NCBI RefSeq assembly: GCF_016924755.1 | Contig: NZ_JAFFJX010000004.1 | Span: forward strand, 62,001-126,000 | DNA: 64,000 nt | Direction: 5' to 3' | Source of the DNA: Longitalea arenae | Lineage (GTDB): Bacteria; Bacteroidota; Bacteroidia; Chitinophagales; Chitinophagaceae | Shown: one piece after another, positions 1-64,000 of the stretch | Position numbering within the stretch: position 1 is the stretch's first letter | Layout: each line of letters opens with the position of its first letter | Position numbers and translations under genes: made by a program | The notes under the pieces: model-generated | Seen by the model: the letters and a program-made list of their open reading frames with translations, nothing else | What the model was told of the DNA's origin: nothing | Database searches by the model: none

Positions 1-1
1 T

Positions 2-29
2 CTGTTTAGTAAAACAGTTTTATTTTTTT
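2..29 (+). terminator. Rho-independent terminator of a gene upstream of the window
   Basis: CTGTTT (2-7) and AAACAG (12-17) form a 6-bp stem around the loop AGTA, followed by a T-rich tract to 29. It would end a plus-strand transcript that enters from outside the window. A second, weaker hairpin (GAGTA/TACTC, 197-210) followed by five T residues lies further on. Between 30 and 500 I see no gene, only A/T-rich sequence and the small inverted repeat CATGAT-A-ATCATG at 219-231. Confidence 0.55.
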
Positions 30-500
30 CCACATTAATGGTATCCGTTACTGTTAAATTGATTCTCAAAGCTGAACACATGTATGGCAACAATTCATCA
101 AAAAATAAATAAGTTCTTCTTAAGATATCACATTACATCATTGTTATAGGTTCGATAATCAGGACCTGTGCCTGATCGTCTGTTAATGTAATTATCGAGT
201 AATTTTACTCTTTTTCATCATGATAATCATGTATAGCTTTGACATTACAAACGATTTAGCGATATCAGTAAATGGGAGTGATTTTTGCCTTACCTTCTTC
301 GCAGCAATCACTTACCTGTAACAGTAATTAAGTTGTAGTTGCATCCCTTAGCACTGAGTGGGCACTGCCCGCTTCCCTGATACTGTTTAGTTATAGCCAT
401 TTCTTCCCCTTTGATTATCTGATGTTGACCCTGGTCACAAAAGGTTGCGGTTACCCGTTACCCTTACCGGTTACTCTCAGCACCGCTGCGAGCGGCTCTC

Positions 501-616
501 TATTGCCAATCGTTTATTGCCGATTGTCGATTGAGCATTGTCTATTGCCGATTGTCAATTATCGATGGTTGTCGATTGCCCATTGCCAATTGCCCATTGG
601 CCATTGACCATTCATG
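501..616. repeat. Degenerate heptad array, CCATTGN family
   Basis: Short words such as ATTGCCG, ATTGTCG, CCATTGC and CCATTGA follow one another with a period close to 7 bp. The array ends 40 bp before the GH16 start codon. The same word family recurs at 13527-13729, 20524-20551, 32028-32114 and 50810-50830. The open frames crossing it are products of the repeat, not genes. Confidence 0.75.
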
Positions 617-655
617 TTTCTCGATTCACTATTATAAAACACCAAATTGTTACAA

Positions 656-2107
656 ATGAAAAAGTTTCTACTAACATCCTTTTTACTGGGAGCGCTAACC
701 ACTCTCCAGAAAAATGCCCAGGCACAGAACTGGCAGCTTGTATGGCAAGACGAATTTACCACCAGCATTGGCGCCGACTGGGTCTTTGAGACCGGCAACG
801 GCAGCAGCGGCTGGGGAAATAATGAACTGGAATATTACCGCCGCGAAAATGCCGCCATCGAAAACGGTCAGCTCGTGATCACTGCAAAACGCGAGTCCTT
901 TGGCGGTTTTAATTACACGTCTGCCCGCATGAAAACTCAGGGCAAAAAGTCATGGAAATACGGCAAAATAGAAGCCCGTATTAAAATGCCGGCATTCTCA
1001 GGCATCTGGCCTGCGTTCTGGATGCTGGGCGATAATATTACCACCGTAGGCTGGCCCGACTGTGGTGAGATCGATATCATGGAGCACATCAATGCCGAAA
1101 ACAGAACTTACGGCACCCCACACTGGAGAGATCATAACAACAACTATGCTTCCTTCAGTGGCAATACCGCCTGCACAGTGACCGATTATCATATCTACAG
1201 CGTTGAGTGGGACGCCAATTATATCCGCTGGTTCCTCGATGGCGTTAAATTCCATGAAATGTATATTGGCGGCGGTGTGAACGGCACCAGTGAATTTCAC
1301 AACAACCATTTTATTTTATTGAATATGGCGGTGGGCGGCAACTGGCCCGGCTTTAATATCGACCCGAATGGCTTCCCTGCAAAAATGTATGTCGATTATG
1401 TACGCGTGTACCAGGATGCCGGTAGCAACCCGGGCACCGCCATAACGATCCAGGCTGAAAGCTATACGAGCATGTCAGGCGTTCAAACGGAAGCTACAAC
1501 CGATGCTGGCGGTGGCCAGAACGTAGGCTGGATAGATGCCAACGACTGGATGGCTTATGGTGCTGTTAATTTCCCTGCTACCGGCACTTATAAAATTGAA
1601 TACCGCGTAGCCAGCCTGAATGGCGGCGGCCGTCTGTCACTCGACCTGAACGCAGGTTCCATTGTATTGGGCCAGCTCGATGTGCCCGCCACCGGTGGCT
1701 GGCAGAACTGGACCACCATCTCTCACAATGTACAGGTAAACGCCGGCACTTATAACCCCGGGATCTTTGCCGTAGCCGGTGGCTGGAACCTGAACTGGAT
1801 CCGCATTACGCCGCTATCAACGGCAAGGGTTGCACAAAACGGAATGGTGAATGACCTTACCGATCATCCGGTGCAGGCTGGTAAAGGATTTACGATCTAC
1901 CCCAACCCGGTTAAACAACAACTGAACATCCTCAGCAAAGAATCACTGGCAGGCGGCCTCATCCGCATCTTCGATATCAATGGTAAACAGGTATTGACTG
2001 CAAGACCGGCCGGCAACCAGCTTGACGTGTCGAAATTATCTCCCGGCGTGTATACGCTTGTATTCACTAAAAACCACATAACAATCACCAAAGAGTTCGT
2101 GAAATAA
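656..2107 (+). CDS. Secreted GH16 beta-glucanase (laminarinase type) with CBM6 and T9SS sorting domain
   Basis: Predicted endo-beta-1,3(4)-glucanase acting outside the cell. A signal peptide covers about residues 1-23 and ends near AQAQ. The GH16 domain spans about 25-258 and carries the EIDIME catalytic motif, with E138 as nucleophile, D140, and E143 as acid/base. A CBM6-type carbohydrate-binding module follows (about 263-392), then a T9SS type A sorting domain (about 405-483) with YPNP and GVYTL signatures. I chose the ATG at 656 over the in-frame TTG at 647 because it begins the signal peptide directly. The chitinase gene starts 26 bp downstream, so the two are probably co-transcribed. Its CBM6 and sorting domain closely match those of the chitinase. 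Confidence 0.93.
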   Translation: MKKFLLTSFLLGALTTLQKNAQAQNWQLVWQDEFTTSIGADWVFETGNGSSGWGNNELEYYRRENAAIENGQLVITAKRESFGGFNYTSARMKTQGKKSWKYGKIEARIKMPAFSGIWPAFWMLGDNITTVGWPDCGEIDIMEHINAENRTYGTPHWRDHNNNYASFSGNTACTVTDYHIYSVEWDANYIRWFLDGVKFHEMYIGGGVNGTSEFHNNHFILLNMAVGGNWPGFNIDPNGFPAKMYVDYVRVYQDAGSNPGTAITIQAESYTSMSGVQTEATTDAGGGQNVGWIDANDWMAYGAVNFPATGTYKIEYRVASLNGGGRLSLDLNAGSIVLGQLDVPATGGWQNWTTISHNVQVNAGTYNPGIFAVAGGWNLNWIRITPLSTARVAQNGMVNDLTDHPVQAGKGFTIYPNPVKQQLNILSKESLAGGLIRIFDINGKQVLTARPAGNQLDVSKLSPGVYTLVFTKNHITITKEFVK

Positions 2108-2133
2108 AATCCCAACTTTTAAAATCTGAAATC

Positions 2134-3735
2134 ATGACGAGAAATCTACCGGGAAGGATCTTCCTGCTTGTGCTTCTATTTGCCGCTGTGCAACGCGTTA
2201 CAGCGCAGTTCAAAGTGATCGGTTACATGCCTTCGTGGGCGGGCGATGTAAATACCGTACAATACAATAAGCTTACCCACATCAACTATGCATTTATACT
2301 ACCAACCGCTACCGGCGGATTGCAGGGACTGGACAATCCCGGCAAACTGCAGGCGCTGGTTTCAAGAGCCCATGCCAATAACGTAAAGGTTATGATCTCT
2401 GTAGGTGGCTGGAACGACGGTAATGACAGCGGCTTCGAGCAATTTGCCGCCAATGCTACTTACCGCACCAATTTCGTGAACAACATGATCAACCTGGTTA
2501 ACCAGTATAACCTCGATGGCGTTGATATCGACTGGGAATATCCCGATGCCGGCGCTTCCGCCAACAATTATCTTGCGCTGATGACCCAGCTCTCCACTGA
2601 AATGCACAACCGCGGCAAACTGTTGACGGCGGCGGTGGTAGGCGTGAACGGCGGCAGCATTCTGAACGGCGTGTTCAATGTGGTTGACTTCCTGAACCTG
2701 ATGGCTTATGATGCCAACAACGGCGATCATTCCAATTTCAGCTATGCGCAACAGTCAATGAACTATTGGCGGGGCCGTGGTTTGCCTAAAGAAAAATGTG
2801 TATTGGGTGTTCCCTTCTATGGCCGGCCGAGTTGGGAAACTTATGCACAGCTGGTGAACCGGGGCGCTAACCCATATGCCGATGTTTTCAATGGTGTATA
2901 CTATAATGGTATCACTACCATCAAAAACAAAACGAACCTGGCATTTGATCAGGGCAATGGTGTAATGATCTGGGAACTGTCGGGCGACTTTAACGCCGGC
3001 AATCCTAATTCATTATTATCGGCTATTCATGAAGTTGTGCTGCAAAGAGGTGGCACAAATCCTCCCCCACCCGGCAGCATCCTGATCCAGGCTGAAAACT
3101 ATAACAGCATGGCGGGTGTGCAAATAGAAGCTACTACAGATGCAGGCGGCGGTTCCAACGTAGGCTGGATCGATGCTGCCGACTGGATGGCCTTCTACAA
3201 TATCACCTTCCCCGTCACCGGCACGTATAAAGTAGAATACCGTGTTGCCAGCCTCAATGGCGGCGGCCGTGTTTCCTGCGATCTGAACGCTGGTACCATT
3301 CAACTGGGCCAGGTAGATATTCCATCTACCGGTGGCTGGCAGAACTGGACAACCGTTTCGCATAACGTCACCATCAATGCCGGCACGTACAATTTCGGTG
3401 TGTATGCACAGGCAGGCGGCTGGAACCTGAACTGGGTTCGTATTACGCCAGTAACCACTGCAGCCCGCGCTGAAGTCGCAAACAACCAGAACGGCAATTC
3501 GACACAAACCGGTAAAGGATTCACCATTTACCCCAATCCTGTAAAACAACAGTTGAATATAAGTGGAGAATCTTTGTCTGGTGGAATTATCAACATTTTT
3601 GATATCAACGGTAAACAGGTATTATCGGGCCGCGCTGCTTCCAACAGGATCAATGTATCTTCGCTAGCGCCCGGCGTTTATACCCTGGTATTCTCAAAGA
3701 ATGGCAATAAGATCACCCGTCAGTTCATTAAGTAG
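2134..3735 (+). CDS. Secreted GH18 chitinase with CBM6 and T9SS sorting domain
   Basis: Predicted endo-acting chitinase or related beta-N-acetylglucosaminidase. After a signal peptide (to about residue 24) the GH18 barrel runs to about residue 305. It contains the family motif DGVDIDWE, with D128, D131, D133 and catalytic acid E135. SVGGW on strand 3 and the LMAYD strand are also present. A CBM6 module occupies about 315-445 and the T9SS sorting domain about 462-533. The linker is proline-rich (PPPP). The paired beta-glucanase gene upstream suggests joint attack on chitin-glucan walls such as those of fungi. Substrate range within GH18 cannot be settled from the motif alone. Confidence 0.93.
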   Translation: MTRNLPGRIFLLVLLFAAVQRVTAQFKVIGYMPSWAGDVNTVQYNKLTHINYAFILPTATGGLQGLDNPGKLQALVSRAHANNVKVMISVGGWNDGNDSGFEQFAANATYRTNFVNNMINLVNQYNLDGVDIDWEYPDAGASANNYLALMTQLSTEMHNRGKLLTAAVVGVNGGSILNGVFNVVDFLNLMAYDANNGDHSNFSYAQQSMNYWRGRGLPKEKCVLGVPFYGRPSWETYAQLVNRGANPYADVFNGVYYNGITTIKNKTNLAFDQGNGVMIWELSGDFNAGNPNSLLSAIHEVVLQRGGTNPPPPGSILIQAENYNSMAGVQIEATTDAGGGSNVGWIDAADWMAFYNITFPVTGTYKVEYRVASLNGGGRVSCDLNAGTIQLGQVDIPSTGGWQNWTTVSHNVTINAGTYNFGVYAQAGGWNLNWVRITPVTTAARAEVANNQNGNSTQTGKGFTIYPNPVKQQLNISGESLSGGIINIFDINGKQVLSGRAASNRINVSSLAPGVYTLVFSKNGNKITRQFIK

Positions 3736-3767
3736 GCAATTTATATAGCCCGCTGATTAATTAATAC

Positions 3768-3844
3768 ACCCTGTCAGCTTAAACCCCCGGCATACATATA
3801 CAAAAATATGTATGCAACCTGGAAAGGTTTTTGCCTGACAGGGT
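3768..3844. other. 77-nt nested inverted repeat in the gap before the metalloprotease
   Basis: Three collinear stems nest in one structure. ACCCTGTCAG (3768-3777) pairs with CTGACAGGGT (3835-3844), AAACC (3781-3785) with GGTTT (3826-3830), and GCATACATAT (3790-3799) with ATATGTATGC (3806-3815) around an ACAAAA loop. It lies 33 bp after the chitinase stop and 37 bp before the next start. No T-tract follows on either strand, so it is not a standard intrinsic terminator. A structured 5' UTR, an mRNA-end stabiliser or a small palindromic mobile repeat would all fit. Confidence 0.6.
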
Positions 3845-3881
3845 TTCGTTTTACACTTATTCGATACCTTAATTAACCAAC

Positions 3882-6494
3882 ATGAAAAAATTGAATCTGT
3901 ACCTGCTGGCAGGCCTCTGCGCTATAGGCTCCGTAACATACGGGCAGGACAAACGTTTTCCGATCGGCAATAGCTCGAATGTCTTGAACGACTATCGCAA
4001 CCAGTTACTCAAAACAAAACAACCGAATGGTAAAAGTCTTTTACAATTAAGAATTTCTTCCTCGCTCACCTTACCAGCAGCCATTAATTTTCGCCGGTCA
4101 ACGGGCACACAGTCAGAACAATTATCCGGCAGCATTGAAAATGTGCCTAACAGTTCCTTCTACCTGATGATCGATGGCAAGTCTGTGATTGGTCATATCC
4201 TCCTGCGGAATACCAAAAAAGCGTACACATATTTTTCAGATGAGAAGGGTGCTGTATTTGTAGAAGAAACCGATATCGATAAGGTAGTTTGTATCGATTA
4301 TAACAAAGCGGCTACAACGGCCGGCGACGAGGCAGGCATTAATGAACCGGCAGCCAATGCAGTGGCTGCGGTTACCGACCTGCAAAGTTATCCCGGCGGC
4401 AATGGTTGTGTGTTGCTCGATTTCGACGGGCAATATGTTTCCGGTACTGGCTGGAACAACGGGAATCCTATCAATGCAGCCCCGGCTAACCTCTCAGATG
4501 CTGACAAGGAAAATGTATGGCGATTGATCAGCGAGGATTTTCGTCCTTTTCATTTGAATGTGACTACCAGTGAGGCCGTTTTTAATACGTATCCAAAAAC
4601 GAAAAGAATGCGTTGCATTTTTACACCTACCAATACAGCTGCCCCGGGAGCCGGCGGGGTAGCTTATCTGGGTTCGTTCAGATGGAATGACGAAACACCC
4701 TGCTGGGTCTTCAACAGTGGCGCCAGAGCGGCGGGTGAAGCCGGTTCCCATGAAGTGGGCCACACCTTTGGCCTTGCGCACGATGGCAGAACGAGCCCCG
4801 ATGAAGACTATTACCAGGGCCAGGGCAACTGGGCGCCCATCATGGGTGTTGGTTATTATAAATCGCTGGTGCAATGGAGTAAGGGCGAATATGCAAACCC
4901 CAGCACTACGCAGGATGATCTGGCCATGATCGCCGGCGCCACTTATGGAGTTGGCTACCGGGCCGATGATTATGGCAACTCGGTGTCAGCAGCTACTGCA
5001 CTTACCATCAATGCCTCGGGTACAGTGAACAATTCCGGTGTTATTGAACGTACCGGCGATGTGGATATGTTCTCCTTCAATACGGCCGGCGGTAATGTGA
5101 ACCTTAGCTTCAATGCCAATACCTGGTATCCCGGCCTGGACATTCTCGCCACTTTATACGATATGAACGGAACCGCGATTACCAGTTCCAACCCCACTAC
5201 CCTCAATGCCAGCATCAGCACTACGCTGGCCGCAGGCACCTATTACGTCTCGGTTACGGGTACGGGTTCCGGCAATCCCGCCACTACCGGTTATTCCAAT
5301 TACGGCTCGCTGGGCGCGTATACCATAACGGGCACGGTGGCCGGCGGTTCTACCCCAAGCGGCATTGCCATCTTCTATAAAGATTGCAACTACACCGGTA
5401 CATTTGCCATCGGTTTAAATGAAGGCGGTTATACGACCGCGCAACTCACAGCACGCGGCATTACCAATAAAGACATCTCCTCCATTAAAATATCACCCGG
5501 TTTTGAAGTGGTGCTGTATAAGAACGACAATTTCACCGGCGCCTTTGCAGGTTATACAGGAGATGTGTCCTGCCTGGTAAGCAGCGGCTGGAATGATTCC
5601 GCGGCATCGCTGCGCATCCGCTCGGTGACCAATACCCTGCCAACGGTAAACATCACTTCACCGGCCAGTGGCAACACCTATACCGCGCCCGCCACTATTA
5701 CCATCAATGCCAGCGCTTCGGATGGTGATGGCGCCATCAGCAAAGTGGAATTCTTCAATGGCAATACGAAACTGGGGGAAGATGCTACCAGTCCATATTC
5801 ATTTACCTGGTCGAATGCATCTGGCGGCACCTATACCATCAGGGCGGTGGCAACAGACGATCGCGGCGGACAAGCCACTGCACAGGTGAATTTTATCATC
5901 AACAACCCACCCGGTGCTATCGTGTATAAACATTGCAACTACGGCGGCTATGCCATTAACCTGCCGGTGGGTACCTACACGGTGAACCAGTTAATGGCTC
6001 TTGGCGCTATCAACGATGATGTTTCTTCCTTAAAGGTGAACAGCGGTTATGAAGTGATCCTGTACAGAGATAACAATTTCGCCGGTCCGGCCTATTTGTT
6101 CAGAAGCAATACCACCTGCCTGGTAAACGTAGGACTTTCCGGAGGCACTGCGGTGAACCTGAACGACTGGACCAGCTCCGTGGTGGTTCGCCAGGCGGCG
6201 GCTGCCCGTACCATGGCCCCCGGCGTGGAAGAGGGCGCGATTCCATTTACGGAGTTTACAGCTTCGCTGCAGATCCTGCCTAACCCGGTTCACGATGAAA
6301 TGGTTATCCGGTATGGCAATATGGGTGAATCTTTCGATCTGAAGATCCTTGACGTAAATGGCGCTATTGTCTACAGTGCCCCGCGCATCATGAGCGGCCA
6401 GCACATCAATATCACCAGTTTACGCACGGGCGTTTATTTCATTAAAATAAATACCGGCAAAGAAACGATAACGAAGAAACTGATCAAGCGCTAA
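3882..6494 (+). CDS. Secreted metzincin-type zinc metalloprotease with beta/gamma-crystallin-like modules
   Basis: A signal peptide (about residues 1-21) precedes a pro-region. The zinc-binding motif HEVGHTFGLAH supplies ligands H290, H294 and H300, with E291 as catalytic base. A downstream APIMG segment is a plausible Met-turn. Next come a pre-peptidase C-terminal (PPC)-like beta domain (about 380-485) and a first beta/gamma-crystallin-like domain (about 495-575). A bacterial Ig-like domain (about 585-675), a second crystallin-like domain (about 685-770) and a T9SS sorting domain (about 795-870) complete the protein. Crystallin-type domains often bind calcium. The gene follows two wall hydrolases, so a role in degrading glycoprotein or prey wall is reasonable inference. 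Confidence 0.88.
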   Translation: MKKLNLYLLAGLCAIGSVTYGQDKRFPIGNSSNVLNDYRNQLLKTKQPNGKSLLQLRISSSLTLPAAINFRRSTGTQSEQLSGSIENVPNSSFYLMIDGKSVIGHILLRNTKKAYTYFSDEKGAVFVEETDIDKVVCIDYNKAATTAGDEAGINEPAANAVAAVTDLQSYPGGNGCVLLDFDGQYVSGTGWNNGNPINAAPANLSDADKENVWRLISEDFRPFHLNVTTSEAVFNTYPKTKRMRCIFTPTNTAAPGAGGVAYLGSFRWNDETPCWVFNSGARAAGEAGSHEVGHTFGLAHDGRTSPDEDYYQGQGNWAPIMGVGYYKSLVQWSKGEYANPSTTQDDLAMIAGATYGVGYRADDYGNSVSAATALTINASGTVNNSGVIERTGDVDMFSFNTAGGNVNLSFNANTWYPGLDILATLYDMNGTAITSSNPTTLNASISTTLAAGTYYVSVTGTGSGNPATTGYSNYGSLGAYTITGTVAGGSTPSGIAIFYKDCNYTGTFAIGLNEGGYTTAQLTARGITNKDISSIKISPGFEVVLYKNDNFTGAFAGYTGDVSCLVSSGWNDSAASLRIRSVTNTLPTVNITSPASGNTYTAPATITINASASDGDGAISKVEFFNGNTKLGEDATSPYSFTWSNASGGTYTIRAVATDDRGGQATAQVNFIINNPPGAIVYKHCNYGGYAINLPVGTYTVNQLMALGAINDDVSSLKVNSGYEVILYRDNNFAGPAYLFRSNTTCLVNVGLSGGTAVNLNDWTSSVVVRQAAAARTMAPGVEEGAIPFTEFTASLQILPNPVHDEMVIRYGNMGESFDLKILDVNGAIVYSAPRIMSGQHINITSLRTGVYFIKINTGKETITKKLIKR

Positions 6495-6522
6495 CCAGGG
6501 CGCGGTTTTCAGTGCGCTATTC

Positions 6523-6555
6523 AGGAGTGCCACACCTTAAAAGTGTGGCACTCCT
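6523..6555. other. 13-bp perfect hairpin after the metalloprotease gene
   Basis: AGGAGTGCCACAC (6523-6535) and GTGTGGCACTCCT (6543-6555) enclose CTTAAAA, 28 bp after the stop codon. No U-run follows. The core TGCCAC...TTAAAA...GTGGCA resembles the hairpin at 48626-48662, so both may belong to one REP-like or 3'-end-stabilising family. It could still end transcription by a U-tract-independent route. Confidence 0.6.
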
Positions 6556-6627
6556 ATTAACCAAAAACTTACAAACCATTACAATATACGCCGCTGTTAA
6601 CCGTCTAATCATGAAAAACACGGCATT

Positions 6628-6744
6628 ATGCATTCCATAGCTTTTCCCATAGTCACCGGCATTCTCCTGGTCGGCCTTGCATTATCTTTTTTCTTAAATA
6701 ACAAGAGGAATAAAAACGACAGCGATCTGAATATTTACTCCTGA
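6628..6744 (+). CDS. Possible 38-residue single-span membrane protein
   Basis: An ATG at 6628 opens a 38-codon frame. It contains one hydrophobic stretch (about residues 4-21, FPIVTGILLVGLALSFF), then a basic and polar tail (NNKRNKND). This is the usual pattern of a small inner-membrane protein with its C-terminus in the cytoplasm. I recognise no family and see no clear ribosome-binding site. It stands alone after the protease hairpin. The downstream gap (6745-6961) shows nothing further. Confidence 0.35.
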   Translation: MHSIAFPIVTGILLVGLALSFFLNNKRNKNDSDLNIYS

Positions 6745-6961
6745 AGTTAACTTGTCAGTTTTCAACTATTTTTAGTAACTTAGAAAGAACATCTCCCTCC
6801 CCAGGAAAGCTGCACTGCTGTTAAATAACCACCATAGAAAGACTTGTACGCTTTTTACGTTTTCTGTTTCCCATCCCAATGAATGAGCTGCCCCGGCTGA
6901 TGGTGGAAAATTACTGCTGTTTCAAAACGAACTACCATTTCTTCATTATAAACGTGTACTT

Positions 6962-7282
6962 ATGAACTTAATCATGCACAAACAGCGCCGGCTTGTTTTA
7001 ATTGTAGCGGTCGTTGGTATCGTAGTGGCGGCATTTGGAACAGTATCTTCAGGCAATGGCCTCTGGCTCTCGCTGATAGTTCCCCTTGCATTGATCCTCT
7101 TTGCGTTGCTCGTGAAAACACCAGGCAGCAACCGGTCAGGCAGCCAGGCCATCAACCAGCCGGTAAAGCCAACCATCAACAAGCTGGAAGAAATGATAAA
7201 ACTGATAGACCTAAGAGATGAGGGAAAGATCTCTGATGAAGAGTACCAGGAAAAAAGGGCGAACCTGATCTATTATTCTTAA
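6962..7282 (+). CDS. Small membrane protein with C-terminal SHOCT domain
   Basis: A 106-residue protein with two predicted membrane segments (about residues 11-28 and 34-51). A linker follows, then a C-terminal SHOCT-like segment (about 70-104) with the pattern KLIDLRDEGKISDEEYQEKRANLI. SHOCT domains are short oligomerisation helices common in bacterial membrane proteins, and the specific role here is unknown. An in-frame ATG at 6974 is an alternative start. The gene is monocistronic and convergent with the regulator on the minus strand. Confidence 0.7.
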   Translation: MNLIMHKQRRLVLIVAVVGIVVAAFGTVSSGNGLWLSLIVPLALILFALLVKTPGSNRSGSQAINQPVKPTINKLEEMIKLIDLRDEGKISDEEYQEKRANLIYYS

Positions 7283-7453
7283 ATCAAGACCTTTTAGAGC
7301 CTGTCTGCGTTTGGTGGATGCACCACCTGAGCTTGTCTAATTAACATGACCATGCGCTGTCGGACAGGATTTCGATTGCACCTGAAGAGCCAGTCTGGCC
7401 TGATTCAACTTTCTAATAATGCAAGACGGATGGATGAAGCTTACAGGTGCTTT

Positions 7454-8002
7454 TTACTTCTTGCTCATGGAAGGATCCGGATTTCCCAAAAGCGCCACAA
7501 GGTCTTTCGCCGGGGTCTTTTGAATGAAGTCCCGGTGATTGAACAAATGCTCGTAACGGCCTTTGGCGGAAATGGTTTGTACTGACAGTACGATCTGCGT
7601 AAGCCGGAGGAATGCATGTTCCCAGGTTTTACGCACCAGCTCACCCCAGGCGGGATATTGTCCCAACAGCAGATTCATATTACTTCTGGATATATATAAT
7701 ATAGAGCAGTTCTCAATGGCCTGGATATTGAATTTGGCCTGGCATTCATAAGTATAACTTTCAAGATCAGTAAAGAAATTCCCTTCAAAAGCAAACCAAT
7801 TGGTGACCACCAGGTTATCAACCATCGTATACACCCGTAGCGAGCCGGTTTCAACAAAGTAATAATTTTCACAATACTGCCCCGCTTTGATCAGATGGCT
7901 CTCTTTTTCGAGGGTCATTGGCTGAAATAACTGCACCATATGCGTCAACTCATTCTCCGAAACGGAAATGCTGCGTTTAATATGATCTTTCAGCGTTTTC
8001 AT
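7454..8002 (-). CDS. Crp/Fnr-family transcription regulator with a reduced C-terminal HTH
   Basis: A 182-residue protein whose N-terminal two thirds match the cyclic-nucleotide-binding beta-roll typical of Bacteroidota Crp/Fnr proteins (about residues 12-125: LIKAGQ, YFVETGSLRVY, FFTDLESY). The C-terminus usually holds a helix-turn-helix of the type LG(V/I)TPETLSRIRKK. Here it reads LVALLGNPDPSMSKK and stops, so the recognition helix is poorly conserved or shortened. I chose the ATG at 8002 because it matches the usual family N-terminus. A further ATG at 8047 would add 15 unrelated residues. The ligand cannot be predicted. Confidence 0.75.
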   Translation of the reverse strand: MKTLKDHIKRSISVSENELTHMVQLFQPMTLEKESHLIKAGQYCENYYFVETGSLRVYTMVDNLVVTNWFAFEGNFFTDLESYTYECQAKFNIQAIENCSILYISRSNMNLLLGQYPAWGELVRKTWEHAFLRLTQIVLSVQTISAKGRYEHLFNHRDFIQKTPAKDLVALLGNPDPSMSKK

Positions 8003-8073
8003 GCAATATATTATAGACGCGGATGGTACAACAGGCGGGATATGCACATTTCAACAGGACCATAACCGGTATC

Positions 8074-8104
8074 CAAAGGTATGATTTATAATAGCTGGTT
8101 CACA
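8074..8104 (-). promoter_or_regulatory. Candidate Bacteroidota promoter for the Crp/Fnr gene
   Basis: Read on the minus strand, TACCTTTG (8081-8074) fits the Bacteroidota -7 consensus TAnnTTTG. A weak -33 match (TGTG for TTTG, 8104-8101) lies 19 bp upstream. The start codon would be about 65 nt downstream of initiation. On the plus strand TATGTTTG at 8177-8184 also matches the -7 box but has no clear -33 partner. Confidence 0.3.
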
Positions 8105-8261
8105 TAAGTGGAAATACTATTTCGGAATTAATAATTTGTTTTCCCTGATTCGTAAGCCCGTTATGGTTTTTACGCATATGTTTGTACCTACGCAAACATT
8201 ACAAAGTCCAGCGGAACCCCAGGTAGATCCCGGGGCTTCCGCCTGGCACAAGCGCTGAACA

Positions 8262-8478
8262 GCTAGTGGTCAGTGGTAAATGGCTAGCAGGATATTTATC
8301 ACGCACGACCACCCGCTTCCCTCCGTTTATTCTTCCCTGTTTCCCCACTCCTACCCGCCACTCGTTTTGTTTTCACCACTCACCACTTACCACTCGCTTT
8401 CCTGTATTCCCCTACTCGCCACTTGCTACTTACTACTTGCTTTCCCTACTCGTCACTCGCCACTTACCACGCGCCTTT
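8262..8478. repeat. Degenerate CACTCGCCACTTACC-type array in the gap before susC
   Basis: The left part carries AGTGGTCAGTGG on the plus strand. The right part carries many copies of CCACTC, CCACTT and TACCACTC, roughly the reverse complement. Open frames crossing the segment are low-complexity translations of the repeat. The rest of the 8003-8653 gap holds A/T-rich sequence and no gene I can support. Confidence 0.6.
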
Positions 8479-8653
8479 TACAACCAAAATTTAATCTACG
8501 GTTCACATTTTAGTAACATCGAAAGTTTCCCTTTGCACCGCTTTTCAAAAAAAATAAACCATCTTTTCCTATCACTAACGGAGCTGGCCGCTTTTAAAAT
8601 TAAATTTATAGAGGGTTCCCTGGTTAACATCTCATTACACCAAACATTTTATT

Positions 8654-11644
8654 ATGAGAAAAAAAATCATGCGTTTTTTTTGTTTCCCGCTTGCACAAAA
8701 AACAAACCTGGCGCTATTAACAGCCTTGATGTTGTTAATGAGCTTGCCGGTTTTAGCCTTCCAGCAACAGGATCGCACAATTAAAGGAAAAGTTACAGGT
8801 GATAACAATGTACCGTTAGCCAATGTGAGCGTTACGGTACAGGGAAGCGGCCGCTCGGTAATGACCGATGAAGGTGGAAATTTCGAGATCGCCGCTCCAT
8901 CCAAAAAAGCAGTTTTACAATTCACTTCCATAGGATACGTGCTGCAGGAAGTATCAGTAGGAAATCAAACCAATATCAACGTTGCGCTGGTCCTGCAATC
9001 GAAACAATTAAGCGATGTAGTGGTAACCGGTTATGGCCGTTCGAGCAAACGGAATATCACCGGCTCCATTACCAGCATCAGCAGCGAAAACTTCAACCAG
9101 GTAGTAACTGGTTCACCCACGCAGTTGCTGCAGGGTAAAGTGCCCGGCCTGAACATCGCCCGCAGCGGCGACCCCAACGTACGGCCTACCGTTATCCTGC
9201 GCGGCCCTTCTACCCTGCGTGAAGGCGCCAACGAACCTTTCTATGTGATCGATGGTGTGCCCGGCGCCAGCCTCGAACTGGTAGCCCCTACCGATATCGT
9301 ATCTATCGATGTGCTGAAAGATGCCTCCTCTACCGCCATCTATGGTTCACGCGCTGCCAACGGGGTAATTATGATCACTACCCGCAAAGCAAAACAAGGT
9401 CATACCAGCTTGTCGTACAATCCTTATGTGGCCGTCGAGACCGTATCGAATAAAATTGATATGTTGAGCGGTGATGAACTGCGGGAGTACCTGGCCAAAA
9501 ACGGACAAACCTTATTATCACAATATAACGACAGTGGTGTTAACACCAACTGGCAGGATGAAGTAATGCGCACCGGAATTTCGCATAACCATAACCTGGC
9601 CTTTAATGGCTCGCAAGGCAATACCTTGTTTGGCGCCAGCATCAACTACTTCGACAACCAGGGTATCGTTAAGAACTCGAACCTGAAACGCATTGTTGCC
9701 CGGGGTACCCTGGAAAGCAAATTCTTCAACGAACGCCTGAAACTGGGTGTATCATTGACCAACAGCACCACCAAAAAAGAAGATGTTGATCAGGGCGCTT
9801 TATTCGGTAACATGCTTACCTATATGCCAACAGTAAGTGTTCGCCGCCCCGATGGTTCCTTTACAGAAGATTTCAGCCGCGGTGGTTATTTAAACCCCGT
9901 GGGCATCCTGGCCAACAACGTACTGGAGAGCAAAGAAGAAAAGACCCTGTTGACTGGTTTGGCCGAAGTGAAGATCCTGAAAGGACTCATTTATACCCTC
10001 AGCATTTCAGGCCAGAAAGAACAAACCACCCGGAACGTTTACAACAATGTTTACTCCGGGCAGGCAGTAGGCGCTAATGGCCGCGCTTACCGCGGCAGCT
10101 ATGAAAATACCAAACAGGTCATTGAATCTTTCTTTAACTACGATAAATCCTTTGGCCGTCATAATTTCAAATTGCTGGGTGGTTATTCCTGGCAACAGGA
10201 CCGCGTGGGTGACGGTTTTGGCGTTTCAACCCAGGGTTATACCAACGACCTGCTTACCTTCTACAATATGTATGTGAGTAACCCATACATTGTAGGTAAC
10301 ATTAGATTTGATAACCCCATTATCAGTACTCTGCGCCTGATCTCTTATTATGGCCGTATCAATTACCAGTTCGACGACAGGTATTTATTACAGGTATCAT
10401 TGCGTAACGACGGTTCTTCTGCCTTTGGTAAGAACAACCGCTGGGGTTATTTCCCGGCTGTTTCTGCGGGCTGGCGCATTATCCAGGAGTCTTTCATGAG
10501 CAACCAGACGATCTTCGATGATCTGAAACTGAGAGCCGGTTACGGTGTATCGGGTAACTCCCTGGGTTTCGATGCCTTTACCTCTATCGTACGCTACAGC
10601 TCCGGTGGCCGCTTCTATCTGAATGGCCAGTATCCTACCGGTTTATTACCTGTACAGAACGAAAACCCGGACCTGAAATGGGAAAGCACCGCGATGACCA
10701 ATATCGGTCTAGATTTCGCCGTACTGAATAACAGGCTGAGCGGTTCTATTGACTATTATATCAAAAACACCTCTGATCTTATTTATAACTATCCCGTATC
10801 AACCACCCAGTATTTTGTAAACACTCTCACTGCCAATGTGGGTGAGGTGAAGAATACAGGTATTGAAGTAAGCCTGAATGCCACACCGGTTACTACCAAA
10901 GATTTCAACTGGAACACTTCGCTAAACTTTTCACACAATAAGAACGAAGTGGTTTCACTGGCGAATGACAAATTCCCTGCGTTAACCTCTATCCCCACAG
11001 CTTACCTGGGCGGTAAAGGCCAATCAGGCAACTGGAGCCAGGTGATCATGGAAGGCCAGCCTTTGGGCACTTTCAGCCTCTGGCATTATATGGGTAAGAA
11101 CGATGCCGGCACCAGCACCTTCCTTACAGCAGATGGCAAGACCATTGCCAGCCAGCCACTCACTTCAGATTATTTTATTGCCGGTAATGCACAGCCTAAA
11201 CTGATGTTTGGCTGGAACAACAGCTTCAGTTATAAAAATTTCGACCTAAATTTCTTCTTAAGAGGAGTGACGGGTAACAAGATCCTGAACAATACCCTGG
11301 CCCAACTGAACAGCCCGGCCGATTCTAAAAACAACAATATTCCCCAGTTCACCAAAGGGGAAGCATTCACTGATAACATTGCCTACCTCACCTCAGACCG
11401 TTTCCTCGAAGATGGCACTTATATCCGTATGGATAATGCCACCCTGGGTTATACCGTGAAAACAAAAGTGAAGGCGATCAGCAGAATGCGTTTTTATGTA
11501 TCTGGCAACAACCTGTTTACCATCACTGATTACAGAGGTATCGATCCTGAGATCAATATCGGCGGGCTTACTCCGGGCATCGATGCCAAGAACTTTTATC
11601 CGAAGACCAGGTCCTTCATCATCGGCGCCAACATTACGTTCTAA
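8654..11644 (+). CDS. SusC/RagA-family TonB-dependent outer-membrane transporter
   Basis: A 996-residue glycan-type TonB-dependent transporter. An N-terminal membrane-targeting segment ends near residue 36. A carboxypeptidase-D-regulatory-like domain follows (about 40-115, IKGKVTGDNNVPLANVSV), then the plug (about 120-235: VVVTGYGRSSKRNITGSI, VIDGVPG, AIYGSRAANGVIMITTRK), then a 22-strand-type barrel ending in an aromatic terminal strand. It pairs with the SusD gene 58 bp downstream. No glycoside hydrolase lies next to this pair, so the substrate is unknown. It could serve an enzyme set encoded elsewhere, such as the beta-glucanase/chitinase genes upstream. Confidence 0.93.
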   Translation: MRKKIMRFFCFPLAQKTNLALLTALMLLMSLPVLAFQQQDRTIKGKVTGDNNVPLANVSVTVQGSGRSVMTDEGGNFEIAAPSKKAVLQFTSIGYVLQEVSVGNQTNINVALVLQSKQLSDVVVTGYGRSSKRNITGSITSISSENFNQVVTGSPTQLLQGKVPGLNIARSGDPNVRPTVILRGPSTLREGANEPFYVIDGVPGASLELVAPTDIVSIDVLKDASSTAIYGSRAANGVIMITTRKAKQGHTSLSYNPYVAVETVSNKIDMLSGDELREYLAKNGQTLLSQYNDSGVNTNWQDEVMRTGISHNHNLAFNGSQGNTLFGASINYFDNQGIVKNSNLKRIVARGTLESKFFNERLKLGVSLTNSTTKKEDVDQGALFGNMLTYMPTVSVRRPDGSFTEDFSRGGYLNPVGILANNVLESKEEKTLLTGLAEVKILKGLIYTLSISGQKEQTTRNVYNNVYSGQAVGANGRAYRGSYENTKQVIESFFNYDKSFGRHNFKLLGGYSWQQDRVGDGFGVSTQGYTNDLLTFYNMYVSNPYIVGNIRFDNPIISTLRLISYYGRINYQFDDRYLLQVSLRNDGSSAFGKNNRWGYFPAVSAGWRIIQESFMSNQTIFDDLKLRAGYGVSGNSLGFDAFTSIVRYSSGGRFYLNGQYPTGLLPVQNENPDLKWESTAMTNIGLDFAVLNNRLSGSIDYYIKNTSDLIYNYPVSTTQYFVNTLTANVGEVKNTGIEVSLNATPVTTKDFNWNTSLNFSHNKNEVVSLANDKFPALTSIPTAYLGGKGQSGNWSQVIMEGQPLGTFSLWHYMGKNDAGTSTFLTADGKTIASQPLTSDYFIAGNAQPKLMFGWNNSFSYKNFDLNFFLRGVTGNKILNNTLAQLNSPADSKNNNIPQFTKGEAFTDNIAYLTSDRFLEDGTYIRMDNATLGYTVKTKVKAISRMRFYVSGNNLFTITDYRGIDPEINIGGLTPGIDAKNFYPKTRSFIIGANITF

Positions 11645-11702
11645 GCGGATGCTGTTTCATTATTGTATTCAAACAAAATAAGTTCACGCAACATAAATAA
11701 TT

Positions 11703-13337
11703 ATGAAAAAGATTGTAATCGCATTATCAGCTATCGCTCTGGCAGCTGGTGCGTGTACCAAACTGGATGTTACTCCGGAATCACAATACATAGATACCAA
11801 TTTTCCAAAAACAGCGGCCGACTACCAGGCGCTGATCGGCCCCATCTACACGCAGCTCGCGAGTAAATACGCCATCGAATATTTCCGCATGCAGGAGCTC
11901 ACCACCGATGAGGTAATATTACCTGGCCGTGATGGTAACTATGATGATGGCGGCCAGTACCGCCAGCATCATAACCACACCTATACCCCAGATCACCCGA
12001 ACGTAAAGGATGTGTGGGAATGGGGATACGGCGCCATCAATACCTGTAACCGCGTATTGAGCAATATTGCCAATTCAACCCTGGCAGAAACAGATCCGGT
12101 TCGCGTCAATGCCGTTGCCGAAGTAAAGGCTATGCGCTCGCTGTTCTATTTCTTTATGATGGACCTCTATGGCAATGTTCCCATTGTTGACACCTTCCCG
12201 GTGCTCGCCCTGCCTAAAACCAGATCTAGGGCGGAAGTTTTTCAATATATAGAATCAACCCTCAAAGCGGTGGTGAAGAACCTGCCTGTTAAAAACGCCA
12301 ATAACGCCACCTTAACGTACGGACATCCGACCCAGGCGATGGTATATGCGCTGCTGGCCAAAATGTACCTCAATGCAGAAGTATATACAGGCGCTGCCCG
12401 TAACCAGGAAGCTGTATCTATGTGCGACAGTGTTATTGCCAATACCCAATATAAGCTCGATGCCAGCTACGCATCGGTATTTGCGCCTGACAATGGCCCG
12501 AATGTTACGGAAACTATTTTTGCCATTCCTTATGACGCACTGCAGCTGGATGGTAACCAGTTCACCCGCCATGCGTTTATGGCTTATTTATGGCCTAAAT
12601 ACGGCGTACCCAGCAACCTGAGTATCTCCATCAGCACCACCCCCGAATTTCACGACAAATTCAACCTGGCCGGTGATGAACGCAACGATACCTGGCTGAT
12701 CGGCAAACAGTATAACTGGGATGGTACACCGTTCACCATAAAGATCAAAAAGAAAGACCTGGATGCCAGCTATACCGGCACCAATAACGATACAACCTGG
12801 CAACTGGAGATCACCAAACCCATCATCATGACCGGTAAAAAACCGTTCGATGTAGGCAATGATTACCTGGCCCGTTGCATGGGCGTTCGTTCTATAAAAT
12901 ATTATCCTGATAAATCAACAACAGCGGCTACCCGCATGAGCGGTAACGATATGCCCATCTTCCGCCTGGCAGATATCTATTTAATGAAAGCAGAAGCCAT
13001 CGTACGTGGCGCCTCCGCTACCACCGTAAACGGCGAACTGCAAACAGCGCTCGTATTGTTCAATAAAATACGCGCCCGGGCAAAAGCGCCACTAGCCGTT
13101 TCCGTTACACTCGATGAACTGCTCGATGAGCGCGGCCGTGAATTACACTGGGAAAACTGGCGCCGCAACGACCTGATCCGTTTTGGCAAGTATGAAGTGG
13201 AATATCCTATTCCTGGCGATGTAGCCACTTCGGGTTATACACCTGGTATGAATAAAGATATCCGCAGAAGAATATTCCCGATCCCTACGTCAGAAAGAAA
13301 ACTGAATGCAAACCTGGATCAGAATCCCGGTTACTAA
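11703..13337 (+). CDS. SusD/RagB-family substrate-binding outer-membrane lipoprotein
   Basis: A 544-residue protein with a lipoprotein signal peptide (lipobox LAAGAC, lipidated C18). It has the helical TPR-rich SusD fold: an N-terminal SusD-like segment, MRSLFYFFMMDLYGNVPIVDTFP, and a C-terminal ELHWENWRRNDLIRFGKYE motif typical of RagB/SusD. It would cap the SusC partner and bind the oligosaccharide at the cell surface. A strong terminator follows 24 bp after the stop, so the SusC-SusD pair forms a closed two-gene unit. Confidence 0.93.
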   Translation: MKKIVIALSAIALAAGACTKLDVTPESQYIDTNFPKTAADYQALIGPIYTQLASKYAIEYFRMQELTTDEVILPGRDGNYDDGGQYRQHHNHTYTPDHPNVKDVWEWGYGAINTCNRVLSNIANSTLAETDPVRVNAVAEVKAMRSLFYFFMMDLYGNVPIVDTFPVLALPKTRSRAEVFQYIESTLKAVVKNLPVKNANNATLTYGHPTQAMVYALLAKMYLNAEVYTGAARNQEAVSMCDSVIANTQYKLDASYASVFAPDNGPNVTETIFAIPYDALQLDGNQFTRHAFMAYLWPKYGVPSNLSISISTTPEFHDKFNLAGDERNDTWLIGKQYNWDGTPFTIKIKKKDLDASYTGTNNDTTWQLEITKPIIMTGKKPFDVGNDYLARCMGVRSIKYYPDKSTTAATRMSGNDMPIFRLADIYLMKAEAIVRGASATTVNGELQTALVLFNKIRARAKAPLAVSVTLDELLDERGRELHWENWRRNDLIRFGKYEVEYPIPGDVATSGYTPGMNKDIRRRIFPIPTSERKLNANLDQNPGY

Positions 13338-13361
13338 TAATACCCACCTATGAAATGAACG

Positions 13362-13389
13362 AGTCCTCCGGAATACCGGGGGACTTTTT
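13362..13389 (+). terminator. Rho-independent terminator after the first SusC-SusD pair
   Basis: AGTCCTCCGG (13362-13371) and CCGGGGGACT (13376-13385) form a 10-bp stem with one G-U pair and an AATA loop, followed at once by TTTTTC. It is one of the best intrinsic terminators in the window. Confidence 0.88.
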
Positions 13390-13526
13390 CTTATGCGGTG
13401 CTACCTAGCTGTCGCTTTTTCCTGTACTCATTGCTGCCTGATGCTGGATTGCTTCATGTCTTTTTCGCATTCCGTTTTGAACCAGCAAACCTTGGTTAAA
13501 TACCAACCTGGACGTAGTTAAGATGA

Positions 13527-13729
13527 GGCAATGGGCAATCGGCAGTGGGCAACTGGCAATGGACAATGCGCAATGGGCAATAGGCAATGGGCAATCGGCA
13601 ATGGGCAATGGGCAATGGGCAACTGGCAATGGGCAATGGGCAACTGGCAATGGGCAATGGACAATGGGCAATGGGCAATGGGCAATGGGCAATAGGCAAT
13701 GGGCAACTGGCAATAGGCAATGGGCAATC
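13527..13729. repeat. 29-unit heptad array, consensus GGCAATG
   Basis: Twenty-nine 7-bp units run in unbroken register from 13527 to 13729. Most are GGCAATG, with variants GGCAATC, GGCAATA, GGCAACT, GACAATG and CGCAATG. Since 7 is not a multiple of 3, the array encodes a seven-residue peptide repeat in every frame and stays open on both strands. This explains several overlapping false open frames. The array lies between a terminator and the permease start, in unit family CCATTGN read on the opposite strand. Confidence 0.95.
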
Positions 13730-13812
13730 TTGGCTCGGCAATGATTGCGCTGCCTCACTAGCTTGCAACAAGTTTGACCTGAATACAATAAACTTAAAGC
13801 TTATCTTCAGGC

Positions 13813-15114
13813 ATGTTTTCAGCCAACACATCCCAAAACAGAACGGCATACAGTACCGAGATCATAGCCGGTACATCATCCTTCCTGGCCACTTCCTATA
13901 TTATTGTAGTGAACCCATCCGTTCTTAGCCAGGCAGGCATGCCCTTTAGCGGGGTGCTCACAGCCACCGTGTTGGTTTCCTTCTTCAGCAGTCTGATGAT
14001 GGGCTTGTATGCAAAGAACCCGGTGCTTGTGGCGCCTGGCATGGGCCTCAACGCTTTTTTCACTTTCTCTGCGGTCATCGGCATGAAAGTGCCCTGGCCT
14101 GTAGCATTGGGCGCTGTTTTCTGGAGCGGAATCATTTTCCTGATCCTGTCGGCCTTCAATATCCGGACTTATATCGTTCGCGCAATCCCCCGGCCGCTGC
14201 GTTATGCCATTGCAGCTGGCATTGGATTGTTCATAACCCTTATTGGTCTTGTGAATGCCGGCTTCATTGTGCACCATCCAGCTACGATCGTAGGCATTGG
14301 GAAATTACATCCTACCCTCCTTACATTTCTCGCCGGATTACTCTTTACCGCCGTGCTGGTAATCCGGCAGGTGAAAGGCGCTATTCTCATTGGTATTGTA
14401 TTCACCACACTGGCTGCATTGCCGCTGGGCCGCTGGTGGGCCACGGAAACAGCTCCTTTGATACACTGGAAAGGATTGTTTGCTGCGCCGGATTTCAGTC
14501 TTGTTCTGAAGCTCGACCTGGTAAACTCCCTGCAATGGTCTGTAGTACCGGTGATCTTTGCCTTTGTCTTTACCGATATGTTCGACAGCCTCTCTACCCT
14601 CGTCGGTTTATCGGAAGCTGCCAACCTGCTCGATGAGAATGGCGAACCACGTAATATAAAACCTGCACTAATAACCGATGCTGTTGCCACTACCCTGGCC
14701 GGATTGGTAGGAAGCAGCCCGGGTACGGCTTATATTGAATCTGCTGTAGGCATTAAAGAAGGTGGCAGAACAGGGCTTACCGCCATTACCGGCGCCATAT
14801 TATTCTTACCGTTTTTATTTCTCGCGCCGCTATTGTCGGTTGTGCCGGCCATTGCCACTGCACCGGCATTGGTACTGGTAGGTGTGTTCATGGTTCAACC
14901 CGTAACAAAGATCAACTGGCTGCAACTCGATGAAGCCATACCGGCTTTCCTCGCGATGGTCATCATTCCTTTTGCTTACAGCATTACCCAGGGCATCATC
15001 TGGGGTTTTCTTAGCTGGACGGCTATTAAACTGATTATTGGGAAAAGGAAGGACATTTCCTTAGCACTTTGGATCATAGATCTGTTCGCAATACTTGCTT
15101 TAATTCTTGAGTAG
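13813..15114 (+). CDS. NCS2-family purine permease (AzgA/PbuG-like)
   Basis: A 433-residue integral membrane protein with about 12-13 hydrophobic segments. It carries AzgA/PbuG signatures: APGMGLNAFF near residue 77, FVFTDMFDSLSTLVGLSEAANLLDENG near 253, and GSSPGTAYIESAVGIKEGGRTGLTA near 300. Family members import adenine, guanine or hypoxanthine by proton symport. The ATG at 13813 gives the usual short cytoplasmic N-terminus. It stands alone between the heptad array and the sulfatase-operon control region, with no purine gene nearby. Confidence 0.9.
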   Translation: MFSANTSQNRTAYSTEIIAGTSSFLATSYIIVVNPSVLSQAGMPFSGVLTATVLVSFFSSLMMGLYAKNPVLVAPGMGLNAFFTFSAVIGMKVPWPVALGAVFWSGIIFLILSAFNIRTYIVRAIPRPLRYAIAAGIGLFITLIGLVNAGFIVHHPATIVGIGKLHPTLLTFLAGLLFTAVLVIRQVKGAILIGIVFTTLAALPLGRWWATETAPLIHWKGLFAAPDFSLVLKLDLVNSLQWSVVPVIFAFVFTDMFDSLSTLVGLSEAANLLDENGEPRNIKPALITDAVATTLAGLVGSSPGTAYIESAVGIKEGGRTGLTAITGAILFLPFLFLAPLLSVVPAIATAPALVLVGVFMVQPVTKINWLQLDEAIPAFLAMVIIPFAYSITQGIIWGFLSWTAIKLIIGKRKDISLALWIIDLFAILALILE

Positions 15115-15169
15115 TTAGCGGTTACCAGTTACCAAAAGCCTCTAAAGCTGATACAGGTTACATAAAAAT

Positions 15170-15196
15170 ATAAGTCCATTATTTTGGTGGACTTAT
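15170..15196. promoter_or_regulatory. Perfect palindromic operator overlapping the sulfatase-operon promoter
   Basis: ATAAGTCCA (15170-15178) and TGGACTTAT (15188-15196) are exact inverted repeats with a 9-nt spacer. The spacer holds the proposed -33 element (TTTG, 15183-15186). No U-tract follows on the plus strand, so a protein-binding operator is likelier than a terminator. A dimeric regulator bound here would block RNA polymerase. No candidate regulator gene is adjacent. The AAGTCC core also occurs in terminator stems at 13362 and 55781, which tempers the operator reading. Confidence 0.55.
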
Positions 15197-15214
15197 AAAA
15201 AGATAGTAATCTTG
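15183..15214 (+). promoter_or_regulatory. Bacteroidota-type promoter of the SusC-SusD-sulfatase operon
   Basis: TTTG (15183-15186) and TAATCTTG (15207-15214) are separated by 20 bp, matching the Bacteroidota consensus TTTG-N(19-21)-TAnnTTTG at all but one position. Transcription would begin near 15220. The transcript would carry a TCCGGA-ACCCTA-TCCGGA hairpin (15240-15257), then the leader peptide gene. Confidence 0.5.
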
Positions 15215-15287
15215 TACCATCAAGTATAAACGAGGGATCTCCGGAACCCTATCCGGAAGCTGTTTTCATCAGCATAAACAATTAATA

Positions 15288-15344
15288 ATGTATATCGCGA
15301 AGTTTACCATACACGTCTGTTGTTGTATTAGCTTCTGTTGCTGA
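15288..15344 (+). CDS. Cysteine-rich leader peptide (candidate cysteine-responsive attenuator)
   Basis: An ATG preceded by the A/T-rich context typical of Bacteroidota starts opens an 18-codon frame reading MYIAKFTIHVCCCISFCC. Five of its last eight codons are Cys (TGT TGT TGT, then TGT TGC) and TGA follows immediately. Clustered codons for one amino acid just before the stop are the mark of attenuation leader peptides, and polycysteine short frames act as cysteine-responsive attenuators in mycobacteria. The downstream operon encodes a sulfatase, so low cysteine is a sensible signal. Between here and the SusC start (271 nt) lie two hairpins. No direct evidence shows that it is translated. Confidence 0.6.
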   Translation: MYIAKFTIHVCCCISFCC

Positions 15345-15499
15345 TCCCCGATTGCATTGCCTTGCACAGCCCTTACCTCATACCGGTAAATACCAACTCT
15401 TCACATTAAATACATAAAAGATGTTTCAGAATTCATCGTGATGATTCCAGACCAATGAACATGCGGTTGAGTAAGCGCATGATAAGACGGCAAAAAAAT

Positions 15500-15595
15500 G
15501 GCCGGAAACTGTTCCAGCAGTCCCGGCCTGGCAAATAAAAGGCTTAGCGATCACACCACACCAGCTATAATTAGCCAGGTGATGGCATCTTTTTT
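15500..15595 (+). promoter_or_regulatory. Two hairpins between leader peptide and susC (candidate attenuator)
   Basis: Hairpin A: GGCCGG (15500-15505) pairs with CCGGCC (15523-15528), with an inner ACTG/CAGT stem. Seven A residues precede it, so it would be a good intrinsic terminator on the minus strand. Hairpin B: CACC-A-GCTA (15559-15567) pairs with TAGC-CA-GGTG (15572-15581), followed 8 nt later by TTTTTT (15590-15595). An alternative outer pairing ATCAC/GTGAT (15550-15554 with 15579-15583) brings the stem nearer the U-run. B could terminate transcription 21 nt before the susC start codon. Confidence 0.4.
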
Positions 15596-15615
15596 CATTC
15601 ACCAAAACAAAGATA

Positions 15616-18600
15616 ATGAAGAAGGCGTACTACTTACCAATCTTCGTTCTTCAAACTGCTCTTTTTAATTCCGTAATGGCACAAACCAGTCCTGACACTG
15701 CACCACCTGTTGATGTACAAAAAGGACCGGTTCAAAATATATCATTCGGTGGAAAGATCCTCGATGAAAAGAACCGCACGCCGCTGACCGGCGCTACCGT
15801 GCACATCAATGGTACCACCCACCAGGTATTGACCGGCGATCATGGCGAATTCAGTTTTCTGACCGGGCAACGTTTACCGGCCACGCTCACCATCAGTTAT
15901 GTCGGCTATGTTACCCGCGTATTCACGGTGTCAGCAAAATATACAGAGATCACTTTACCAGAGAAAAATAAACACCTCGATGAAGTTGTTGTAACGGCCG
16001 TAGGTATTAAACGCAGCGCCAAAGCGCTTAGTTATAGTTTGTCGGAAGTGAAGGGTAAGGAACTGGTACAATCGCGGGAAGCCAATGTGGTAGCCGCTTT
16101 GAGCGGCAAAATAGCCGGTGTGCAGATCAACAGTTCGGGTGGTTCGCCCGGCGGTTCTTCATCTGTAAAGATCCGGGGAAACAGCTCCCTGCTCGGTAAC
16201 AACGCGCCTCTCTTCATCCTGGATGGTATTCCGGTCGATAACTCCATCCAGGACATCTTACCCTCTATCACCAATTCGGTTTCCCTGGCAACGCCCAGCA
16301 ACCGCGGTATCGATATCAACAGCGCTGATATTGCCAGCATCACCGTATTAAAAGGTCCAGCCGCTGCTGCGCTCTATGGCATCCGTGCATCGAATGGCGC
16401 TGTAGTCATCAATACCAAGAGAGGCAGCGCCCTTACCGCTAAAAAACTGCAGGTAAGCTATAGTGGTTCCTTTACCGTGGACGAGATCAACCGCCGCATG
16501 CAGCCCCGGCAAACCCAATTCTCCAATGGCCTGGGTGGTAATTATTTTCAACCCGGCATCACCGGTTCCGATGAGAATTGGGGCGCCCTGATCGACACGC
16601 TCACCTACAGCAACCAGCCGAGTAATTTTGACAAGAATGGTACGATCGTTGGCCAAAGCAGTCCGCTCTCGAATGGTATACCCGTGAACAGGTACAACAA
16701 TATAGATAACTTTTTCATCAATGGTTATACGATTGATAATAATATCAGCCTCTATGGCAATACCGGTAATGCCGGTTATTATTTCTCCTATGGCAATCTT
16801 AAACAAACCGGGATTATTCCTACTACTGATTTCTACCGCTATACTTTCCGCTTCAATGGCGATTATACGGTGAACGATCAATTGAAACTATCGGGCGGGC
16901 TCAACTATATCCAGGATGGCGCGCATAACCGGGCGCTGATGGGCGGCTTTAATACGAATGTGGTGCGCGCCCTGGTAAACTCGGCTGTTAACTTCGATAT
17001 CACCAACGGGTATAAAGATGCCTGGAAACATCCGGAAGCATACAAGCTGCCCCCAACGGCCGCAAAACCCTGGGGCGACAGCCGCTCCTATGCCAATGGT
17101 ATTGGCTGGGATAATCCCTACTGGTCATTGAACATGAATCCGCAGCATGACCAATTGAACCGCTTTATTGCTTTTGCCGAAGCTAACTATGATATCAACA
17201 GCTGGCTGAAAGCAACGGCCCGCTATGGTATCGATAATTATACCGATGTAAGAAAAGGCGCCTGGAGCCGCGGCACATCAGGCATATCTACCGGCACCAT
17301 CAACGATGTAAATTTCAGCCGCCGGGATAATAACCTCGACTTTCTCTTATCATCGCAGCACCGACTTACCAATGACATCGACCTGAATGTGATCACCGGT
17401 TACAATTATTATAGTTCCTACAGGAACCAGATCAATACCCGCGGCGATGGTTTGACCATCCCCGGTAATTTCAATATCAGCAATGCGTCATCCACCCAAA
17501 CCGTGAATCAAACGATCAGGAAGAAACTGGTGGCCGGTTATGCCGACATCAAACTGGATTACCAGAAATGGCTTTACCTCGAACTTACCGGCCGTAATGA
17601 ATGGACCAGCACGCTTCCCAAGGGAAAGAACTCCTTCTTCTACCCTTCTATCGGCAGCAGCTTTATTTTCACCGATGCCCTGCACCTGCATGGCAGCACC
17701 CTGAACTTTGGTAAGATCCGCGCCACCTATGCCCAGGTAGGCAATGACGCAGATCCTTATTCGCTGGATACTTACTATGGCACCACTGCTGCCAGCGGCT
17801 GGATCCAAAGCGGCATCAGTTTTCCGTTCAATGGTCAAACCGGGTTGAGCTACAGCACTACCATCGGGAACGCCAACCTGAAACCGGAAAGAATAAGCAC
17901 CTGGGAATTGGGCACAGAATTACATTTTGGCAACAGCCGTACCATCCTCGACGCGGTGTACTATAATAATAACAGTAAAGACCAGATCATTCCGGTCTCC
18001 CTGCCCGGCTCTACCGGCGCACAATACACGCTCACCAATGCCGGCAGTATCACCAACCAGGGCATTGAAGCATCGCTGCAACAGTATTTTATCAAAAAGA
18101 AAAAACTGAGCTGGAGCGCCACCGCCATCTTCAGCAAGAATATCAGTAAGGTCAACTACATTACCAACACGATCAATAATGTGATCCTGGGTGGCATCTG
18201 GATGGAAGCCCGCGGCCAGGCCGGTGACCCTTATGGCGTCTTTTACGGCATTGACGTAAAAAGAAATGAAGCCGGCAAAGTCGTGATCGACGACGAGATC
18301 AGCAGCAGTAACTATGGCTACCCCGTGGTAAATACCAGCTTTACGAGGATCGGTGACCCCAATCCCGATTTTAACCTCGGCTTAAGGAATGAGTTTAAAT
18401 CGGGTCCCTTCACGCTTTCCTTTCTTGTGGACGGACGTTTCGGGTTCGACATCTTCAATGCGCCGAAACTGCAAATGGTATTCAACGGCGTGGATGCGTC
18501 TACTGCAGAAAGGGGGTCTACTACCGTATTTGACGGGGTTACGGCCAGCAAGGGAGAACCCAATACCATCCCGGCGCTTTTGTCGCAGGCCTGGTACCGG

Positions 18601-18885
18601 AAGACCTTCAGCATACAGGGCCTTTATATAGAACACGATGTGTACTGGGTAAAGCTGAAAGATGTTAACCTTACCTACGAGTTGCCTGCCAAAATAATAA
18701 AGCCCGCAAAGATCTCGGCGGCCAGTGTTACGCTCACGGCCCGCAACTTCATCCTGGGCACCAATTACAGCGGCAGTGACCCTGATCTGGGCACCCGTAA
18801 CGGCCTGGCGAATTTCTCCGGCATCGATTTCTGGACAACCCCCAATACGCACAGCCTGGGCCTGGCCCTGAACATCACTTTCTAA
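15616..18885 (+). CDS. SusC/RagA-family TonB-dependent transporter of the sulfatase operon
   Basis: A 1089-residue outer-membrane transporter with a signal peptide (to about residue 22). It has a carboxypeptidase-D-regulatory-like domain (about 42-118), a plug (about 122-265: VVVTAVGIKRSAKALSYS, VKIRGNSSLLGNNAPLFILDGIPV, AALYGIRASNGAVVINTK) and a long barrel with a terminal aromatic strand. SusD follows after 18 bp. Linkage to an arylsulfatase suggests that the imported ligand is a sulfate ester, perhaps a sulfated sugar or a smaller organic sulfate. That assignment is inference from context. Confidence 0.92.
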   Translation: MKKAYYLPIFVLQTALFNSVMAQTSPDTAPPVDVQKGPVQNISFGGKILDEKNRTPLTGATVHINGTTHQVLTGDHGEFSFLTGQRLPATLTISYVGYVTRVFTVSAKYTEITLPEKNKHLDEVVVTAVGIKRSAKALSYSLSEVKGKELVQSREANVVAALSGKIAGVQINSSGGSPGGSSSVKIRGNSSLLGNNAPLFILDGIPVDNSIQDILPSITNSVSLATPSNRGIDINSADIASITVLKGPAAAALYGIRASNGAVVINTKRGSALTAKKLQVSYSGSFTVDEINRRMQPRQTQFSNGLGGNYFQPGITGSDENWGALIDTLTYSNQPSNFDKNGTIVGQSSPLSNGIPVNRYNNIDNFFINGYTIDNNISLYGNTGNAGYYFSYGNLKQTGIIPTTDFYRYTFRFNGDYTVNDQLKLSGGLNYIQDGAHNRALMGGFNTNVVRALVNSAVNFDITNGYKDAWKHPEAYKLPPTAAKPWGDSRSYANGIGWDNPYWSLNMNPQHDQLNRFIAFAEANYDINSWLKATARYGIDNYTDVRKGAWSRGTSGISTGTINDVNFSRRDNNLDFLLSSQHRLTNDIDLNVITGYNYYSSYRNQINTRGDGLTIPGNFNISNASSTQTVNQTIRKKLVAGYADIKLDYQKWLYLELTGRNEWTSTLPKGKNSFFYPSIGSSFIFTDALHLHGSTLNFGKIRATYAQVGNDADPYSLDTYYGTTAASGWIQSGISFPFNGQTGLSYSTTIGNANLKPERISTWELGTELHFGNSRTILDAVYYNNNSKDQIIPVSLPGSTGAQYTLTNAGSITNQGIEASLQQYFIKKKKLSWSATAIFSKNISKVNYITNTINNVILGGIWMEARGQAGDPYGVFYGIDVKRNEAGKVVIDDEISSSNYGYPVVNTSFTRIGDPNPDFNLGLRNEFKSGPFTLSFLVDGRFGFDIFNAPKLQMVFNGVDASTAERGSTTVFDGVTASKGEPNTIPALLSQAWYRKTFSIQGLYIEHDVYWVKLKDVNLTYELPAKIIKPAKISAASVTLTARNFILGTNYSGSDPDLGTRNGLANFSGIDFWTTPNTHSLGLALNITF

Positions 18886-18903
18886 CCCAATAAAAATACA
18901 ACC

Positions 18904-20400
18904 ATGAACATACGTTTGAATCATATACCAAGCATGGTCGTTCTTGCCGCCTCGCTTATCACAGTAAGCTCATGCGATCTGTCAAAGACCAATGTTAATC
19001 CCAATGCTTCCACGGAAGTTTCCCTAAGCGCGGTATTGACCGGCACCGAAGTTTCGCTGGCCTTCAATACCGGCATCAATGCGGGCTTACTGACCAATAT
19101 ATATACGCAACAGGCGGCCGGCGCCAATGGCGATGCCGCACCCTTTGATAACTATACCACCTCGCCGGGCTATTTCAATGGCACCTGGGTGGGTTATTAT
19201 ACCAATGCGCTCACCAATCTGAAGATCATTCAACAAACTGCTGCCGATCAACAACTGCCTTATTACAGCGGCATTGCGCGCGTATTAACGGCTTTTTCCT
19301 ATGCTACGCTGACCGATATCTTCGGCGATATTCCCTTTAAAGAATCGTTATATGGCAATGGTATTACCAACCCGGTATACGATAAACAGGAGGAGATCTA
19401 TAAATACTTACAATTGCAGCTCGATTCTGCCATCGGCGATCTGTCGCAGCCGCTGGCTGCCAACCAGGGCGCTGTTCCTTCCTCAGACGATGTCATATTC
19501 AAGGGGGTGATCCAAAACTGGATCGCGACTGCCTATACTTTAAAGGCCCGGTATGCCATTCACCTGAGCAAGATCGATGCAAATACCGCCGCCCAAAAAG
19601 TGCTGGAATACCTGTATAACGGTAATAACTGGCGCGGCATTTCAGGTAATGCTGCTGACGCACAGGTCGTATTTGGCGCTGCTACCACCAATGCCAACCC
19701 ATTTTACCAGCAGAATACCAACCGGCCGGGCTGGATCGGTTTGGGCGCATCCTTCGTGAACCTGTTAAACGGCAATAAGGTCACTGATGCGAACACCAAA
19801 CCCGAAGGCGCATATGTAGATCCCCGCCGGGCCTATTTTGCCACGAATTATCCCGCCGGCAGCAGCACCTACCAGGGAAGTATAGCCGGCGTACCAGGCG
19901 CCTTCTCCCGTATAGGCCCCTATTACGGTACAGCCACATCACCGGTAATACTTGTAAGTTATGCAGAAGCCAAATTCCTTGAAGCGGAAGCGCGGCTTAT
20001 TTTAAATGCAACCGATCCCAAAGCACAAACCGCACTGGAAACGGCCGTACGCGCTTCCTTTGCCAAAGTGATCAGCAATAGCAGTGATCCTTATGCCACG
20101 CAGCAAAAACAAAACGACTATATCGCCGCGAAGGCCAGGCTTACCGGCAACTTTGCCACCGACCTGGAAACCATTATCACGCAGAAATACATTGCCCTGT
20201 TCCTGCAACCGGAGGTTTGGTCAGACTACCGCCGTACAGGCTACCCGGCGATACCGCTGGCGCAGAACGCCACCCATAGCGCCAATCCGAATGGACATAT
20301 ACCCCGGCGTATTCCGTATCCGCAAAACGAAACCTCGCTGAACCAAAACACGCCGCCCGGTTCCAATTATCAATCGCCCAGGTTGTGGTGGGACAGGTAA
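18904..20400 (+). CDS. SusD-like outer-membrane lipoprotein of the sulfatase operon
   Basis: A 498-residue lipoprotein with lipobox TVSSC (lipidated C24). It resembles the SusD-like_2 branch rather than classic RagB: TLTDIFGDIPFKESLYG near residue 140 and FLQPEVWSDYRRTGYP near the C-terminus are typical. It would form the ligand-binding lid of the SusC encoded just upstream. The gap to the sulfatase (20401-20580) is filled with three short-repeat arrays instead of a terminator. Confidence 0.92.
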   Translation: MNIRLNHIPSMVVLAASLITVSSCDLSKTNVNPNASTEVSLSAVLTGTEVSLAFNTGINAGLLTNIYTQQAAGANGDAAPFDNYTTSPGYFNGTWVGYYTNALTNLKIIQQTAADQQLPYYSGIARVLTAFSYATLTDIFGDIPFKESLYGNGITNPVYDKQEEIYKYLQLQLDSAIGDLSQPLAANQGAVPSSDDVIFKGVIQNWIATAYTLKARYAIHLSKIDANTAAQKVLEYLYNGNNWRGISGNAADAQVVFGAATTNANPFYQQNTNRPGWIGLGASFVNLLNGNKVTDANTKPEGAYVDPRRAYFATNYPAGSSTYQGSIAGVPGAFSRIGPYYGTATSPVILVSYAEAKFLEAEARLILNATDPKAQTALETAVRASFAKVISNSSDPYATQQKQNDYIAAKARLTGNFATDLETIITQKYIALFLQPEVWSDYRRTGYPAIPLAQNATHSANPNGHIPRRIPYPQNETSLNQNTPPGSNYQSPRLWWDR

Positions 20401-20404
20401 GAAC

Positions 20405-20551
20405 GATGTGCTGATGTGCTGATGTGCTGATGTGCTGATTTGCTGATGTGCTGATGTGCTGATGCAATACACCGTATACAATGTGATAATTTGATAATGT
20501 GATAATGTGATAATTGAATACAGGGATTCACCATTGACCATTCACCATTGA
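20405..20551. repeat. Three different short-unit arrays in the susD-sulfatase gap
   Basis: Seven copies of the octad GATGTGCT (one variant GATTTGCT) fill 20405-20460. Four copies of the octad TGTGATAA (one variant) fill 20482-20513, followed by TTGAATACAGGG. Four CCATTGA-type heptads fill 20524-20551. The second array with its tail recurs at 35677-35718. Minus-strand open frames here (His-Gln-Ile-Ser-Thr-Ser repeats) are artefacts. Confidence 0.9.
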
Positions 20552-20580
20552 CCACCATTAAAAAACCAAGAACAACTCAA

Positions 20581-22905
20581 ATGAATAAACAAACACTAAT
20601 AAAGCTACTCGCAACGACGATACAGGTTGCTGCGGTAAGCTCCTTAATGGCGCAATACAGCCCGGTACAATCATTTGCCGGTAAAGCGGGCAGAACCCTG
20701 TCGGAAACAACACCGGGCAATAGACCTTTTAATCCGGTGGCGCCTAAGCATGCCCCCAACATTGTTTATATCTTACTCGATGATGTGGGCTTTGGCGCCA
20801 GCAGCGCTTTTGGCGGTTTGGTGGAAACGCCCACCTTCGACAGCCTGGCCAACAACGGGCTTCGCTACACGAACTTCCATACCACCGCCATCTGCTCCCC
20901 TACCCGTGCCTCGCTGTTAACAGGCCGCAATCACCATTCGGTGAACGTGAATACAGTGATCGATCTGGCCGTTGATGCGCCGGGGCACCATGGCTATATG
21001 CCTTTTGAAAAAGCCACTATTGCCGAGATAGCGCGTGAAAATGGCTATAATACATTTGCCATTGGGAAATGGCATATAACCCCTACCCCCGACCTTACCG
21101 GCGCTGGTCCCTTCAACCGCTGGCCAACCGGACGCGGCTTCGATCGCTTCTATGGATTTATGGCCGGTGAAACAGATCAGTATACGCCCATGTTATGGGA
21201 GAACACGTCGAAAATAGAACCCGATCTGCAAGGAAAACACCTGACCACCGTACTGGTCGACAAAGCGATTGAATATATTGCCGGTCAAAAATCAGCAGCA
21301 CCTGATAAACCTTTCTTTCTCTATCTCACACCAGGAGCAACGCATGGTCCGCACCAGGTTGACCGGCAATGGATCGATAAATACAAAGGCCGTTTTGATG
21401 CGGGCTGGGATAAATACCGCGAAGAAGTGCTGGCGCGGCAAAAGAAGCTGGGCCTTGTTCCTGCCAACACAACATTACCGGTTCGCAACCCAGGGGTAAA
21501 AGCATGGGATTCGTTATCGGCGGTAGAAAAGAAGGTATTTGCCCGTTTCTTCGAAGCTTATGCCGGTTTCCTCGCGCACACTGATTTTGAAATTGGCCGG
21601 CTCATCAATTATCTCAAGACCATCGACCAGCTCAACAATACCCTGGTTGTATTGATCATTGGCGACAATGGCGCCAGTAAAGAAGGTGGCATTACCGGGC
21701 ATGCGTATGGCATCAATGAATATATCGATGGCAGTTTGTTCACTGAAAGATACGAAGACCGCATCCGGGACATCGAGAAACTGTATGATGATATCGGCAC
21801 TTCCAGATCGGGTCCTAATTATCCGGCCGGCTGGGCACAGGCAGCCAATACCCCTTTCCGTTGGTTAAAGCAGGATGCCAACAGTGAAGGCGGCACCCGT
21901 AATCCATTGGTCCTTTTCTATCCCAATGGAATTAAAGAAAGAGGTATCCGAACGCAATACTCACATATCAACAGCATAACACCTACTGCCATTGACATTG
22001 CAAAACTTACCGTACCAGCCGTGATCAATGGCTATAAACAGGAACCGCTGGAAGGCATTAGCCTGGTCTATACCCTTAGCAATCCGAAGGCGCCCGGCCA
22101 ACACCATGTACAACATTATGAGATCAGTGGCAGCCGCTCAATTTATAAAGACGGTTGGAAAGCGCAGGTCTACCATCGCAACGGCACTTCTTTTGCGAAT
22201 GACAAATGGGAATTGTATAATCTGCAGGAAGACTTCAACGAACAAAAAGAACTGTCAGCTGCTTACCCCGAAAAATTAAAAGAACTGCAGGCGCTCTTTG
22301 AACAGGAAGCGCAGAAATACAATGTATATCCTTTGCTCGGTGATACGACCGTTCGCAGTATTCAAAAACTCACCAAAGGCCCCTTCGATGTACGGCGGCA
22401 GGCCGTCCTGTATCCGGGTCTAACCCAGTTGCCCAATCGCGCAGGCCCGGCACTCTACCAACACTCCTTCAGCCTGAAAGCCGATGTGGAGCTAAGCGGC
22501 AACAATACAGAAGGTGTGTTACTGGCCACCGGCGGCCGCTTCACAGGATTCAGCTTCTTTGTGCATGAAGGCAAATTGAAAGTGGCGCACAACAATAATG
22601 GCAAACTGGTATACCTGGAATCTACGCAGCCACTACCCCTGGGCAAAGCGGTTTTACGCTATGACCTTATATACAAAGCTGCCAAAAACCTGACTGATGA
22701 AGCCGGCACGGAAGCTTTATACATCAACGATGTAAAGGTCGCCGAACGCACCATCACGAAAGCCGATGCTACCATTATGCCTTATGATGAAGGGCTGGAT
22801 GTTGGTAAAGACAATGGTTCTGCCGTAACGCCGCTGTATAAATCACCCTTTGTATTCACCGGTCAGTTGAATAAAGTGATCGTTGAACATAATTCATTAC
22901 CATAA
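20581..22905 (+). CDS. Secreted arylsulfatase, AtsA-like, with C-terminal lectin-like domain
   Basis: A 774-residue alkaline-phosphatase-superfamily sulfatase. A signal peptide ends near MAQ (residue 23). The core starts at NIVYILLDDVGFG, which supplies metal-binding aspartates, and holds the sulfatase signature CSPTRASLLTG with C105 as the residue converted to formylglycine. KWH and a DNGAS segment complete the active site. The last roughly 140 residues look like a beta-sandwich domain, as in long AtsA-type arylsulfatases used by other bacteria to scavenge sulfur. I chose ATG 20581 over 20548, which reads through the upstream array. No formylglycine-generating enzyme is encoded in the window, so maturation must occur in trans. 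Confidence 0.92.
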   Translation: MNKQTLIKLLATTIQVAAVSSLMAQYSPVQSFAGKAGRTLSETTPGNRPFNPVAPKHAPNIVYILLDDVGFGASSAFGGLVETPTFDSLANNGLRYTNFHTTAICSPTRASLLTGRNHHSVNVNTVIDLAVDAPGHHGYMPFEKATIAEIARENGYNTFAIGKWHITPTPDLTGAGPFNRWPTGRGFDRFYGFMAGETDQYTPMLWENTSKIEPDLQGKHLTTVLVDKAIEYIAGQKSAAPDKPFFLYLTPGATHGPHQVDRQWIDKYKGRFDAGWDKYREEVLARQKKLGLVPANTTLPVRNPGVKAWDSLSAVEKKVFARFFEAYAGFLAHTDFEIGRLINYLKTIDQLNNTLVVLIIGDNGASKEGGITGHAYGINEYIDGSLFTERYEDRIRDIEKLYDDIGTSRSGPNYPAGWAQAANTPFRWLKQDANSEGGTRNPLVLFYPNGIKERGIRTQYSHINSITPTAIDIAKLTVPAVINGYKQEPLEGISLVYTLSNPKAPGQHHVQHYEISGSRSIYKDGWKAQVYHRNGTSFANDKWELYNLQEDFNEQKELSAAYPEKLKELQALFEQEAQKYNVYPLLGDTTVRSIQKLTKGPFDVRRQAVLYPGLTQLPNRAGPALYQHSFSLKADVELSGNNTEGVLLATGGRFTGFSFFVHEGKLKVAHNNNGKLVYLESTQPLPLGKAVLRYDLIYKAAKNLTDEAGTEALYINDVKVAERTITKADATIMPYDEGLDVGKDNGSAVTPLYKSPFVFTGQLNKVIVEHNSLP

Positions 22906-22915
22906 ACTATTTACC

Positions 22916-23035
22916 ATGACGCTTACAGATGTTGTTATTATATCAAAGAAGATCGCCGTTGGCATCCTGGTTTTCCTGCTACCGCTGGCGATTATAGCCG
23001 GTGGTATCTGGCTAGCCTATACCTTATTTCAATAA
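22916..23035 (+). CDS. 39-residue single-span membrane protein in the sulfatase operon
   Basis: The frame begins 10 bp after the sulfatase stop and ends 23 bp before the next gene. It encodes a short polar N-terminus with two lysines (ISKK) and one hydrophobic helix (about residues 13-38, VGILVFLLPLAIIAGGIWLAY). The tight spacing in a same-strand operon supports its being real. It could anchor or stabilise the membrane hydroxylase that follows. I recognise no family. Confidence 0.55.
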   Translation: MTLTDVVIISKKIAVGILVFLLPLAIIAGGIWLAYTLFQ

Positions 23036-23058
23036 CCAATTAAACAAAGACTTATAGT

Positions 23059-24147
23059 ATGAAATCAGCACCAACACTCACCCAAAAAATAAGCCGCGAT
23101 GCCCTGATCAGCATCTTTATCTATGCATTGCCGGTCGTACTGATGTTCCTAAGTTTTTATGTAAGCGGTGTACGTCCCTGGGAACAAAGTACCAGTACAG
23201 AACTACCGTTTAAAGCGCCCTGGTTCATTGAAGCCGTTTTTAAAAACCTGCGCACCTGGGGCTTGCCTGTCATTATGATTGTGGTGGGTATTATTGAGTT
23301 TGCAGTGGGATTGTATGAAAACAAGTGGACAAAGAACGAGCGCATACTGGATATCGTATGTTTCATTGTACCTAAGATCGTGCTCAGACCGCTGATCGCT
23401 TATTTTGGATTGAAAGTATTACCTGTCATTTTACCGGGCGGTAAGGATGCTTTTGCCTGGATCCCGTTCTGGTGGGGATTTCTGATCATCGCTATTGCGG
23501 ATGACCTCACCCAATACTGGTACCACCGGCTGCACCACCAGCTGCCTTTCCTCTGGCGTTTTCACCGCACCCATCATTCAGCCCCTTATATGGGCATGGC
23601 CATGGCAGGCAGACAGAATATTATTTATACCATTTTCTTTTCGCAGATCTATTTAACAACTTCTCTCACCTATCTGGGTCTTGGTTATTCTGCATTGTTT
23701 GTTTCCGGTATCAAATCGCTGATTACCACGGGAGCGCATTCAAGCATACCCTGGGATAAACCTTTCTATACGATCAAATGGTTAAAACCGGTGGGCTGGG
23801 TGCTCGAAAGGCTTATTTCCACGCCGGCTACTCATCATGCGCATCATGCGGATACTACCGACGATGGGGTCGGTCATTACAAAGGCAATTTTGGGAATAT
23901 GTTCTTTTTGTGGGATGTCATTTTCAAGACCGGGATCATTACCCGCCAGTATCCGAAATCATATGGGTTGAAACATTACAAAGAAGAAGAATGGTATGCG
24001 CAGTTCCTGTGGCCAATTTTCAAATCGAAAAAAGAAGGCAGTGAACTGGCAGCGAATGGACCGGAAGTAGGTGATGAAGTGGAACAATCAAAAGAAGAAC
24101 ATATAACGCCTGCCGCAACCGTGCTTAGTCCAGGCTCACCCGTATAA
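23059..24147 (+). CDS. Fatty-acid-hydroxylase / sterol-desaturase superfamily membrane enzyme
   Basis: A 362-residue integral membrane protein with about four to five hydrophobic segments. It carries the histidine clusters of the non-haem di-iron hydroxylases: YHRLHH and FHRTHHS near residues 155-175, and THHAHHAD near 258. Members hydroxylate or desaturate lipids such as sterols and fatty acids. The C-terminal 40 residues are acidic and probably disordered. Co-transcription with a sulfatase suggests action on a lipid released from a sulfate ester, or on the sulfonolipids that many Bacteroidota make. Both ideas are inference. Confidence 0.87.
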   Translation: MKSAPTLTQKISRDALISIFIYALPVVLMFLSFYVSGVRPWEQSTSTELPFKAPWFIEAVFKNLRTWGLPVIMIVVGIIEFAVGLYENKWTKNERILDIVCFIVPKIVLRPLIAYFGLKVLPVILPGGKDAFAWIPFWWGFLIIAIADDLTQYWYHRLHHQLPFLWRFHRTHHSAPYMGMAMAGRQNIIYTIFFSQIYLTTSLTYLGLGYSALFVSGIKSLITTGAHSSIPWDKPFYTIKWLKPVGWVLERLISTPATHHAHHADTTDDGVGHYKGNFGNMFFLWDVIFKTGIITRQYPKSYGLKHYKEEEWYAQFLWPIFKSKKEGSELAANGPEVGDEVEQSKEEHITPAATVLSPGSPV

Positions 24148-24199
24148 TGTAACAGCAGAAAGCTTTGATTCTTGTTTCAGCTTCCGTTGACCGTTTAAA

Positions 24200-24230
24200 C
24201 CCCTGCCTGTTTAGCATGGTTCAGGTGGGG
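24200..24230 (+). terminator. Hairpin after the sulfatase operon
   Basis: CCCC-T-GCCTG (24200-24209) pairs imperfectly with CAGG-T-GGGG (24222-24230), and flanking AAAC/GGTTT can extend it. A short GGTTTTAAC stretch follows. It is a plausible end of the operon, but the U-tract is poor. The remaining gap up to 24441 is A/T-rich with no gene. Confidence 0.4.
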
Positions 24231-24441
24231 GCAATCGGTTTTAACAATTGTAAGGTCTTTGTTATTATATCCCCATTACATCATATTGGCACGCTTTTTT
24301 AATAGTAGAGGCCGTTAAACAAATCAGGTATATTCAAATGAATTGAGTTAGATTTTCATAGCGATAATTAATATTAACATAAACATCCGGTAATGAATTA
24401 GTGAAGCCGGTGCATTTACTTCAAACCATTAAATAAACTAT

Positions 24442-24723
24442 ATGAACACGTTTACTGCCCGCGTTGAATTGCATAGTGCGAACCCCAACGATTATAACAA
24501 CCTGTACACTGAGATGCAGAAGGAATCATTTATAGCTGCCGGCGAAAAAGCGGAAACCGGCAATGTAGAGTTCAAGAGCAAGGATAAATTGTCGATCAGG
24601 GATGTGATAGATGCAGTTGTTCGGGCCGCTTCCAAAACAGGCAAGAAATTTTCATTCACTGTAATGAGAGATAAGAACCTCGATAAACTGGAAAGCAGAA
24701 TGCGCTATCACTTACAGCATTGA
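24442..24723 (+). CDS. Small alpha/beta protein of unknown function (ferredoxin-like fold suspected)
   Basis: A 93-residue, probably cytoplasmic protein without signal peptide or membrane segment. The order strand (MNTFTARVELHS), helix (PNDYNNLYTEMQKE), strand, helix (IRDVIDAVVRAASKTG), strand (FSFTVMRDK) suggests a ferredoxin-like fold. The start ARVELHSANPNDY resembles the DUF2622/GhoS-type family, but I cannot confirm this by reading. No toxin gene lies beside it. Two small hairpins follow the stop. Confidence 0.6.
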   Translation: MNTFTARVELHSANPNDYNNLYTEMQKESFIAAGEKAETGNVEFKSKDKLSIRDVIDAVVRAASKTGKKFSFTVMRDKNLDKLESRMRYHLQH

Positions 24724-24880
24724 TCCTTTTTCAGGATGATCATTTTGAAGTAAAGTGATCTTTACTCAGGCATATGAAGTAAGATATAAGAAGTAGGATG
24801 TAAGAAATAGGAAGAGAACCTATTCTGCGTCCTGCTTTTTATTTTGAACCGCCTTCTTCCGGCCTCCTCCTTCCTGCTTC
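24723..24880. other. Hairpin pair and purine/pyrimidine-rich segment
   Basis: ATCCT/AGGAT (24723-24737, loop TTTTC) begins in the stop codon of the small gene. A perfect 7-bp hairpin AGTAAAG-TGAT-CTTTACT follows (24749-24766). Then come degenerate GAAGTAAGATATAAGAAGTA-like words (about 24776-24818) and a pyrimidine-rich stretch that partly complements them. The hairpins may end the upstream transcript. I see no gene here. Confidence 0.45.
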
Positions 24881-24934
24881 AATCACGTATCCAGCAGCAG
24901 CATCAAGCATTATCGGTATTTCCCAGCTTTTACT

Positions 24935-24950
24935 ACGAAACCGGTTTCGT
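24935..24950. promoter_or_regulatory. LacI-family-type operator upstream of the GH89 gene
   Basis: ACGAAACCGGTTTCGT is a perfect 16-bp palindrome with the central CG and flanking AAnC/GnTT pattern of LacI/GalR operators. It sits 28 bp upstream of a proposed -33 box, a position that would suit activation or distal control more than simple blocking. The only LacI-type gene in the window is at 32357. Whether it acts here is unknown. Confidence 0.6.
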
Positions 24951-24978
24951 GATAAACTGCCATGTTTGGCCGGGCCTT

Positions 24979-25009
24979 TTTGGCTGTATATAAAATTGGA
25001 TTTATCTTG
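24979..25009 (+). promoter_or_regulatory. Candidate promoter of the GH89 gene
   Basis: TTTG (24979-24982) and TTATCTTG (25002-25009) are 19 bp apart. The second element resembles both the TAnnTTTG consensus and the TAATCTTG box of the sulfatase operon. Initiation would fall close to the ATG at 25029, which favours the later in-frame ATG at 25050 if this promoter is used. Confidence 0.35.
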
Positions 25010-25028
25010 ACGGCCTAACCCTTTTGGT

Positions 25029-27266
25029 ATGATAACCGGGAAACGATCTATGCTAAAACAACTCAGAAAACCCCGTACGATTGGCCTGCTGCTCAGCCTG
25101 GCGCTGCTATTGCCTGTAACAATGTCGGCCCAACTGAATGTAAAAGCTTCTTATGCACTCATTCAACGCGTAATACCAAAACAGGCCAACCATTTTATCG
25201 TAGAAGAAATAGCGGCCGAAAACGGAAAAGATCTTTTTGAAGTGGAGAGCCGTGGCGGTAAAATTGTACTTCGTGGTAATAATGGTACTTCAGTAGCTTC
25301 TGCATTATATCATTACCTCACTGAATATTGTCATTGCCAGATCACCTGGAACGGCACTAACCTGGCATTACCGGCCAAACTGCCGGTGGTAACAAAAAAA
25401 GTGCACAAGGCCACGCCCTATACTTATCGCTATTATCTCAATTACTGCACATTCAATTACAGCATGAGCTGGTGGGACTGGGATCGCTGGCAAAAAGAAA
25501 TTGACTGGATGGCTTTGCATGGCATCAATATGCCCCTGGCCATCACGGGTGAGGAATACACCTGGTATGTGGTATATAAGGAAATGGGCTTTACCGATGA
25601 AGAACTGAAGAACTTCTTTAGTGGTCCGGCCTACTTCGCCTGGTTCTGGATGGGAAACCTGGATGCCTGGGGTGGTCCGCTGCCCATGAGCTGGATGAAA
25701 AGCCATGCGGCTTTGCAGGAAAAGATCCTGCAACGCGAAAGAGAACTGGGCATGAAACCGGTACTGCCCGCCTTCACAGGTCACGTACTGCCGGCATTTA
25801 AAAAGAAATACCCCAATGCAAAACTAAAAGCCACCAACTGGACGAATGGTTTTGCTGACACTTATATTCTGGATGCAGAGGATCCTTTGTTTGCCGAGAT
25901 CGGAAAACGTTTCCTGCAAACCCAAACCAAACTCTTTGGTACCGATCACCTGTATTCTGCAGACACCTTCAATGAAAATGAACCACCCTCTGACGACCCC
26001 GCATTTTTATCGGCATTGAGCGCCCGCATTTATGAAGGCATGAAGCAGGCTGATACGGCTGCTACCTGGGTTATGCAGGGCTGGCTTTTTTATAGCGACC
26101 GTAAATTCTGGAAGGCGCCGCAGATTGAAGCCTTGCTTAAAGCGGTTCCTGACAATAAAATGATCCTGCTCGATCTGGCCGCTGAAATTGAGCCTGTTTG
26201 GAAACGCACTAACGCTTTTTATGGCAAGCCCTGGATCTGGAATATGTTGCACAATTTCGGTGGCAATGTGAATTTGTTCGGACGCATGGATGGGGTGGCT
26301 GCCGGTCCGGCTCAGGCATTGAACGATACCGCGTCGGGCAAATTATGGGGCATCGGATTGACCATGGAAGCCATTGAGCAAAACCCGGTATTATATGAAC
26401 TGATGATGCAGCATACCTGGCGAACAACTGCTATTGACCTGGATAGCTGGTTACCTGAATATATCTTGAACCGTTACTCCAACGCCGGCAAGGAGCTGGT
26501 GAATGCCTGGCAGATCCTGCGGCAAACCGTATATAATGGTAAAGAGATCAGGGATGGCGCTGAATCGATCATTACAGGCCGCCCAACTTTTGACTCCACC
26601 ACTGTATGGACCCGCACTAAACTGAACTACGCTCCGAAAGACCTGCTCCCTGCCTGGGACCTGTTCATAGGCGCAGCCGGCAAAGGCGTTAATACAGATG
26701 GCTTCCGTTACGACCTGGTAGATATTACCCGCCAGGTGCTCGCTAACTATGCCGCACCATTACACAAGAAGTGGGTGGCTGCCTATAAAGAGAAAGACAG
26801 CGCTGCTTTCAATAAATACAGCAAGGCTTTTTTGCAGCTTATCAGTGATATGGATCAGTTGCTGGCAACCCGCAAAGATTTTATGCTCGGCCCCTGGATA
26901 TCCACAGCACGCAGCCACGGTACCACCGCTGATGAAAAAGCCTTGTATGAGCAAAATGCGCGCGACCTTATTACCTTGTGGGGCGATGCCAATAGTCCTT
27001 TGCATGAATACTCGAACCGCCAGTGGAGCGGCCTGCTGAATGATTTTTATAAACCACGCTGGCAGCAATTCTTTTCCATGCTGCAGCAATCACTGCGCAC
27101 AGGCAAAGAACCCGATCTGAAACAGTTTGAAGAGAAGATCCGGAACTGGGAATGGAAATGGGTGAAGACGCAAAAGGCGTTTCCTGTTGAACCGGTTGGT
27201 AATAGTGTACAAGTGTCGCAGAAATTATATAGTAAATACAGGGAGCTGGTGGCTGGTAGTAAATAG
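25029..27266 (+). CDS. GH89 alpha-N-acetylglucosaminidase (NAGLU family)
   Basis: A 745-residue exported enzyme, close to the length of human NAGLU. A signal peptide ends near SAQ (about residue 35; ATG 25050 is an alternative start). A small N-terminal alpha/beta domain precedes the catalytic barrel with family blocks TYRYYLNYCTFNYSMSWWDW, MALHGINMPLAITGEE, WFWMGNLDAWGGPLP and FTGHVLP. Two acidic sites, NENEPP near residue 320 and AEIEPVW near 386, are the likely catalytic carboxylates. The C-terminal helical domain is complete. It removes terminal alpha-linked GlcNAc, for example from host or plant-surface glycans. It appears monocistronic under a LacI-type operator. Confidence 0.92.
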   Translation: MITGKRSMLKQLRKPRTIGLLLSLALLLPVTMSAQLNVKASYALIQRVIPKQANHFIVEEIAAENGKDLFEVESRGGKIVLRGNNGTSVASALYHYLTEYCHCQITWNGTNLALPAKLPVVTKKVHKATPYTYRYYLNYCTFNYSMSWWDWDRWQKEIDWMALHGINMPLAITGEEYTWYVVYKEMGFTDEELKNFFSGPAYFAWFWMGNLDAWGGPLPMSWMKSHAALQEKILQRERELGMKPVLPAFTGHVLPAFKKKYPNAKLKATNWTNGFADTYILDAEDPLFAEIGKRFLQTQTKLFGTDHLYSADTFNENEPPSDDPAFLSALSARIYEGMKQADTAATWVMQGWLFYSDRKFWKAPQIEALLKAVPDNKMILLDLAAEIEPVWKRTNAFYGKPWIWNMLHNFGGNVNLFGRMDGVAAGPAQALNDTASGKLWGIGLTMEAIEQNPVLYELMMQHTWRTTAIDLDSWLPEYILNRYSNAGKELVNAWQILRQTVYNGKEIRDGAESIITGRPTFDSTTVWTRTKLNYAPKDLLPAWDLFIGAAGKGVNTDGFRYDLVDITRQVLANYAAPLHKKWVAAYKEKDSAAFNKYSKAFLQLISDMDQLLATRKDFMLGPWISTARSHGTTADEKALYEQNARDLITLWGDANSPLHEYSNRQWSGLLNDFYKPRWQQFFSMLQQSLRTGKEPDLKQFEEKIRNWEWKWVKTQKAFPVEPVGNSVQVSQKLYSKYRELVAGSK

Positions 27267-27278
27267 CGAGTGGGCAGG

Positions 27279-27412
27279 TTACAGTTACCTGTTGCCGGTT
27301 GCCTGTTAGCAGGCGCTTAATGCCAGTATGCCTGCCAATGCTTAGCCTGTTATTGATTCTGCCCGGTAACTGGAAACAGGTAACTGGTAACCAATTCATT
27401 CACCATTGACGA
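27279..27412. repeat. Degenerate GGTTACC/GGTAACT array between convergent genes
   Basis: Words such as GGTTACA, GTTACCT, GGTTGCC and later GGTAACT, GGTAACC recur with roughly 7-bp spacing. The two halves are partly inverted, so the segment can fold. It lies between the converging ends of the GH89 and PAP2 genes, where no promoter is expected, so a purely regulatory promoter role is unlikely. Confidence 0.6.
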
Positions 27413-27414
27413 TC

Positions 27415-28413
27415 TCAATTGAACGTATACACAACGCCCGGCAGCCACCGCCCGAACTGAAACTGCGGGGCAAACGTAAGGCTGTTCTTCTTTTTTTCGG
27501 CGGCTTCTTCTGATTTCAGCTTGGCATAGCGGTGGTAATTATTCACTACCTGCCGGCCAATCAGATGCCCCAGTATGCCGCCTATCAATACATCAGAAGC
27601 CCAGTGTTTATTCTCGGTGATCCGGCTCAATCCAATTAAGGAAGCGGCGCTGTAGGAAGCGATCTTTACCAGTGGCCGGTCGCTGTATTCCATGGCATAC
27701 ACGGTAGCTGCCGCAAAAGCCAGGCAGGTATGTCCTGACGGAAATGATGTATAGGAATAACTGTCGGGTCGATTACCATTTGCATCTTTCTTAAACTGGT
27801 AAAAGGGGCCGTGCCAGGCCGGACTGTTTGTATTGGTTTCGGGATCGTAATAATAAGGCCGCTGCCGGCCCGATAGGAACTTGGCTGCTTCGAAGATCAC
27901 CGCTGAGGTAATATATGCCTGCGTAGCCAGCAAGGTAGTGGTCTTTATTTTTTCATTCTTAAAGATCCAGCCGTAAGTTCCCAATGCGGCCAGCGTATAT
28001 ACTTCATAAGCGCCGCCAAATCGCGTGATATATTTACTGGTGCTCACCAGGGTGGTGCTGCTCTTTCGCCAGTCCACCGCATTTCTACTGATGGGTACAT
28101 CCAACAACAATGTGCCGGCAGTGACGCCTGCTACCAGGGCCGTCCTGTACCAGAGCCGGGGTTTTGCATGAAAGGGAGAAGTAACCTGTTGCTTCAGGTC
28201 GCTGGCGAGTAATTTCCAGTAAACAGGAAAAGTGATCTTGGTGGTTTGATTGTAGAATTCTCGCCTGATACTGTCCTGGTTGCCTCTTTTTAATGGAGGA
28301 GGGATCCTGCTTAAACTGTCCATTTTTCTGAACAGTTCCTTTTGCGCTTCCGCAGCAAATGGCAATGGTAACAGCATCAGCCATACAATACCATATCTAA
28401 ATACGCGCCCCAT
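27415..28413 (-). CDS. PAP2-family phosphatase (lipid-phosphatase-like)
   Basis: A 332-residue protein with the three PAP2 signatures: KFLSGRQRP (KX6RP), FPSGHT (PSGH) and SRITENKHWASD (SRX5HX3D). A signal peptide (MGRVFRYGIVWLMLLPLPFAAEAQ-type) and several hydrophobic segments place it at the envelope. Relatives dephosphorylate undecaprenyl pyrophosphate or phospholipids. I chose ATG 28413 because an upstream in-frame ATG (28563) would only translate the intergenic GGGATTTTG array. It lies downstream of the mannonate dehydratase gene on the same strand but shares no obvious pathway with it. Confidence 0.88.
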   Translation of the reverse strand: MGRVFRYGIVWLMLLPLPFAAEAQKELFRKMDSLSRIPPPLKRGNQDSIRREFYNQTTKITFPVYWKLLASDLKQQVTSPFHAKPRLWYRTALVAGVTAGTLLLDVPISRNAVDWRKSSTTLVSTSKYITRFGGAYEVYTLAALGTYGWIFKNEKIKTTTLLATQAYITSAVIFEAAKFLSGRQRPYYYDPETNTNSPAWHGPFYQFKKDANGNRPDSYSYTSFPSGHTCLAFAAATVYAMEYSDRPLVKIASYSAASLIGLSRITENKHWASDVLIGGILGHLIGRQVVNNYHRYAKLKSEEAAEKKKNSLTFAPQFQFGRWLPGVVYTFN

Positions 28414-28469
28414 AAACAATGCGATGGTGAGAACATAGGTATCTGTTTGGATATATAAAAAAAGTATGC

Positions 28470-28556
28470 CATGAGCCGGGGATTTCGGGATTTTGAGATT
28501 TTTGGTTTTGGGATTTTGGGATTTCTGCGCAGATCTCGAAATCCCGAATCTCTGAA
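28470..28556. repeat. GGGATTTTG-type array with hairpin
   Basis: Words GGGATTTTG, AGATTTTTG and GGTTTTG follow at 7-9 bp spacing and end against the mannonate dehydratase stop codon. GGGATTTC (28518-28525) and GAAATCCC (28538-28545) form an 8-bp stem. The same unit type flanks the GH43 gene at 61169-62158. Confidence 0.6.
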
Positions 28557-29735
28557 TCAGCAAGTCTTCGGCTGTTGCTGCAAGTTTCTTGTGATGCCCA
28601 ACTCCAGGCCACGCAATTCCGCCAGTCCGCGTAAACGGCCGATGGCGCTATAGCCGGGATAAGTTGTTTTTTTCAGGTCATCCAGCATCTGGTGGCCATG
28701 ATCGGGCCGCATGGGCAATGACACTCCTCTTCGCTGCATGACGAGCACCAGTTCTTTAATGACCGCATACATATCAACGTCACCGGTGAGGTGATCGGCT
28801 TCAAAGAAATTACCGTTGCCATCCCGTTTTGTACTGCGTAAATGCACAAAATGAATATGGTCGCCATAACGTTGAACCATGCCCGGCAGGTCATTATCTG
28901 CCCGTACGCCAAAGGAACCGGTGCAAAAGCAAAGCCCGTTTGCCTGGGCGGGCACAGCCTGCAGCAGATCCTTTACGTCCTGTTCGGTGCTCATGATGCG
29001 GGGCAGTCCCAGCACTGGATAAGGCGGATCATCCGGGTGTATGGCCATTTTCAGTCCGCATTCTTCAGCCACCGGTACCACCTGCTGCAGGAAATAGAAC
29101 AAATGCTCTTTTAGTTTCCTGGCATCGATCTGGTGATAGGTTGTCAATGCGGCAAGCACCTGCTCCTTGGTAAATGGTTCATCACTGCCGGGTAATCCGA
29201 GCAGGGCATTGCGATATAATGTTTCCCTTTTTTGAGGCGAAATGGTATCGAGATAATTTCTGGCAGCATTAAGCTCTTCTTTCGTGTATTCCATGGCTGC
29301 GCCGGGCCTTTCCAGCATATATACGTCAAAAGCGATAAATGCCAGCCTTTCAAAATACAATGCCTTGCTGCCATCGGGCATTTCATAATCAATATCGGTG
29401 CGTACCCAATCGAGGACAGGCATGAAGTTATATGTGACCACCTTCAGGCCGCAGGCCGCTACATTCCGCAGGCTTTGCTGATAATGTTCAATATACTGTT
29501 TGTAATTACCGCTTTTCTTTTTTATGTCTTCATGTACCGGAAGACTTTCAATGACCGTCCAGCTCATGCCGGCGGCTTCGATCATGGCTTTGCGTTTGTT
29601 GATCTCGTCGATCGTCCAAACCTCGCCTGGCGGAATGTGATGCAAAGCGGTTACCACGCCGGTACATCCTGCCTGCCGGATATGTTGTAAAGGAACGGGA
29701 TCATTCGGCCCGAACCAACGCATAGTGTATTCCAT
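28557..29735 (-). CDS. uxuA: D-mannonate dehydratase
   Basis: A 392-residue cytosolic enzyme converting D-mannonate to 2-keto-3-deoxy-gluconate in hexuronate catabolism. It is full length and strongly conserved: [36 protein letters not shown] at the N-terminus, [18 protein letters not shown] near the middle, and [12 protein letters not shown] near the C-terminus, with the metal-binding His, Cys and Asp residues. It would handle glucuronate-derived mannonate released by the nearby GH67 and GH115 alpha-glucuronidases. The rest of the Ashwell pathway (uxaC, kdgK, kdgA) is not in the window. Confidence 0.95.
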
Positions 29736-29773
29736 ATGTAGTACTTTCTTAAGTGGTTGACTGGTTACCGGTT

Positions 29774-29859
29774 CAGGTTACAGGGTGCCTGTGTGCGATT
29801 GCCGACATCTCTTTTTAAGCTTATTAAATAAAGCCTTGAAACCTGCACCCTGAAACCTG
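29774..29859. repeat. Long-arm inverted repeat between the acetylesterase and uxuA genes
   Basis: CAGGTTACAGGGTGC (29774-29788) and GCACCCTGAAACCTG (29845-29859) match as inverted repeats at 14 of 15 positions, enclosing 56 nt. The arms consist of the GGTTACAGG words seen in the array at 31853-32020. It could attenuate transcription between the two minus-strand genes. Confidence 0.55.
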
Positions 29860-29904
29860 CAACATCCTATTAATTCAAACTGGTTTTTCTGTTCACCATT
29901 CACA

Positions 29905-31833
29905 TCACCAGGTGTCCGTTCTAAAAGGCGAGGCCGGCAATCCTTCCTTATTATACAAATTTGCCCCTTCCGGATTATCGGCCCAGGCATAACGCACAGC
30001 TACAGGCGCAGGCACCTGATCACTCCACACCACTACCCTATTTCCTTCGATGGCAGCATTGGCCCAGACAAACTTTTTATCGGCGCCTGCGATAGCGAAA
30101 TATTTTAATGGTTTACCGCCTTTAGCCATCAGGCCGCTGCCGGTGCTGGTAAAATGAAGGATCACTTTATTGCCCGCTATTTTCATGGATTCGTATAACG
30201 GGCCTGAGTACACCACCTTCTTGTCACCATAGGCCTGCTTCTGCGCCCATAAGGCCAGGCGTTTGCCCACATCTTCTTTATTCAGCGGATGAATATCATT
30301 CCACTCGCCTGCATCTGTGATCACAGCCATACCGGTATTGGGCAGGGCCAGGGTCTTTAACTGTGCTTCCCTTGTCAGGGCCCAGCTGCTTTCACCGGGT
30401 TCATCTTTTGGTTCCATATAATTCGCCAGCTGCACAAATAAGAAGGGAAAATTTCCCTGCTTCCATTCCTGCCGCCAGGTATTGATCACCGCCGGAAATA
30501 AGCTGCGGTATTCAACCGGTCTGCCGGCATTGCTTTCGCCCTGGTACCAGATTACGCCTTTGATCCGGTAATTCAACATCGGCGACACCATGGCTTTGAA
30601 TAAACCGGTTGGTTGGTATTGAAAGAAGGTGGCTGAGGGTAATGGTGCGGCCGTAGTACCCAGGGCAAACTGCCAATCGCCAATTAGTGAAACCGTGTCG
30701 CCGCCTGCTGTTAATTTATAGGGCTTATCGGGTATAAAGCCCCCACGCCCTGCATTATTGATCACCCGCACTACGATCGTATTCTTCCCTGGCTGTAAGA
30801 GACCTGCCGGTAATTCATACCTTCTGGGCGGATATTGATAACCGATGGTGCCGGCAAAGCGCCCATTTACAAATACCGAATCCTGGTCTACAATTCTGCC
30901 CAATAACAGTTTCGCCGGTTTGGCCGTCATGGAAGCAGGCACCTCTATTTCTTTCTTAAACCACACGACCCCATTCACGCCTTTCAAGCCGTGATCATCC
31001 CAGAAGCCGGGCACGGGCATGGTTTTCCAGTTGCTTGTGTTCGCGGCAGGATCATACCAGGGCCTGGTATCATGTAAACCTTTATCCCCGGCCCAGATCT
31101 GCTGATACCAGTTATCGCGGATTTGTTTATCGCGGTTGCGGATGCTATCAATGAATGACGGGCGTTTGAAATTCGCAAGCGTTTCGAGGTGTCGCGGAAA
31201 TGCCTTTAATGCGTTTTCCGTTAACCAGGCTTCTGCCGGTGAGCCGCCTACACTTGCTTTTATCAGGCCAATAGGCACCTGGTATTTTTCATACAAGGCT
31301 TTGGCAAAAAAATAGCCTACGGCCGTAAATTGCAATACGCTTTGCGGATCGGCTGCCTGCCAGCTGCCGGATTCATAATCTTTACGGGCTTTTTGAAAGT
31401 CATAGGTAGTGGCTACATTGAACTGCCTAATGGCCGGATTGGTTGCCTGCGCAATCACGGCTGCATACTTCTCCTTTACCCGCTCCATCGGTAATTCCAT
31501 ATTCGATTGGCCTGAGCATACCCATACGTCGCCGATCAGGATATTTTTGATCAGTATCCGGTTGCTGCCGCTGATCTCCATCTCATAAGGACCGCCCGCT
31601 TTTTGGGCCGGCAGTACGACAGACCAGCTGCTGTCAGCTCCGGTTATAGTGCCGTAGTTTTTATTATTGAACCGGATATTCACCTTCTCCCCAACGGAAG
31701 CCCATCCCCAGATGGTTAGTTTCGTATCGCGTTGCAGCACCATATTATCGCTGATCAAACGGGGAAGTTTGACCTGGGCGATACCTTCTATGGTGAGTAT
31801 GCTTAATAGATATAAGAATGTTATACGGATCAT
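29905..31833 (-). CDS. Sialate-O-acetylesterase-like SGNH carbohydrate esterase (probable acetylxylan esterase)
   Basis: A 642-residue secreted esterase with a signal peptide (about residues 1-19). An N-terminal beta-sandwich precedes the SGNH-like catalytic blocks: SGQSNMELPM holding the nucleophile serine, a WYQGESNA block, and DIHPLNKEDVG holding the catalytic Asp/His pair. A jelly-roll-like insertion (about residues 290-395, with WFKKEIEVP) splits the catalytic domain, as is common in this family. The family name comes from sialate deacetylation. In a xylan cluster with GH10, GH67 and GH115, removal of acetyl groups from xylan is the better guess. Confidence 0.88.
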   Translation of the reverse strand: MIRITFLYLLSILTIEGIAQVKLPRLISDNMVLQRDTKLTIWGWASVGEKVNIRFNNKNYGTITGADSSWSVVLPAQKAGGPYEMEISGSNRILIKNILIGDVWVCSGQSNMELPMERVKEKYAAVIAQATNPAIRQFNVATTYDFQKARKDYESGSWQAADPQSVLQFTAVGYFFAKALYEKYQVPIGLIKASVGGSPAEAWLTENALKAFPRHLETLANFKRPSFIDSIRNRDKQIRDNWYQQIWAGDKGLHDTRPWYDPAANTSNWKTMPVPGFWDDHGLKGVNGVVWFKKEIEVPASMTAKPAKLLLGRIVDQDSVFVNGRFAGTIGYQYPPRRYELPAGLLQPGKNTIVVRVINNAGRGGFIPDKPYKLTAGGDTVSLIGDWQFALGTTAAPLPSATFFQYQPTGLFKAMVSPMLNYRIKGVIWYQGESNAGRPVEYRSLFPAVINTWRQEWKQGNFPFLFVQLANYMEPKDEPGESSWALTREAQLKTLALPNTGMAVITDAGEWNDIHPLNKEDVGKRLALWAQKQAYGDKKVVYSGPLYESMKIAGNKVILHFTSTGSGLMAKGGKPLKYFAIAGADKKFVWANAAIEGNRVVVWSDQVPAPVAVRYAWADNPEGANLYNKEGLPASPFRTDTW

Positions 31834-31852
31834 AAATATGTCGCAGGTTAGA

Positions 31853-32114
31853 AGTTACAGGTTACAGGTTTCAGGTTACAAGGGTACCGGTTGCCGGTTA
31901 CCCGAATACTGGGTTACAGGTTACAGGTTTCAGGTTACAAGGGGCCGGTTGCCCATTACCCGAATACTGGGTTACAGGTTACAGGTTTCAGGTTACAAGG
32001 GGGCGGTTGCCGGTTACCGGTCATATTGACCATTCACCATTGCCCATTGACCATTACAGCCGTTCAACTTGTAACAGTTTCGTTCGCCCGCTGGCCCTTC
32101 ACCATTCACCATTG
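31853..32114. repeat. 58-bp tandem repeat built of GGTTACA words, plus CCATTG heptads
   Basis: Nearly identical 58-bp units begin at about 31853, 31911 and 31969 (the last is partial). Each holds TTACAGGTTACAGGTTTCAG, then a CGGTTGCC stretch and CCCGAATACTG. Inside the unit the same 7-8-bp word repeats, so two levels of repetition are visible. Heptads of the CCATTGN type follow at 32028-32056 and 32096-32114. The segment separates the divergent esterase and LacI genes and so holds or abuts both promoters. Confidence 0.88.
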
Positions 32115-32120
32115 AACAAA

Positions 32121-32169
32121 AAAGTCTGGAAAAAGCCCAACCCCTGGTTGTAACTTTCTGCCGGACTTT
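32121..32169. other. AAAGTCTGG...CCGGACTTT hairpin upstream of the LacI gene
   Basis: AAAGTCTGG (32121-32129) pairs with CCGGACTTT (32161-32169), with one G-U pair and a 31-nt loop. A run of A residues precedes it, so on the minus strand it would be a terminator-like stem with a U-tract. No minus-strand gene upstream explains that. The AGTCCGG core is shared with terminators at 13362 and 55781. The rest of the gap up to 32282 is A/T-rich. Confidence 0.45.
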
Positions 32170-32282
32170 CCGTCTTTAATATATCAATATGGTTTGGCCG
32201 AAGCCTTTTTTCAAACCTTTTTATCAACATGGCAACTAATTGATAAGCAATTCTCGACACTAATTTAGAGAGAAATATGTAT

Positions 32283-32302
32283 CAATGTAACCGATTACAT
32301 TG
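32283..32302. promoter_or_regulatory. LacI-type operator in front of the LacI gene (probable autoregulation)
   Basis: CAATGTAACCGATTACATTG matches its reverse complement in 9 of 10 arm positions, with central CG. It lies 55 bp before the start codon of the LacI-family gene. A weaker copy of the half-site (GTAAGCGATTGTA) occurs at 32345-32357, directly over the start. Autoregulation is usual for the family. Control of the adjacent xylan genes is likely but not shown. Confidence 0.6.
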
Positions 32303-32356
32303 TTTTTTTAAAAATAATTTTATTTTACCTTTACTATCAGATATGTAAGCGATTGT

Positions 32357-33397
32357 ATGACAAAACCAAAAGAAGTAACAATTTACGACCTAGCCCGTAA
32401 ATTGAACGTCTCAATAGCTACGGTAAGCCGGGCCTTGAAAGACGACCCTGTCGTAAGCAAAAAAACCAAAAAAAAGATCTTCGACCTGGCCGAAGAAATG
32501 GGCTACCGGTACAACCATTTCGCGCGTAATCTGCGCGAACAGCGTACCTATACTATCGGCGTCATTGTACCGCGGCTGAACAGCTATTTCATGAGTACGG
32601 TGATCGCGGGTATTGAAAGCGTTGCCAACAACGAAGGATATACCCTTATCATCAGCCAGTCGTCGGAAACAGCCGGTAAAGAGATCACCAACGCCAAAAC
32701 CATGTTCAATAACCGGGTTGACGGCATGTTGGTTTCCCTCGCTTATGACACAGACGATATTTCCCACTTCGACCAGTTCATTAAAAAGAACATCCCGCTC
32801 ATTTTTTTCGACCGGGTGAATGATCATCCAGAATGCACGAGTGTACAGATCGATAACCGCAAAAGCGCCTACGAAGCTACCACTCACCTGATCGCCCAGG
32901 GTTGCCGCCGCATCGTACATATCACTGCCACACCAAAACGAAATGTATATATTGACCGGCTGGCGGGTTACAAACAGGCGCTGGCCGATCACCAGATCCC
33001 TTTCGAAGAAAAATATTTACTCATCAATAACCTGAGCCAGGAAGCCGGTGTACAGGCCGCCGCCGAGATCTTGCAGATGAATCCATTGCCGGATGCCATT
33101 TTTGCCGCAAATGATAATTGTGCCGTTGGTTGTATGATCGCGCTGAAAAAAGCGGGCATCCGCATTCCGGCAGATATCGCTTTTGTCGGTTTTAACAACG
33201 ACCCCGTTTCTACCGTTATAGAACCGAATCTTACAACCATTAACTACCCCGGTTATAAAATGGGAGAAATGGCCGCCGCCAGTTTAATAAATCATTTAAA
33301 TGGCGTGAACAGCATTGACGCCACCAATACGATATTATTAAGGTCAGAACTGATCATCAGGGCTTCTTCGCAAAAAATAATATCAGACAGTGAGTGA
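32357..33397 (+). CDS. LacI-family transcriptional regulator of the glucuronoxylan cluster
   Basis: A 346-residue regulator. The N-terminal LacI helix-turn-helix is intact (residues 4-55: EVTIYDLARKLNVSIATVSRALKDDPVVSKKTKKKI, with the hinge ARNLR). The periplasmic-binding-protein-like effector domain follows (about 62-340, TIGVIVPRLNSYFMSTVIAGIE, DAIFAANDNCAVG). Many Bacteroidota control glycan genes with hybrid two-component or SusR-type sensors, but a LacI protein sits among the enzymes here. The effector is probably a soluble uronate or xylo-oligosaccharide-derived sugar. It is divergent from the esterase gene and 130 bp upstream of the GH67 gene. Confidence 0.93.
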   Translation: MTKPKEVTIYDLARKLNVSIATVSRALKDDPVVSKKTKKKIFDLAEEMGYRYNHFARNLREQRTYTIGVIVPRLNSYFMSTVIAGIESVANNEGYTLIISQSSETAGKEITNAKTMFNNRVDGMLVSLAYDTDDISHFDQFIKKNIPLIFFDRVNDHPECTSVQIDNRKSAYEATTHLIAQGCRRIVHITATPKRNVYIDRLAGYKQALADHQIPFEEKYLLINNLSQEAGVQAAAEILQMNPLPDAIFAANDNCAVGCMIALKKAGIRIPADIAFVGFNNDPVSTVIEPNLTTINYPGYKMGEMAAASLINHLNGVNSIDATNTILLRSELIIRASSQKIISDSE

Positions 33398-33527
33398 AGA
33401 ACCATTGGCAACAGACAATTGGCCGGCAAGAGTTCCCATTACAGAGAGAATAATTGACCGGCTGCAATCTGCAATAAAAGCCCGGCGACTGGCAATTGGT
33501 AACCGGCCACTGAAACTTTGACTTCAT

Positions 33528-35672
33528 ATGAAAAAATGGACTGGAATTATTATAGGTATTTTTCTCTCTGTTTCTGTACTCGGAGAAAACGGCTATCGCT
33601 TATGGCTGCGGTATAATACGATTGACAATGCTGCGCTCTTACAACAATACCGGCAACAGCTCACCAGTATCAGTTGTCCGTCTGACAATGGCAGGCTCAT
33701 AGCCGCTCACGAGGAATTGCAAACAGGGCTTTCCGGATTGCTGGGCAAAAAAGTGCCCCTGCAAATGGCGGTCATCAATGGAACCATCATGATGGGGCTG
33801 CCCTCCCACTTGCCTTTTATCCGCACCCTGGTGGGCGAAAGCACCCTGGCAGGTTTAGGTAATGAAGGATTCATAATCCGTACGATCCGGCGCGACGGCA
33901 AAAATGTTATTTTAATTGCAGGCAATAAAGAAGCCGGTGTCTTATACGGCGCCTTTCATTTTCTGCGATTGTTGCAAACCCATCAACCCATTCAACAGCT
34001 GAATATTATCAGCACGCCCAAAATACAGCTCCGTTTATTGAACCACTGGGATAACCTGAACCGTACGGTGGAACGCGGTTATGCCGGTAATTCTATCTGG
34101 GACTGGCAACGATTGCCCGGTTATATCGATCAGCGGTATATTGACTATGCCCGCGCCAACGCGTCCATCGGCATCAATGGCACGGTGCTCACCAATGTGA
34201 ACGCCAACGCCATGATCCTTACAGAAAGCTGGCTGCAAAAAGTAGCGGCGCTGGCCAGCGTATTCAGAAAATACAATATCAAAGTATACCTCACAGCCCG
34301 CTTTAGCGCCCCTGTTGAAATAGGAAAACTTAAAACGGCGGATCCTTTGGATCCGGAAGTGCAACGATGGTGGAAAGAAAAGACCAATGAGATCTACCGG
34401 CATATTCCTGATTTTGGCGGCTTCCTCGTAAAAGCCAATTCAGAAGGACAACCCGGTCCGCAGAATTACCAGCGCAATCATGCCGACGGCGCCAATATGC
34501 TGGCTGATGCGCTTGCCCCACATGGTGGCATTGTCATGTGGCGGGCCTTCGTGTACAGCAACGAATCACCGGAAGATCGTTTCAAACAGGCATACAATGA
34601 ATTCAAACCACTCGACGGACAGTTCAGGAAAAATGTATTGATCCAGGTAAAGAATGGTCCGATAGATTTTCAGCCAAGGGAACCATTCCATCCGCTTTTT
34701 GGCGCTATGCCTAAAACGCCGTTGATGATGGAGTACCAGTTGACGCAGGAATACATGGGCTTTGCCACACACCTGGTATACCTGGCACCGCTCTTTACCG
34801 AAGTATTGAATGCCGATACCCATTCGAAAGGCAGCGGCTATACAGTGGCAGAAATCATCGATGGATCGGCTGACGGCCATAGCCTCAGCGGCATGGCAGG
34901 CGTTTCCAATATCGGCAGCGATATCAACTGGACCGGCCATCCTTTTGGCCAGAGCAACTGGTATTCTTTGGGTCGTTTGGCCTGGGAACCCTCGCTTGCA
35001 CCGGCGCAGGTTGCCAACGAATGGATCAGGCAGACCTTTACCAATAAAAAAGCCTTTGTGGATACGGTACAGCAGATCATGCTGGCTTCGCGGGAGATCA
35101 TGGTGAACTACATGACGCCGCTGGGTCTGCATCATATCATGGGCTACGGCCATCATTACGGTCCAGCCCCCTGGTACGATAAAGCACCCCGTGCCGACTG
35201 GAACCCGGTTTACTTTCATAAAGCAGACTCTGCAGGCCTTGGATTCAACCGTACAGCAACCGGCAGCAATGCGCTTGCGCAATACCAGCCAGCCGTGCGG
35301 CAGCAATATGAAAATATAAATACCTGTCCGGAAGACTTACTGTTATGGTTTCACCATGTGCCCTGGGACCATAAAATGCGTTCCGGCAAAACCCTGTGGG
35401 AAACCTTATGTGATAAATACTATAGCGGTGTGGATTCTGTGCGCTGGATGCAACGCAGCTGGGACCGGATGAAGGATCTTATCGATGCAGAGCGGTTCAA
35501 CGAAGTAAAACAACTGCTGGCGATCCAGGAACAGGAAGCCGTGTGGTGGCGCAATGCCTGCCTCTTGTATTTTCAAACTTTTTCCCGGCGACCCATACCC
35601 GCCGGTTATGAAAAACCGGACAAAACACTGGACTATTATAAGGCGTTGAGCTTTCCGTATGCCCCGCATTGA
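33528..35672 (+). CDS. GH67 alpha-glucuronidase
   Basis: A 714-residue exported enzyme (signal peptide to about residue 20) that removes 4-O-methyl-glucuronic acid from the non-reducing end of aldouronic acids. The domains are an N-terminal alpha/beta domain (about 25-140), a TIM barrel (about 141-455) and a C-terminal helical domain. The catalytic residues known for the family are all visible: acid E306 in KANSEGQPGP and the base pair D380 (GPIDFQ) and E408 (QLTQEYMG), spaced 28 residues apart as expected. It is full length. The gap before it (33398-33527) holds only decayed ATTGGCAA/CCGGC words. Confidence 0.95.
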   Translation: MKKWTGIIIGIFLSVSVLGENGYRLWLRYNTIDNAALLQQYRQQLTSISCPSDNGRLIAAHEELQTGLSGLLGKKVPLQMAVINGTIMMGLPSHLPFIRTLVGESTLAGLGNEGFIIRTIRRDGKNVILIAGNKEAGVLYGAFHFLRLLQTHQPIQQLNIISTPKIQLRLLNHWDNLNRTVERGYAGNSIWDWQRLPGYIDQRYIDYARANASIGINGTVLTNVNANAMILTESWLQKVAALASVFRKYNIKVYLTARFSAPVEIGKLKTADPLDPEVQRWWKEKTNEIYRHIPDFGGFLVKANSEGQPGPQNYQRNHADGANMLADALAPHGGIVMWRAFVYSNESPEDRFKQAYNEFKPLDGQFRKNVLIQVKNGPIDFQPREPFHPLFGAMPKTPLMMEYQLTQEYMGFATHLVYLAPLFTEVLNADTHSKGSGYTVAEIIDGSADGHSLSGMAGVSNIGSDINWTGHPFGQSNWYSLGRLAWEPSLAPAQVANEWIRQTFTNKKAFVDTVQQIMLASREIMVNYMTPLGLHHIMGYGHHYGPAPWYDKAPRADWNPVYFHKADSAGLGFNRTATGSNALAQYQPAVRQQYENINTCPEDLLLWFHHVPWDHKMRSGKTLWETLCDKYYSGVDSVRWMQRSWDRMKDLIDAERFNEVKQLLAIQEQEAVWWRNACLLYFQTFSRRPIPAGYEKPDKTLDYYKALSFPYAPH

Positions 35673-35676
35673 TCAA

Positions 35677-35718
35677 TGTGATAATGTGATAATATGATAA
35701 TGTGATAATGGAATACAG
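35677..35718. repeat. TGTGATAA octad array with GAATACAGGG tail (second copy)
   Basis: Four octads TGTGATAA (third unit TATGATAA) run from 35677 to 35708 and lead into TGGAATACAGGG. The same four-unit array plus tail occurs at 20482-20525. The shared non-repetitive tail means the two loci are copies of one element, not independent slippage. It lies between the GH67 and dehydrogenase genes. Confidence 0.85.
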
Positions 35719-35788
35719 GGGTGGGATGATCTTCCTGGGTTGCCGCGAAGAAAATAACATAGTAGTAAGATATATAAACCTAGTATCA

Positions 35789-36538
35789 ATGAACACAGTT
35801 AACCAAGAAGTAGCGATCGTAACCGGAGGTGGTTCTGGCATTGGCCTGGCCATTACAGAAAAATTTGTGCAGCACAATATCACAACCGTTATTGTAGGCC
35901 GTGACCCAGAAAAACTACACCAGGCTAAACAAAAACTGGGCGCCTTATGTGTACCCGTTGTTGCCGACCTGAGCGACCTGGAAGCGATACCCGCATTGGT
36001 GAAAGAGGTGATCACCCGGTTTGGACATATCGACATCCTGGTGAACAATGCCGGCATCAATATGAAGAAAGAGTTCATCGAAGTGACCAATGAAGATTTT
36101 CAAAAGGTAATACAAACGAATCTGGTAGCCGTATTTGCATTGACCCGCGAAGTGGTGAAGACCATGCTGCCTCATAAAAAAGGAAGTATCATCAATATCA
36201 GTTCCATGGCGGCACAGTATGGCATTCCCAAAGTAATTGCTTATTCGGCTTCCAAAACCGCTATTGAAGGAATGACGCGGGCCATGGCGACAGAATTGTC
36301 GCCCCAGGGACTGCGCATCAATTGTATTGCACCGGGATTTATTGCCACCGATATGACCTCAAAAGCATTTAACCAGGATACGGAACGTAAGAACAAAGCC
36401 CTTGGCCGTACGCCTATGGGCGTAATGGGCGCCCCTTCCGATATCGGGGATGCAGCCCTGTTCCTGGCCACCGCTTCATCCAAATATATTACCGGCGTGG
36501 TATTGCCGGTAGATGGCGGTAACTCCATCGGTTTTTAG
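35789..36538 (+). CDS. SDR-family dehydrogenase, probable fructuronate/mannonate oxidoreductase
   Basis: A 249-residue classical short-chain dehydrogenase with nucleotide-binding motif TGGGSGIG (residues 13-20), the NNAG strand, a serine in INISS, and the YSASK catalytic pair Y152/K156. The C-terminal PVDGG is intact. It lies between two alpha-glucuronidase genes and near mannonate dehydratase, so the best guess is an SDR-type UxuB interconverting fructuronate and mannonate. Gluconate 5-dehydrogenase is the main alternative. I chose ATG 35789 over an earlier ATG at 35702 that would translate the repeat tail. Confidence 0.82.
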   Translation: MNTVNQEVAIVTGGGSGIGLAITEKFVQHNITTVIVGRDPEKLHQAKQKLGALCVPVVADLSDLEAIPALVKEVITRFGHIDILVNNAGINMKKEFIEVTNEDFQKVIQTNLVAVFALTREVVKTMLPHKKGSIINISSMAAQYGIPKVIAYSASKTAIEGMTRAMATELSPQGLRINCIAPGFIATDMTSKAFNQDTERKNKALGRTPMGVMGAPSDIGDAALFLATASSKYITGVVLPVDGGNSIGF

Positions 36539-36549
36539 ATGATTATAAT

Positions 36550-36582
36550 ACGGTTTGCTACGGTATTTCCATAGCAAACCGT
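36550..36582 (+). terminator. 11-bp hairpin after the SDR gene
   Basis: ACGGTTTGCTA (36550-36560) pairs perfectly with TAGCAAACCGT (36572-36582) 11 bp after the stop codon, with inner GG/CC pairs in the loop. No immediate U-tract follows (the next T-run is at 36596). It is either a terminator of non-canonical type or an mRNA 3'-end stabiliser. Confidence 0.5.
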
Positions 36583-36699
36583 TACCATCGGATAGTTTTG
36601 TTCTAATCACTGGCACTTTTGTTTCAGGTAAGCCCATCATCCGATCGAAATTGCGAATTTGCCGCTTCCGTATGATCATCATACGTACATTGTTTTCAT

Positions 36700-39540
36700 A
36701 TGAAAAGAACAGTCCTGATACTACTCGCCTGGGTGTTCAGTCATGTTGCTGTCGGGCAGCAAGCGATCCTTCCCAATAAAGTTCCGGGTGCATTTCCTAT
36801 TGTTGCAGATCAGCGAATTACGCCACTGTATGTAGATGGCGGTGATCACTGGCTGGTGCAAAAAGCAGCTGCCTTACTGCAAATTGATATAGAAAAAATT
36901 ACCGGCCGCAAACCAGACACTGCCCATTCCTTTTCCACGGCTCCTGAAAATATCATCATCATAGGTTCGCTCGATCAGTCGGCGATGATCCAACAACTGG
37001 TTCAATCGAAAAAATTGTCAGCAGACAGCCTTAGAGGCAAATGGGAGGCCTTTCAGATACAGGTCATACGCGATCCGTTGCCCGGTGTTGCCCAGGCACT
37101 CGTGGTTGCCGGAGCTGATAAACGCGGCACGGCCTATGGTGTATTTGAATTATCGAAACAGCTGGGCGTATCGCCCTGGTACTGGTGGGCCGATGTTCCC
37201 GTGAAACGGTCAACCGCCTGCTGGTATAACAGCGCCATCAAACAATACCAGCGTCCGGGTGTGACTTACCGCGGTATTTTTCTCAATGATGAAGCCCCCG
37301 CTTTGTCAGGTTGGAGCAAGGCCACTTTCGGCGGCTTCAATCATTTATTCTATGAAAAAGTATTCGAACTGCTGCTTCGCCTCAAAGGCAATTACCTGTG
37401 GCCGGCCATGTGGGGCAATGCTTTTTACGACGATGATACATTAAATCCAATAGTGGCCGATCGATACGGTATTGTGATCGGCACCAGCCACCACGAACCC
37501 ATGCTGAGGGCACATGATGAATGGCGGCGGTACGGCACTGGCAAATGGAATTACGACAGCAATGAATTACGGTTGAAAAAATTCTGGGAGGAAGGCATCC
37601 GCCGGATGCGCAATTATGAAAGCATTGTTACCGTAGGTATGCGCGGCGATGGCGATGAGCCGATGAGTGAGCAAAGCAATATCGCTCTGCTGGAAAAGAT
37701 CGTAGCGGATCAACGGAGGATCCTGGCGAATGTAACCAAAAAGGACGCATCTGCCACACCGCAGCTCTGGGCTTTGTATAAAGAGGTGCAGGATTATTAC
37801 GACAAGGGCATGCGGGTGCCTGATGACATTACGCTGCTGTTATGTGACGATAACTGGGGCAATATCCGCAAGCTGCCAAAACGAAACGCAGCACCACGGG
37901 CCGGTGGTTACGGCATCTATTATCACTTCGATTATGTGGGCGGCCCCCGCAATTACAAATGGCTTAATACGAACACCATTGCACGCACCTGGGAACAAAT
38001 GAACCTGGCCTATGAATATGGGGTCAACCGCATCTGGATCGTAAATGTTGGCGATCTGAAACCGATGGAACTGCCCATCTCCTTTTTTCTGGATCATGCC
38101 TGGGCGCCGCAGCAATACAGAACCGACCGTTCCCGGGCCTATACCGAAGCCTGGGCCGTACAACAATTCGGCCCTCGGCATGCCAAAGAAATTGCCCGCC
38201 TGCTTGCCCTTTATACCCAGTACAATAGCCGGCGTAAACCTGAGCTGCTGGCGCCGGATACCTACAGCCTGATCAATTACCAGGAAGCTGAAAAGGTAGT
38301 ACAGGAATACAATGCATTGGCAGCAAAGGCGGAAGCCATTTCAAAAGCATTACCAGCAAACGCAAAAGACGCATTTTACCAACTGGTGCTGTTCCCCATA
38401 AAAGCCTGCGCCAACCTCAATGAGCTGTATGTGACCACCGGCAAAAATCATTTGTATGCAAAACAGGGCCGTGCATCTACCAATGCACTGGCTGCCCGGG
38501 TACAGGAACTATTTAACACAGATTCCTTACTAACCAGGCAATACAACCGCGAAATGGCCAATGGCAAATGGAACCATATGATGGACCAAACACATATTGG
38601 CTATACCTACTGGCAGCAACCACCGGTGAATAAAATGCCCCTGGTGAAGACCATTACGCCTGTGGCTGGTGCAAGTATGGGCATTGCCATTGAAGGCTCT
38701 GAACTTGTTTGGCCTGATGATACATCGAAGGCGATACTTCCTATCTTCTACCCGCAACGGCCAACATCACATTATATCGAGATCTTCAACCGGGGCAGTG
38801 CTTCTTTTAAATATGCGGTTCGCTCCAATAAAGCCTGGCTGCGATTGTCATCTGTGAGCGGAGAAATAGACAAAGAAAAGCGCATCTGGATAACGGTAAA
38901 CTGGTCAGCCGTACCGGAAGGTGAGCACCAGGTGCCTGTGATCATTGGCGGCCCCGGCAAAAAAGAAATAACGGTTTATACAGTCATTAAAAAAATAAAA
39001 TTACCGAAACCGGACCCATCCACTTATGTAGAAAGCGACGGCCATATTTCCATAGAAGCCGACAGGTACCTGGAAGCAGTCACTGATACAAATGGCCGCT
39101 GGCTGCAAATTCATGATATTGGCAGAACCGGAAATGGTATCTCTTACCTTTCCAAAGCCAGCCCTGCAGAAGAAGCGCATCCGTCCTCAGCGCACCTGGC
39201 ATACAAACTCTATTCGATTGATTCAGGCGTTACCAAAGTGATGCTCTATTGCTCACCTACCCTGCCTTTTAATGAATCATCCGGACTGCGGTATGCCATT
39301 TCCTTCGATGATGAAAAGCCGCAGGTGGTGAACCTGCATGCAGATAATACAGAAAGGGCCTGGGCGCAATCAGTGAGCAATAATATCCGCATCAGCACAT
39401 CCACACATCTATTACCGAAAGCAGGTATTCACACTTTGAAGATCTGGCCGCTTGATAACGGTATTGTGCTGCAAAAGATAGTGATCGATTGGGGCGGGGT
39501 TCGTAAGAGCTATCTTGGACCGCCGGCAACGGGTAAATAG
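36700..39540 (+). CDS. GH115 xylan alpha-1,2-glucuronidase
   Basis: A 946-residue secreted enzyme with a signal peptide (to about residue 20). The family's N-terminal domain (about 30-165, ending GTAYGVFELSKQLGVSPWYWWADVPV) leads into the TIM-barrel domain (about 185-500: GIFLNDEAPALSGW, GNYLWPAMWGNAFYDDD, IGTSHHEPMLRAHDEW, MRGDGDEPMSEQ). A helical domain and a C-terminal beta domain follow. Unlike GH67, GH115 removes glucuronic acid from internal positions of polymeric xylan, so the two enzymes are complementary. TTTTCATATGAAAA is a palindrome over the start codon, which may be chance. Confidence 0.94.
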   Translation: MKRTVLILLAWVFSHVAVGQQAILPNKVPGAFPIVADQRITPLYVDGGDHWLVQKAAALLQIDIEKITGRKPDTAHSFSTAPENIIIIGSLDQSAMIQQLVQSKKLSADSLRGKWEAFQIQVIRDPLPGVAQALVVAGADKRGTAYGVFELSKQLGVSPWYWWADVPVKRSTACWYNSAIKQYQRPGVTYRGIFLNDEAPALSGWSKATFGGFNHLFYEKVFELLLRLKGNYLWPAMWGNAFYDDDTLNPIVADRYGIVIGTSHHEPMLRAHDEWRRYGTGKWNYDSNELRLKKFWEEGIRRMRNYESIVTVGMRGDGDEPMSEQSNIALLEKIVADQRRILANVTKKDASATPQLWALYKEVQDYYDKGMRVPDDITLLLCDDNWGNIRKLPKRNAAPRAGGYGIYYHFDYVGGPRNYKWLNTNTIARTWEQMNLAYEYGVNRIWIVNVGDLKPMELPISFFLDHAWAPQQYRTDRSRAYTEAWAVQQFGPRHAKEIARLLALYTQYNSRRKPELLAPDTYSLINYQEAEKVVQEYNALAAKAEAISKALPANAKDAFYQLVLFPIKACANLNELYVTTGKNHLYAKQGRASTNALAARVQELFNTDSLLTRQYNREMANGKWNHMMDQTHIGYTYWQQPPVNKMPLVKTITPVAGASMGIAIEGSELVWPDDTSKAILPIFYPQRPTSHYIEIFNRGSASFKYAVRSNKAWLRLSSVSGEIDKEKRIWITVNWSAVPEGEHQVPVIIGGPGKKEITVYTVIKKIKLPKPDPSTYVESDGHISIEADRYLEAVTDTNGRWLQIHDIGRTGNGISYLSKASPAEEAHPSSAHLAYKLYSIDSGVTKVMLYCSPTLPFNESSGLRYAISFDDEKPQVVNLHADNTERAWAQSVSNNIRISTSTHLLPKAGIHTLKIWPLDNGIVLQKIVIDWGGVRKSYLGPPATGK

Positions 39541-39598
39541 TGGGTGCAGTTAGATAAACCATTCACTTTGACAATTGACAATTACAAATTATGCATAT

Positions 39599-40684
39599 AT
39601 GAAAAAGTTATCCATAGTCTGCCTCGCGCTCCTGCTGCTGTCTCATCTTCCGGCAGCAGCGCAAAACACCAGCACCAGGGGGCTCAAAGATTATTATATA
39701 AATTATTTTCCCATTGGGGTAGCAGTTAGTCCGCGCTCATTAACAGGTGCTGATGCGGAACTGATCACCCGGCAATTCAATAGCATCACCCCGGAAAATG
39801 CCATGAAAATGGGTCCTATTCACCCGCGGGAGGATTTTTACAATTGGGCGGCGGCTGATTCCATTGTGAATTTTGCCCAACGGAATGGCATGAAAGTACG
39901 GGGCCACACCCTGTGCTGGCATGAGCAAACACCTGGCTGGCTGTTCAAAGATGCTGCAGGTAACACCGTCAGTAAAGATGTGCTGCTGCAACGGCTGAAA
40001 AACCATATTACCACTGTGGTGAACCGGTATAAAGGAAAGATCTACGCCTGGGATGTGGTGAATGAAGCAGTCGACGATGCCAGCAGCAGGGTATTGCGTA
40101 ATTCATTGTGGTATCAGATCTGCGGGGATGAATTTATAGTAAAGGCTTTTGAATATGCGCATGCAGCTGATCCCAATGCCCAGTTGTTTTACAATGACTA
40201 CAATACAGAGCGGCCTGAGAAAAGGGAACGGATCTACCAGTTGCTGAAAAAACTGGTGGATGCCAAAGTACCCATTCATGGCGTAGGCTTACAAGGCCAT
40301 TGGTCAATTTATGAGCCTTCTGAAAATGAGCTGCGTGCGGCCATTGAAAAATTTTCCTCCCTTGGATTAAAAGTACAGGTCACAGAGCTGGATATCTCTG
40401 TGTATCCCTGGGAAAAGAACCGTCGCGCCAAAAGGCCGGATGAAAATGACAGCTTCACGGCCGAACGGGAGCAACAGCAACTGGAGCAATACAAAAAAGT
40501 TTTTCGCATTTTCCGGGACTATAAAAATGTGATCACCGGTATTACGTTCTGGGGTGTGTCTGACCGGCGTACCTGGCTGGATGAATACCCGGTAAATGGC
40601 CGGAAGAACTATCCTATGCTCTTCGACCAGGAACGGAAACCGAAAAAGGCGTTTGAGGCTGTAGTGTCCTTTAAGCAGGAATGA
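39599..40684 (+). CDS. GH10 endo-beta-1,4-xylanase
   Basis: A 361-residue secreted xylanase with a signal peptide ending near AAAQ (residue 22). The GH10 barrel holds GHTLCWHEQTPGW, acid/base E156 in WDVVNEA and nucleophile E263 in VQVTELDIS, with FWGVSDRRTWL near the end. No carbohydrate-binding module or T9SS domain is present, so it is probably periplasmic or surface-bound and acts on oligomers or decorated xylan. It follows GH115 by 58 bp. I chose ATG 39599 because it starts the signal peptide; an earlier ATG at 39575 reads an ACAATTG repeat remnant. Confidence 0.95.
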   Translation: MKKLSIVCLALLLLSHLPAAAQNTSTRGLKDYYINYFPIGVAVSPRSLTGADAELITRQFNSITPENAMKMGPIHPREDFYNWAAADSIVNFAQRNGMKVRGHTLCWHEQTPGWLFKDAAGNTVSKDVLLQRLKNHITTVVNRYKGKIYAWDVVNEAVDDASSRVLRNSLWYQICGDEFIVKAFEYAHAADPNAQLFYNDYNTERPEKRERIYQLLKKLVDAKVPIHGVGLQGHWSIYEPSENELRAAIEKFSSLGLKVQVTELDISVYPWEKNRRAKRPDENDSFTAEREQQQLEQYKKVFRIFRDYKNVITGITFWGVSDRRTWLDEYPVNGRKNYPMLFDQERKPKKAFEAVVSFKQE

Positions 40685-40724
40685 TCTTCCTTAAAAAATC
40701 GTAACTTTTAAGAAATAATCGCTC

Positions 40725-41852
40725 ATGAAAGGATTGTTTCTTCGGCTGCTATTGCCTGCGATACTACCGCTTGCTGCCTTATCCCAGCATACAAACGAGG
40801 AACACAAAACACTTGCCATAGGCTCCCCCGCACCCGATTTCAAATTACCGGGTACGGATGGTAAAACCTATACCTTATCCACTTTCAGGAATGCGGATGT
40901 ATTGGTTATCATTTTTACCTGCAATCATTGTCCAACCGCCCAGGCCTATGAAGACCGCATCATTCAGCTGACCAAAGACTATAGCGCCAAAAACGTCGCC
41001 GTGGTGGCTATAAGCCCCAATGATCCAAGGTCTGTGCGATTAGACGAATTGGGTTACACCGATATGAGTGACTCTTTTGAAGAAATGAAGATCAGGGCCC
41101 GAAACAAGAAATACAATTTTCCCTATTTATACGATGGAGATACCCAGGCCAGCGCCAAAGCGTACGGGCCGGTTGCCACACCGCATGTATTTATCTTCGA
41201 TAAAACGCGCAAACTGCGTTACCAGGGCCGTATCGACAATGTAGAAAAACCAGGTAAAACACCTACGGAACTAAACACCCGCGATGCTATTGAGGCCCTG
41301 CTGCAAAACAAACCGGTAGCCGTTGAAACCACTAAAGTATTCGGCTGTTCCGTTAAATGGGCCGATAAAAATGCACTGGTAAAAAAAGGATTTGAGGAGT
41401 GGGCCAAAGAACCGGTCACGCTGAATTCAATAGACGAAGCAGGGTTGAAAGAGTTAGTGAAAAACAGTTCAGACAAATTACGTTTGATCAATGTCTGGGC
41501 TACCTGGTGCGGCCCCTGTGTTACGGAATTCCCGGAATTTGTTTCGATCAACCGGATGTACCGGCGCCGGGATTTTGAATTTATCAGCATCAGTGCCGAT
41601 GATCCTGGCAAAAAAGACAAAGTATTGAAATTCCTGCAGCAACAGCAGGCATCGAATACCAATTACCTGTTTTCATCAGATGATAAATACAAACTCATTG
41701 AAGCCATTGATCCCAAATGGCAGGGCGCCCTGCCTTATACGCTACTGGTAGAACCTGGTGGTAAGATCATCTATGGCAAACAGGGACCGATCGATCCGGC
41801 GGAGATCAAACGGATGATTGTAGATAATCGCTTAATAGGAAGATTCTATTAA
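40725..41852 (+). CDS. Secreted protein with two thioredoxin-fold domains
   Basis: A 375-residue envelope protein with a signal peptide (about residues 1-21). Domain one (about 27-190) is AhpC/TSA-like, with the motif C66-N-H-C69-P. Domain two (about 225-370) is TlpA/ResA-like, with C262-G-P-C265 in NVWATWCGPC. Domain one is of the type annotated as thioredoxin-family peroxiredoxin and domain two is a periplasmic disulfide reductase type. Their fusion suggests relay of electrons or joint thiol-disulfide control. It begins 41 bp after the xylanase gene and may be co-transcribed, though its function is unrelated to xylan. Confidence 0.87.
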   Translation: MKGLFLRLLLPAILPLAALSQHTNEEHKTLAIGSPAPDFKLPGTDGKTYTLSTFRNADVLVIIFTCNHCPTAQAYEDRIIQLTKDYSAKNVAVVAISPNDPRSVRLDELGYTDMSDSFEEMKIRARNKKYNFPYLYDGDTQASAKAYGPVATPHVFIFDKTRKLRYQGRIDNVEKPGKTPTELNTRDAIEALLQNKPVAVETTKVFGCSVKWADKNALVKKGFEEWAKEPVTLNSIDEAGLKELVKNSSDKLRLINVWATWCGPCVTEFPEFVSINRMYRRRDFEFISISADDPGKKDKVLKFLQQQQASNTNYLFSSDDKYKLIEAIDPKWQGALPYTLLVEPGGKIIYGKQGPIDPAEIKRMIVDNRLIGRFY

Positions 41853-41888
41853 TGGTAACGTTTCGTTGACGCTGCGGCGGGCGAAAGA

Positions 41889-44723
41889 CTAGTTCTGCCT
41901 TCCCCCTCTTTGCCTGTTCTCCCTGCCAAGGAACATCCCTTTGCCGAAATTCTTAAAGTTGTACATAAAGCTCACAAGGAAGAAACGTTGCAGTACACGG
42001 GTGTAGGTATCTTCAATATAATTATCACCTACCGACCGGTTAATGCTTTTGTTCTGGTTCAACAGGTCAACACCACTGATCCGCAATTCGCCATTCTGCT
42101 TTTTAAATAACAGGCAGGAAACATAGGCATTCCATAACGGGATGGGCTGGTTGAATCCCTGCGCGCGGCCGGTATTGACATAATAATCAAAATCGTTGTT
42201 GATCATTATCCGTTTGAAGATGGTGTAGGTTATATCAATTGAATAATGCTGATCGAAATATTTGTAGTTTAAATTTTTCTGCACACTGTATTGCGCATCG
42301 TTGTAGTTATAACTGGCATTCGCCTGCAGATCGAGCTTATCCTGGATAAAATAATTAAATGAAATGCGCTGGCCAAGGGTCCGCGTATAATTATAATTCT
42401 TAACAGCATCCAGTTCGCTTACATCCCGGCTTTGCCGCAAAGTACTGGTGAGGTTTAAATTCACCGGACTGCGCCGGCCGGTGGTCACTTTTTTCAGGGG
42501 AATGCCAATAGTACCTGAAACATTGAAACTCTGTGCGCCGTCGAGGTTCACCGGTTTGGTCAACAACACACCGGTATCAAGCGTACTGATGCCGTTCACG
42601 ATCTTGTCGCTGATGATACTGCCGCCGGCATTGATATTCAGGTATAGAAAATTTGTAAGATTGAATGTACTGTAAGTAAGATTGATGTTATGGGTGAACT
42701 CCTGTTTCAGGTCGGGATTACCAGTGCGAATGTTCAGCGGATTGCTCACATCCTCCACTGCCTGCAACTGGCTGATACTGGGAGCCCGCGTGCTGCCCCG
42801 GTAATGAAAACGCAGGTTCTTCCGGGGTTTTGGGTTCCAGTTAAAAGAAGCGTTCGGAAAGAAATTGGTATAGGTTTGACGCATCGTGCTATCCTTACCG
42901 GTAGTAGCCCGGTTGCTCAGGTTTTCCAGGGAGGCGAAATTCACCGCGCCGCCGAACTGATAGTTAAACTTCTCCTTTTTGACCCTGAAATTGGTTCCCA
43001 GCCTGCTGGCGGTGAACAGGTTCTCAAAATAATTGGTTTGCTGTTTATTGATACTATCGAAATCCATGGTGGTGGAATCGTAATCATAGGTATCACGGTC
43101 GCTGTTGCTGCGATTGATAGTGTATGCATAGTTCAATTCCCAAACCATACTGGAATCTATCATTTCAGTAACTGAAGTACTGAGCGTATTATTAAAGGAA
43201 CGCGTCAACTGATCGTTGCGTTGCTGACGATTGTTTATGCGGTTCAGTGTGCCATCGGCATTGTAGAAATAATAAGGCGACATATTTAACCCATGGCCGT
43301 CACTACCATTCAGCGCCGTACTCCAACCCAAGGTAAAGGTACGGCCCGGTTTACGGAAGCGGTGGCGGAACAGGAAATCATTGGTAAAACTTTTTCCCTC
43401 CCGGTTATTCGAGCGATCGTTTACACCTTCAATCGCTTTGTATTTCATTTTCGGGCTCGCTGATTCGGTAATTAATGAGTCGTAATTGGACGACCTGGCT
43501 TTTTGCAGGTTTAAGGTGGGGGTTACCAGCAAAGAATTCATGCTGTCGATTTCATATTCCAGCCTGAAGCCAAAGCGGTGATTGACATTCGTATTTGAGC
43601 TGTTGGAGGTTGCGTTTGTATTGGCTGCCGAGTCATTGGAGAAAAAGTTTTGCCTAAAGCTCTCACTGAAATTAGTGGTGGTTGTTTGCGAAACAAAATA
43701 GCTGCCGGTAAATTCAACTTTAGCGCCCCACCGGTCACGGAAATTAATACCCGTACTCCATGACCTGGTATTCCCGTTATTGGCAGCAGGGCCCCCGCCA
43801 ACCGCAGCCCGGCCGCGGCCTCCGCCGCCACGGCCACCCCCTGCATTGCCCATGCCACCCATAGCGCTCACGAGGTCGTTATTGGTAAATCCAACCCGGT
43901 TAATGTTATTGGCGCCGCCTAGTATGGAGATCTGCCGGTCGTTATTGAACATATTGAAGGAAGCACTTCCTTCATACCGGTCACTTGTACCTGCCGATGC
44001 GCTGGTGCGGCCAAAAACACCTTTCTTGCGATCTTTCTTCAGCTTGATATTGATGGTGCGTTTGCGGCTGCCATCATCTATTTTAGTGAACTTCGCCTGA
44101 TCGCTCATATCATCGAATACCTGCACCGCTTCTACCATTTCCGATGACAGATTTTTGGTGGCCAGCTTTGGATCATTGAGAAAAAATTCCTTTCCATCCA
44201 CATAGATCTTGGTGATCTCTTCCCCCTGCGAAGTGATATTGCCGTCCTTGTCTACTTCAACACCGGGCAGTTTTTTAAGCAGTTCTTCAACAGTGGCATT
44301 GGGTTTTGTTTTGAAAGAACTGGCCTTGAATTCGATCGTGTCTTTTTTTATCGATATGGGCGGTGCCTGTACCACTACACTGCCCAGCATAGCCGATGTA
44401 TCGAGCGACATGAATACAGTATCCATGTCCATAACAAATTGCGTTTGGGTAATGTCGAGGTTCTTTTTATAAGGCGCATAACCGGTAAATGTAATGCCCA
44501 GCTCATATTTTCCTGTTTTCAGGTTTTTGATCTCGAATGAACCTGTTTTATCAACTACGGCAAAACCAATGGCTGATGAATCAAGAGGATCGATGATCGT
44601 AACTGTAGCATCGGGTAAAGGCAGCTTATTCATAGCATCCACTACCTTACCGCTTATTTTATTTTGTGCAGTAACAAATTGAGCTGTACATAATAGTAAA
44701 ACAAAAAGGGTAAGAAACCGCAT
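41889..44723 (-). CDS. Outer-membrane beta-barrel protein of the TonB-dependent-receptor-like family
   Basis: A 944-residue protein with a signal peptide (to about residue 19). It has a carboxypeptidase-D-regulatory-like domain (about 22-105), a plug-like region with the STN/plug pattern (ATVEELLKKLPGVEVDKDGNITSQGEEITKIYVDGKEFF) and a large C-terminal barrel of the outer-membrane beta-barrel_3 type. It is not a SusC and has no SusD partner. An unusual Gly/Arg/Ala-rich loop occurs about residues 289-315. It is convergent with the double-thioredoxin gene. Its ligand is unknown; family members include siderophore- and peptide-related transporters. Confidence 0.88.
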   Translation of the reverse strand: MRFLTLFVLLLCTAQFVTAQNKISGKVVDAMNKLPLPDATVTIIDPLDSSAIGFAVVDKTGSFEIKNLKTGKYELGITFTGYAPYKKNLDITQTQFVMDMDTVFMSLDTSAMLGSVVVQAPPISIKKDTIEFKASSFKTKPNATVEELLKKLPGVEVDKDGNITSQGEEITKIYVDGKEFFLNDPKLATKNLSSEMVEAVQVFDDMSDQAKFTKIDDGSRKRTINIKLKKDRKKGVFGRTSASAGTSDRYEGSASFNMFNNDRQISILGGANNINRVGFTNNDLVSAMGGMGNAGGGRGGGGRGRAAVGGGPAANNGNTRSWSTGINFRDRWGAKVEFTGSYFVSQTTTTNFSESFRQNFFSNDSAANTNATSNSSNTNVNHRFGFRLEYEIDSMNSLLVTPTLNLQKARSSNYDSLITESASPKMKYKAIEGVNDRSNNREGKSFTNDFLFRHRFRKPGRTFTLGWSTALNGSDGHGLNMSPYYFYNADGTLNRINNRQQRNDQLTRSFNNTLSTSVTEMIDSSMVWELNYAYTINRSNSDRDTYDYDSTTMDFDSINKQQTNYFENLFTASRLGTNFRVKKEKFNYQFGGAVNFASLENLSNRATTGKDSTMRQTYTNFFPNASFNWNPKPRKNLRFHYRGSTRAPSISQLQAVEDVSNPLNIRTGNPDLKQEFTHNINLTYSTFNLTNFLYLNINAGGSIISDKIVNGISTLDTGVLLTKPVNLDGAQSFNVSGTIGIPLKKVTTGRRSPVNLNLTSTLRQSRDVSELDAVKNYNYTRTLGQRISFNYFIQDKLDLQANASYNYNDAQYSVQKNLNYKYFDQHYSIDITYTIFKRIMINNDFDYYVNTGRAQGFNQPIPLWNAYVSCLLFKKQNGELRISGVDLLNQNKSINRSVGDNYIEDTYTRVLQRFFLVSFMYNFKNFGKGMFLGRENRQRGGRQN

Positions 44724-44825
44724 GCAATCTTATTTGGTTAACTCCATTGAATTTTAAATTGACGACAGAACACCCCGAAAACTGCTCAGCTCAGTTAATA
44801 TTTATGACATGATAACTATTTACCA

Positions 44826-44853
44826 TAAATAAAACCCGCACATGCCGCGGGTT
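44826..44853 (-). terminator. Rho-independent terminator of the DUF4450-like gene
   Basis: On the minus strand AACCCGC (44853-44847) pairs with GCGGGTT (44839-44833) around a 7-nt loop, followed by TTATTTATG. It lies 57 bp after the stop codon of the gene at 44910. The rest of the gap to the barrel-protein start is A/T-rich. Confidence 0.65.
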
Positions 44854-44909
44854 CAAGACGAAGCATTTTTTGAAAAAGTGGCACGGGATTAAAAAAATAT
44901 TAGAAGATA

Positions 44910-47900
44910 TTAGCGGGCAAGGGTAACACTCATTAGTCCGACGACCACGTCATTGGCGTGCGTATGGAGGCTGATAGATTTAAGTTCTTTTCCAGGATCG
45001 AGCGGCATATCGAGGATGGTAGCGGCGCCGCCTTCAATAGCCATATTCGAGAAGCCTTTTATAGTAGTGTATTCGGCTGCGGATGTATATACTTTTCCCG
45101 TTTTCAATTGCAGGCGGAGCGGACGCGGTGCATCAGTTGTAAAACCAAGCCCATCGATAAAGTAGTCCTGCTCAATTGGCCACCAGTTTTGCGGGTTCAC
45201 GAGGGCCAGCGTATCTGCTGTACCATCTTTGTAATGCACTCTTAGCTCAGCGTTTAGCAGCCTGGTTTGCATTGGGTTAGTAGAACCGGCCATTAAATAA
45301 TACACATGACTGGCGCGGCCAGACACCGGCACAATAGCCGAATCGGGATAATTATCCCATTTAGACGTGAACACAATATTTTTCGCCAATGTGTCGGCAG
45401 GTGTTGCAAAAGGGATCTGTTGGGGCAACACTAATTCATTATTCTGGGCCGCCTTACGTAAACCTGCATCGTCAATAAGCGGCTGTACCAACGGATAACA
45501 CCAGTTGCCAATGCCCTGCACCGGTAATTGTAATGTGGGTGATTGTGGCCGGGGCGACAAATACGCCTGCCTGAAAATATTGCTCACCTTATCATTGAAC
45601 AATGACGACAGATCCACTTTTTCAAAATGGGTGTTGTAGCTGGCAGATACCTGCCAGTTTAAAATCAGGGTATCGGTATATTGCCCATCCTCCCATTCAA
45701 ATCGAACATGGTTATTACCCGGCACAAGAAAGCTGGGAGGGATACTGATGACATCGCTTAATGCGTTTGCTGCTAATTGTATCGATTGAGGATAAGCAGC
45801 CGCATTGGCATTTACGAGGATCTTACCGGTTTTTGCAGCACCATTATTTTTAAGCTGGAACTGTATCTGTTGATCATTGGAATTATCGGCTGCAATAATT
45901 TCAACCGGTTGTTTTACTTCAAAAGCAAGAGGATGCCACCAAACCATTTCACCCTGCCTTAACTGGATGAATGCGGTCTTATGACCAGTTGTGCCCTGAA
46001 TGGTCGCCTGCACCTGGTTACTCGTCAACATAATATTCTGTAGAACCTGTTGCGGATCGAAGATGGATTGAATAAAGCCGGCAGGAGCAGCGGCTGTTAA
46101 TTGTGCTCCCTGCGCATATATACTGTCGTACCGCATGGGTGCAACCGGGGCGCCTGCCCATTTAATGAGGATCGTATATTGTTTGGCTTTGCCGGTGGCA
46201 ATTTCGATCACTGGTTCACCCACTGCGTCTGGTAAACTATGCCAGTTGACCGCCTGGCCGTTTACCGTTACCGATTCAATGGCATCTTTCCATGCCCGTA
46301 CGCGCAATTGCAGGTTCATGGAACGCGGAAAAGAAGGTTTGAGGATATATTGATCGGCAGCAGTGGTTCTTTTAAAATCAAGCGTTATATCAGGCGTTTG
46401 CAGGAAAGCTGTTTTCCAGGCAGCAGGCCAACCGGGTTTTATGGTCAATGTATCCCTCAGCGCATCTGGTAGAATACCAAACAAGCCTTCTATTAAGGAC
46501 CGGCCGGCCATCCCGATGGGATCGGCAAAATCACGGTATAACTCGCCCCGGATGGCATCATAATAAGACAGCTGTTGAAATCCGCCCGGGCTTGAAGACA
46601 GGTACATACTTTCCACAAGGGCGCTTTTCCATAACCGGTAGGCGGCTTCCGAGCGGTTACCCTGCCAGTAGGCCAATGCCGTGTGCAGGTTTTCCGCCAG
46701 TGCTACATTGTTCAGGGACCAGGTATAAGGCTGCCAGTTGGTAGTGGTTAACAGGTAAAAACTTGAATCGCGTAACCCTTTTGCAGAAACAGGAATATGC
46801 GGAATGGATCTATCTACATAACGTAAGGCCTGGTATGTTTTAAATGCATCGGGCAGCCTGCCATCAATAGCGTGATAAATGGTCCACAGGCCTGCAGCAG
46901 GATGTAATAATTTTTCGCCGAGCGCATCCCTGAATTCAGCATACCAGCCCAGCTCCGGCATCCAGAGCTGGTTGTTCACGGCATCGTATATTTTATTGGC
47001 TTCGCTTTGATAAGGAGCAGGATCTTCGCCCACAACAGGCGCCAGTTGTGCTGCTACCAAATGCGCCCGGTAATTATAGGCGGAAGAATGGGTAACGGCC
47101 CCTCCACTGTATTGCAGGGCGTCACTCGCCCAAATGCAACAATAAGCGTCGTAAAGACCATCATTATCCACATCAAAATTCCTTTTCTCCCAGGCTAAAT
47201 GCCGTTTCAATAACGGCCATTGCTCTTTTATATAAGCTGAATCGCCGGTATAAAAAAAATGAGTCAGGAGCTGGTCGACAAATACAAGGTTCATGTCGTA
47301 GTGGTGTGGACGCATATCTCCATTGGGATTACGGCAGATATAGCCGCTGCTGAACATGGAGGTGCCCATTTTTTCCAACTGCCGGGCAAGATGCAGGGCC
47401 GTATCAAAAACAACGGGTCCGCTGGCCGGAGTAGTTACCTGTGACAAAGCATAACTGCTGAAATGCGTCCGGGCACGGTCGTGCCAGCCCAATACATCAG
47501 CCACGTAAGCGCCGCGCCAGGCGGGTAAACGCATACGCCAGGCAACGGCTCCGTGCAAATAAGTGGGCGATTCCCAGATACCATCTGCGGCTACACTTAA
47601 TGCGCCCCCTAATGTATTTATCCAACTGTCAGGCGTTACGATGGTGATGCGGCTCGCCAGTTTTTTGCGGGCTGCTTCGGCGGCATGAAATGTTGCCGCC
47701 AGGCTGCTGTATGTGCCTTTGACCGTATCGGTCGCTTGTATCAAAAAATAAAAAGCGCCGGGAGCGGCAGGCAGTTTACCGGCAATGGCCGGAGTGGTTG
47801 TGTCTTTACTCTGATATAGAACGAGTGGGTTCTCCTGCTGCGCTGCATCTGTTAACCGCATATCAGAAGCCGGTGGCACGATAGCGGATAGATGGCGGCC

Positions 47901-48551
47901 GGTTCCATAAACAAGATGAAAACTGTTATTAGTGATCGTATAACGATTGTCTTTACAATACTCCGGTTTTAAATAAAAAGATGATTCGGGATCAGCGCCT
48001 ATGTCACCATCCCGTGAGAACTTTTTTCCGGTAGCCCCGCCAAAGGCCCAGCACAAGCTTACTTTATTGCTTACGTTTACAAACTGGCTCTTAAGGATCA
48101 TACCTTCTGCATCGGCCAGTGCAAGTACCGTAATGTGCAGGGAACCGCTTCCCAGTATCGGATCTTTCACTTCATACAGCATGGAACCGGGGCGGTAAGT
48201 AGCTTTAATGGTTTTTGCTGCCGTTAACCATATGCTCTTATTACCAGCGATCAATCCCAATTTAAAATTGCCGCCCATGCCCGGCATATATAAAGCAAAT
48301 TCAGGCAGGTCGCCAGCCTCTACCCGGAAGCCGGTATTGGTGCCATACAAGGCACGATTGAAACGCAGCTTTCCATTGACAGTTACGAAATCTGTTCCTT
48401 GTGGTGTGTAATGAATAGCCCGCTGCTTTATTGTACGCGATGGTTCATTAAGGACGGGCATCGACCGGTTGCCGCTTACGAATTGCCCATTGACCCCGGC
48501 AGAAATAAGGATAGCAAGAGAAGTTATGAAGTATGGAAACTTACGGAACAT
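44910..48551 (-). CDS. Large secreted DUF4450-like protein, putative six-hairpin glycosidase
   Basis: A 1213-residue exported protein (signal peptide to about residue 19). The N-terminal 230 residues (RFNRALYGTNTGFRVEAGDLPEFALYMPGMGGN) match my recollection of DUF4450, a domain of unknown function common in Bacteroidota glycan loci. A middle region (about 320-720) with repeated aromatic helices (YDMNLVFVDQLLTHFFYTGD, WKRNFDVDNDGLYDAYCCIWASD) looks like an (alpha/alpha)6 toroid of glycosidase type. Beta-rich domains follow. Presence beside GH106 and PL22 suggests activity on rhamnogalacturonan. I chose ATG 48551, since earlier ATGs add a Cys/His-rich extension without a signal peptide. Confidence 0.75.
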   Translation of the reverse strand: MFRKFPYFITSLAILISAGVNGQFVSGNRSMPVLNEPSRTIKQRAIHYTPQGTDFVTVNGKLRFNRALYGTNTGFRVEAGDLPEFALYMPGMGGNFKLGLIAGNKSIWLTAAKTIKATYRPGSMLYEVKDPILGSGSLHITVLALADAEGMILKSQFVNVSNKVSLCWAFGGATGKKFSRDGDIGADPESSFYLKPEYCKDNRYTITNNSFHLVYGTGRHLSAIVPPASDMRLTDAAQQENPLVLYQSKDTTTPAIAGKLPAAPGAFYFLIQATDTVKGTYSSLAATFHAAEAARKKLASRITIVTPDSWINTLGGALSVAADGIWESPTYLHGAVAWRMRLPAWRGAYVADVLGWHDRARTHFSSYALSQVTTPASGPVVFDTALHLARQLEKMGTSMFSSGYICRNPNGDMRPHHYDMNLVFVDQLLTHFFYTGDSAYIKEQWPLLKRHLAWEKRNFDVDNDGLYDAYCCIWASDALQYSGGAVTHSSAYNYRAHLVAAQLAPVVGEDPAPYQSEANKIYDAVNNQLWMPELGWYAEFRDALGEKLLHPAAGLWTIYHAIDGRLPDAFKTYQALRYVDRSIPHIPVSAKGLRDSSFYLLTTTNWQPYTWSLNNVALAENLHTALAYWQGNRSEAAYRLWKSALVESMYLSSSPGGFQQLSYYDAIRGELYRDFADPIGMAGRSLIEGLFGILPDALRDTLTIKPGWPAAWKTAFLQTPDITLDFKRTTAADQYILKPSFPRSMNLQLRVRAWKDAIESVTVNGQAVNWHSLPDAVGEPVIEIATGKAKQYTILIKWAGAPVAPMRYDSIYAQGAQLTAAAPAGFIQSIFDPQQVLQNIMLTSNQVQATIQGTTGHKTAFIQLRQGEMVWWHPLAFEVKQPVEIIAADNSNDQQIQFQLKNNGAAKTGKILVNANAAAYPQSIQLAANALSDVISIPPSFLVPGNNHVRFEWEDGQYTDTLILNWQVSASYNTHFEKVDLSSLFNDKVSNIFRQAYLSPRPQSPTLQLPVQGIGNWCYPLVQPLIDDAGLRKAAQNNELVLPQQIPFATPADTLAKNIVFTSKWDNYPDSAIVPVSGRASHVYYLMAGSTNPMQTRLLNAELRVHYKDGTADTLALVNPQNWWPIEQDYFIDGLGFTTDAPRPLRLQLKTGKVYTSAAEYTTIKGFSNMAIEGGAATILDMPLDPGKELKSISLHTHANDVVVGLMSVTLAR

Positions 48552-48625
48552 CGTTGGCGTACTGGTACATTGATAGATATGACAATGTTTGTTATGTATA
48601 TGCTGCTTGATGCATTTGCCTGTCA

Positions 48626-48662
48626 GTAAGCATGCCACGGTTTAAAACCGTGGCACGCTTAC
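48626..48662. other. 17-bp hairpin between two minus-strand pectin-locus genes
   Basis: GTAAGC (48626-48631) and TGCCACGGTTT (48633-48643) pair with AAACCGTGGCA (48645-48655) and GCTTAC (48657-48662), leaving one A-C mismatch. It starts 5 bp after the stop codon at 48667. No U-tract follows on either strand. Core and loop resemble the hairpin at 6523-6555, and GTGGCAC also appears singly at 44879. Confidence 0.6.
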
Positions 48663-48666
48663 ATAA

Positions 48667-50805
48667 CTAGAACATCGGTTTCAACCCTTCCCATTTCACT
48701 GTCCAGCTTCCGTCTTTCGGAAAGCCGGGGGTGGTCTTCTTATTCTGATCATAACCGGCACACATCATGGCAACCGCACTTAATAATCCACCGTTGCCGG
48801 GAAGATAAATGGTGAGGCGGTCATCCTGGTAATTATGTCCATTCACCAGGTAAGTATTTGTTTGTACAGGCATGAACAGCGCATCAATCGCTTTATCGGG
48901 CATGTTGAGCCTGGTAGCAGTCATGGCCATTAACGGAAAGTCCCAGCCCCAGGTGGTTTCCCATTTCCAAACCTTTAGAATCAGATCATAGGTGTTCTTC
49001 ATGACCGTTGTATCGAGACGGTCACTGGCAGGCAGTGAGCTGTAAGCGCCCAATACGGCCGGATGATCGGTGATATAGCGTTCATTCGTATAACAATCGG
49101 GTGTGCTTTCTGTGGCCAGGTATACACCATTCGCCTGTGGCAGGGGGGCCAATTGCTTTACAATACTATCCCACTTCTTTTGACGCGGTAATCCCAGGCG
49201 CTGGCGCCATTGCTGCGCCACGGTTAGGGCCCATTGCCAGTAGGCAAGTTCGTAGGTTGGATTAAATGTTTTCACCGCATCGAAACATTCCTGTGCCGGT
49301 ATTAATCCCTTGCCCAGATTGTATCTCTTTCTTTCAGCATCCCAGGTAGGGAAGGAAGCCATGAAATCGGCTGTTCCAAAAACCAGGTCTTTGTATTTAT
49401 TCAATACCTTCTTATCCTTTTTGGCGCGATACGCCAATTCCGCCATATAGATCAAATGCGGTTGTTGCCAGATGAGGAAGGCGCCTACTGAAGAAGGCGC
49501 TTCAGCCCCATGATGATCAGTCATTTTTTGCCAGCGCAGGCCATCAAAGCCCTGGCGCTTCGCAAGTGCGCGGGCGCCATCGGCTACTGTAAAATACCAG
49601 TCAAGGCTTTTCTCCATCAATTCAGTTCGCCCCCACAATGCATAATGCACGGCATGCCACCAGTGCATTTCGAGATGCGGTTTTCCAAACCAGCTGTTGT
49701 AGGTCAAGCCGGTTTCCTGGGGCGGGTAAGTCGAGGCGCACTGTACCCTGGTAATGTATTGTGATAACACGATCCTTCTTTCGAGCTCCTTCGCCCGCTC
49801 GTTGCTACTTCCTGCCAGATCTACAGCACCTCCGCTTTTCCAGAATTTCATCCATTGAGCGTTGCTGCTCATCTTTGTTTCAATATAGGAAGGAACTGTT
49901 TTTTGTAAGGCCGGACCAAAATAGAACGAAGCCTGAAAATCGCCTGATCCTGCCGGTGGTTGCACAATACAATCATGCTGCCGGCGCATGTTAATCGAAG
50001 CAGCCCTGCTAAAAGTGTATTGTACATAGTAAGTGGTAGTATCGAGCGTTCTGCGGATGGCGCCCCCAAACGATGCCGGTTTGTATAGCTCTGAGCGATG
50101 TTTGGAGCTATCGCCTTCAAATGTGCCTACATCTTTGAATTCTCCATTGGGATATGGAAAATGCAAACGGATGGCGATACGTTTCTCAGCCAGGAGCGGT
50201 GAATTGATGGATACGGCTATTCCATCCTGTTCCTGGTGTGCAAAGGTTGATACCACTACCGGCACCTCTTCTACGGTGAAACTGCTTTTCAGTTCTCCGG
50301 TCCACATATCCAGCTGCTGATCGATGTTCTGAATATCTTCTATGGAAGCAAGGGTTCCATTCTTTTTTGTGATCTCCAATCCGATATTACCTAATTGCAG
50401 CCGGTGTGGATTCACGCGGAAATAGTCAACGGCTTTGCGGCTGCGTTCAGGTTCTTTCACCTGCACACAATAAGTGATCTTCTTCCCGTTCAGCTCATAT
50501 TCTTTAAGGGTTTCTTCCCGCCGGTAATTTTCCGTATTGGGAAAGCTGTGCCAGCCCCATTCCGACTGGGTTCCGAGGGGAACGCCCTTCTGGTAGTAGG
50601 CCGGAAAACTTTGCAATCCGGTTACATCTGCGGTAAAAGCGAATTGTCCATTACCAACGGTCAATGAGCCCAGGGGATCGGGTTTATTGATATGAATGGT
50701 ATGTCTGCGTACGACGGCCTCTCTGTCGATGCCCCCTTGCTGCGCCATGCTGTTCGTTACAGCAATGCCAAAAGCCAGTATTATAAGTATTCTCTTCATC
50801 ATCAT
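48667..50805 (-). CDS. Secreted putative (alpha/alpha)6-barrel glycosidase of unassigned family
   Basis: A 712-residue protein with a signal peptide (about residues 1-22, ending NSMAQ). The start REAVVRRHTIHINKPDPLGSLTVGNGQFAFTADVTGLQSFP recurs, to my knowledge, in many Bacteroidota and fungal proteins with beta-sandwich plus helical-toroid architecture like GH65/GH95-type enzymes. Later blocks (MHWWHAVHYALWGRTELMEKSLDWYF, GYDQNK) support a six-hairpin fold. I cannot name a family or a catalytic residue with confidence. Its neighbours (DUF4450-like, GH106, PL22) imply a pectin side-chain role. Confidence 0.7.
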   Translation of the reverse strand: MMMKRILIILAFGIAVTNSMAQQGGIDREAVVRRHTIHINKPDPLGSLTVGNGQFAFTADVTGLQSFPAYYQKGVPLGTQSEWGWHSFPNTENYRREETLKEYELNGKKITYCVQVKEPERSRKAVDYFRVNPHRLQLGNIGLEITKKNGTLASIEDIQNIDQQLDMWTGELKSSFTVEEVPVVVSTFAHQEQDGIAVSINSPLLAEKRIAIRLHFPYPNGEFKDVGTFEGDSSKHRSELYKPASFGGAIRRTLDTTTYYVQYTFSRAASINMRRQHDCIVQPPAGSGDFQASFYFGPALQKTVPSYIETKMSSNAQWMKFWKSGGAVDLAGSSNERAKELERRIVLSQYITRVQCASTYPPQETGLTYNSWFGKPHLEMHWWHAVHYALWGRTELMEKSLDWYFTVADGARALAKRQGFDGLRWQKMTDHHGAEAPSSVGAFLIWQQPHLIYMAELAYRAKKDKKVLNKYKDLVFGTADFMASFPTWDAERKRYNLGKGLIPAQECFDAVKTFNPTYELAYWQWALTVAQQWRQRLGLPRQKKWDSIVKQLAPLPQANGVYLATESTPDCYTNERYITDHPAVLGAYSSLPASDRLDTTVMKNTYDLILKVWKWETTWGWDFPLMAMTATRLNMPDKAIDALFMPVQTNTYLVNGHNYQDDRLTIYLPGNGGLLSAVAMMCAGYDQNKKTTPGFPKDGSWTVKWEGLKPMF

Positions 50806-50809
50806 GAAT

Positions 50810-50830
50810 GGTCAATGGTCAATGGTCAAT
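50810..50830. repeat. Three GGTCAAT heptads
   Basis: Three perfect copies of GGTCAAT (the CCATTGA family read on the other strand) sit 4 bp upstream of the start codon of the minus-strand gene ending at 48667. Degenerate GAACTTTAGA-like words fill most of the remaining gap to 50917. Confidence 0.75.
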
Positions 50831-50917
50831 TAATAAATCTATTAGTTTAATAACTGGCAGCTTACCATCTAAGAACTTTGAACTTTAGACTCTGAACTAA
50901 AATCTGTGAACTATAAT

Positions 50918-51358
50918 CTAAGGAACTTTAACAGCCTGCCTGGCAAGCAATTTCCATTGTCCTTTTTGTTTTTGCCAAACCAGCAGGATATTCAGTTTAA
51001 CACTGCCGGGATTGCCGCTGTCGTTGGTCGTTGCAGCCAATACATGCCGTACGATCGCTGCATCGCCGGATACAGACACAGTTTGATTGGAAAGATCAAT
51101 CGTTACAAAATCTGATTTTCCCGTAACAATATTTTCTACAAACTGGGTTTTATCTTCTACGCGCCCGCTGCTATGGCCATAACTTAACTGATCGGCGGTT
51201 ATTTGCTGCAGTCCGGTTTTATCGCCATCGATCATGGCTTTACGCAATTTTTCCACAGCGGCAGTTACCGCTGCTTCCTGTTTATTTTGGGCCAACGCGG
51301 CATTCATAATTCCGGTCAACACCATGAGGTACATGAATCGTTTGATCATATTGTTCAT
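50918..51358 (-). CDS. Secreted NTF2-like (SnoaL/DUF4440-type) protein
   Basis: A 146-residue protein with a signal peptide (to about residue 23). Its cystatin-like cone fold is of the DUF4440/SnoaL type: AAVEKLRKAMIDGDKTGLQQITADQLSYGHSSGRVEDKTQFVENI, then VSVSGDAAIVRH and a final LLVWQKQKGQWKLLARQAVK strand. Such proteins include binding proteins and isomerases, and no catalytic role can be read here. It lies between two glycoside-hydrolase genes on the same strand. Confidence 0.82.
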   Translation of the reverse strand: MNNMIKRFMYLMVLTGIMNAALAQNKQEAAVTAAVEKLRKAMIDGDKTGLQQITADQLSYGHSSGRVEDKTQFVENIVTGKSDFVTIDLSNQTVSVSGDAAIVRHVLAATTNDSGNPGSVKLNILLVWQKQKGQWKLLARQAVKVP

Positions 51359-51466
51359 TTTAATGGTTTGATAATTGTACGATGGTCATTACTAAAGTTT
51401 CGAATTTACTTCATACCATTCAACCAGCCAACAATCAAACCATCCATCTATTCAACCCTGTTATCA

Positions 51467-54361
51467 CTACTGTAAAGGCGTGAGGGTTACAGGTCCTAAT
51501 AAGCCCGATACTTCCGGTTGCCATTTTGCCGCAGTGAATAAACCATTCGCTGCCCGGTTTTCGGGCAGCCTTGCCGGGAAATTCGTATTATAGAACTTCT
51601 TCCAGGGAACACCCCGTTTTTCAAGATCGATAATGCGATTGGTCATGCCATTGCTCACTTTTATTTCCAGCAGGTTATCCGATTGTAACAGACCAGCGGG
51701 TATGGTTATCCGGTACATGGGCCCCAGGACCGTGGCGATGGTTTTACCGTTCAGCGCCACTTCGGCGCTCCATGCCACCTTGCCGAGGTCAAGCGAATAG
51801 GCTGGCGCCGCTGTCGATGGTTTTGCAAAATGAATGCTGTATCGCGCTGTACCGGCAAATGTGCTGGCGGCACTATCGGGTAACTCCGTCCAACTGCCTA
51901 ATGTATTAATGGTTGTTGCTTTCGGCAACCCCGGACCGCCGCTGATGAACTGCAGGTCCCAGGCTCCTTTGATCTCCGCAGCTTCACCCGCCGCTGAATA
52001 ATAGGTATAGGGCTGGCCCTCTAATGTAGTAGTGGACGTTTGCAGCACACAGCTTTCGCCGGGTTCCAACTGCAGATACACTTCCAGCAGGTTATTTACA
52101 AGCCTTGTTTTGGCAATGCCGGTTTGTGCCTGCATAGGATCGAATACAATTGCGCTCACGGCTTTGCGGTTCAGGGCCGCCCACTGCACGACGCGTTTGC
52201 CTGAGGTATTGCTGATAAAATAATAATTACCGCCATTGATACTCCGGCGAATACATTGCAAACCGGCCTTGTACATGGGCTCCGGCGTTACATTGACTGC
52301 TGCCAGCAGCTGTTCAAGATCTTCTCCTTTATAAAAAGCGCCTGTACCGGTTATTGTTTTTTGCAATCCGCCTTCCGTAACAAATTCCAATGTAGCGCTT
52401 AGATCCCTGAACTGTTTTTGCCGGCTTTCCAGCTGCCCGTAGCCAGGTACCCCTTCTGGCAGCTCTTTGTACACAATGATCCTTGCGCCCGCTTTTGCCA
52501 GCGCTACCAGTTTCTGTAATGTTGGAAGGGGCAAATATTTCGTATTGGCCAGTACGATGGTGCGGTAAGTGCCACCGGGCGTTTTTAATAGAGAACCGCT
52601 GGTGTTTACCAGCGCTAACTGTTTATCGGAAATGAAATCAAAAGCATAGCCTTTTTGCAGCATTTGCTCTGCCACCTTATTAAAATCGGTATGTTCAAAT
52701 CCTTTCATGCCATCGTAATGGTGTAACAGGTCACGGCCTGGTGTAGAGTTACGATCGCTGAAGGGAAAATATAAAAGAACGTCATTATCAGGTTTACCGC
52801 TTTGCAGAAAAGACTGGCAGCGGGTTACATAATTATTTAGGGTACCAAAGTCTTTCCAGAACGGATGCACCGGTTGAAAATGTACAGCTGCATAGAATAA
52901 CCAGCCTGGCCATGGATCCGTGATGGGCGAATAACTGGTACCGTGGTAAATGATATGGTTCACGCCACCGATAAAGTATTTGTCGATCGATTCTTTTACG
53001 TCGCCCAGGTTCGATTTGAAATGTTCATTCAACCAGGTGGCCGCTTCTGCGGATGCCAGCGGCTTGCCCAGGATATGTGAAGCGGATACCGCAAATTTAA
53101 AGCGCAGCAATTCGGTGCCCTCTGTTTCGGGAATATCTACCACGCCGTAACAATCCAGGATGTTGGCCGGTGAACCGTGCGACTGGTTACGTACTATTTT
53201 TCCCTTAGCCTGCGCCCATTTGTGCCAGGGAATGGTAAATTTTTCGAGTAAGAGATCGGCAATGGTCTGGCGATAATCATACAATATCCGCAAACTGGTT
53301 TCATCGCGCTCCTTTTTTAACAATTGTGGTAAAAACATTTTCAGATCATAGCCGCGGCGGCGTTTAAATTCTTCAAAGAAAGCAGGCGTATAATTGCTTT
53401 GTCCGCGCGCATCATCTACTTCATAGGAATCGTTAAAAAAGCCGCGTAACCCGCTAAGGTCGCTGCCGGCAAAGGCTTTATCGAACCAGCTCAGGTATTT
53501 CTTGATCGCAGTTTCAGAAAAATGGTCAATAGCGTTGCCTTCAGCGCCTGGAGCAGCCCTTTCCACCATTTTACCATGCCAGCCCATGAATAGCGCGTAT
53601 ACCGTCCAGTTACCGGATGGCGCCTTCCAGTTCAATATACCCTTTGCATCTACTTTCGTTGTGAGGTCAATGGCCTGGCCTTTGTCGCCATAAGCCATTA
53701 TTACCTGTAGTGGCAGGTTCTTTTTATATTTCAACTGGTCGATAGCCAGTGCCTGCAGGTTTTTATTGGCAAACACAGGCTCGGCCAGTTTTGTAGCATC
53801 TTTAAAATGTGCATAGTTCTTCAATGCGGCAGCGACAGATGAATTTCCGCCGGCATATAAACCGCTCTGACCGGCCAGTGTATTACCAATGGCATCGAGG
53901 TAGGGTTGCTGCTCAAAAGCGATCGGTTCGTTGATGCTTTCCCCAGCTTTTACCGACCAGGTTTTGTACACAAGATCTTTGCAGGCCTCTGCATCACCGA
54001 TCAACGGCCCGCCCCCAAATGGCCAGCCGCTGCCGGTAGCCATATCGATCTGCATATTCAGCCGTTTGGCTTCTTTCAGGGTATGTGAGAAGACCTGCAT
54101 CCATTGGGGTGATAGATAATCTATAAACTGATCTTCATAGCCTGCCACGCCATAGATGGGTGTAATCTCCAGGCCGCCCAAACCAGCGGCCGCATACTGC
54201 TCCATATTGGCAGTAAGGTCTTTTGAAGTAACGGCGCTGCCCAACCACCACCAGCGGGTCCAGGGTTTTGTAACTGCATGTACAGCAGGCCATTTGATCT
54301 GTGCCTCAGTGCTGATGACCGTTATTAGCAATGCTACTGAGTATATAATATTCCTTATCAT
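51467..54361 (-). CDS. GH106-type alpha-L-rhamnosidase
   Basis: A 964-residue secreted enzyme with a signal peptide ending near TEAQ (about residue 20). The N-terminal catalytic barrel shows GH106 features: KPWTRWWWLGSAVT, GLGGLEITPIYGV and IDMATGSGWPFGGGP. A middle alpha/beta domain with a Rossmann-like segment follows, then C-terminal galactose-binding-like beta-sandwiches (SLDLGKVAWSAEVALNGKTIAT). It should remove terminal alpha-L-rhamnose from rhamnogalacturonan or other pectin oligomers. I chose ATG 54361 because it begins the signal peptide. PL22 lies upstream on the same strand. Confidence 0.9.
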   Translation of the reverse strand: MIRNIIYSVALLITVISTEAQIKWPAVHAVTKPWTRWWWLGSAVTSKDLTANMEQYAAAGLGGLEITPIYGVAGYEDQFIDYLSPQWMQVFSHTLKEAKRLNMQIDMATGSGWPFGGGPLIGDAEACKDLVYKTWSVKAGESINEPIAFEQQPYLDAIGNTLAGQSGLYAGGNSSVAAALKNYAHFKDATKLAEPVFANKNLQALAIDQLKYKKNLPLQVIMAYGDKGQAIDLTTKVDAKGILNWKAPSGNWTVYALFMGWHGKMVERAAPGAEGNAIDHFSETAIKKYLSWFDKAFAGSDLSGLRGFFNDSYEVDDARGQSNYTPAFFEEFKRRRGYDLKMFLPQLLKKERDETSLRILYDYRQTIADLLLEKFTIPWHKWAQAKGKIVRNQSHGSPANILDCYGVVDIPETEGTELLRFKFAVSASHILGKPLASAEAATWLNEHFKSNLGDVKESIDKYFIGGVNHIIYHGTSYSPITDPWPGWLFYAAVHFQPVHPFWKDFGTLNNYVTRCQSFLQSGKPDNDVLLYFPFSDRNSTPGRDLLHHYDGMKGFEHTDFNKVAEQMLQKGYAFDFISDKQLALVNTSGSLLKTPGGTYRTIVLANTKYLPLPTLQKLVALAKAGARIIVYKELPEGVPGYGQLESRQKQFRDLSATLEFVTEGGLQKTITGTGAFYKGEDLEQLLAAVNVTPEPMYKAGLQCIRRSINGGNYYFISNTSGKRVVQWAALNRKAVSAIVFDPMQAQTGIAKTRLVNNLLEVYLQLEPGESCVLQTSTTTLEGQPYTYYSAAGEAAEIKGAWDLQFISGGPGLPKATTINTLGSWTELPDSAASTFAGTARYSIHFAKPSTAAPAYSLDLGKVAWSAEVALNGKTIATVLGPMYRITIPAGLLQSDNLLEIKVSNGMTNRIIDLEKRGVPWKKFYNTNFPARLPENRAANGLFTAAKWQPEVSGLLGPVTLTPLQ

Positions 54362-54385
54362 CTGTGCATGTATGTTGGTGAATTG

Positions 54386-54555
54386 CATTTGCTACCGGTT
54401 ACATGGCAACTGGTAACTGGTAACCGGCAAGTGGTAACCATCTTATAGCAAGTAAGAATTTCCAGTCGCAACTCGCTCCCGGATTACCTGCCGCTTGTAA
54501 GGCTGGTCGATCGTGTATTCCCACTAGCCACTCACCACTTGCTGCTAGCTTTAGT
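54386..54555. repeat. GGTAACT heptads and CACTCACC words between GH106 and PL22
   Basis: About 54395-54437 repeats GGTTACA/GGCAACT/GGTAACT/GGTAACC in heptad steps. A later patch (54519-54550) carries CCACTAGCCACTCACCACTTGC words like those at 8342-8475. No gene or clear promoter is visible in the gap. Confidence 0.6.
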
Positions 54556-54571
54556 TTAACAGGAATTCCTT

Positions 54572-55762
54572 TTAGATCTTGACAGCATACACCTGCGTGC
54601 TTCCTTCAAAATTCGCTCTGAAGATGATCCATTTTCCATCGGGCGAAAAATGTACGTTGGGTTCCAGCTTATAATTGTGGTGTTGCATGTTCACCAGTTT
54701 CTCTGCTTTAAAATGATCGCCCTCCGGTTTAAACAAATAGATCCATCTGCCATCAGGGGCTTTTGCTACCTGGCCGGGATCACCGCCGTCGCCGGCAAAT
54801 AATTGCTGATCGGGCGAGGTGGTAAAGTGAATGCTCCACTCATTGCGGTCGAGTTTATACTTTTTCTCTTCCAGGGTTTTTACATTTACACCCGCTACGA
54901 AAAATGTACTGCCACGTGGTTGTTGCAGATCGAACCAAATGGTTTTACCATCGGGCGAAAACCATTCATGACCGGCAATTTCCATGTCCATGGTGCGTTT
55001 GTGCATCAGCTTTGCTTTGTCTTTACTGGCATTGCGAATATCAACGGTCCAGATACGGTCCACCTTATGCCAGGGACCTTCGTGGCAGAACATTAACAAA
55101 TTAGGGTCGGTTGAAGAAAACTGCACATGGTTTAACCAGGCGCTGTCCGTAAACAGCCGCTTCAGCTGTTTGTTATTAATGTCAATAACAAACAGGGTAC
55201 GGGGTAAACGGGCCTCGTAAATTTTCTGAAAGTAATCGTGTTTCGCGGGATTCTTCCTGTAGATCTCTTTTTCAGCATCGGTGCTATGATAGCCGGCCAG
55301 CAGGCTTTCATCGGCATTTACGGTCGTAACGCTGGCTTTAAAACCGGCAGGGAATACAAATACCAGTTGGGTATTTTTTGTATCGATATTAGTTACAAAC
55401 ACACTGTCTTTGATCTGGTAATAGACGTTACGTCCTTTTGCACTTACGATCTCCCCATTCATCGGAGTGCCCTGGTGGGTAATTTGCTCCAGCTTACGCA
55501 TTTTGAGATCTACCGTATATAACTGCCGGCCATGGGAACTGTCGGTACTGTAGAAAACCATTTTATTACCAACAAAGGGATTGTTGTGAAAATAAAAGCT
55601 GGCATTATCACCCGGTTTGTTGGTCAGCCGTACAATCATATGTTTTGTGGAAGCATCGATCCATGTATCTGGCATTGGTTTCCGCGATCCGGTTTCCAGA
55701 ACAGGCTGTGCCAATGATGTGAGGGAGATGGCGCTGAAAAATGCAAACAATATTTTATTCAT
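54572..55762 (-). CDS. PL22 oligogalacturonate lyase
   Basis: A 396-residue exported protein with a signal peptide (to about residue 18) and a seven-bladed beta-propeller of the oligogalacturonate-lyase family. Family blocks are DSSHGRQLYTVDLK, VQFSSTDPNLLMFCHEGPWHKVDRIW, EIAGHEWFSPDGKTIWFD and HHNYKLEPNVHFSPDGKWIIFRANFEGSTQVYAV. His residues in CHEGPWH, GHEW and QHHNY would bind the metal. It cleaves short galacturonan oligomers. Its place next to GH106 suggests processing of rhamnogalacturonan or homogalacturonan fragments. Confidence 0.93.
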   Translation of the reverse strand: MNKILFAFFSAISLTSLAQPVLETGSRKPMPDTWIDASTKHMIVRLTNKPGDNASFYFHNNPFVGNKMVFYSTDSSHGRQLYTVDLKMRKLEQITHQGTPMNGEIVSAKGRNVYYQIKDSVFVTNIDTKNTQLVFVFPAGFKASVTTVNADESLLAGYHSTDAEKEIYRKNPAKHDYFQKIYEARLPRTLFVIDINNKQLKRLFTDSAWLNHVQFSSTDPNLLMFCHEGPWHKVDRIWTVDIRNASKDKAKLMHKRTMDMEIAGHEWFSPDGKTIWFDLQQPRGSTFFVAGVNVKTLEEKKYKLDRNEWSIHFTTSPDQQLFAGDGGDPGQVAKAPDGRWIYLFKPEGDHFKAEKLVNMQHHNYKLEPNVHFSPDGKWIIFRANFEGSTQVYAVKI

Positions 55763-55780
55763 ATAGTAGCTGTTTATATA

Positions 55781-55828
55781 AAAAGTCCGGAAGACAATTA
55801 CAAGGGATGTAAATTGTTCCGGACTTTT
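55781..55828 (-). terminator. Strong terminator of the minus-strand SusC-SusD pair
   Basis: AAAAGTCCGGAA (55781-55792) and TTCCGGACTTTT (55817-55828) form a 12-bp stem, extended by CAATTACA/TGTAaATTG inside. T-rich flanks on both sides make it bidirectional, but the genes present need it on the minus strand, 33 bp after the SusD stop and before the PL22 start. Confidence 0.85.
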
Positions 55829-55860
55829 TTATTTACCTGGTTGCATTACATGCAATCCGT

Positions 55861-57366
55861 TTAGTATCCTTTGTTCTGTTCGTATAAGCCCGGCTTTACA
55901 TCCAGTTCCGATTGGGGTATTGGATATAAGATGTAATTTTTATCAAAAGGTTGCATTACGCGCTGTACATCTTCTGTTGCTATCCATGCGGGTATTACCG
56001 TTTCCACCAATCCGCTGCGTACGAGATCGTGCCAGCGGCTTCCTTCAGCAGCAAACTCTTTTCTTCTCTCTTCCATCAATTGTGGAAGCGTTATATTAGC
56101 CACCGGCCCCAAACCAGCGCGATTCCTCACCTGGCTCACTATGTTATCTACATCGGTTTGTGAACCCGGTGCTCCTTTGAGGATACATTCTGCTTTTAAC
56201 ATCAACACATCTGTAAAGCGCAATACGATAAAATTGATCGGCCAGTCGAGCCGGTTATTCTTGGGCACTTTTGTAATGTCGATGTATTTTTTGAAAAAGG
56301 AACGGCTTTCAGGAATGCCGCTAGCGGTATAACCAGATTGAATGGTAAAGGCTTTGCGGTTATCAGCGGCTTCATAAGAATTCAGGAGATTGTTCGCGAC
56401 GGGCCTGATGGTTAAACCGCCCTGCGTTCCCAGGCCAAGTTCCTGGAACCAGTTATCCGGAGCAAGCAGCCAGGGGAAAGTACCACCTGTTATAGGATTC
56501 GATCCGTTGTTATACTGTACATCAAATACAACTTCCGCATTGTTCTCATTCGTATAAGAAAAGATATCGGTATACTTAGCCAGGAAAGAATATTTTTTGC
56601 TGTCGATGATCTCATTCAACAAGGTAAGCGCCTGGCTCCATTCATTTAAACCCAAACCAGGTCCGTCAATACCATAGGTGGGGCCCGAGCGGGTCATATG
56701 AACCAATGCAAGTATTCCTTTTGCTGCATATTTGGTAGCCCGTCCTTTATCCGCTGCATCTTTGTACGCATCGGGCAAATTGTCAGCAGCGAATTTCAGA
56801 TCATTCATAATGAAAGTATACACTTCAGGCACCGGGCTTCTGCCAATTTCCAACGCTTCATTAGCCAGCACGGGATGGTCGATGATCGGTAGTTTACCGA
56901 ACCATCTTACCAGGTCAAAATAAAAGAAGGCGCGCAGGAATCTGGCTTCTGCTTCCAGGCGGGTCCTTAAAGCAGCATCAGCAATGATACTTTCACCTTT
57001 CAAAGCTAATTGTTCCAGTACCTGGTTGGCTCTGGAAATGGCACTAAAATTTCCGGTCCAGGCTTCTGCTACGTATGCATTGCCGGCAATTGTTTTATGA
57101 AAACTGTTGATGCCCTCCCACTCACGAACACCACCGTCTGATACTGCATATAAATTGTCTGACCTGGTCTCCGATAAATTCAACAATCTGTCGGGATAGG
57201 TTCTCAATCCGTTATATGCTGCGTTTACGCCTTGTACAAAATCAACTGTTTGTTTATAAAAAGTTTCGGTAGGTGCGTCTGAAATAGGTAACTGATCCAG
57301 CTTTTTTTCACAGGCGCTCAGGAAACCCACGGCTGCGATCAATGAAATTCCAAGTATTTTTTTCAT
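55861..57366 (-). CDS. SusD/RagB-family lipoprotein of the pectin/arabinan locus
   Basis: A 501-residue lipoprotein with lipobox FLSAC (lipidated C19). It shows canonical RagB/SusD structure: the helical N-terminal segment TVDFVQGVNAAYNGLRTYPDRLLN, RFLRAFFYFDLVRWFGKLPI in the middle and ERRKEFAAEGSRWHDLVRSGLVETVIP near the C-terminus. I chose ATG 57366; an upstream ATG at 57492 adds 42 residues that would hide the lipoprotein signal. It lies 126 bp after the SusC gene on the same strand. Confidence 0.92.
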   Translation of the reverse strand: MKKILGISLIAAVGFLSACEKKLDQLPISDAPTETFYKQTVDFVQGVNAAYNGLRTYPDRLLNLSETRSDNLYAVSDGGVREWEGINSFHKTIAGNAYVAEAWTGNFSAISRANQVLEQLALKGESIIADAALRTRLEAEARFLRAFFYFDLVRWFGKLPIIDHPVLANEALEIGRSPVPEVYTFIMNDLKFAADNLPDAYKDAADKGRATKYAAKGILALVHMTRSGPTYGIDGPGLGLNEWSQALTLLNEIIDSKKYSFLAKYTDIFSYTNENNAEVVFDVQYNNGSNPITGGTFPWLLAPDNWFQELGLGTQGGLTIRPVANNLLNSYEAADNRKAFTIQSGYTASGIPESRSFFKKYIDITKVPKNNRLDWPINFIVLRFTDVLMLKAECILKGAPGSQTDVDNIVSQVRNRAGLGPVANITLPQLMEERRKEFAAEGSRWHDLVRSGLVETVIPAWIATEDVQRVMQPFDKNYILYPIPQSELDVKPGLYEQNKGY

Positions 57367-57491
57367 CTGAAAATATTTATTGTGTTTTTGCCAGATCGAA
57401 CTTTCCATGGCCATCCGCCAGTTGGCAGATCCCTTCGTGTCATCTTGAAATTTTTGCCATGGACGTCTCATATCGATTTCAGTTATCGGCA

Positions 57492-60400
57492 TTAAAAAGA
57501 AAAGTTTACACCCAGGATCAATGATTTCGGCAAAGGCAAACCACCATAATCGCCTGGTTCCAGATAAAATTCGTTGCCACTCAGGTCGGTATTATTAGCC
57601 TCAGGGTTCAACCCGCCTTTGTATTTATCATGGCCAAAGAAGTTCTCGGCAGTGATGAACACCCGGGCTCCCTGCACGATATTCTTCGATTTGATTAAGC
57701 GGTTGAGGTCATAACCAAGGGTGATCATGCGAACACGGATATAATCAGAAGAATATAACCAGTCGGTATTCGCGATCTGTCCAAAGGTTGAATAGGCTTT
57801 ACCTACTTTTCCTGCACCGGGATTATCCGGTGAACGCCAGCGGTCGCGATAGAAACCTAATGCATTATCAACTACCCCCTGTCCGGTTCTGCCCAGGGCG
57901 CGTCCCAACAGCGAATAGATGGATCCGCCTCTTTGTCCCTGAACCAGCACGGTCAGATCAAATCCATTCCAGCGAACATTATTGGTGATACCATACACGT
58001 AATCAGGATTGGGATGTGCTACGATCTGGCGGTCATTGAGGTCAATGACGCCATCGGGCGTAAAATCTTCGTATTTGGGATCACCTGCTTTTTGCGGCCC
58101 GAACAAAGCCACTTTTTTATCGATATCTTCCTGCGTGAGGATGCCAATTTGTTTTACTACATAAATGCTGTACATCGGCTCGCCAACACGGAGTATGGAG
58201 TGTTGCGCTCCTGCATAGGCAGAAGGGATGATGATCTGGTTTTGCCCGCTGCTTAAAGACACGATCTTATTTGTATTACGGCTCAGGTTAAGTGAAGTGG
58301 TCCACTGAACAGGTCCTTTAACAAGGTTCCGCGAAGTAAGCTCAATTTCCCAGCCTCTGTTGCGCGATGAACCGGCATTCGTAAGCTGGGTACCAAAACC
58401 GGTTACCCAGGGAATGGGCACATTCAATAATAATTGGGTGTTCAGCTTGTTGTACACATCGAAAGAAGCGCTAAGGCGGTTATTGAAAACGCTCAGGTCA
58501 ACACCCATATCAAAAGTTTCAGACATTTCCCAGGTGAGATTGGGATTGGCAATTCTGCCCTGCGCCTGCGCAAGTGCAGCAGCACCATTCAGTGAATAGT
58601 TATAGGATGACAGTATCGCAACGCTGCTGTAATTACCGATATTATAGTTACCGGCTTTACCCCAGCTGGCTCTTAATTTCAGATCGTTGACAAAGGAAAC
58701 ACCCTTCATAAAATTTTCATCCGATACCCTCCAGCCTACCGAAGCGCTGGGGAACCAGCCCCACTTGGTATCCTTGCCAAAGCGGCTCGATCCATCACGG
58801 CGTAAACTGGCTGAAAACAAATATTTGCCGTCAAAGGAATACTGCACACGGCCAAAGTAGGAAAGCAGCACATTTCTTTGTTCTACTGTTTCCCCGGTAT
58901 ACCCGTTGGCTGCATTCAGGGTGATCACGTTATCTCGGTTATAACCCCCGTTAGAGGCGAGACGCTGGTTATCGTATTTTTCAGAATTATACGAGTAACC
59001 TGCCAAAGCCGAGATATCATGTACGCTGTTGATCGTTTTGTTGTACGAAAGCGTATTCTCATTTACAAAGGTGAGCTTTTTATAGCTGCTGAAGCTTCCG
59101 CTTGAACGTATGGTGAGATCTTTCTGCCGGGTAGCCAGGGCATTGGTCACCTGGTATGGCGTAAAGCTCTTGGCGTCCTGGTCGGTATTATCCAGGTTAA
59201 GGGTTGTTTTGAAGTTCAAACCCGGTAAGATCTGGTATTCGCCAAAAGCCGAAGTGATGGTACGAAAGCGTTTTGTCTCCCCGATGATCTGTTGCAACTT
59301 TGCGATAGGACTATTGGTTGAAACGCTCCATGGGTATTGACCATTATCACCTGCATTCGGATATAATCCCATGCTCTCTTCCTGTACAGGGGTCATACTC
59401 AGGAGCTGGTGAAAGATATTGTCCTTGCCTTCTACGCCCGGATCATTGATGATCGAATAGGTAGGCGCCAGGTTCAAACCCAGTTTCAATTTTTTGGTAG
59501 CATTCACTTCCACATTGGCGCGGGCGGAATAGCTGGTATAATCTGTGTTGATCACCATGCCCTCCTGTTTGGTCATATTACCCGACACATAATACCGCAC
59601 TTTATCGGTACCGCCACTTACTGAAACCTGGTGGTTTTGCGTAAGGCCCTTGCGGAAAGCTTCATCCTGCCAGTCGATGAACCGCAAACCCGGATACCCT
59701 TCCTGCGCCCAGCGGGGATCGGTCATATAGTTTGTATTATATTGACCCGGTTGAATGGGGGAAGGCAGATTTTTATTGAGTAACTGGCGACGCGTTTCGT
59801 AATCGTCGCTGGCAGTGGCGCCTTTTGAACCATAATCCGCAACATATCTTGCGTTGATCATTTCTGTGGCCCGGTCGATCCATTCCTCTGCATTCAGCAT
59901 ATCGAGTTTTCTGCTGCGTTCTACAAATCCAACATTCCCACTGTATTCAATTCTTGCCCGGCCCGATTTACCGCGTTTTGTGGTAATGAGCACAACACCG
60001 TTGGCAGCGCGGGAACCGTAAATAGCAGCAGCAGCAGCGTCTTTCAACACCTGGATATTCTCAATATCATTGGGGTTCATATTGTCGAGCGGGTTACCGG
60101 CCGCATAATTACCGGCAGCATTTGGCGAAGCCGGCGACAGGGGAAAACCATCAACCACATACAATGGTTCGTTACCGGCTGTAATAGAACCTGTACCGCG
60201 AACCTGAATGCTGAAGCCTTTACCCAATGCGCCACTGGTTTGCTTAACGGCCACACCGGCCATTTGGCCAACCAGCGCCTGGTCGACCCTGGTTACCGGC
60301 CGCTCATCCAGCTTACTGGCATCGAACTGTACAGTAGCAGCAGTTACATTTCTTTTCTTTTGGGTTCCATACCCGATGACGACTACATCGTCGAGTGTAT

Positions 60401-60728
60401 TTTTTTCTCCGGCCAGTATTATGGAGACAGTGCTTTTTCCGTTCAGCGCTATCTCCTGCTGAGAAAAACCAACTGAGGTGATCACGAGGCTTTCATTACC
60501 GGTAACCCCCGAAATAGAGAAGGTACCGTCCTCTCTGGCAATGATACGCTTTTCGGTACCCTTGATCTGCACCGTGGCGCCGGGCACTCCATTGCCTTTA
60601 TCGTCTGTGATCCTGCCGGTAACAACCTTGCTAGCGGTGGTGTCCTGTGATCTTGCCTGAAAAATGGAAAACAGCAGTAAGAAAGATATTAACCAAATAC
60701 CCTTTGGTTGAAGTTGCGGTACTCTCAT
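57492..60728 (-). CDS. SusC/RagA-family TonB-dependent transporter of the pectin/arabinan locus
   Basis: A 1078-residue transporter with a signal peptide (to about residue 27, ARSQ). A carboxypeptidase-D-like domain (about 35-110: VVTGRITDDKGNGVPGATVQIKG) leads into the plug (about 114-245: VVVIGYGTQKKRNVTAATVQ, VQVRGTGSITAGNEPLYVVDGFPL, AIYGSRAANGVVLITTKRG) and the barrel, ending in a Phe-terminated strand (LGVNFSF). Flanking GH43 arabinanases, PL22 and GH106 point to arabinan or rhamnogalacturonan-I oligosaccharides as cargo. Confidence 0.94.
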   Translation of the reverse strand: MRVPQLQPKGIWLISFLLLFSIFQARSQDTTASKVVTGRITDDKGNGVPGATVQIKGTEKRIIAREDGTFSISGVTGNESLVITSVGFSQQEIALNGKSTVSIILAGEKNTLDDVVVIGYGTQKKRNVTAATVQFDASKLDERPVTRVDQALVGQMAGVAVKQTSGALGKGFSIQVRGTGSITAGNEPLYVVDGFPLSPASPNAAGNYAAGNPLDNMNPNDIENIQVLKDAAAAAIYGSRAANGVVLITTKRGKSGRARIEYSGNVGFVERSRKLDMLNAEEWIDRATEMINARYVADYGSKGATASDDYETRRQLLNKNLPSPIQPGQYNTNYMTDPRWAQEGYPGLRFIDWQDEAFRKGLTQNHQVSVSGGTDKVRYYVSGNMTKQEGMVINTDYTSYSARANVEVNATKKLKLGLNLAPTYSIINDPGVEGKDNIFHQLLSMTPVQEESMGLYPNAGDNGQYPWSVSTNSPIAKLQQIIGETKRFRTITSAFGEYQILPGLNFKTTLNLDNTDQDAKSFTPYQVTNALATRQKDLTIRSSGSFSSYKKLTFVNENTLSYNKTINSVHDISALAGYSYNSEKYDNQRLASNGGYNRDNVITLNAANGYTGETVEQRNVLLSYFGRVQYSFDGKYLFSASLRRDGSSRFGKDTKWGWFPSASVGWRVSDENFMKGVSFVNDLKLRASWGKAGNYNIGNYSSVAILSSYNYSLNGAAALAQAQGRIANPNLTWEMSETFDMGVDLSVFNNRLSASFDVYNKLNTQLLLNVPIPWVTGFGTQLTNAGSSRNRGWEIELTSRNLVKGPVQWTTSLNLSRNTNKIVSLSSGQNQIIIPSAYAGAQHSILRVGEPMYSIYVVKQIGILTQEDIDKKVALFGPQKAGDPKYEDFTPDGVIDLNDRQIVAHPNPDYVYGITNNVRWNGFDLTVLVQGQRGGSIYSLLGRALGRTGQGVVDNALGFYRDRWRSPDNPGAGKVGKAYSTFGQIANTDWLYSSDYIRVRMITLGYDLNRLIKSKNIVQGARVFITAENFFGHDKYKGGLNPEANNTDLSGNEFYLEPGDYGGLPLPKSLILGVNFSF

Positions 60729-61168
60729 ATTGGCACTATTTATAGTTTACAATCGCCTGAAGTGACTAAAATTAGAATTACCTGTTCCAACGTTCATCCT
60801 GTTCCATCCTGTCTAAATACAAAAAGGTAACCCAACACTTGCGCAGGCAGTGCCTGTTAATTGTCATCGAAACATTTCCGGGAACGATTGCATAATTCAA
60901 CCCAGGGAATCCGATGCTTAAGAAAGGTTTGTCGTTCGGGAATTTTAATTTTAATTTAATTAGCACAGATCGTCAGCGTATCAGGCCGCGTAGTCGCATT
61001 GGCCGTAGGTGGGATCGTCAGATGTTCGACCGATGTGGTTGACGCTTCGAATACGAACATTGCGGACAAACAACGCCTGGGGATGGCATTGTGTTTTTTG
61101 GCAATTTTTGGCAGATCACAAAATCTCTAAATCTCAAAATCAGAAATCTTAAATCAGAAATCTTAAAA
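60729..61168. other. Intergenic region upstream of susC with a GATTTCTGATTTTAA-type array
   Basis: The left part (60729-61090) shows no gene I can support. It holds A/T-rich sequence, a GGATGGAACAGGATGAACG-like direct repeat (minus strand, near 60790-60815) and a TACCTTTTTG stretch that is a poor promoter match. At about 61118-61190 the minus strand reads GATTTCTGATTTTAA words in tandem. The first unit overlaps the GH43 stop codon, so GATTTCTGA encodes the last residues Asp-Phe and the stop. Confidence 0.55.
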
Positions 61169-62158
61169 TCAGAAATCACTAACCACCGGCCATCCGGCGG
61201 CATCCCAACTCAATTCACGAATGATCAGTTTGCTTTTACCATTGTCCTTCGCATCGTAGCCATGATATACGATGTAATCCCTGCCATCAAACTGGTATAC
61301 CGAATTATGCCCTACTGCCGTCCAGTTGGCCGTATCGCCGGCAATCACGAGGGAACCGCCGCCCTGCATCAGGGGGATATTATTTTTATCTGTATAGGGC
61401 CCTGTTACTTTTTCACTTCTGCCCACCATCACTTTATAATTGCTTTTCAACCCGCGGCAACAAAAATCGGTTGACACAAACAGGTAATAGTACTTTCCCT
61501 TTTTAAATAGAAAAGGCGCTTCAATGGCGGCATTACCGGCGACACTGTCGGGCAGGCTGGCATCCCTTCTGCGGCTGGCGAGGTTATGCCATTCTTGCGG
61601 TTCTTCGAGCGATACCAGGTCTTTGTTCAGCTTTACGAGTTTTAGACCATTCCAGAAAGAACCAAAGCTAAGCCAGGGGGTGTTGTCGTCATCGATAAAA
61701 AGATTGGGATCGATCGCATTCCAGTCATCGCGGTTGGGAACCGATTGAACGAGTTTACCATGGTCCTGCCAACGATAATCCGGTGAGGAAGGATGCAGGG
61801 TCTTATTGGTAGCCACACCTATACAGGAAGTGTTCTTTCCAAATGCAGAAACGGAATAATACAGGTAATACAAGCCGTTATGATAGCGGATATCCGGCGC
61901 CCAGGTATGACCTTTGAAACCGGGAAGTTCTTTCAACACCCAGCCCGCCACCTCTGCAAATACCGGTTTCTCTTTTTTCCAATCAACCCGGTTAACAGAC
62001 GACCATACGGTAATGCCCATACCGGTACAAAACATATAATACACACTATCCTGTTTTATCATCACCGGATCATGTGCGGGAATGTGCTTTGTTTGGGCAA
62101 ACGCGATGGCCGGGCACAAAAACAAAACAATGGAAATGTAAATAATCAGATCTTTCAT
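61169..62158 (-). CDS. GH43 arabinan-type endo/exo-arabinanase, single domain
   Basis: A 329-residue secreted five-bladed beta-propeller enzyme with a signal peptide ending near AFAQ (residue 22). The three GH43 carboxylates are visible: D30 (base) in AHDP, the Asp in WNAIDPNLF, and the acid Glu in AIEAPFLF. GHTWAPDI and a CC pair (TDFCCRG) are shared with its neighbour at 62309, indicating paralogues. GH43 members of this type cut alpha-1,5-arabinan. It has no binding module or T9SS domain. The gene is flanked by inverted copies of a short-unit array. Confidence 0.9.
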   Translation of the reverse strand: MKDLIIYISIVLFLCPAIAFAQTKHIPAHDPVMIKQDSVYYMFCTGMGITVWSSVNRVDWKKEKPVFAEVAGWVLKELPGFKGHTWAPDIRYHNGLYYLYYSVSAFGKNTSCIGVATNKTLHPSSPDYRWQDHGKLVQSVPNRDDWNAIDPNLFIDDDNTPWLSFGSFWNGLKLVKLNKDLVSLEEPQEWHNLASRRRDASLPDSVAGNAAIEAPFLFKKGKYYYLFVSTDFCCRGLKSNYKVMVGRSEKVTGPYTDKNNIPLMQGGGSLVIAGDTANWTAVGHNSVYQFDGRDYIVYHGYDAKDNGKSKLIIRELSWDAAGWPVVSDF

Positions 62159-62177
62159 GCAGGGATTGCTTGTAATG

Positions 62178-62300
62178 GAGGATTTCTGATTTTGCGATTT
62201 CTGATTTCGGGATTTTGATTTACAGTTTAAGAGATTTTGGGATCTCCTCAGCTCTAAAGCTGATAGATCCCAAAATCTCTACATCGCGAAATCTAAAAAT
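62178..62300. repeat. GATTTCTGATTTTG array and a 51-nt double hairpin between the GH43 genes
   Basis: Words GATTTCTGATTTTGC repeat at 62180-62216. Then AGAGATTTTGGGATC (62230-62244) pairs perfectly with GATCCCAAAATCTCT (62266-62280). Inside, TCAGCT (62248-62253) pairs with AGCTGA (62258-62263) around CTAA. The outer arms are made of the array word itself. No U-tract follows, so this is a stabilising or processing hairpin, or a decayed element. Confidence 0.75.
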
Positions 62301-62308
62301 GTTATAGA

Positions 62309-63991
62309 TTACTCGACTATCAATTTCTTCATGATCGTTCTCTCATCACTTACCACTTGTATGGTATAGATGCCGGTTGTATGCGGCACAGGCACCTGTA
62401 CTATGTTTGCAGACAATTGCCTGTTCGTATATACCAGCCTGCCATCGCTCGTGTAGATGTTGGTGACAATATACTTTCCAGGCGAGCCGGGAACAATATT
62501 CAGGTATTTGCCCCTGGCTACCGGGTTTGGATAAATACTTCGCCCTCGTTCATCGGTCAATACCGGTTGCAGCTGGTTAACTGCTTCCCTGGCCGCAGGT
62601 GTTGCAATCAACCATTTCTGGCAATTGCAATCGGAATAATCCTGCAAGCTCAACCTGGTTCCGGCAGTCGTGGAAGAACCGGCAATACTCACGATCCTCG
62701 TACCTGAGGCCGGTGTAATAATATGCGAACCGTCTGCCAGGCGCTCAACCTTGTATTTCTGACAGTTATTGTTCAGCCAGGCATACAACTGCATTTGCGT
62801 TCCCGCCGCCGTTCCGCAATTGATCACATCGGCTGAAAGACCACCGAGCGCATTGTTGATGCGGTAGTATCCATTGCCCACCGGAACAAAATCCCATTTC
62901 TGACAGTTGATATTCGCCCAGGTGCCTTGTGCAATGCCCTGGCCCGATGCGCCGGTACAACCCCAGGCATCCCATACCAGGTTACTGTGTTTATTGGTAA
63001 CCCGGTATTGCCCCGCAGCGATCCAGTCACGGGTAATAAAAGGCCAGCCACCGCTAAAGCCCATGTTGGCAATATCTAATTTGGCATTCCCATTATCGTT
63101 GCCATCATAATAATGCATGGAAACAAAGTTCGATCCGTTCTCTGTCAGCAGGCCTAAATGGCCCGGACCGATATAGCGGCCTGAAGCTCCTAACGCCAGC
63201 GAACCACCGCCGTTGCGCATATCGGTACCGTTCTTGTCAACATAGGGCCCCGTAATACTCGTTGAGCGTCCTACAACAATATAATAGGAACTGCTGGTGC
63301 CATTGCAACAGGTTCCACGATTGGCAAAGAGGTAATAATAACTGCCGTTCTTCACAATACAGGGAGCTTCCCAGTCGGCGCCATTACCGCCGGCAATTCG
63401 GGTAACAGCGGCACCGCTTTTTACTTTGCCTGTTGAGGGGTCCAGTTCAACAATACCGATACCTCCATGCCAGGAACCATAAGACATGTATAACCTGCCA
63501 TCTGAATTCCTGAAGATAGCCGGGTCTATCGCATTGATATCACCGGCAGCGGAAGATGAAACCACTTTTCCGAGGTCTGTCCATACGTAGGCCGATGAAT
63601 GCTGATCGAGCGTAGGTGATGTAGCCACACCGATGGCAGATACCGAAGACCCGAATGTTGAACAGGAATAATAGATATAGTATTTCCCGTTCATGTAGAT
63701 ACAATCGGGCGCCCAGAAGGTCCCGTTGAACCCTGGTACCGCGGCGTTGATCCACGATGGCCAGGTTCCAGCCGGAAATACTGTTTTGGGACCGGATGTC
63801 CATTGATACAGGTTGTTCGAATACGCTGCATAAATGCCATTACCAGTGGTGAACATCCAGTACCGGCTTCCGTCTTTGATGAGCGTGGAAGGATCATGTG
63901 ATTGATAGGCGCCGCCCAGGGCGCTGGCTTGTTCGGGCTGCGATAGCATCAGCATTCCCAAAACAAGCAGATAAGGTAAGTCTTTTTTCAT
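62309..63991 (-). CDS. Secreted GH43 arabinanase with ricin-type CBM13-like module and T9SS sorting domain
   Basis: A 560-residue protein with a signal peptide (to about residue 24). The GH43 propeller spans about 27-325, with D33 (SHDPS), the Asp in INAIDPAIF and the Glu in DWEAPCIV as catalytic residues. It has the same GRST..TGPYVDKNG and CC features as its neighbour. A ricin-B-type lectin domain (about 328-465, repeated NCQKW/NCQKY motifs) and a T9SS sorting domain (about 483-560: IYPNPV, TTGIYTIQV) follow. This is the surface-released arabinanase, while the neighbour lacks both modules and probably works downstream. The start lies 9 bp from the window edge. Confidence 0.92.
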   Translation of the reverse strand: MKKDLPYLLVLGMLMLSQPEQASALGGAYQSHDPSTLIKDGSRYWMFTTGNGIYAAYSNNLYQWTSGPKTVFPAGTWPSWINAAVPGFNGTFWAPDCIYMNGKYYIYYSCSTFGSSVSAIGVATSPTLDQHSSAYVWTDLGKVVSSSAAGDINAIDPAIFRNSDGRLYMSYGSWHGGIGIVELDPSTGKVKSGAAVTRIAGGNGADWEAPCIVKNGSYYYLFANRGTCCNGTSSSYYIVVGRSTSITGPYVDKNGTDMRNGGGSLALGASGRYIGPGHLGLLTENGSNFVSMHYYDGNDNGNAKLDIANMGFSGGWPFITRDWIAAGQYRVTNKHSNLVWDAWGCTGASGQGIAQGTWANINCQKWDFVPVGNGYYRINNALGGLSADVINCGTAAGTQMQLYAWLNNNCQKYKVERLADGSHIITPASGTRIVSIAGSSTTAGTRLSLQDYSDCNCQKWLIATPAAREAVNQLQPVLTDERGRSIYPNPVARGKYLNIVPGSPGKYIVTNIYTSDGRLVYTNRQLSANIVQVPVPHTTGIYTIQVVSDERTIMKKLIVE

Positions 63992-64000
63992 TTGGCAAGT

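Follow-up and report, generated by a model that had tools for sequence, protein, structure and literature searches.

Known leader peptides for cysteine genes

Mycobacterial poly-Cys leader peptides were reportedly found to be cysteine-responsive by Canestrari et al. in 2020. Leaders of this kind precede the cys operons of Mycobacterium and Propionibacterium acnes and cbs of Bifidobacterium longum, and in 2005 a Rho-dependent termination like that of tnaC was proposed for them (PMC1262725); the mycobacterial examples have been described as translation attenuation (PMC13236596). In the Rhodobacterales, the uORFC-8-2 motif ahead of cysS is presumed to work by ribosome stalling under a shortage of charged tRNA-Cys (PMC8632094), and in Flavobacterium psychrophilum leader peptide attenuation has been inferred in the 5' regions of amino acid biosynthesis operons (PMC9723704). 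Searches of open-licence PMC papers found no poly-Cys leader for Bacteroidota or for SusCD operons, in agreement with the original prediction for the locus described here, according to which a SusCD operon controlled by such a leader was undescribed.

A conserved Cys-rich frame ahead of susC

The locus lies in a window of 64,000 nt, the whole stretch of DNA analysed, from Longitalea arenae (assembly GCF_016924755.1, contig NZ_JAFFJX010000004.1, positions 62,001-126,000 of the forward strand). Coordinates are window positions.

15288..15344, plus strand: Cys-run leader frame MYIAKFTIHVCCCISFCC and stop (ORF reading; counterparts at 18/18 orthologous loci)
15616..18885, plus strand: susC, TonB-dependent receptor (ORF, Pfam)
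18904..20400, plus strand: susD, SusD-like_2 (ORF, Pfam)
20548..22905, plus strand: sulfatase, PF00884 (Pfam)
23059..24147, plus strand: fatty acid hydroxylase / sterol desaturase family protein (conserved downstream in 16/16 loci)

The adjacency of susC and susD, which identifies a SusCD nutrient uptake locus, is kept in the orthologous loci L017-L032, and a sulfatase 71-89% identical to that of the window stands behind susD in 13 of 16 loci; at L027 a second sulfatase-like match lies between susD and the conserved sulfatase. The original prediction had placed an AtsA-like arylsulfatase in the operon. A sulfatase (PF00884) is indeed present, but the gene at 20548-22905 is left without a subtype because the NCBIfam arylsulfatase models score under their cut-offs.

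The leader frame runs from ATG to TGA, 18 codons plus stop, exactly as first described, and five of its final eight codons are Cys (CCCISFCC). In the 24 long window ORFs taken as coding sequences, Cys accounts for 74 of 16668 codons, and with this usage the binomial probability of five Cys in eight at this single position is ~1e-10. When any frame and place was allowed, dinucleotide shuffles of the ~500-nt intergenic stretch produced a comparable Cys frame in 8 of 5000 cases, and the Cys-frame test on the 500 nt ahead of 28 window ORFs gave a single match, the leader before susC.

The frame is real and conserved. The idea had been staked on the presence of a short Cys-rich frame at orthologous loci, and the frame is kept at all of them: at 18 of 18 orthologous susC-susD loci outside the window a short frame has 4-7 Cys in its final 14 codons, directly ahead of susC in 17 loci and before a gene upstream of susC in the remaining one. 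These 18 comprise a first set of 16 (15 with the frame no more than 500 nt before susC, the 16th with the frame before an upstream gene) together with L255 and L275. Controls for the first 16 gave 0/16 on the reverse strand and 29/4800 in shuffles, and among distant susC loci a Cys frame was found in 1 of 24 (26 loci, two of them without a susC frame to test). Many of the 18 loci are related by descent, and by leader sequence they form about six unlike groups.

The N-terminal parts of the leaders are unlike between lineages, with the Cys block retained, changing by whole codons and with TGT and TGC swapped. Thus the pattern expected of amino-acid leader peptides, in which the codon block is conserved while the rest drifts, is found at 18 of 18 loci.

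Similar leaders ahead of cysH

In the window's own genome, the operon cysHDNEK-cobA-cysJI is preceded by a Cys leader, MFRSHAIQIMYISCCNKYCCC and stop, before cysH, and such a leader is present in 9 of the 9 genomes of the genus that have the locus. By a strict count, one stands at 19 of the 30 top-ranked CysH loci in the order (own locus included), with controls of 0/30 on the reverse strand and 23/6000 in shuffles. Of 20 lower-ranked CysH loci only L210 showed a clear leader, and at four further CysH loci no Cys leader was found; there are 57 CysH loci in all, G203, G273 and G303 standing outside the counts. Excluded from the leader counts were L198 (frame at -178, plus two reverse-strand frames), L199 (frame within the gene) and L247 (frame at -493, one on the reverse strand). 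The cysH operon of Chitinophaga has a Cys leader in 0 of 11 genomes, although the Chitinophaga susC operon has one, so the two leaders are not always coupled.

Both leader types agree with what defines an amino-acid leader, namely a short frame, placed behind a predicted promoter and ahead of the first gene, in which codons for the amino acid of the pathway form a run, the cysHDNEK operon providing the pathway link. As an independent fact, Cys-rich leaders unlike it in sequence, before the cysteine biosynthesis operon of the own genome, which is complete, and of its relatives, point the same way as the cysteine reading of the susC leader.

Genome-wide searches were also made. A second match to CCC..CC-stop in the window's own genome (C39:179574) was rejected as chance, being an out-of-register reading of an Ala-rich coding frame (AAAKAPAA). 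Searches with TGYTGYTGYTGYTRR in 98 genomes and with TGYTGYTGYTRR in the own genome (114 places, 100 of them listed) were swamped by out-of-frame readings of coding repeats. Of 30 matches examined as loci, 17 have a true stop, and each of these lies inside a frame of more than 120 codons; of 20 further stretches, three (L218, L230 and L236) lie outside any frame of more than 80 codons, and none of the three was seen by eye to precede a sulfur gene.

Comparison with described leaders

Like the Actinobacterial poly-Cys leaders (PMC1262725), those described here have Cys runs at or near the stop, precede cysteine genes and have no conserved terminator. The final sense codon is Cys in 29 of 37 susC and cysH leaders, with Cys one or two codons off in the remaining 8, and the genes behind are cysHDNEK-cobA-cysJI and susCD-sulfatase. 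The differences are the phylum, which is another one, and the targets, as besides cysteine biosynthesis genes the leaders here precede those of an outer-membrane SusCD importer and a sulfatase. In addition, the mycobacterial frames are leaderless, whereas the window ATG lies ~67 nt behind the predicted transcription start; L255, with its ATG almost at its own predicted start, is close to leaderless. The frames are too short and unlike for common descent to be traced, and the two groups may have independent origins.

The likeness to uORFC-8-2 lies in a short upstream frame with tandem Cys codons; that motif has two Cys codons and an intrinsic terminator (PMC8632094), whereas the leaders here have 4-8 Cys in the last 14 codons, are mostly terminator-less and precede other genes. 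The F. psychrophilum leaders share the phylum and the general kind of control, but the excerpts of that source name no cysteine leader or SusCD operon (PMC9723704).

The susC leader peptide is quite probably a sensor of charged tRNA-Cys, through which a SusCD-sulfatase operon for sulfur scavenging would respond to cysteine. The remaining sequence elements of the locus bear on this reading and on its alternatives.

Predicted promoter and shared palindrome

15174..15192, no strand assigned: operator-like palindrome GTCCATTATTTTGGTGGAC over the -33 region (motif class GTCTAC-N7-GTAGAC, also at orthologous susC and cysH promoters)
15183..15214, plus strand: predicted Bacteroidota-type promoter TTTG-N20-TAATCTTG (read from sequence; transcription start expected near 15220)

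A Bacteroidota promoter had been proposed ahead of the frame, and one can be read there: TTTG at 15183-15186 is followed, after a 20-nt spacer, by TAATCTTG at 15207-15214, one mismatch from the Bacteroidota -7 consensus TAnnTTTG. The -7 box TAnnCTTG is retained at L017, L018, L020 and L255, and L275 reads TAATATTG. A generic sigma-70 scan, of a type that does not cover Bacteroidota promoters, returned no promoter.

The window palindrome has 3 mismatches in 12 positions to GTCTAC-N7-GTAGAC. With at most 3 mismatches, the palindrome is present in 15 of 18 susC promoters (window included; L275, not in this count, also has 3 mismatches), in 8 of 8 cysH promoters of the genus (L119 not in this count) and in 16 of 19 cysH promoters of the wider set, compared with 2.4-3.4% of shuffled promoters; L168 and L109 are one own locus that enters two of these counts. 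The Chitinophaga susC sites and eleven cysH loci are no independent test, because the consensus was formed after viewing them; 16 of the 19 loci of the wider cysH set were unseen at that point, and 14 of those 16 carry the palindrome. Exact copies number 30 in 12 genomes, against 8 for a reversed control, and include susC leaders, a Cys/Met-metabolism PLP enzyme and one sulfatase; two of the 12 genomes (Longitalea and Niastella) have none. Some palindromes sit between divergent genes, either of which may be the gene served. As regulon marks in the own genome, TAGTAGACTAATA (4 sites, 7 in the control) and CTACN7GTAGACTTA (5 and 10) were rejected.

A palindrome common to susC and cysH promoters, and present in Chitinophaga also at other genes that have no Cys leader, could mean that a putative DNA-binding protein of this site does all the sulfur control, the short frame being translated merely as a re-initiation aid or a relic. 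It has been proposed that leader genes increase translation through re-initiation (PMC4833913). However, neither a relic nor a re-initiation aid needs Cys, and the Cys blocks persist while the remaining peptide turns over. In addition, the gap between leader and susC, which varies with the start codon chosen, is 42-286 nt (at L022 and L028 it is 42 nt if counted to the first ATG, and 129 and 102 to the likelier one), longer than the peak of 11-14 bp reported for Bacteroidetes (PMC4833913). Control by the palindrome alone is therefore unlikely.

Predicted RNA elements around the leader

15240..15257, plus strand: hairpin TCCGGAACCCTATCCGGA ahead of the leader frame (terminator-like scan, fold)
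15345..15404, plus strand: C-rich, G-poor stretch directly behind the leader stop, candidate Rho loading site (23 C and 7 G in 60 nt)
15589..15625, plus strand: possible hairpin CUUUUUUCAUU / AAUGAAGAAGG, which would mask the susC start codon (minimum-energy fold only)

The position of the leader would also fit a classical trp-type attenuator, in which ribosome stalling lets an antiterminator break up an intrinsic terminator located between leader and susC, and the Rhodobacterales cysS leaders, with their two Cys codons, have a U-run terminator (PMC8632094). This alternative is improbable, as a perfect plus-strand stem of at least 5 pairs with a T-run between leader and gene is missing in 34 of 36 regions, window included, by a scan for perfect stems that mismatched stems would escape. 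The exceptions are short stems at L022 and L030. In a second terminator-like scan, covering 15000-15800, the sole plus-strand match lies ahead of the leader. The hairpin at 15240-15257 is not essential, because L255 has no room for it. Of the cysteine-responsive attenuator first proposed, the conserved frame, the cysH leaders and the shared palindrome speak for the cysteine response, whereas the trp-type terminator is not borne out in 34 of the 36 regions scanned.

Given the missing terminators, a Rho-type or a translational step behind a stall on the leader is likelier than a trp-type one. C exceeds G behind the leader stop also at L017, L018, L020, L255, L275 and 18 of 19 cysH leaders; in the Chitinophaga susC leaders the two are about equal and the C-rich stretch expected for Rho is missing. 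An excess of C over G of at least 8 occurs behind the stop in only 13 of 37 leaders, the background being 6.5% of 276 windows.

The leader region of the window folds more stably than 100 of 100 shuffles (z -3.0). Folding of leader regions gave no stall-to-gene-start switch with convincing covariation: the hairpin at 15589-15625 is absent from the alignment consensus fold, and in an alifold of 4 loci the final Cys codons and the stop pair with bases ahead of the leader, the pairs being mostly unchanged or changed on one side.

Possible activity of the peptide itself and a predicted antisense RNA

Clusters of Cys can bind metals, and the Cys-rich peptide might itself be an active product, for instance in metal binding or redox sensing. 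A nascent exported protein has been reported to sense copper via translational control (PMC9973294). This is very improbable here, as Cys spacing is not conserved among the leaders (runs of 4-7, CCCISFCC, CCNKYCCC and others), and the genes behind them are those of cysteine biosynthesis and an importer with a sulfatase, not of metal handling.

15492..15601, minus strand: predicted cis-antisense RNA of ~110 nt, carrying two hairpins and a T7 terminator (its -7 box, TATCTTTG, covers 15615-15608, within the susC start)

The predicted antisense RNA, read from 15601 to 15492, overlaps the susC start. At 4 of 6 window-type loci (window, L017, L018 and L255) it is 108-112 nt long and ends in the T7 terminator; at L020 and L275 the -7 box and hairpin are present and the T7 is absent. 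In size and position it resembles the DonS family, antisense RNAs of 78-128 nt that repress susC homologues in Bacteroides (PMC7366714), but here the RNA is a prediction and appears unrelated to the Cys leader. That it is the real susC regulator is hardly credible: in Chitinophaga, where the leaders stop ~96-129 nt ahead of the likely susC start, reading of the gap reveals no such hairpin, yet the Cys leader is present, and an antisense RNA and a Cys leader can coexist. A minus-strand Rfam match to SdsR_RyeB was sub-threshold (25 bits, 38 required) and is not believed.

Chance, by which a random frame held five Cys codons as in the few shuffles of the single stretch, is refuted, because the frame is kept at 18 of 18 loci and Cys leaders recur ahead of cysH.

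A model for control by cysteine

For the reading of the leader as a sensor of charged tRNA-Cys, we infer translation of the leader, stalling, the sign of the response and the sulfur-scavenging role as follows. All that is conserved in the peptide is a block of Cys codons that reaches the stop or falls no more than two codons short of it. With Cys-tRNA charged, ribosomes would complete the leader and depart, the mRNA behind would be exposed and expression of susC-susD-sulfatase would be low. When cysteine is scarce, ribosomes would stall on the Cys block, covering the stop and the stretch behind it, and the operon would be expressed. Sulfate esters could then be imported and desulfated, and would feed the sulfate assimilation operon with its like leader. 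Within this model, the step behind the stall may be Rho-type early termination that needs no intrinsic hairpin, as in E. coli tnaC, or it may be control of susC translation; both are serious candidates that fall just short of an even chance, and they are weighted equally because the mycobacterial Cys leaders have been described as translation attenuation (PMC13236596). Some other step has a slim chance.

Implications for SusCD loci

The usual view of SusCD loci is that they provide a carbon source and are induced by their glycan. The persistence of the leader in relatives suggests that cysteine shortage at the ribosomes is what makes the cell start to scavenge sulfur. The evidence leans towards a cysteine regulon in part of the Bacteroidota, with the palindrome GTCTAC-N7-GTAGAC and terminator-less poly-Cys leaders, that has captured a SusCD importer and a sulfatase; the importer would then serve stall-switched sulfur acquisition and not be a carbon-driven glycan locus, with an antisense RNA as a third layer in the window lineage. 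If so, some SusCD-sulfatase loci would serve to scavenge sulfur, and the search for their inducer would be aimed at the wrong signal. Poly-Cys leaders would be extended to another phylum, and a Cys leader would be a sequence-based marker for sulfur-driven importers. Bacteroidota rarely use Shine-Dalgarno sites, and the locus may offer a compact system for studying leader-peptide action in such bacteria.

A cysteine-rich leader frame ahead of susC

The short frame ending in Cys codons that the original prediction placed upstream of susC was recovered exactly, and it lies between a Bacteroidota-type promoter, likewise as predicted, and the susC start at 15616.

Leader region of the susC operon
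15183 (TTTG), 20 nt spacer, 15207 (TAATCTTG), + strand: Bacteroidota-type promoter upstream of the leader
15288-15344, + strand: Cys-rich leader frame, read from the sequence as MYIAKFTIHVCCCISFCC, then TGA

By Pfam, the genes that follow encode SusC, SusD, a sulfatase and a fatty acid hydroxylase family protein, confirming the sulfatase proposed to belong to this operon. Comparable Cys frames are rare, being found in one of 28 500-nt stretches upstream of window ORFs (the susC leader itself) and in 8 of 5000 shuffles of the susC upstream stretch.

Conservation at orthologous susC loci

A genome scan with SusD yielded 42 loci, 16 of them 64-86% identical (L017-L032) and 26 distant. With a leader defined by an ATG start, at least four Cys among the last 14 codons and a CC, a frame was present within 500 nt upstream of susC in 15 of the 16 orthologous loci, as compared with 0/16 on the reverse strand, 29/4800 shuffles, and 1/24 distant loci with an identifiable susC frame. 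At the sixteenth, L031, the frame MKRHTHICGRRSHTPLPGTVNTCSRYMQTATCCCSCCC and its stop lie about 1.1 kb upstream, ahead of a gene preceding susC, with an exact copy of the promoter palindrome (see below) upstream of the frame. Two additional orthologues carry MARHTLYTCCCQHCCC plus stop (L255) and a frame ending in MFTAREDIHYCCCSIHCCCC plus stop (L275), and the search for Cys-cluster frames suggested by the original prediction thus finds one at 18/18 orthologous loci, from Longitalea, Niastella, Paraflavitalea, Foetidibacter, Rhodocytophaga, eleven Chitinophaga and two other genomes.

The leader peptides fall into unlike groups, such as MYIAKFTIHVCCCISFCC, MNQLLNNNRKKALHTDRLLSDGCCCCCCC and MNTPKNTQLSTLQVSAKCITNLKHAQGRCCCCR, and because descent is common within groups, the 18 loci do not represent 18 independent events. 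The nine leaders of the MNQLL/MDQLL type have Cys blocks of 4 to 7, which differ by whole codons and exchange TGT with TGC.

Downstream, the fatty acid hydroxylase is conserved in 16/16 loci (L017-L032) and a close sulfatase in 13/16; more distant sulfatases occur at L029, a candidate frame with a sulfatase-like start lies at L031, and L032, from a metagenome-assembled genome, shows no sulfatase at the locus and retains the leader. The fatty acid hydroxylase/sterol desaturase family gene (23059-24147 in the window) is also kept in loci lacking a close sulfatase match. This neighbour hints that the substrate is a lipid- or sterol-like sulfate ester.

A second leader at the cysteine biosynthesis operon

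Of 39 related genomes searched for PAPS reductase (PF01507), 37 contained a match, and upstream regions were taken from the 30 loci listed. Upstream of cysH in the window's own genome is a second Cys-rich frame, MFRSHAIQIMYISCCNKYCCC plus stop, unlike the susC leader. The operon behind it is complete for cysteine biosynthesis (cysH, cysD, cysN, cysE, cysK, cobA, cysJ, cysI), and all genes pass curated NCBIfam cut-offs except the cysJ-like one (571 bits versus 668), cysE passing only as an EpsC-type serine acetyltransferase. The cysH leader is present in 9/9 genus genomes having the locus; a tenth, 61% complete, gave no CysH match.

Order-wide, CysH matches at E 1e-50 were found in 57 of 218 genomes. 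Inspection covered 54 of these loci. A Cys leader lies within 300 nt upstream in 19 of the 30 best (own included), against 0/30 on the reverse strand and 23/6000 shuffles. Upstream frames at two more of the best 30 end in CCC before the stop, 20 weaker loci include one clear leader (L210) and one doubtful one, and four further inspected loci have no Cys leader.

Both leaders occur together in Longitalea, Niastella and Paraflavitalea. The 11 Chitinophaga genomes with the susC leader (12 CysH loci) have no cysH Cys leader, which counts against a simple story, and Rhodocytophaga, a susC leader carrier, gave no CysH match. The Chitinophaga cysH promoters (L241-L252, within about 250 bases upstream of the CysH match) mostly share a conserved 5' region, for example AGTCTATCTTTTTTATAGG followed by CTGGCACTAGAC, which differs from the Cys leader and stands in its place.

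A palindrome shared by susC and cysH promoters

15174-15192: palindrome of the susC promoter, window form GTCCATTATTTTGGTGGAC

In Chitinophaga susC promoters, the element takes the form GTCTAC-N7-GTAGAC. With up to 3 mismatches tolerated among the 12 positions, it is present at 15/18 susC promoters (window included), 8/8 genus cysH promoters, and 16/19 cysH promoters of the wider set (14/16 among loci not yet inspected when the consensus was set), over a background of 2.4-3.4% in shuffles. Exact copies number 30 in 12 genomes, versus 8 for the reversed pattern, and 17 of the 19 loci listed of these 30 adjoin one of five gene kinds.

Neighbours of exact palindromes
susC leader or L031-type leader: 4
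Cys/Met-metabolism PLP enzyme: 5
PhyH-type dioxygenase: 4
YitT membrane protein: 2 full matches, 1 partial (L260)
Sulfatase: 1

The exact Chitinophaga palindromes (L256-L273) likely mark a sulfur regulon under a putative regulator. Partial patterns do not stand out in the window's own genome, where a near-copy (L134, G000:C5:29653) lies upstream of a small gene and what looks to be a second sterol desaturase.

Possible mechanisms of control

In 29 of 37 leaders (18 susC, 19 cysH) the final sense codon is a Cys codon, and in the other eight the last Cys lies 1-2 codons from that position; over all 37, TGT is used 143 times versus 59 for TGC. A ribosome stalled at the Cys block would shield the stop codon together with the bases that follow. 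We infer leader translation, ribosome stalling and a response to cysteine.

A perfect stem plus T-run between leader and gene is absent in 34/36 regions, and a classical intrinsic-terminator attenuator is therefore unsupported. The 60 nt behind the window leader contain 23 C and 7 G, and C also exceeds G in five window-type relatives and 18/19 cysH leaders, whereas G about equals C behind Chitinophaga susC leaders. Such a C-rich, G-poor stretch suits Rho-dependent termination without proving it. Translational control is the alternative step. The window leader region folds better than 100/100 shuffles (z -3.0), and its minimum-energy fold, for which covariation is too thin to allow a judgement, would pair CUUUUUUCAUU with the susC start.

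An antisense RNA, which the Cys leader does not require, is a separate prediction.

15601-15492, - strand: predicted RNA of about 110 nt, hairpin plus T7 terminator, overlapping the susC leader and start

Its -7 box, TATCTTTG, lies inside the susC start. Similar RNAs (108-112 nt) are predicted at L017, L018 and L255, making 4/6 window-type loci with the T7; at L020 and L275 the -7 box and hairpin are present and the T7 is missing. Its length and location agree with those of the DonS-type antisense RNAs at susC homologues in Bacteroides, as outlined in passages of PMC7366714.

Relation to known cysteine leaders

Canestrari and colleagues reportedly treated poly-Cys leaders of Actinobacteria in 2020. 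Passages on actinobacterial poly-Cys leaders, which include the mycobacterial ones invoked by the original prediction, propose Rho-dependent termination for the mycobacterial leaders by analogy with tnaC (PMC1262725); text from a later paper presents the mycobacterial case as translation attenuation (PMC13236596). Excerpts on Rhodobacterales report a two-Cys leader and terminator upstream of cysS (PMC8632094), and those on Flavobacterium psychrophilum describe leader peptides ahead of amino acid operons, cysteine not being named there. In keeping with the view that the SusCD case is undescribed, searches of a set of open-licence papers found none for Bacteroidota or SusCD. The window leader would thus resemble the actinobacterial leaders in working principle and differ in phylum and type of target operon: the same principle, in another phylum, applied to a new type of operon.
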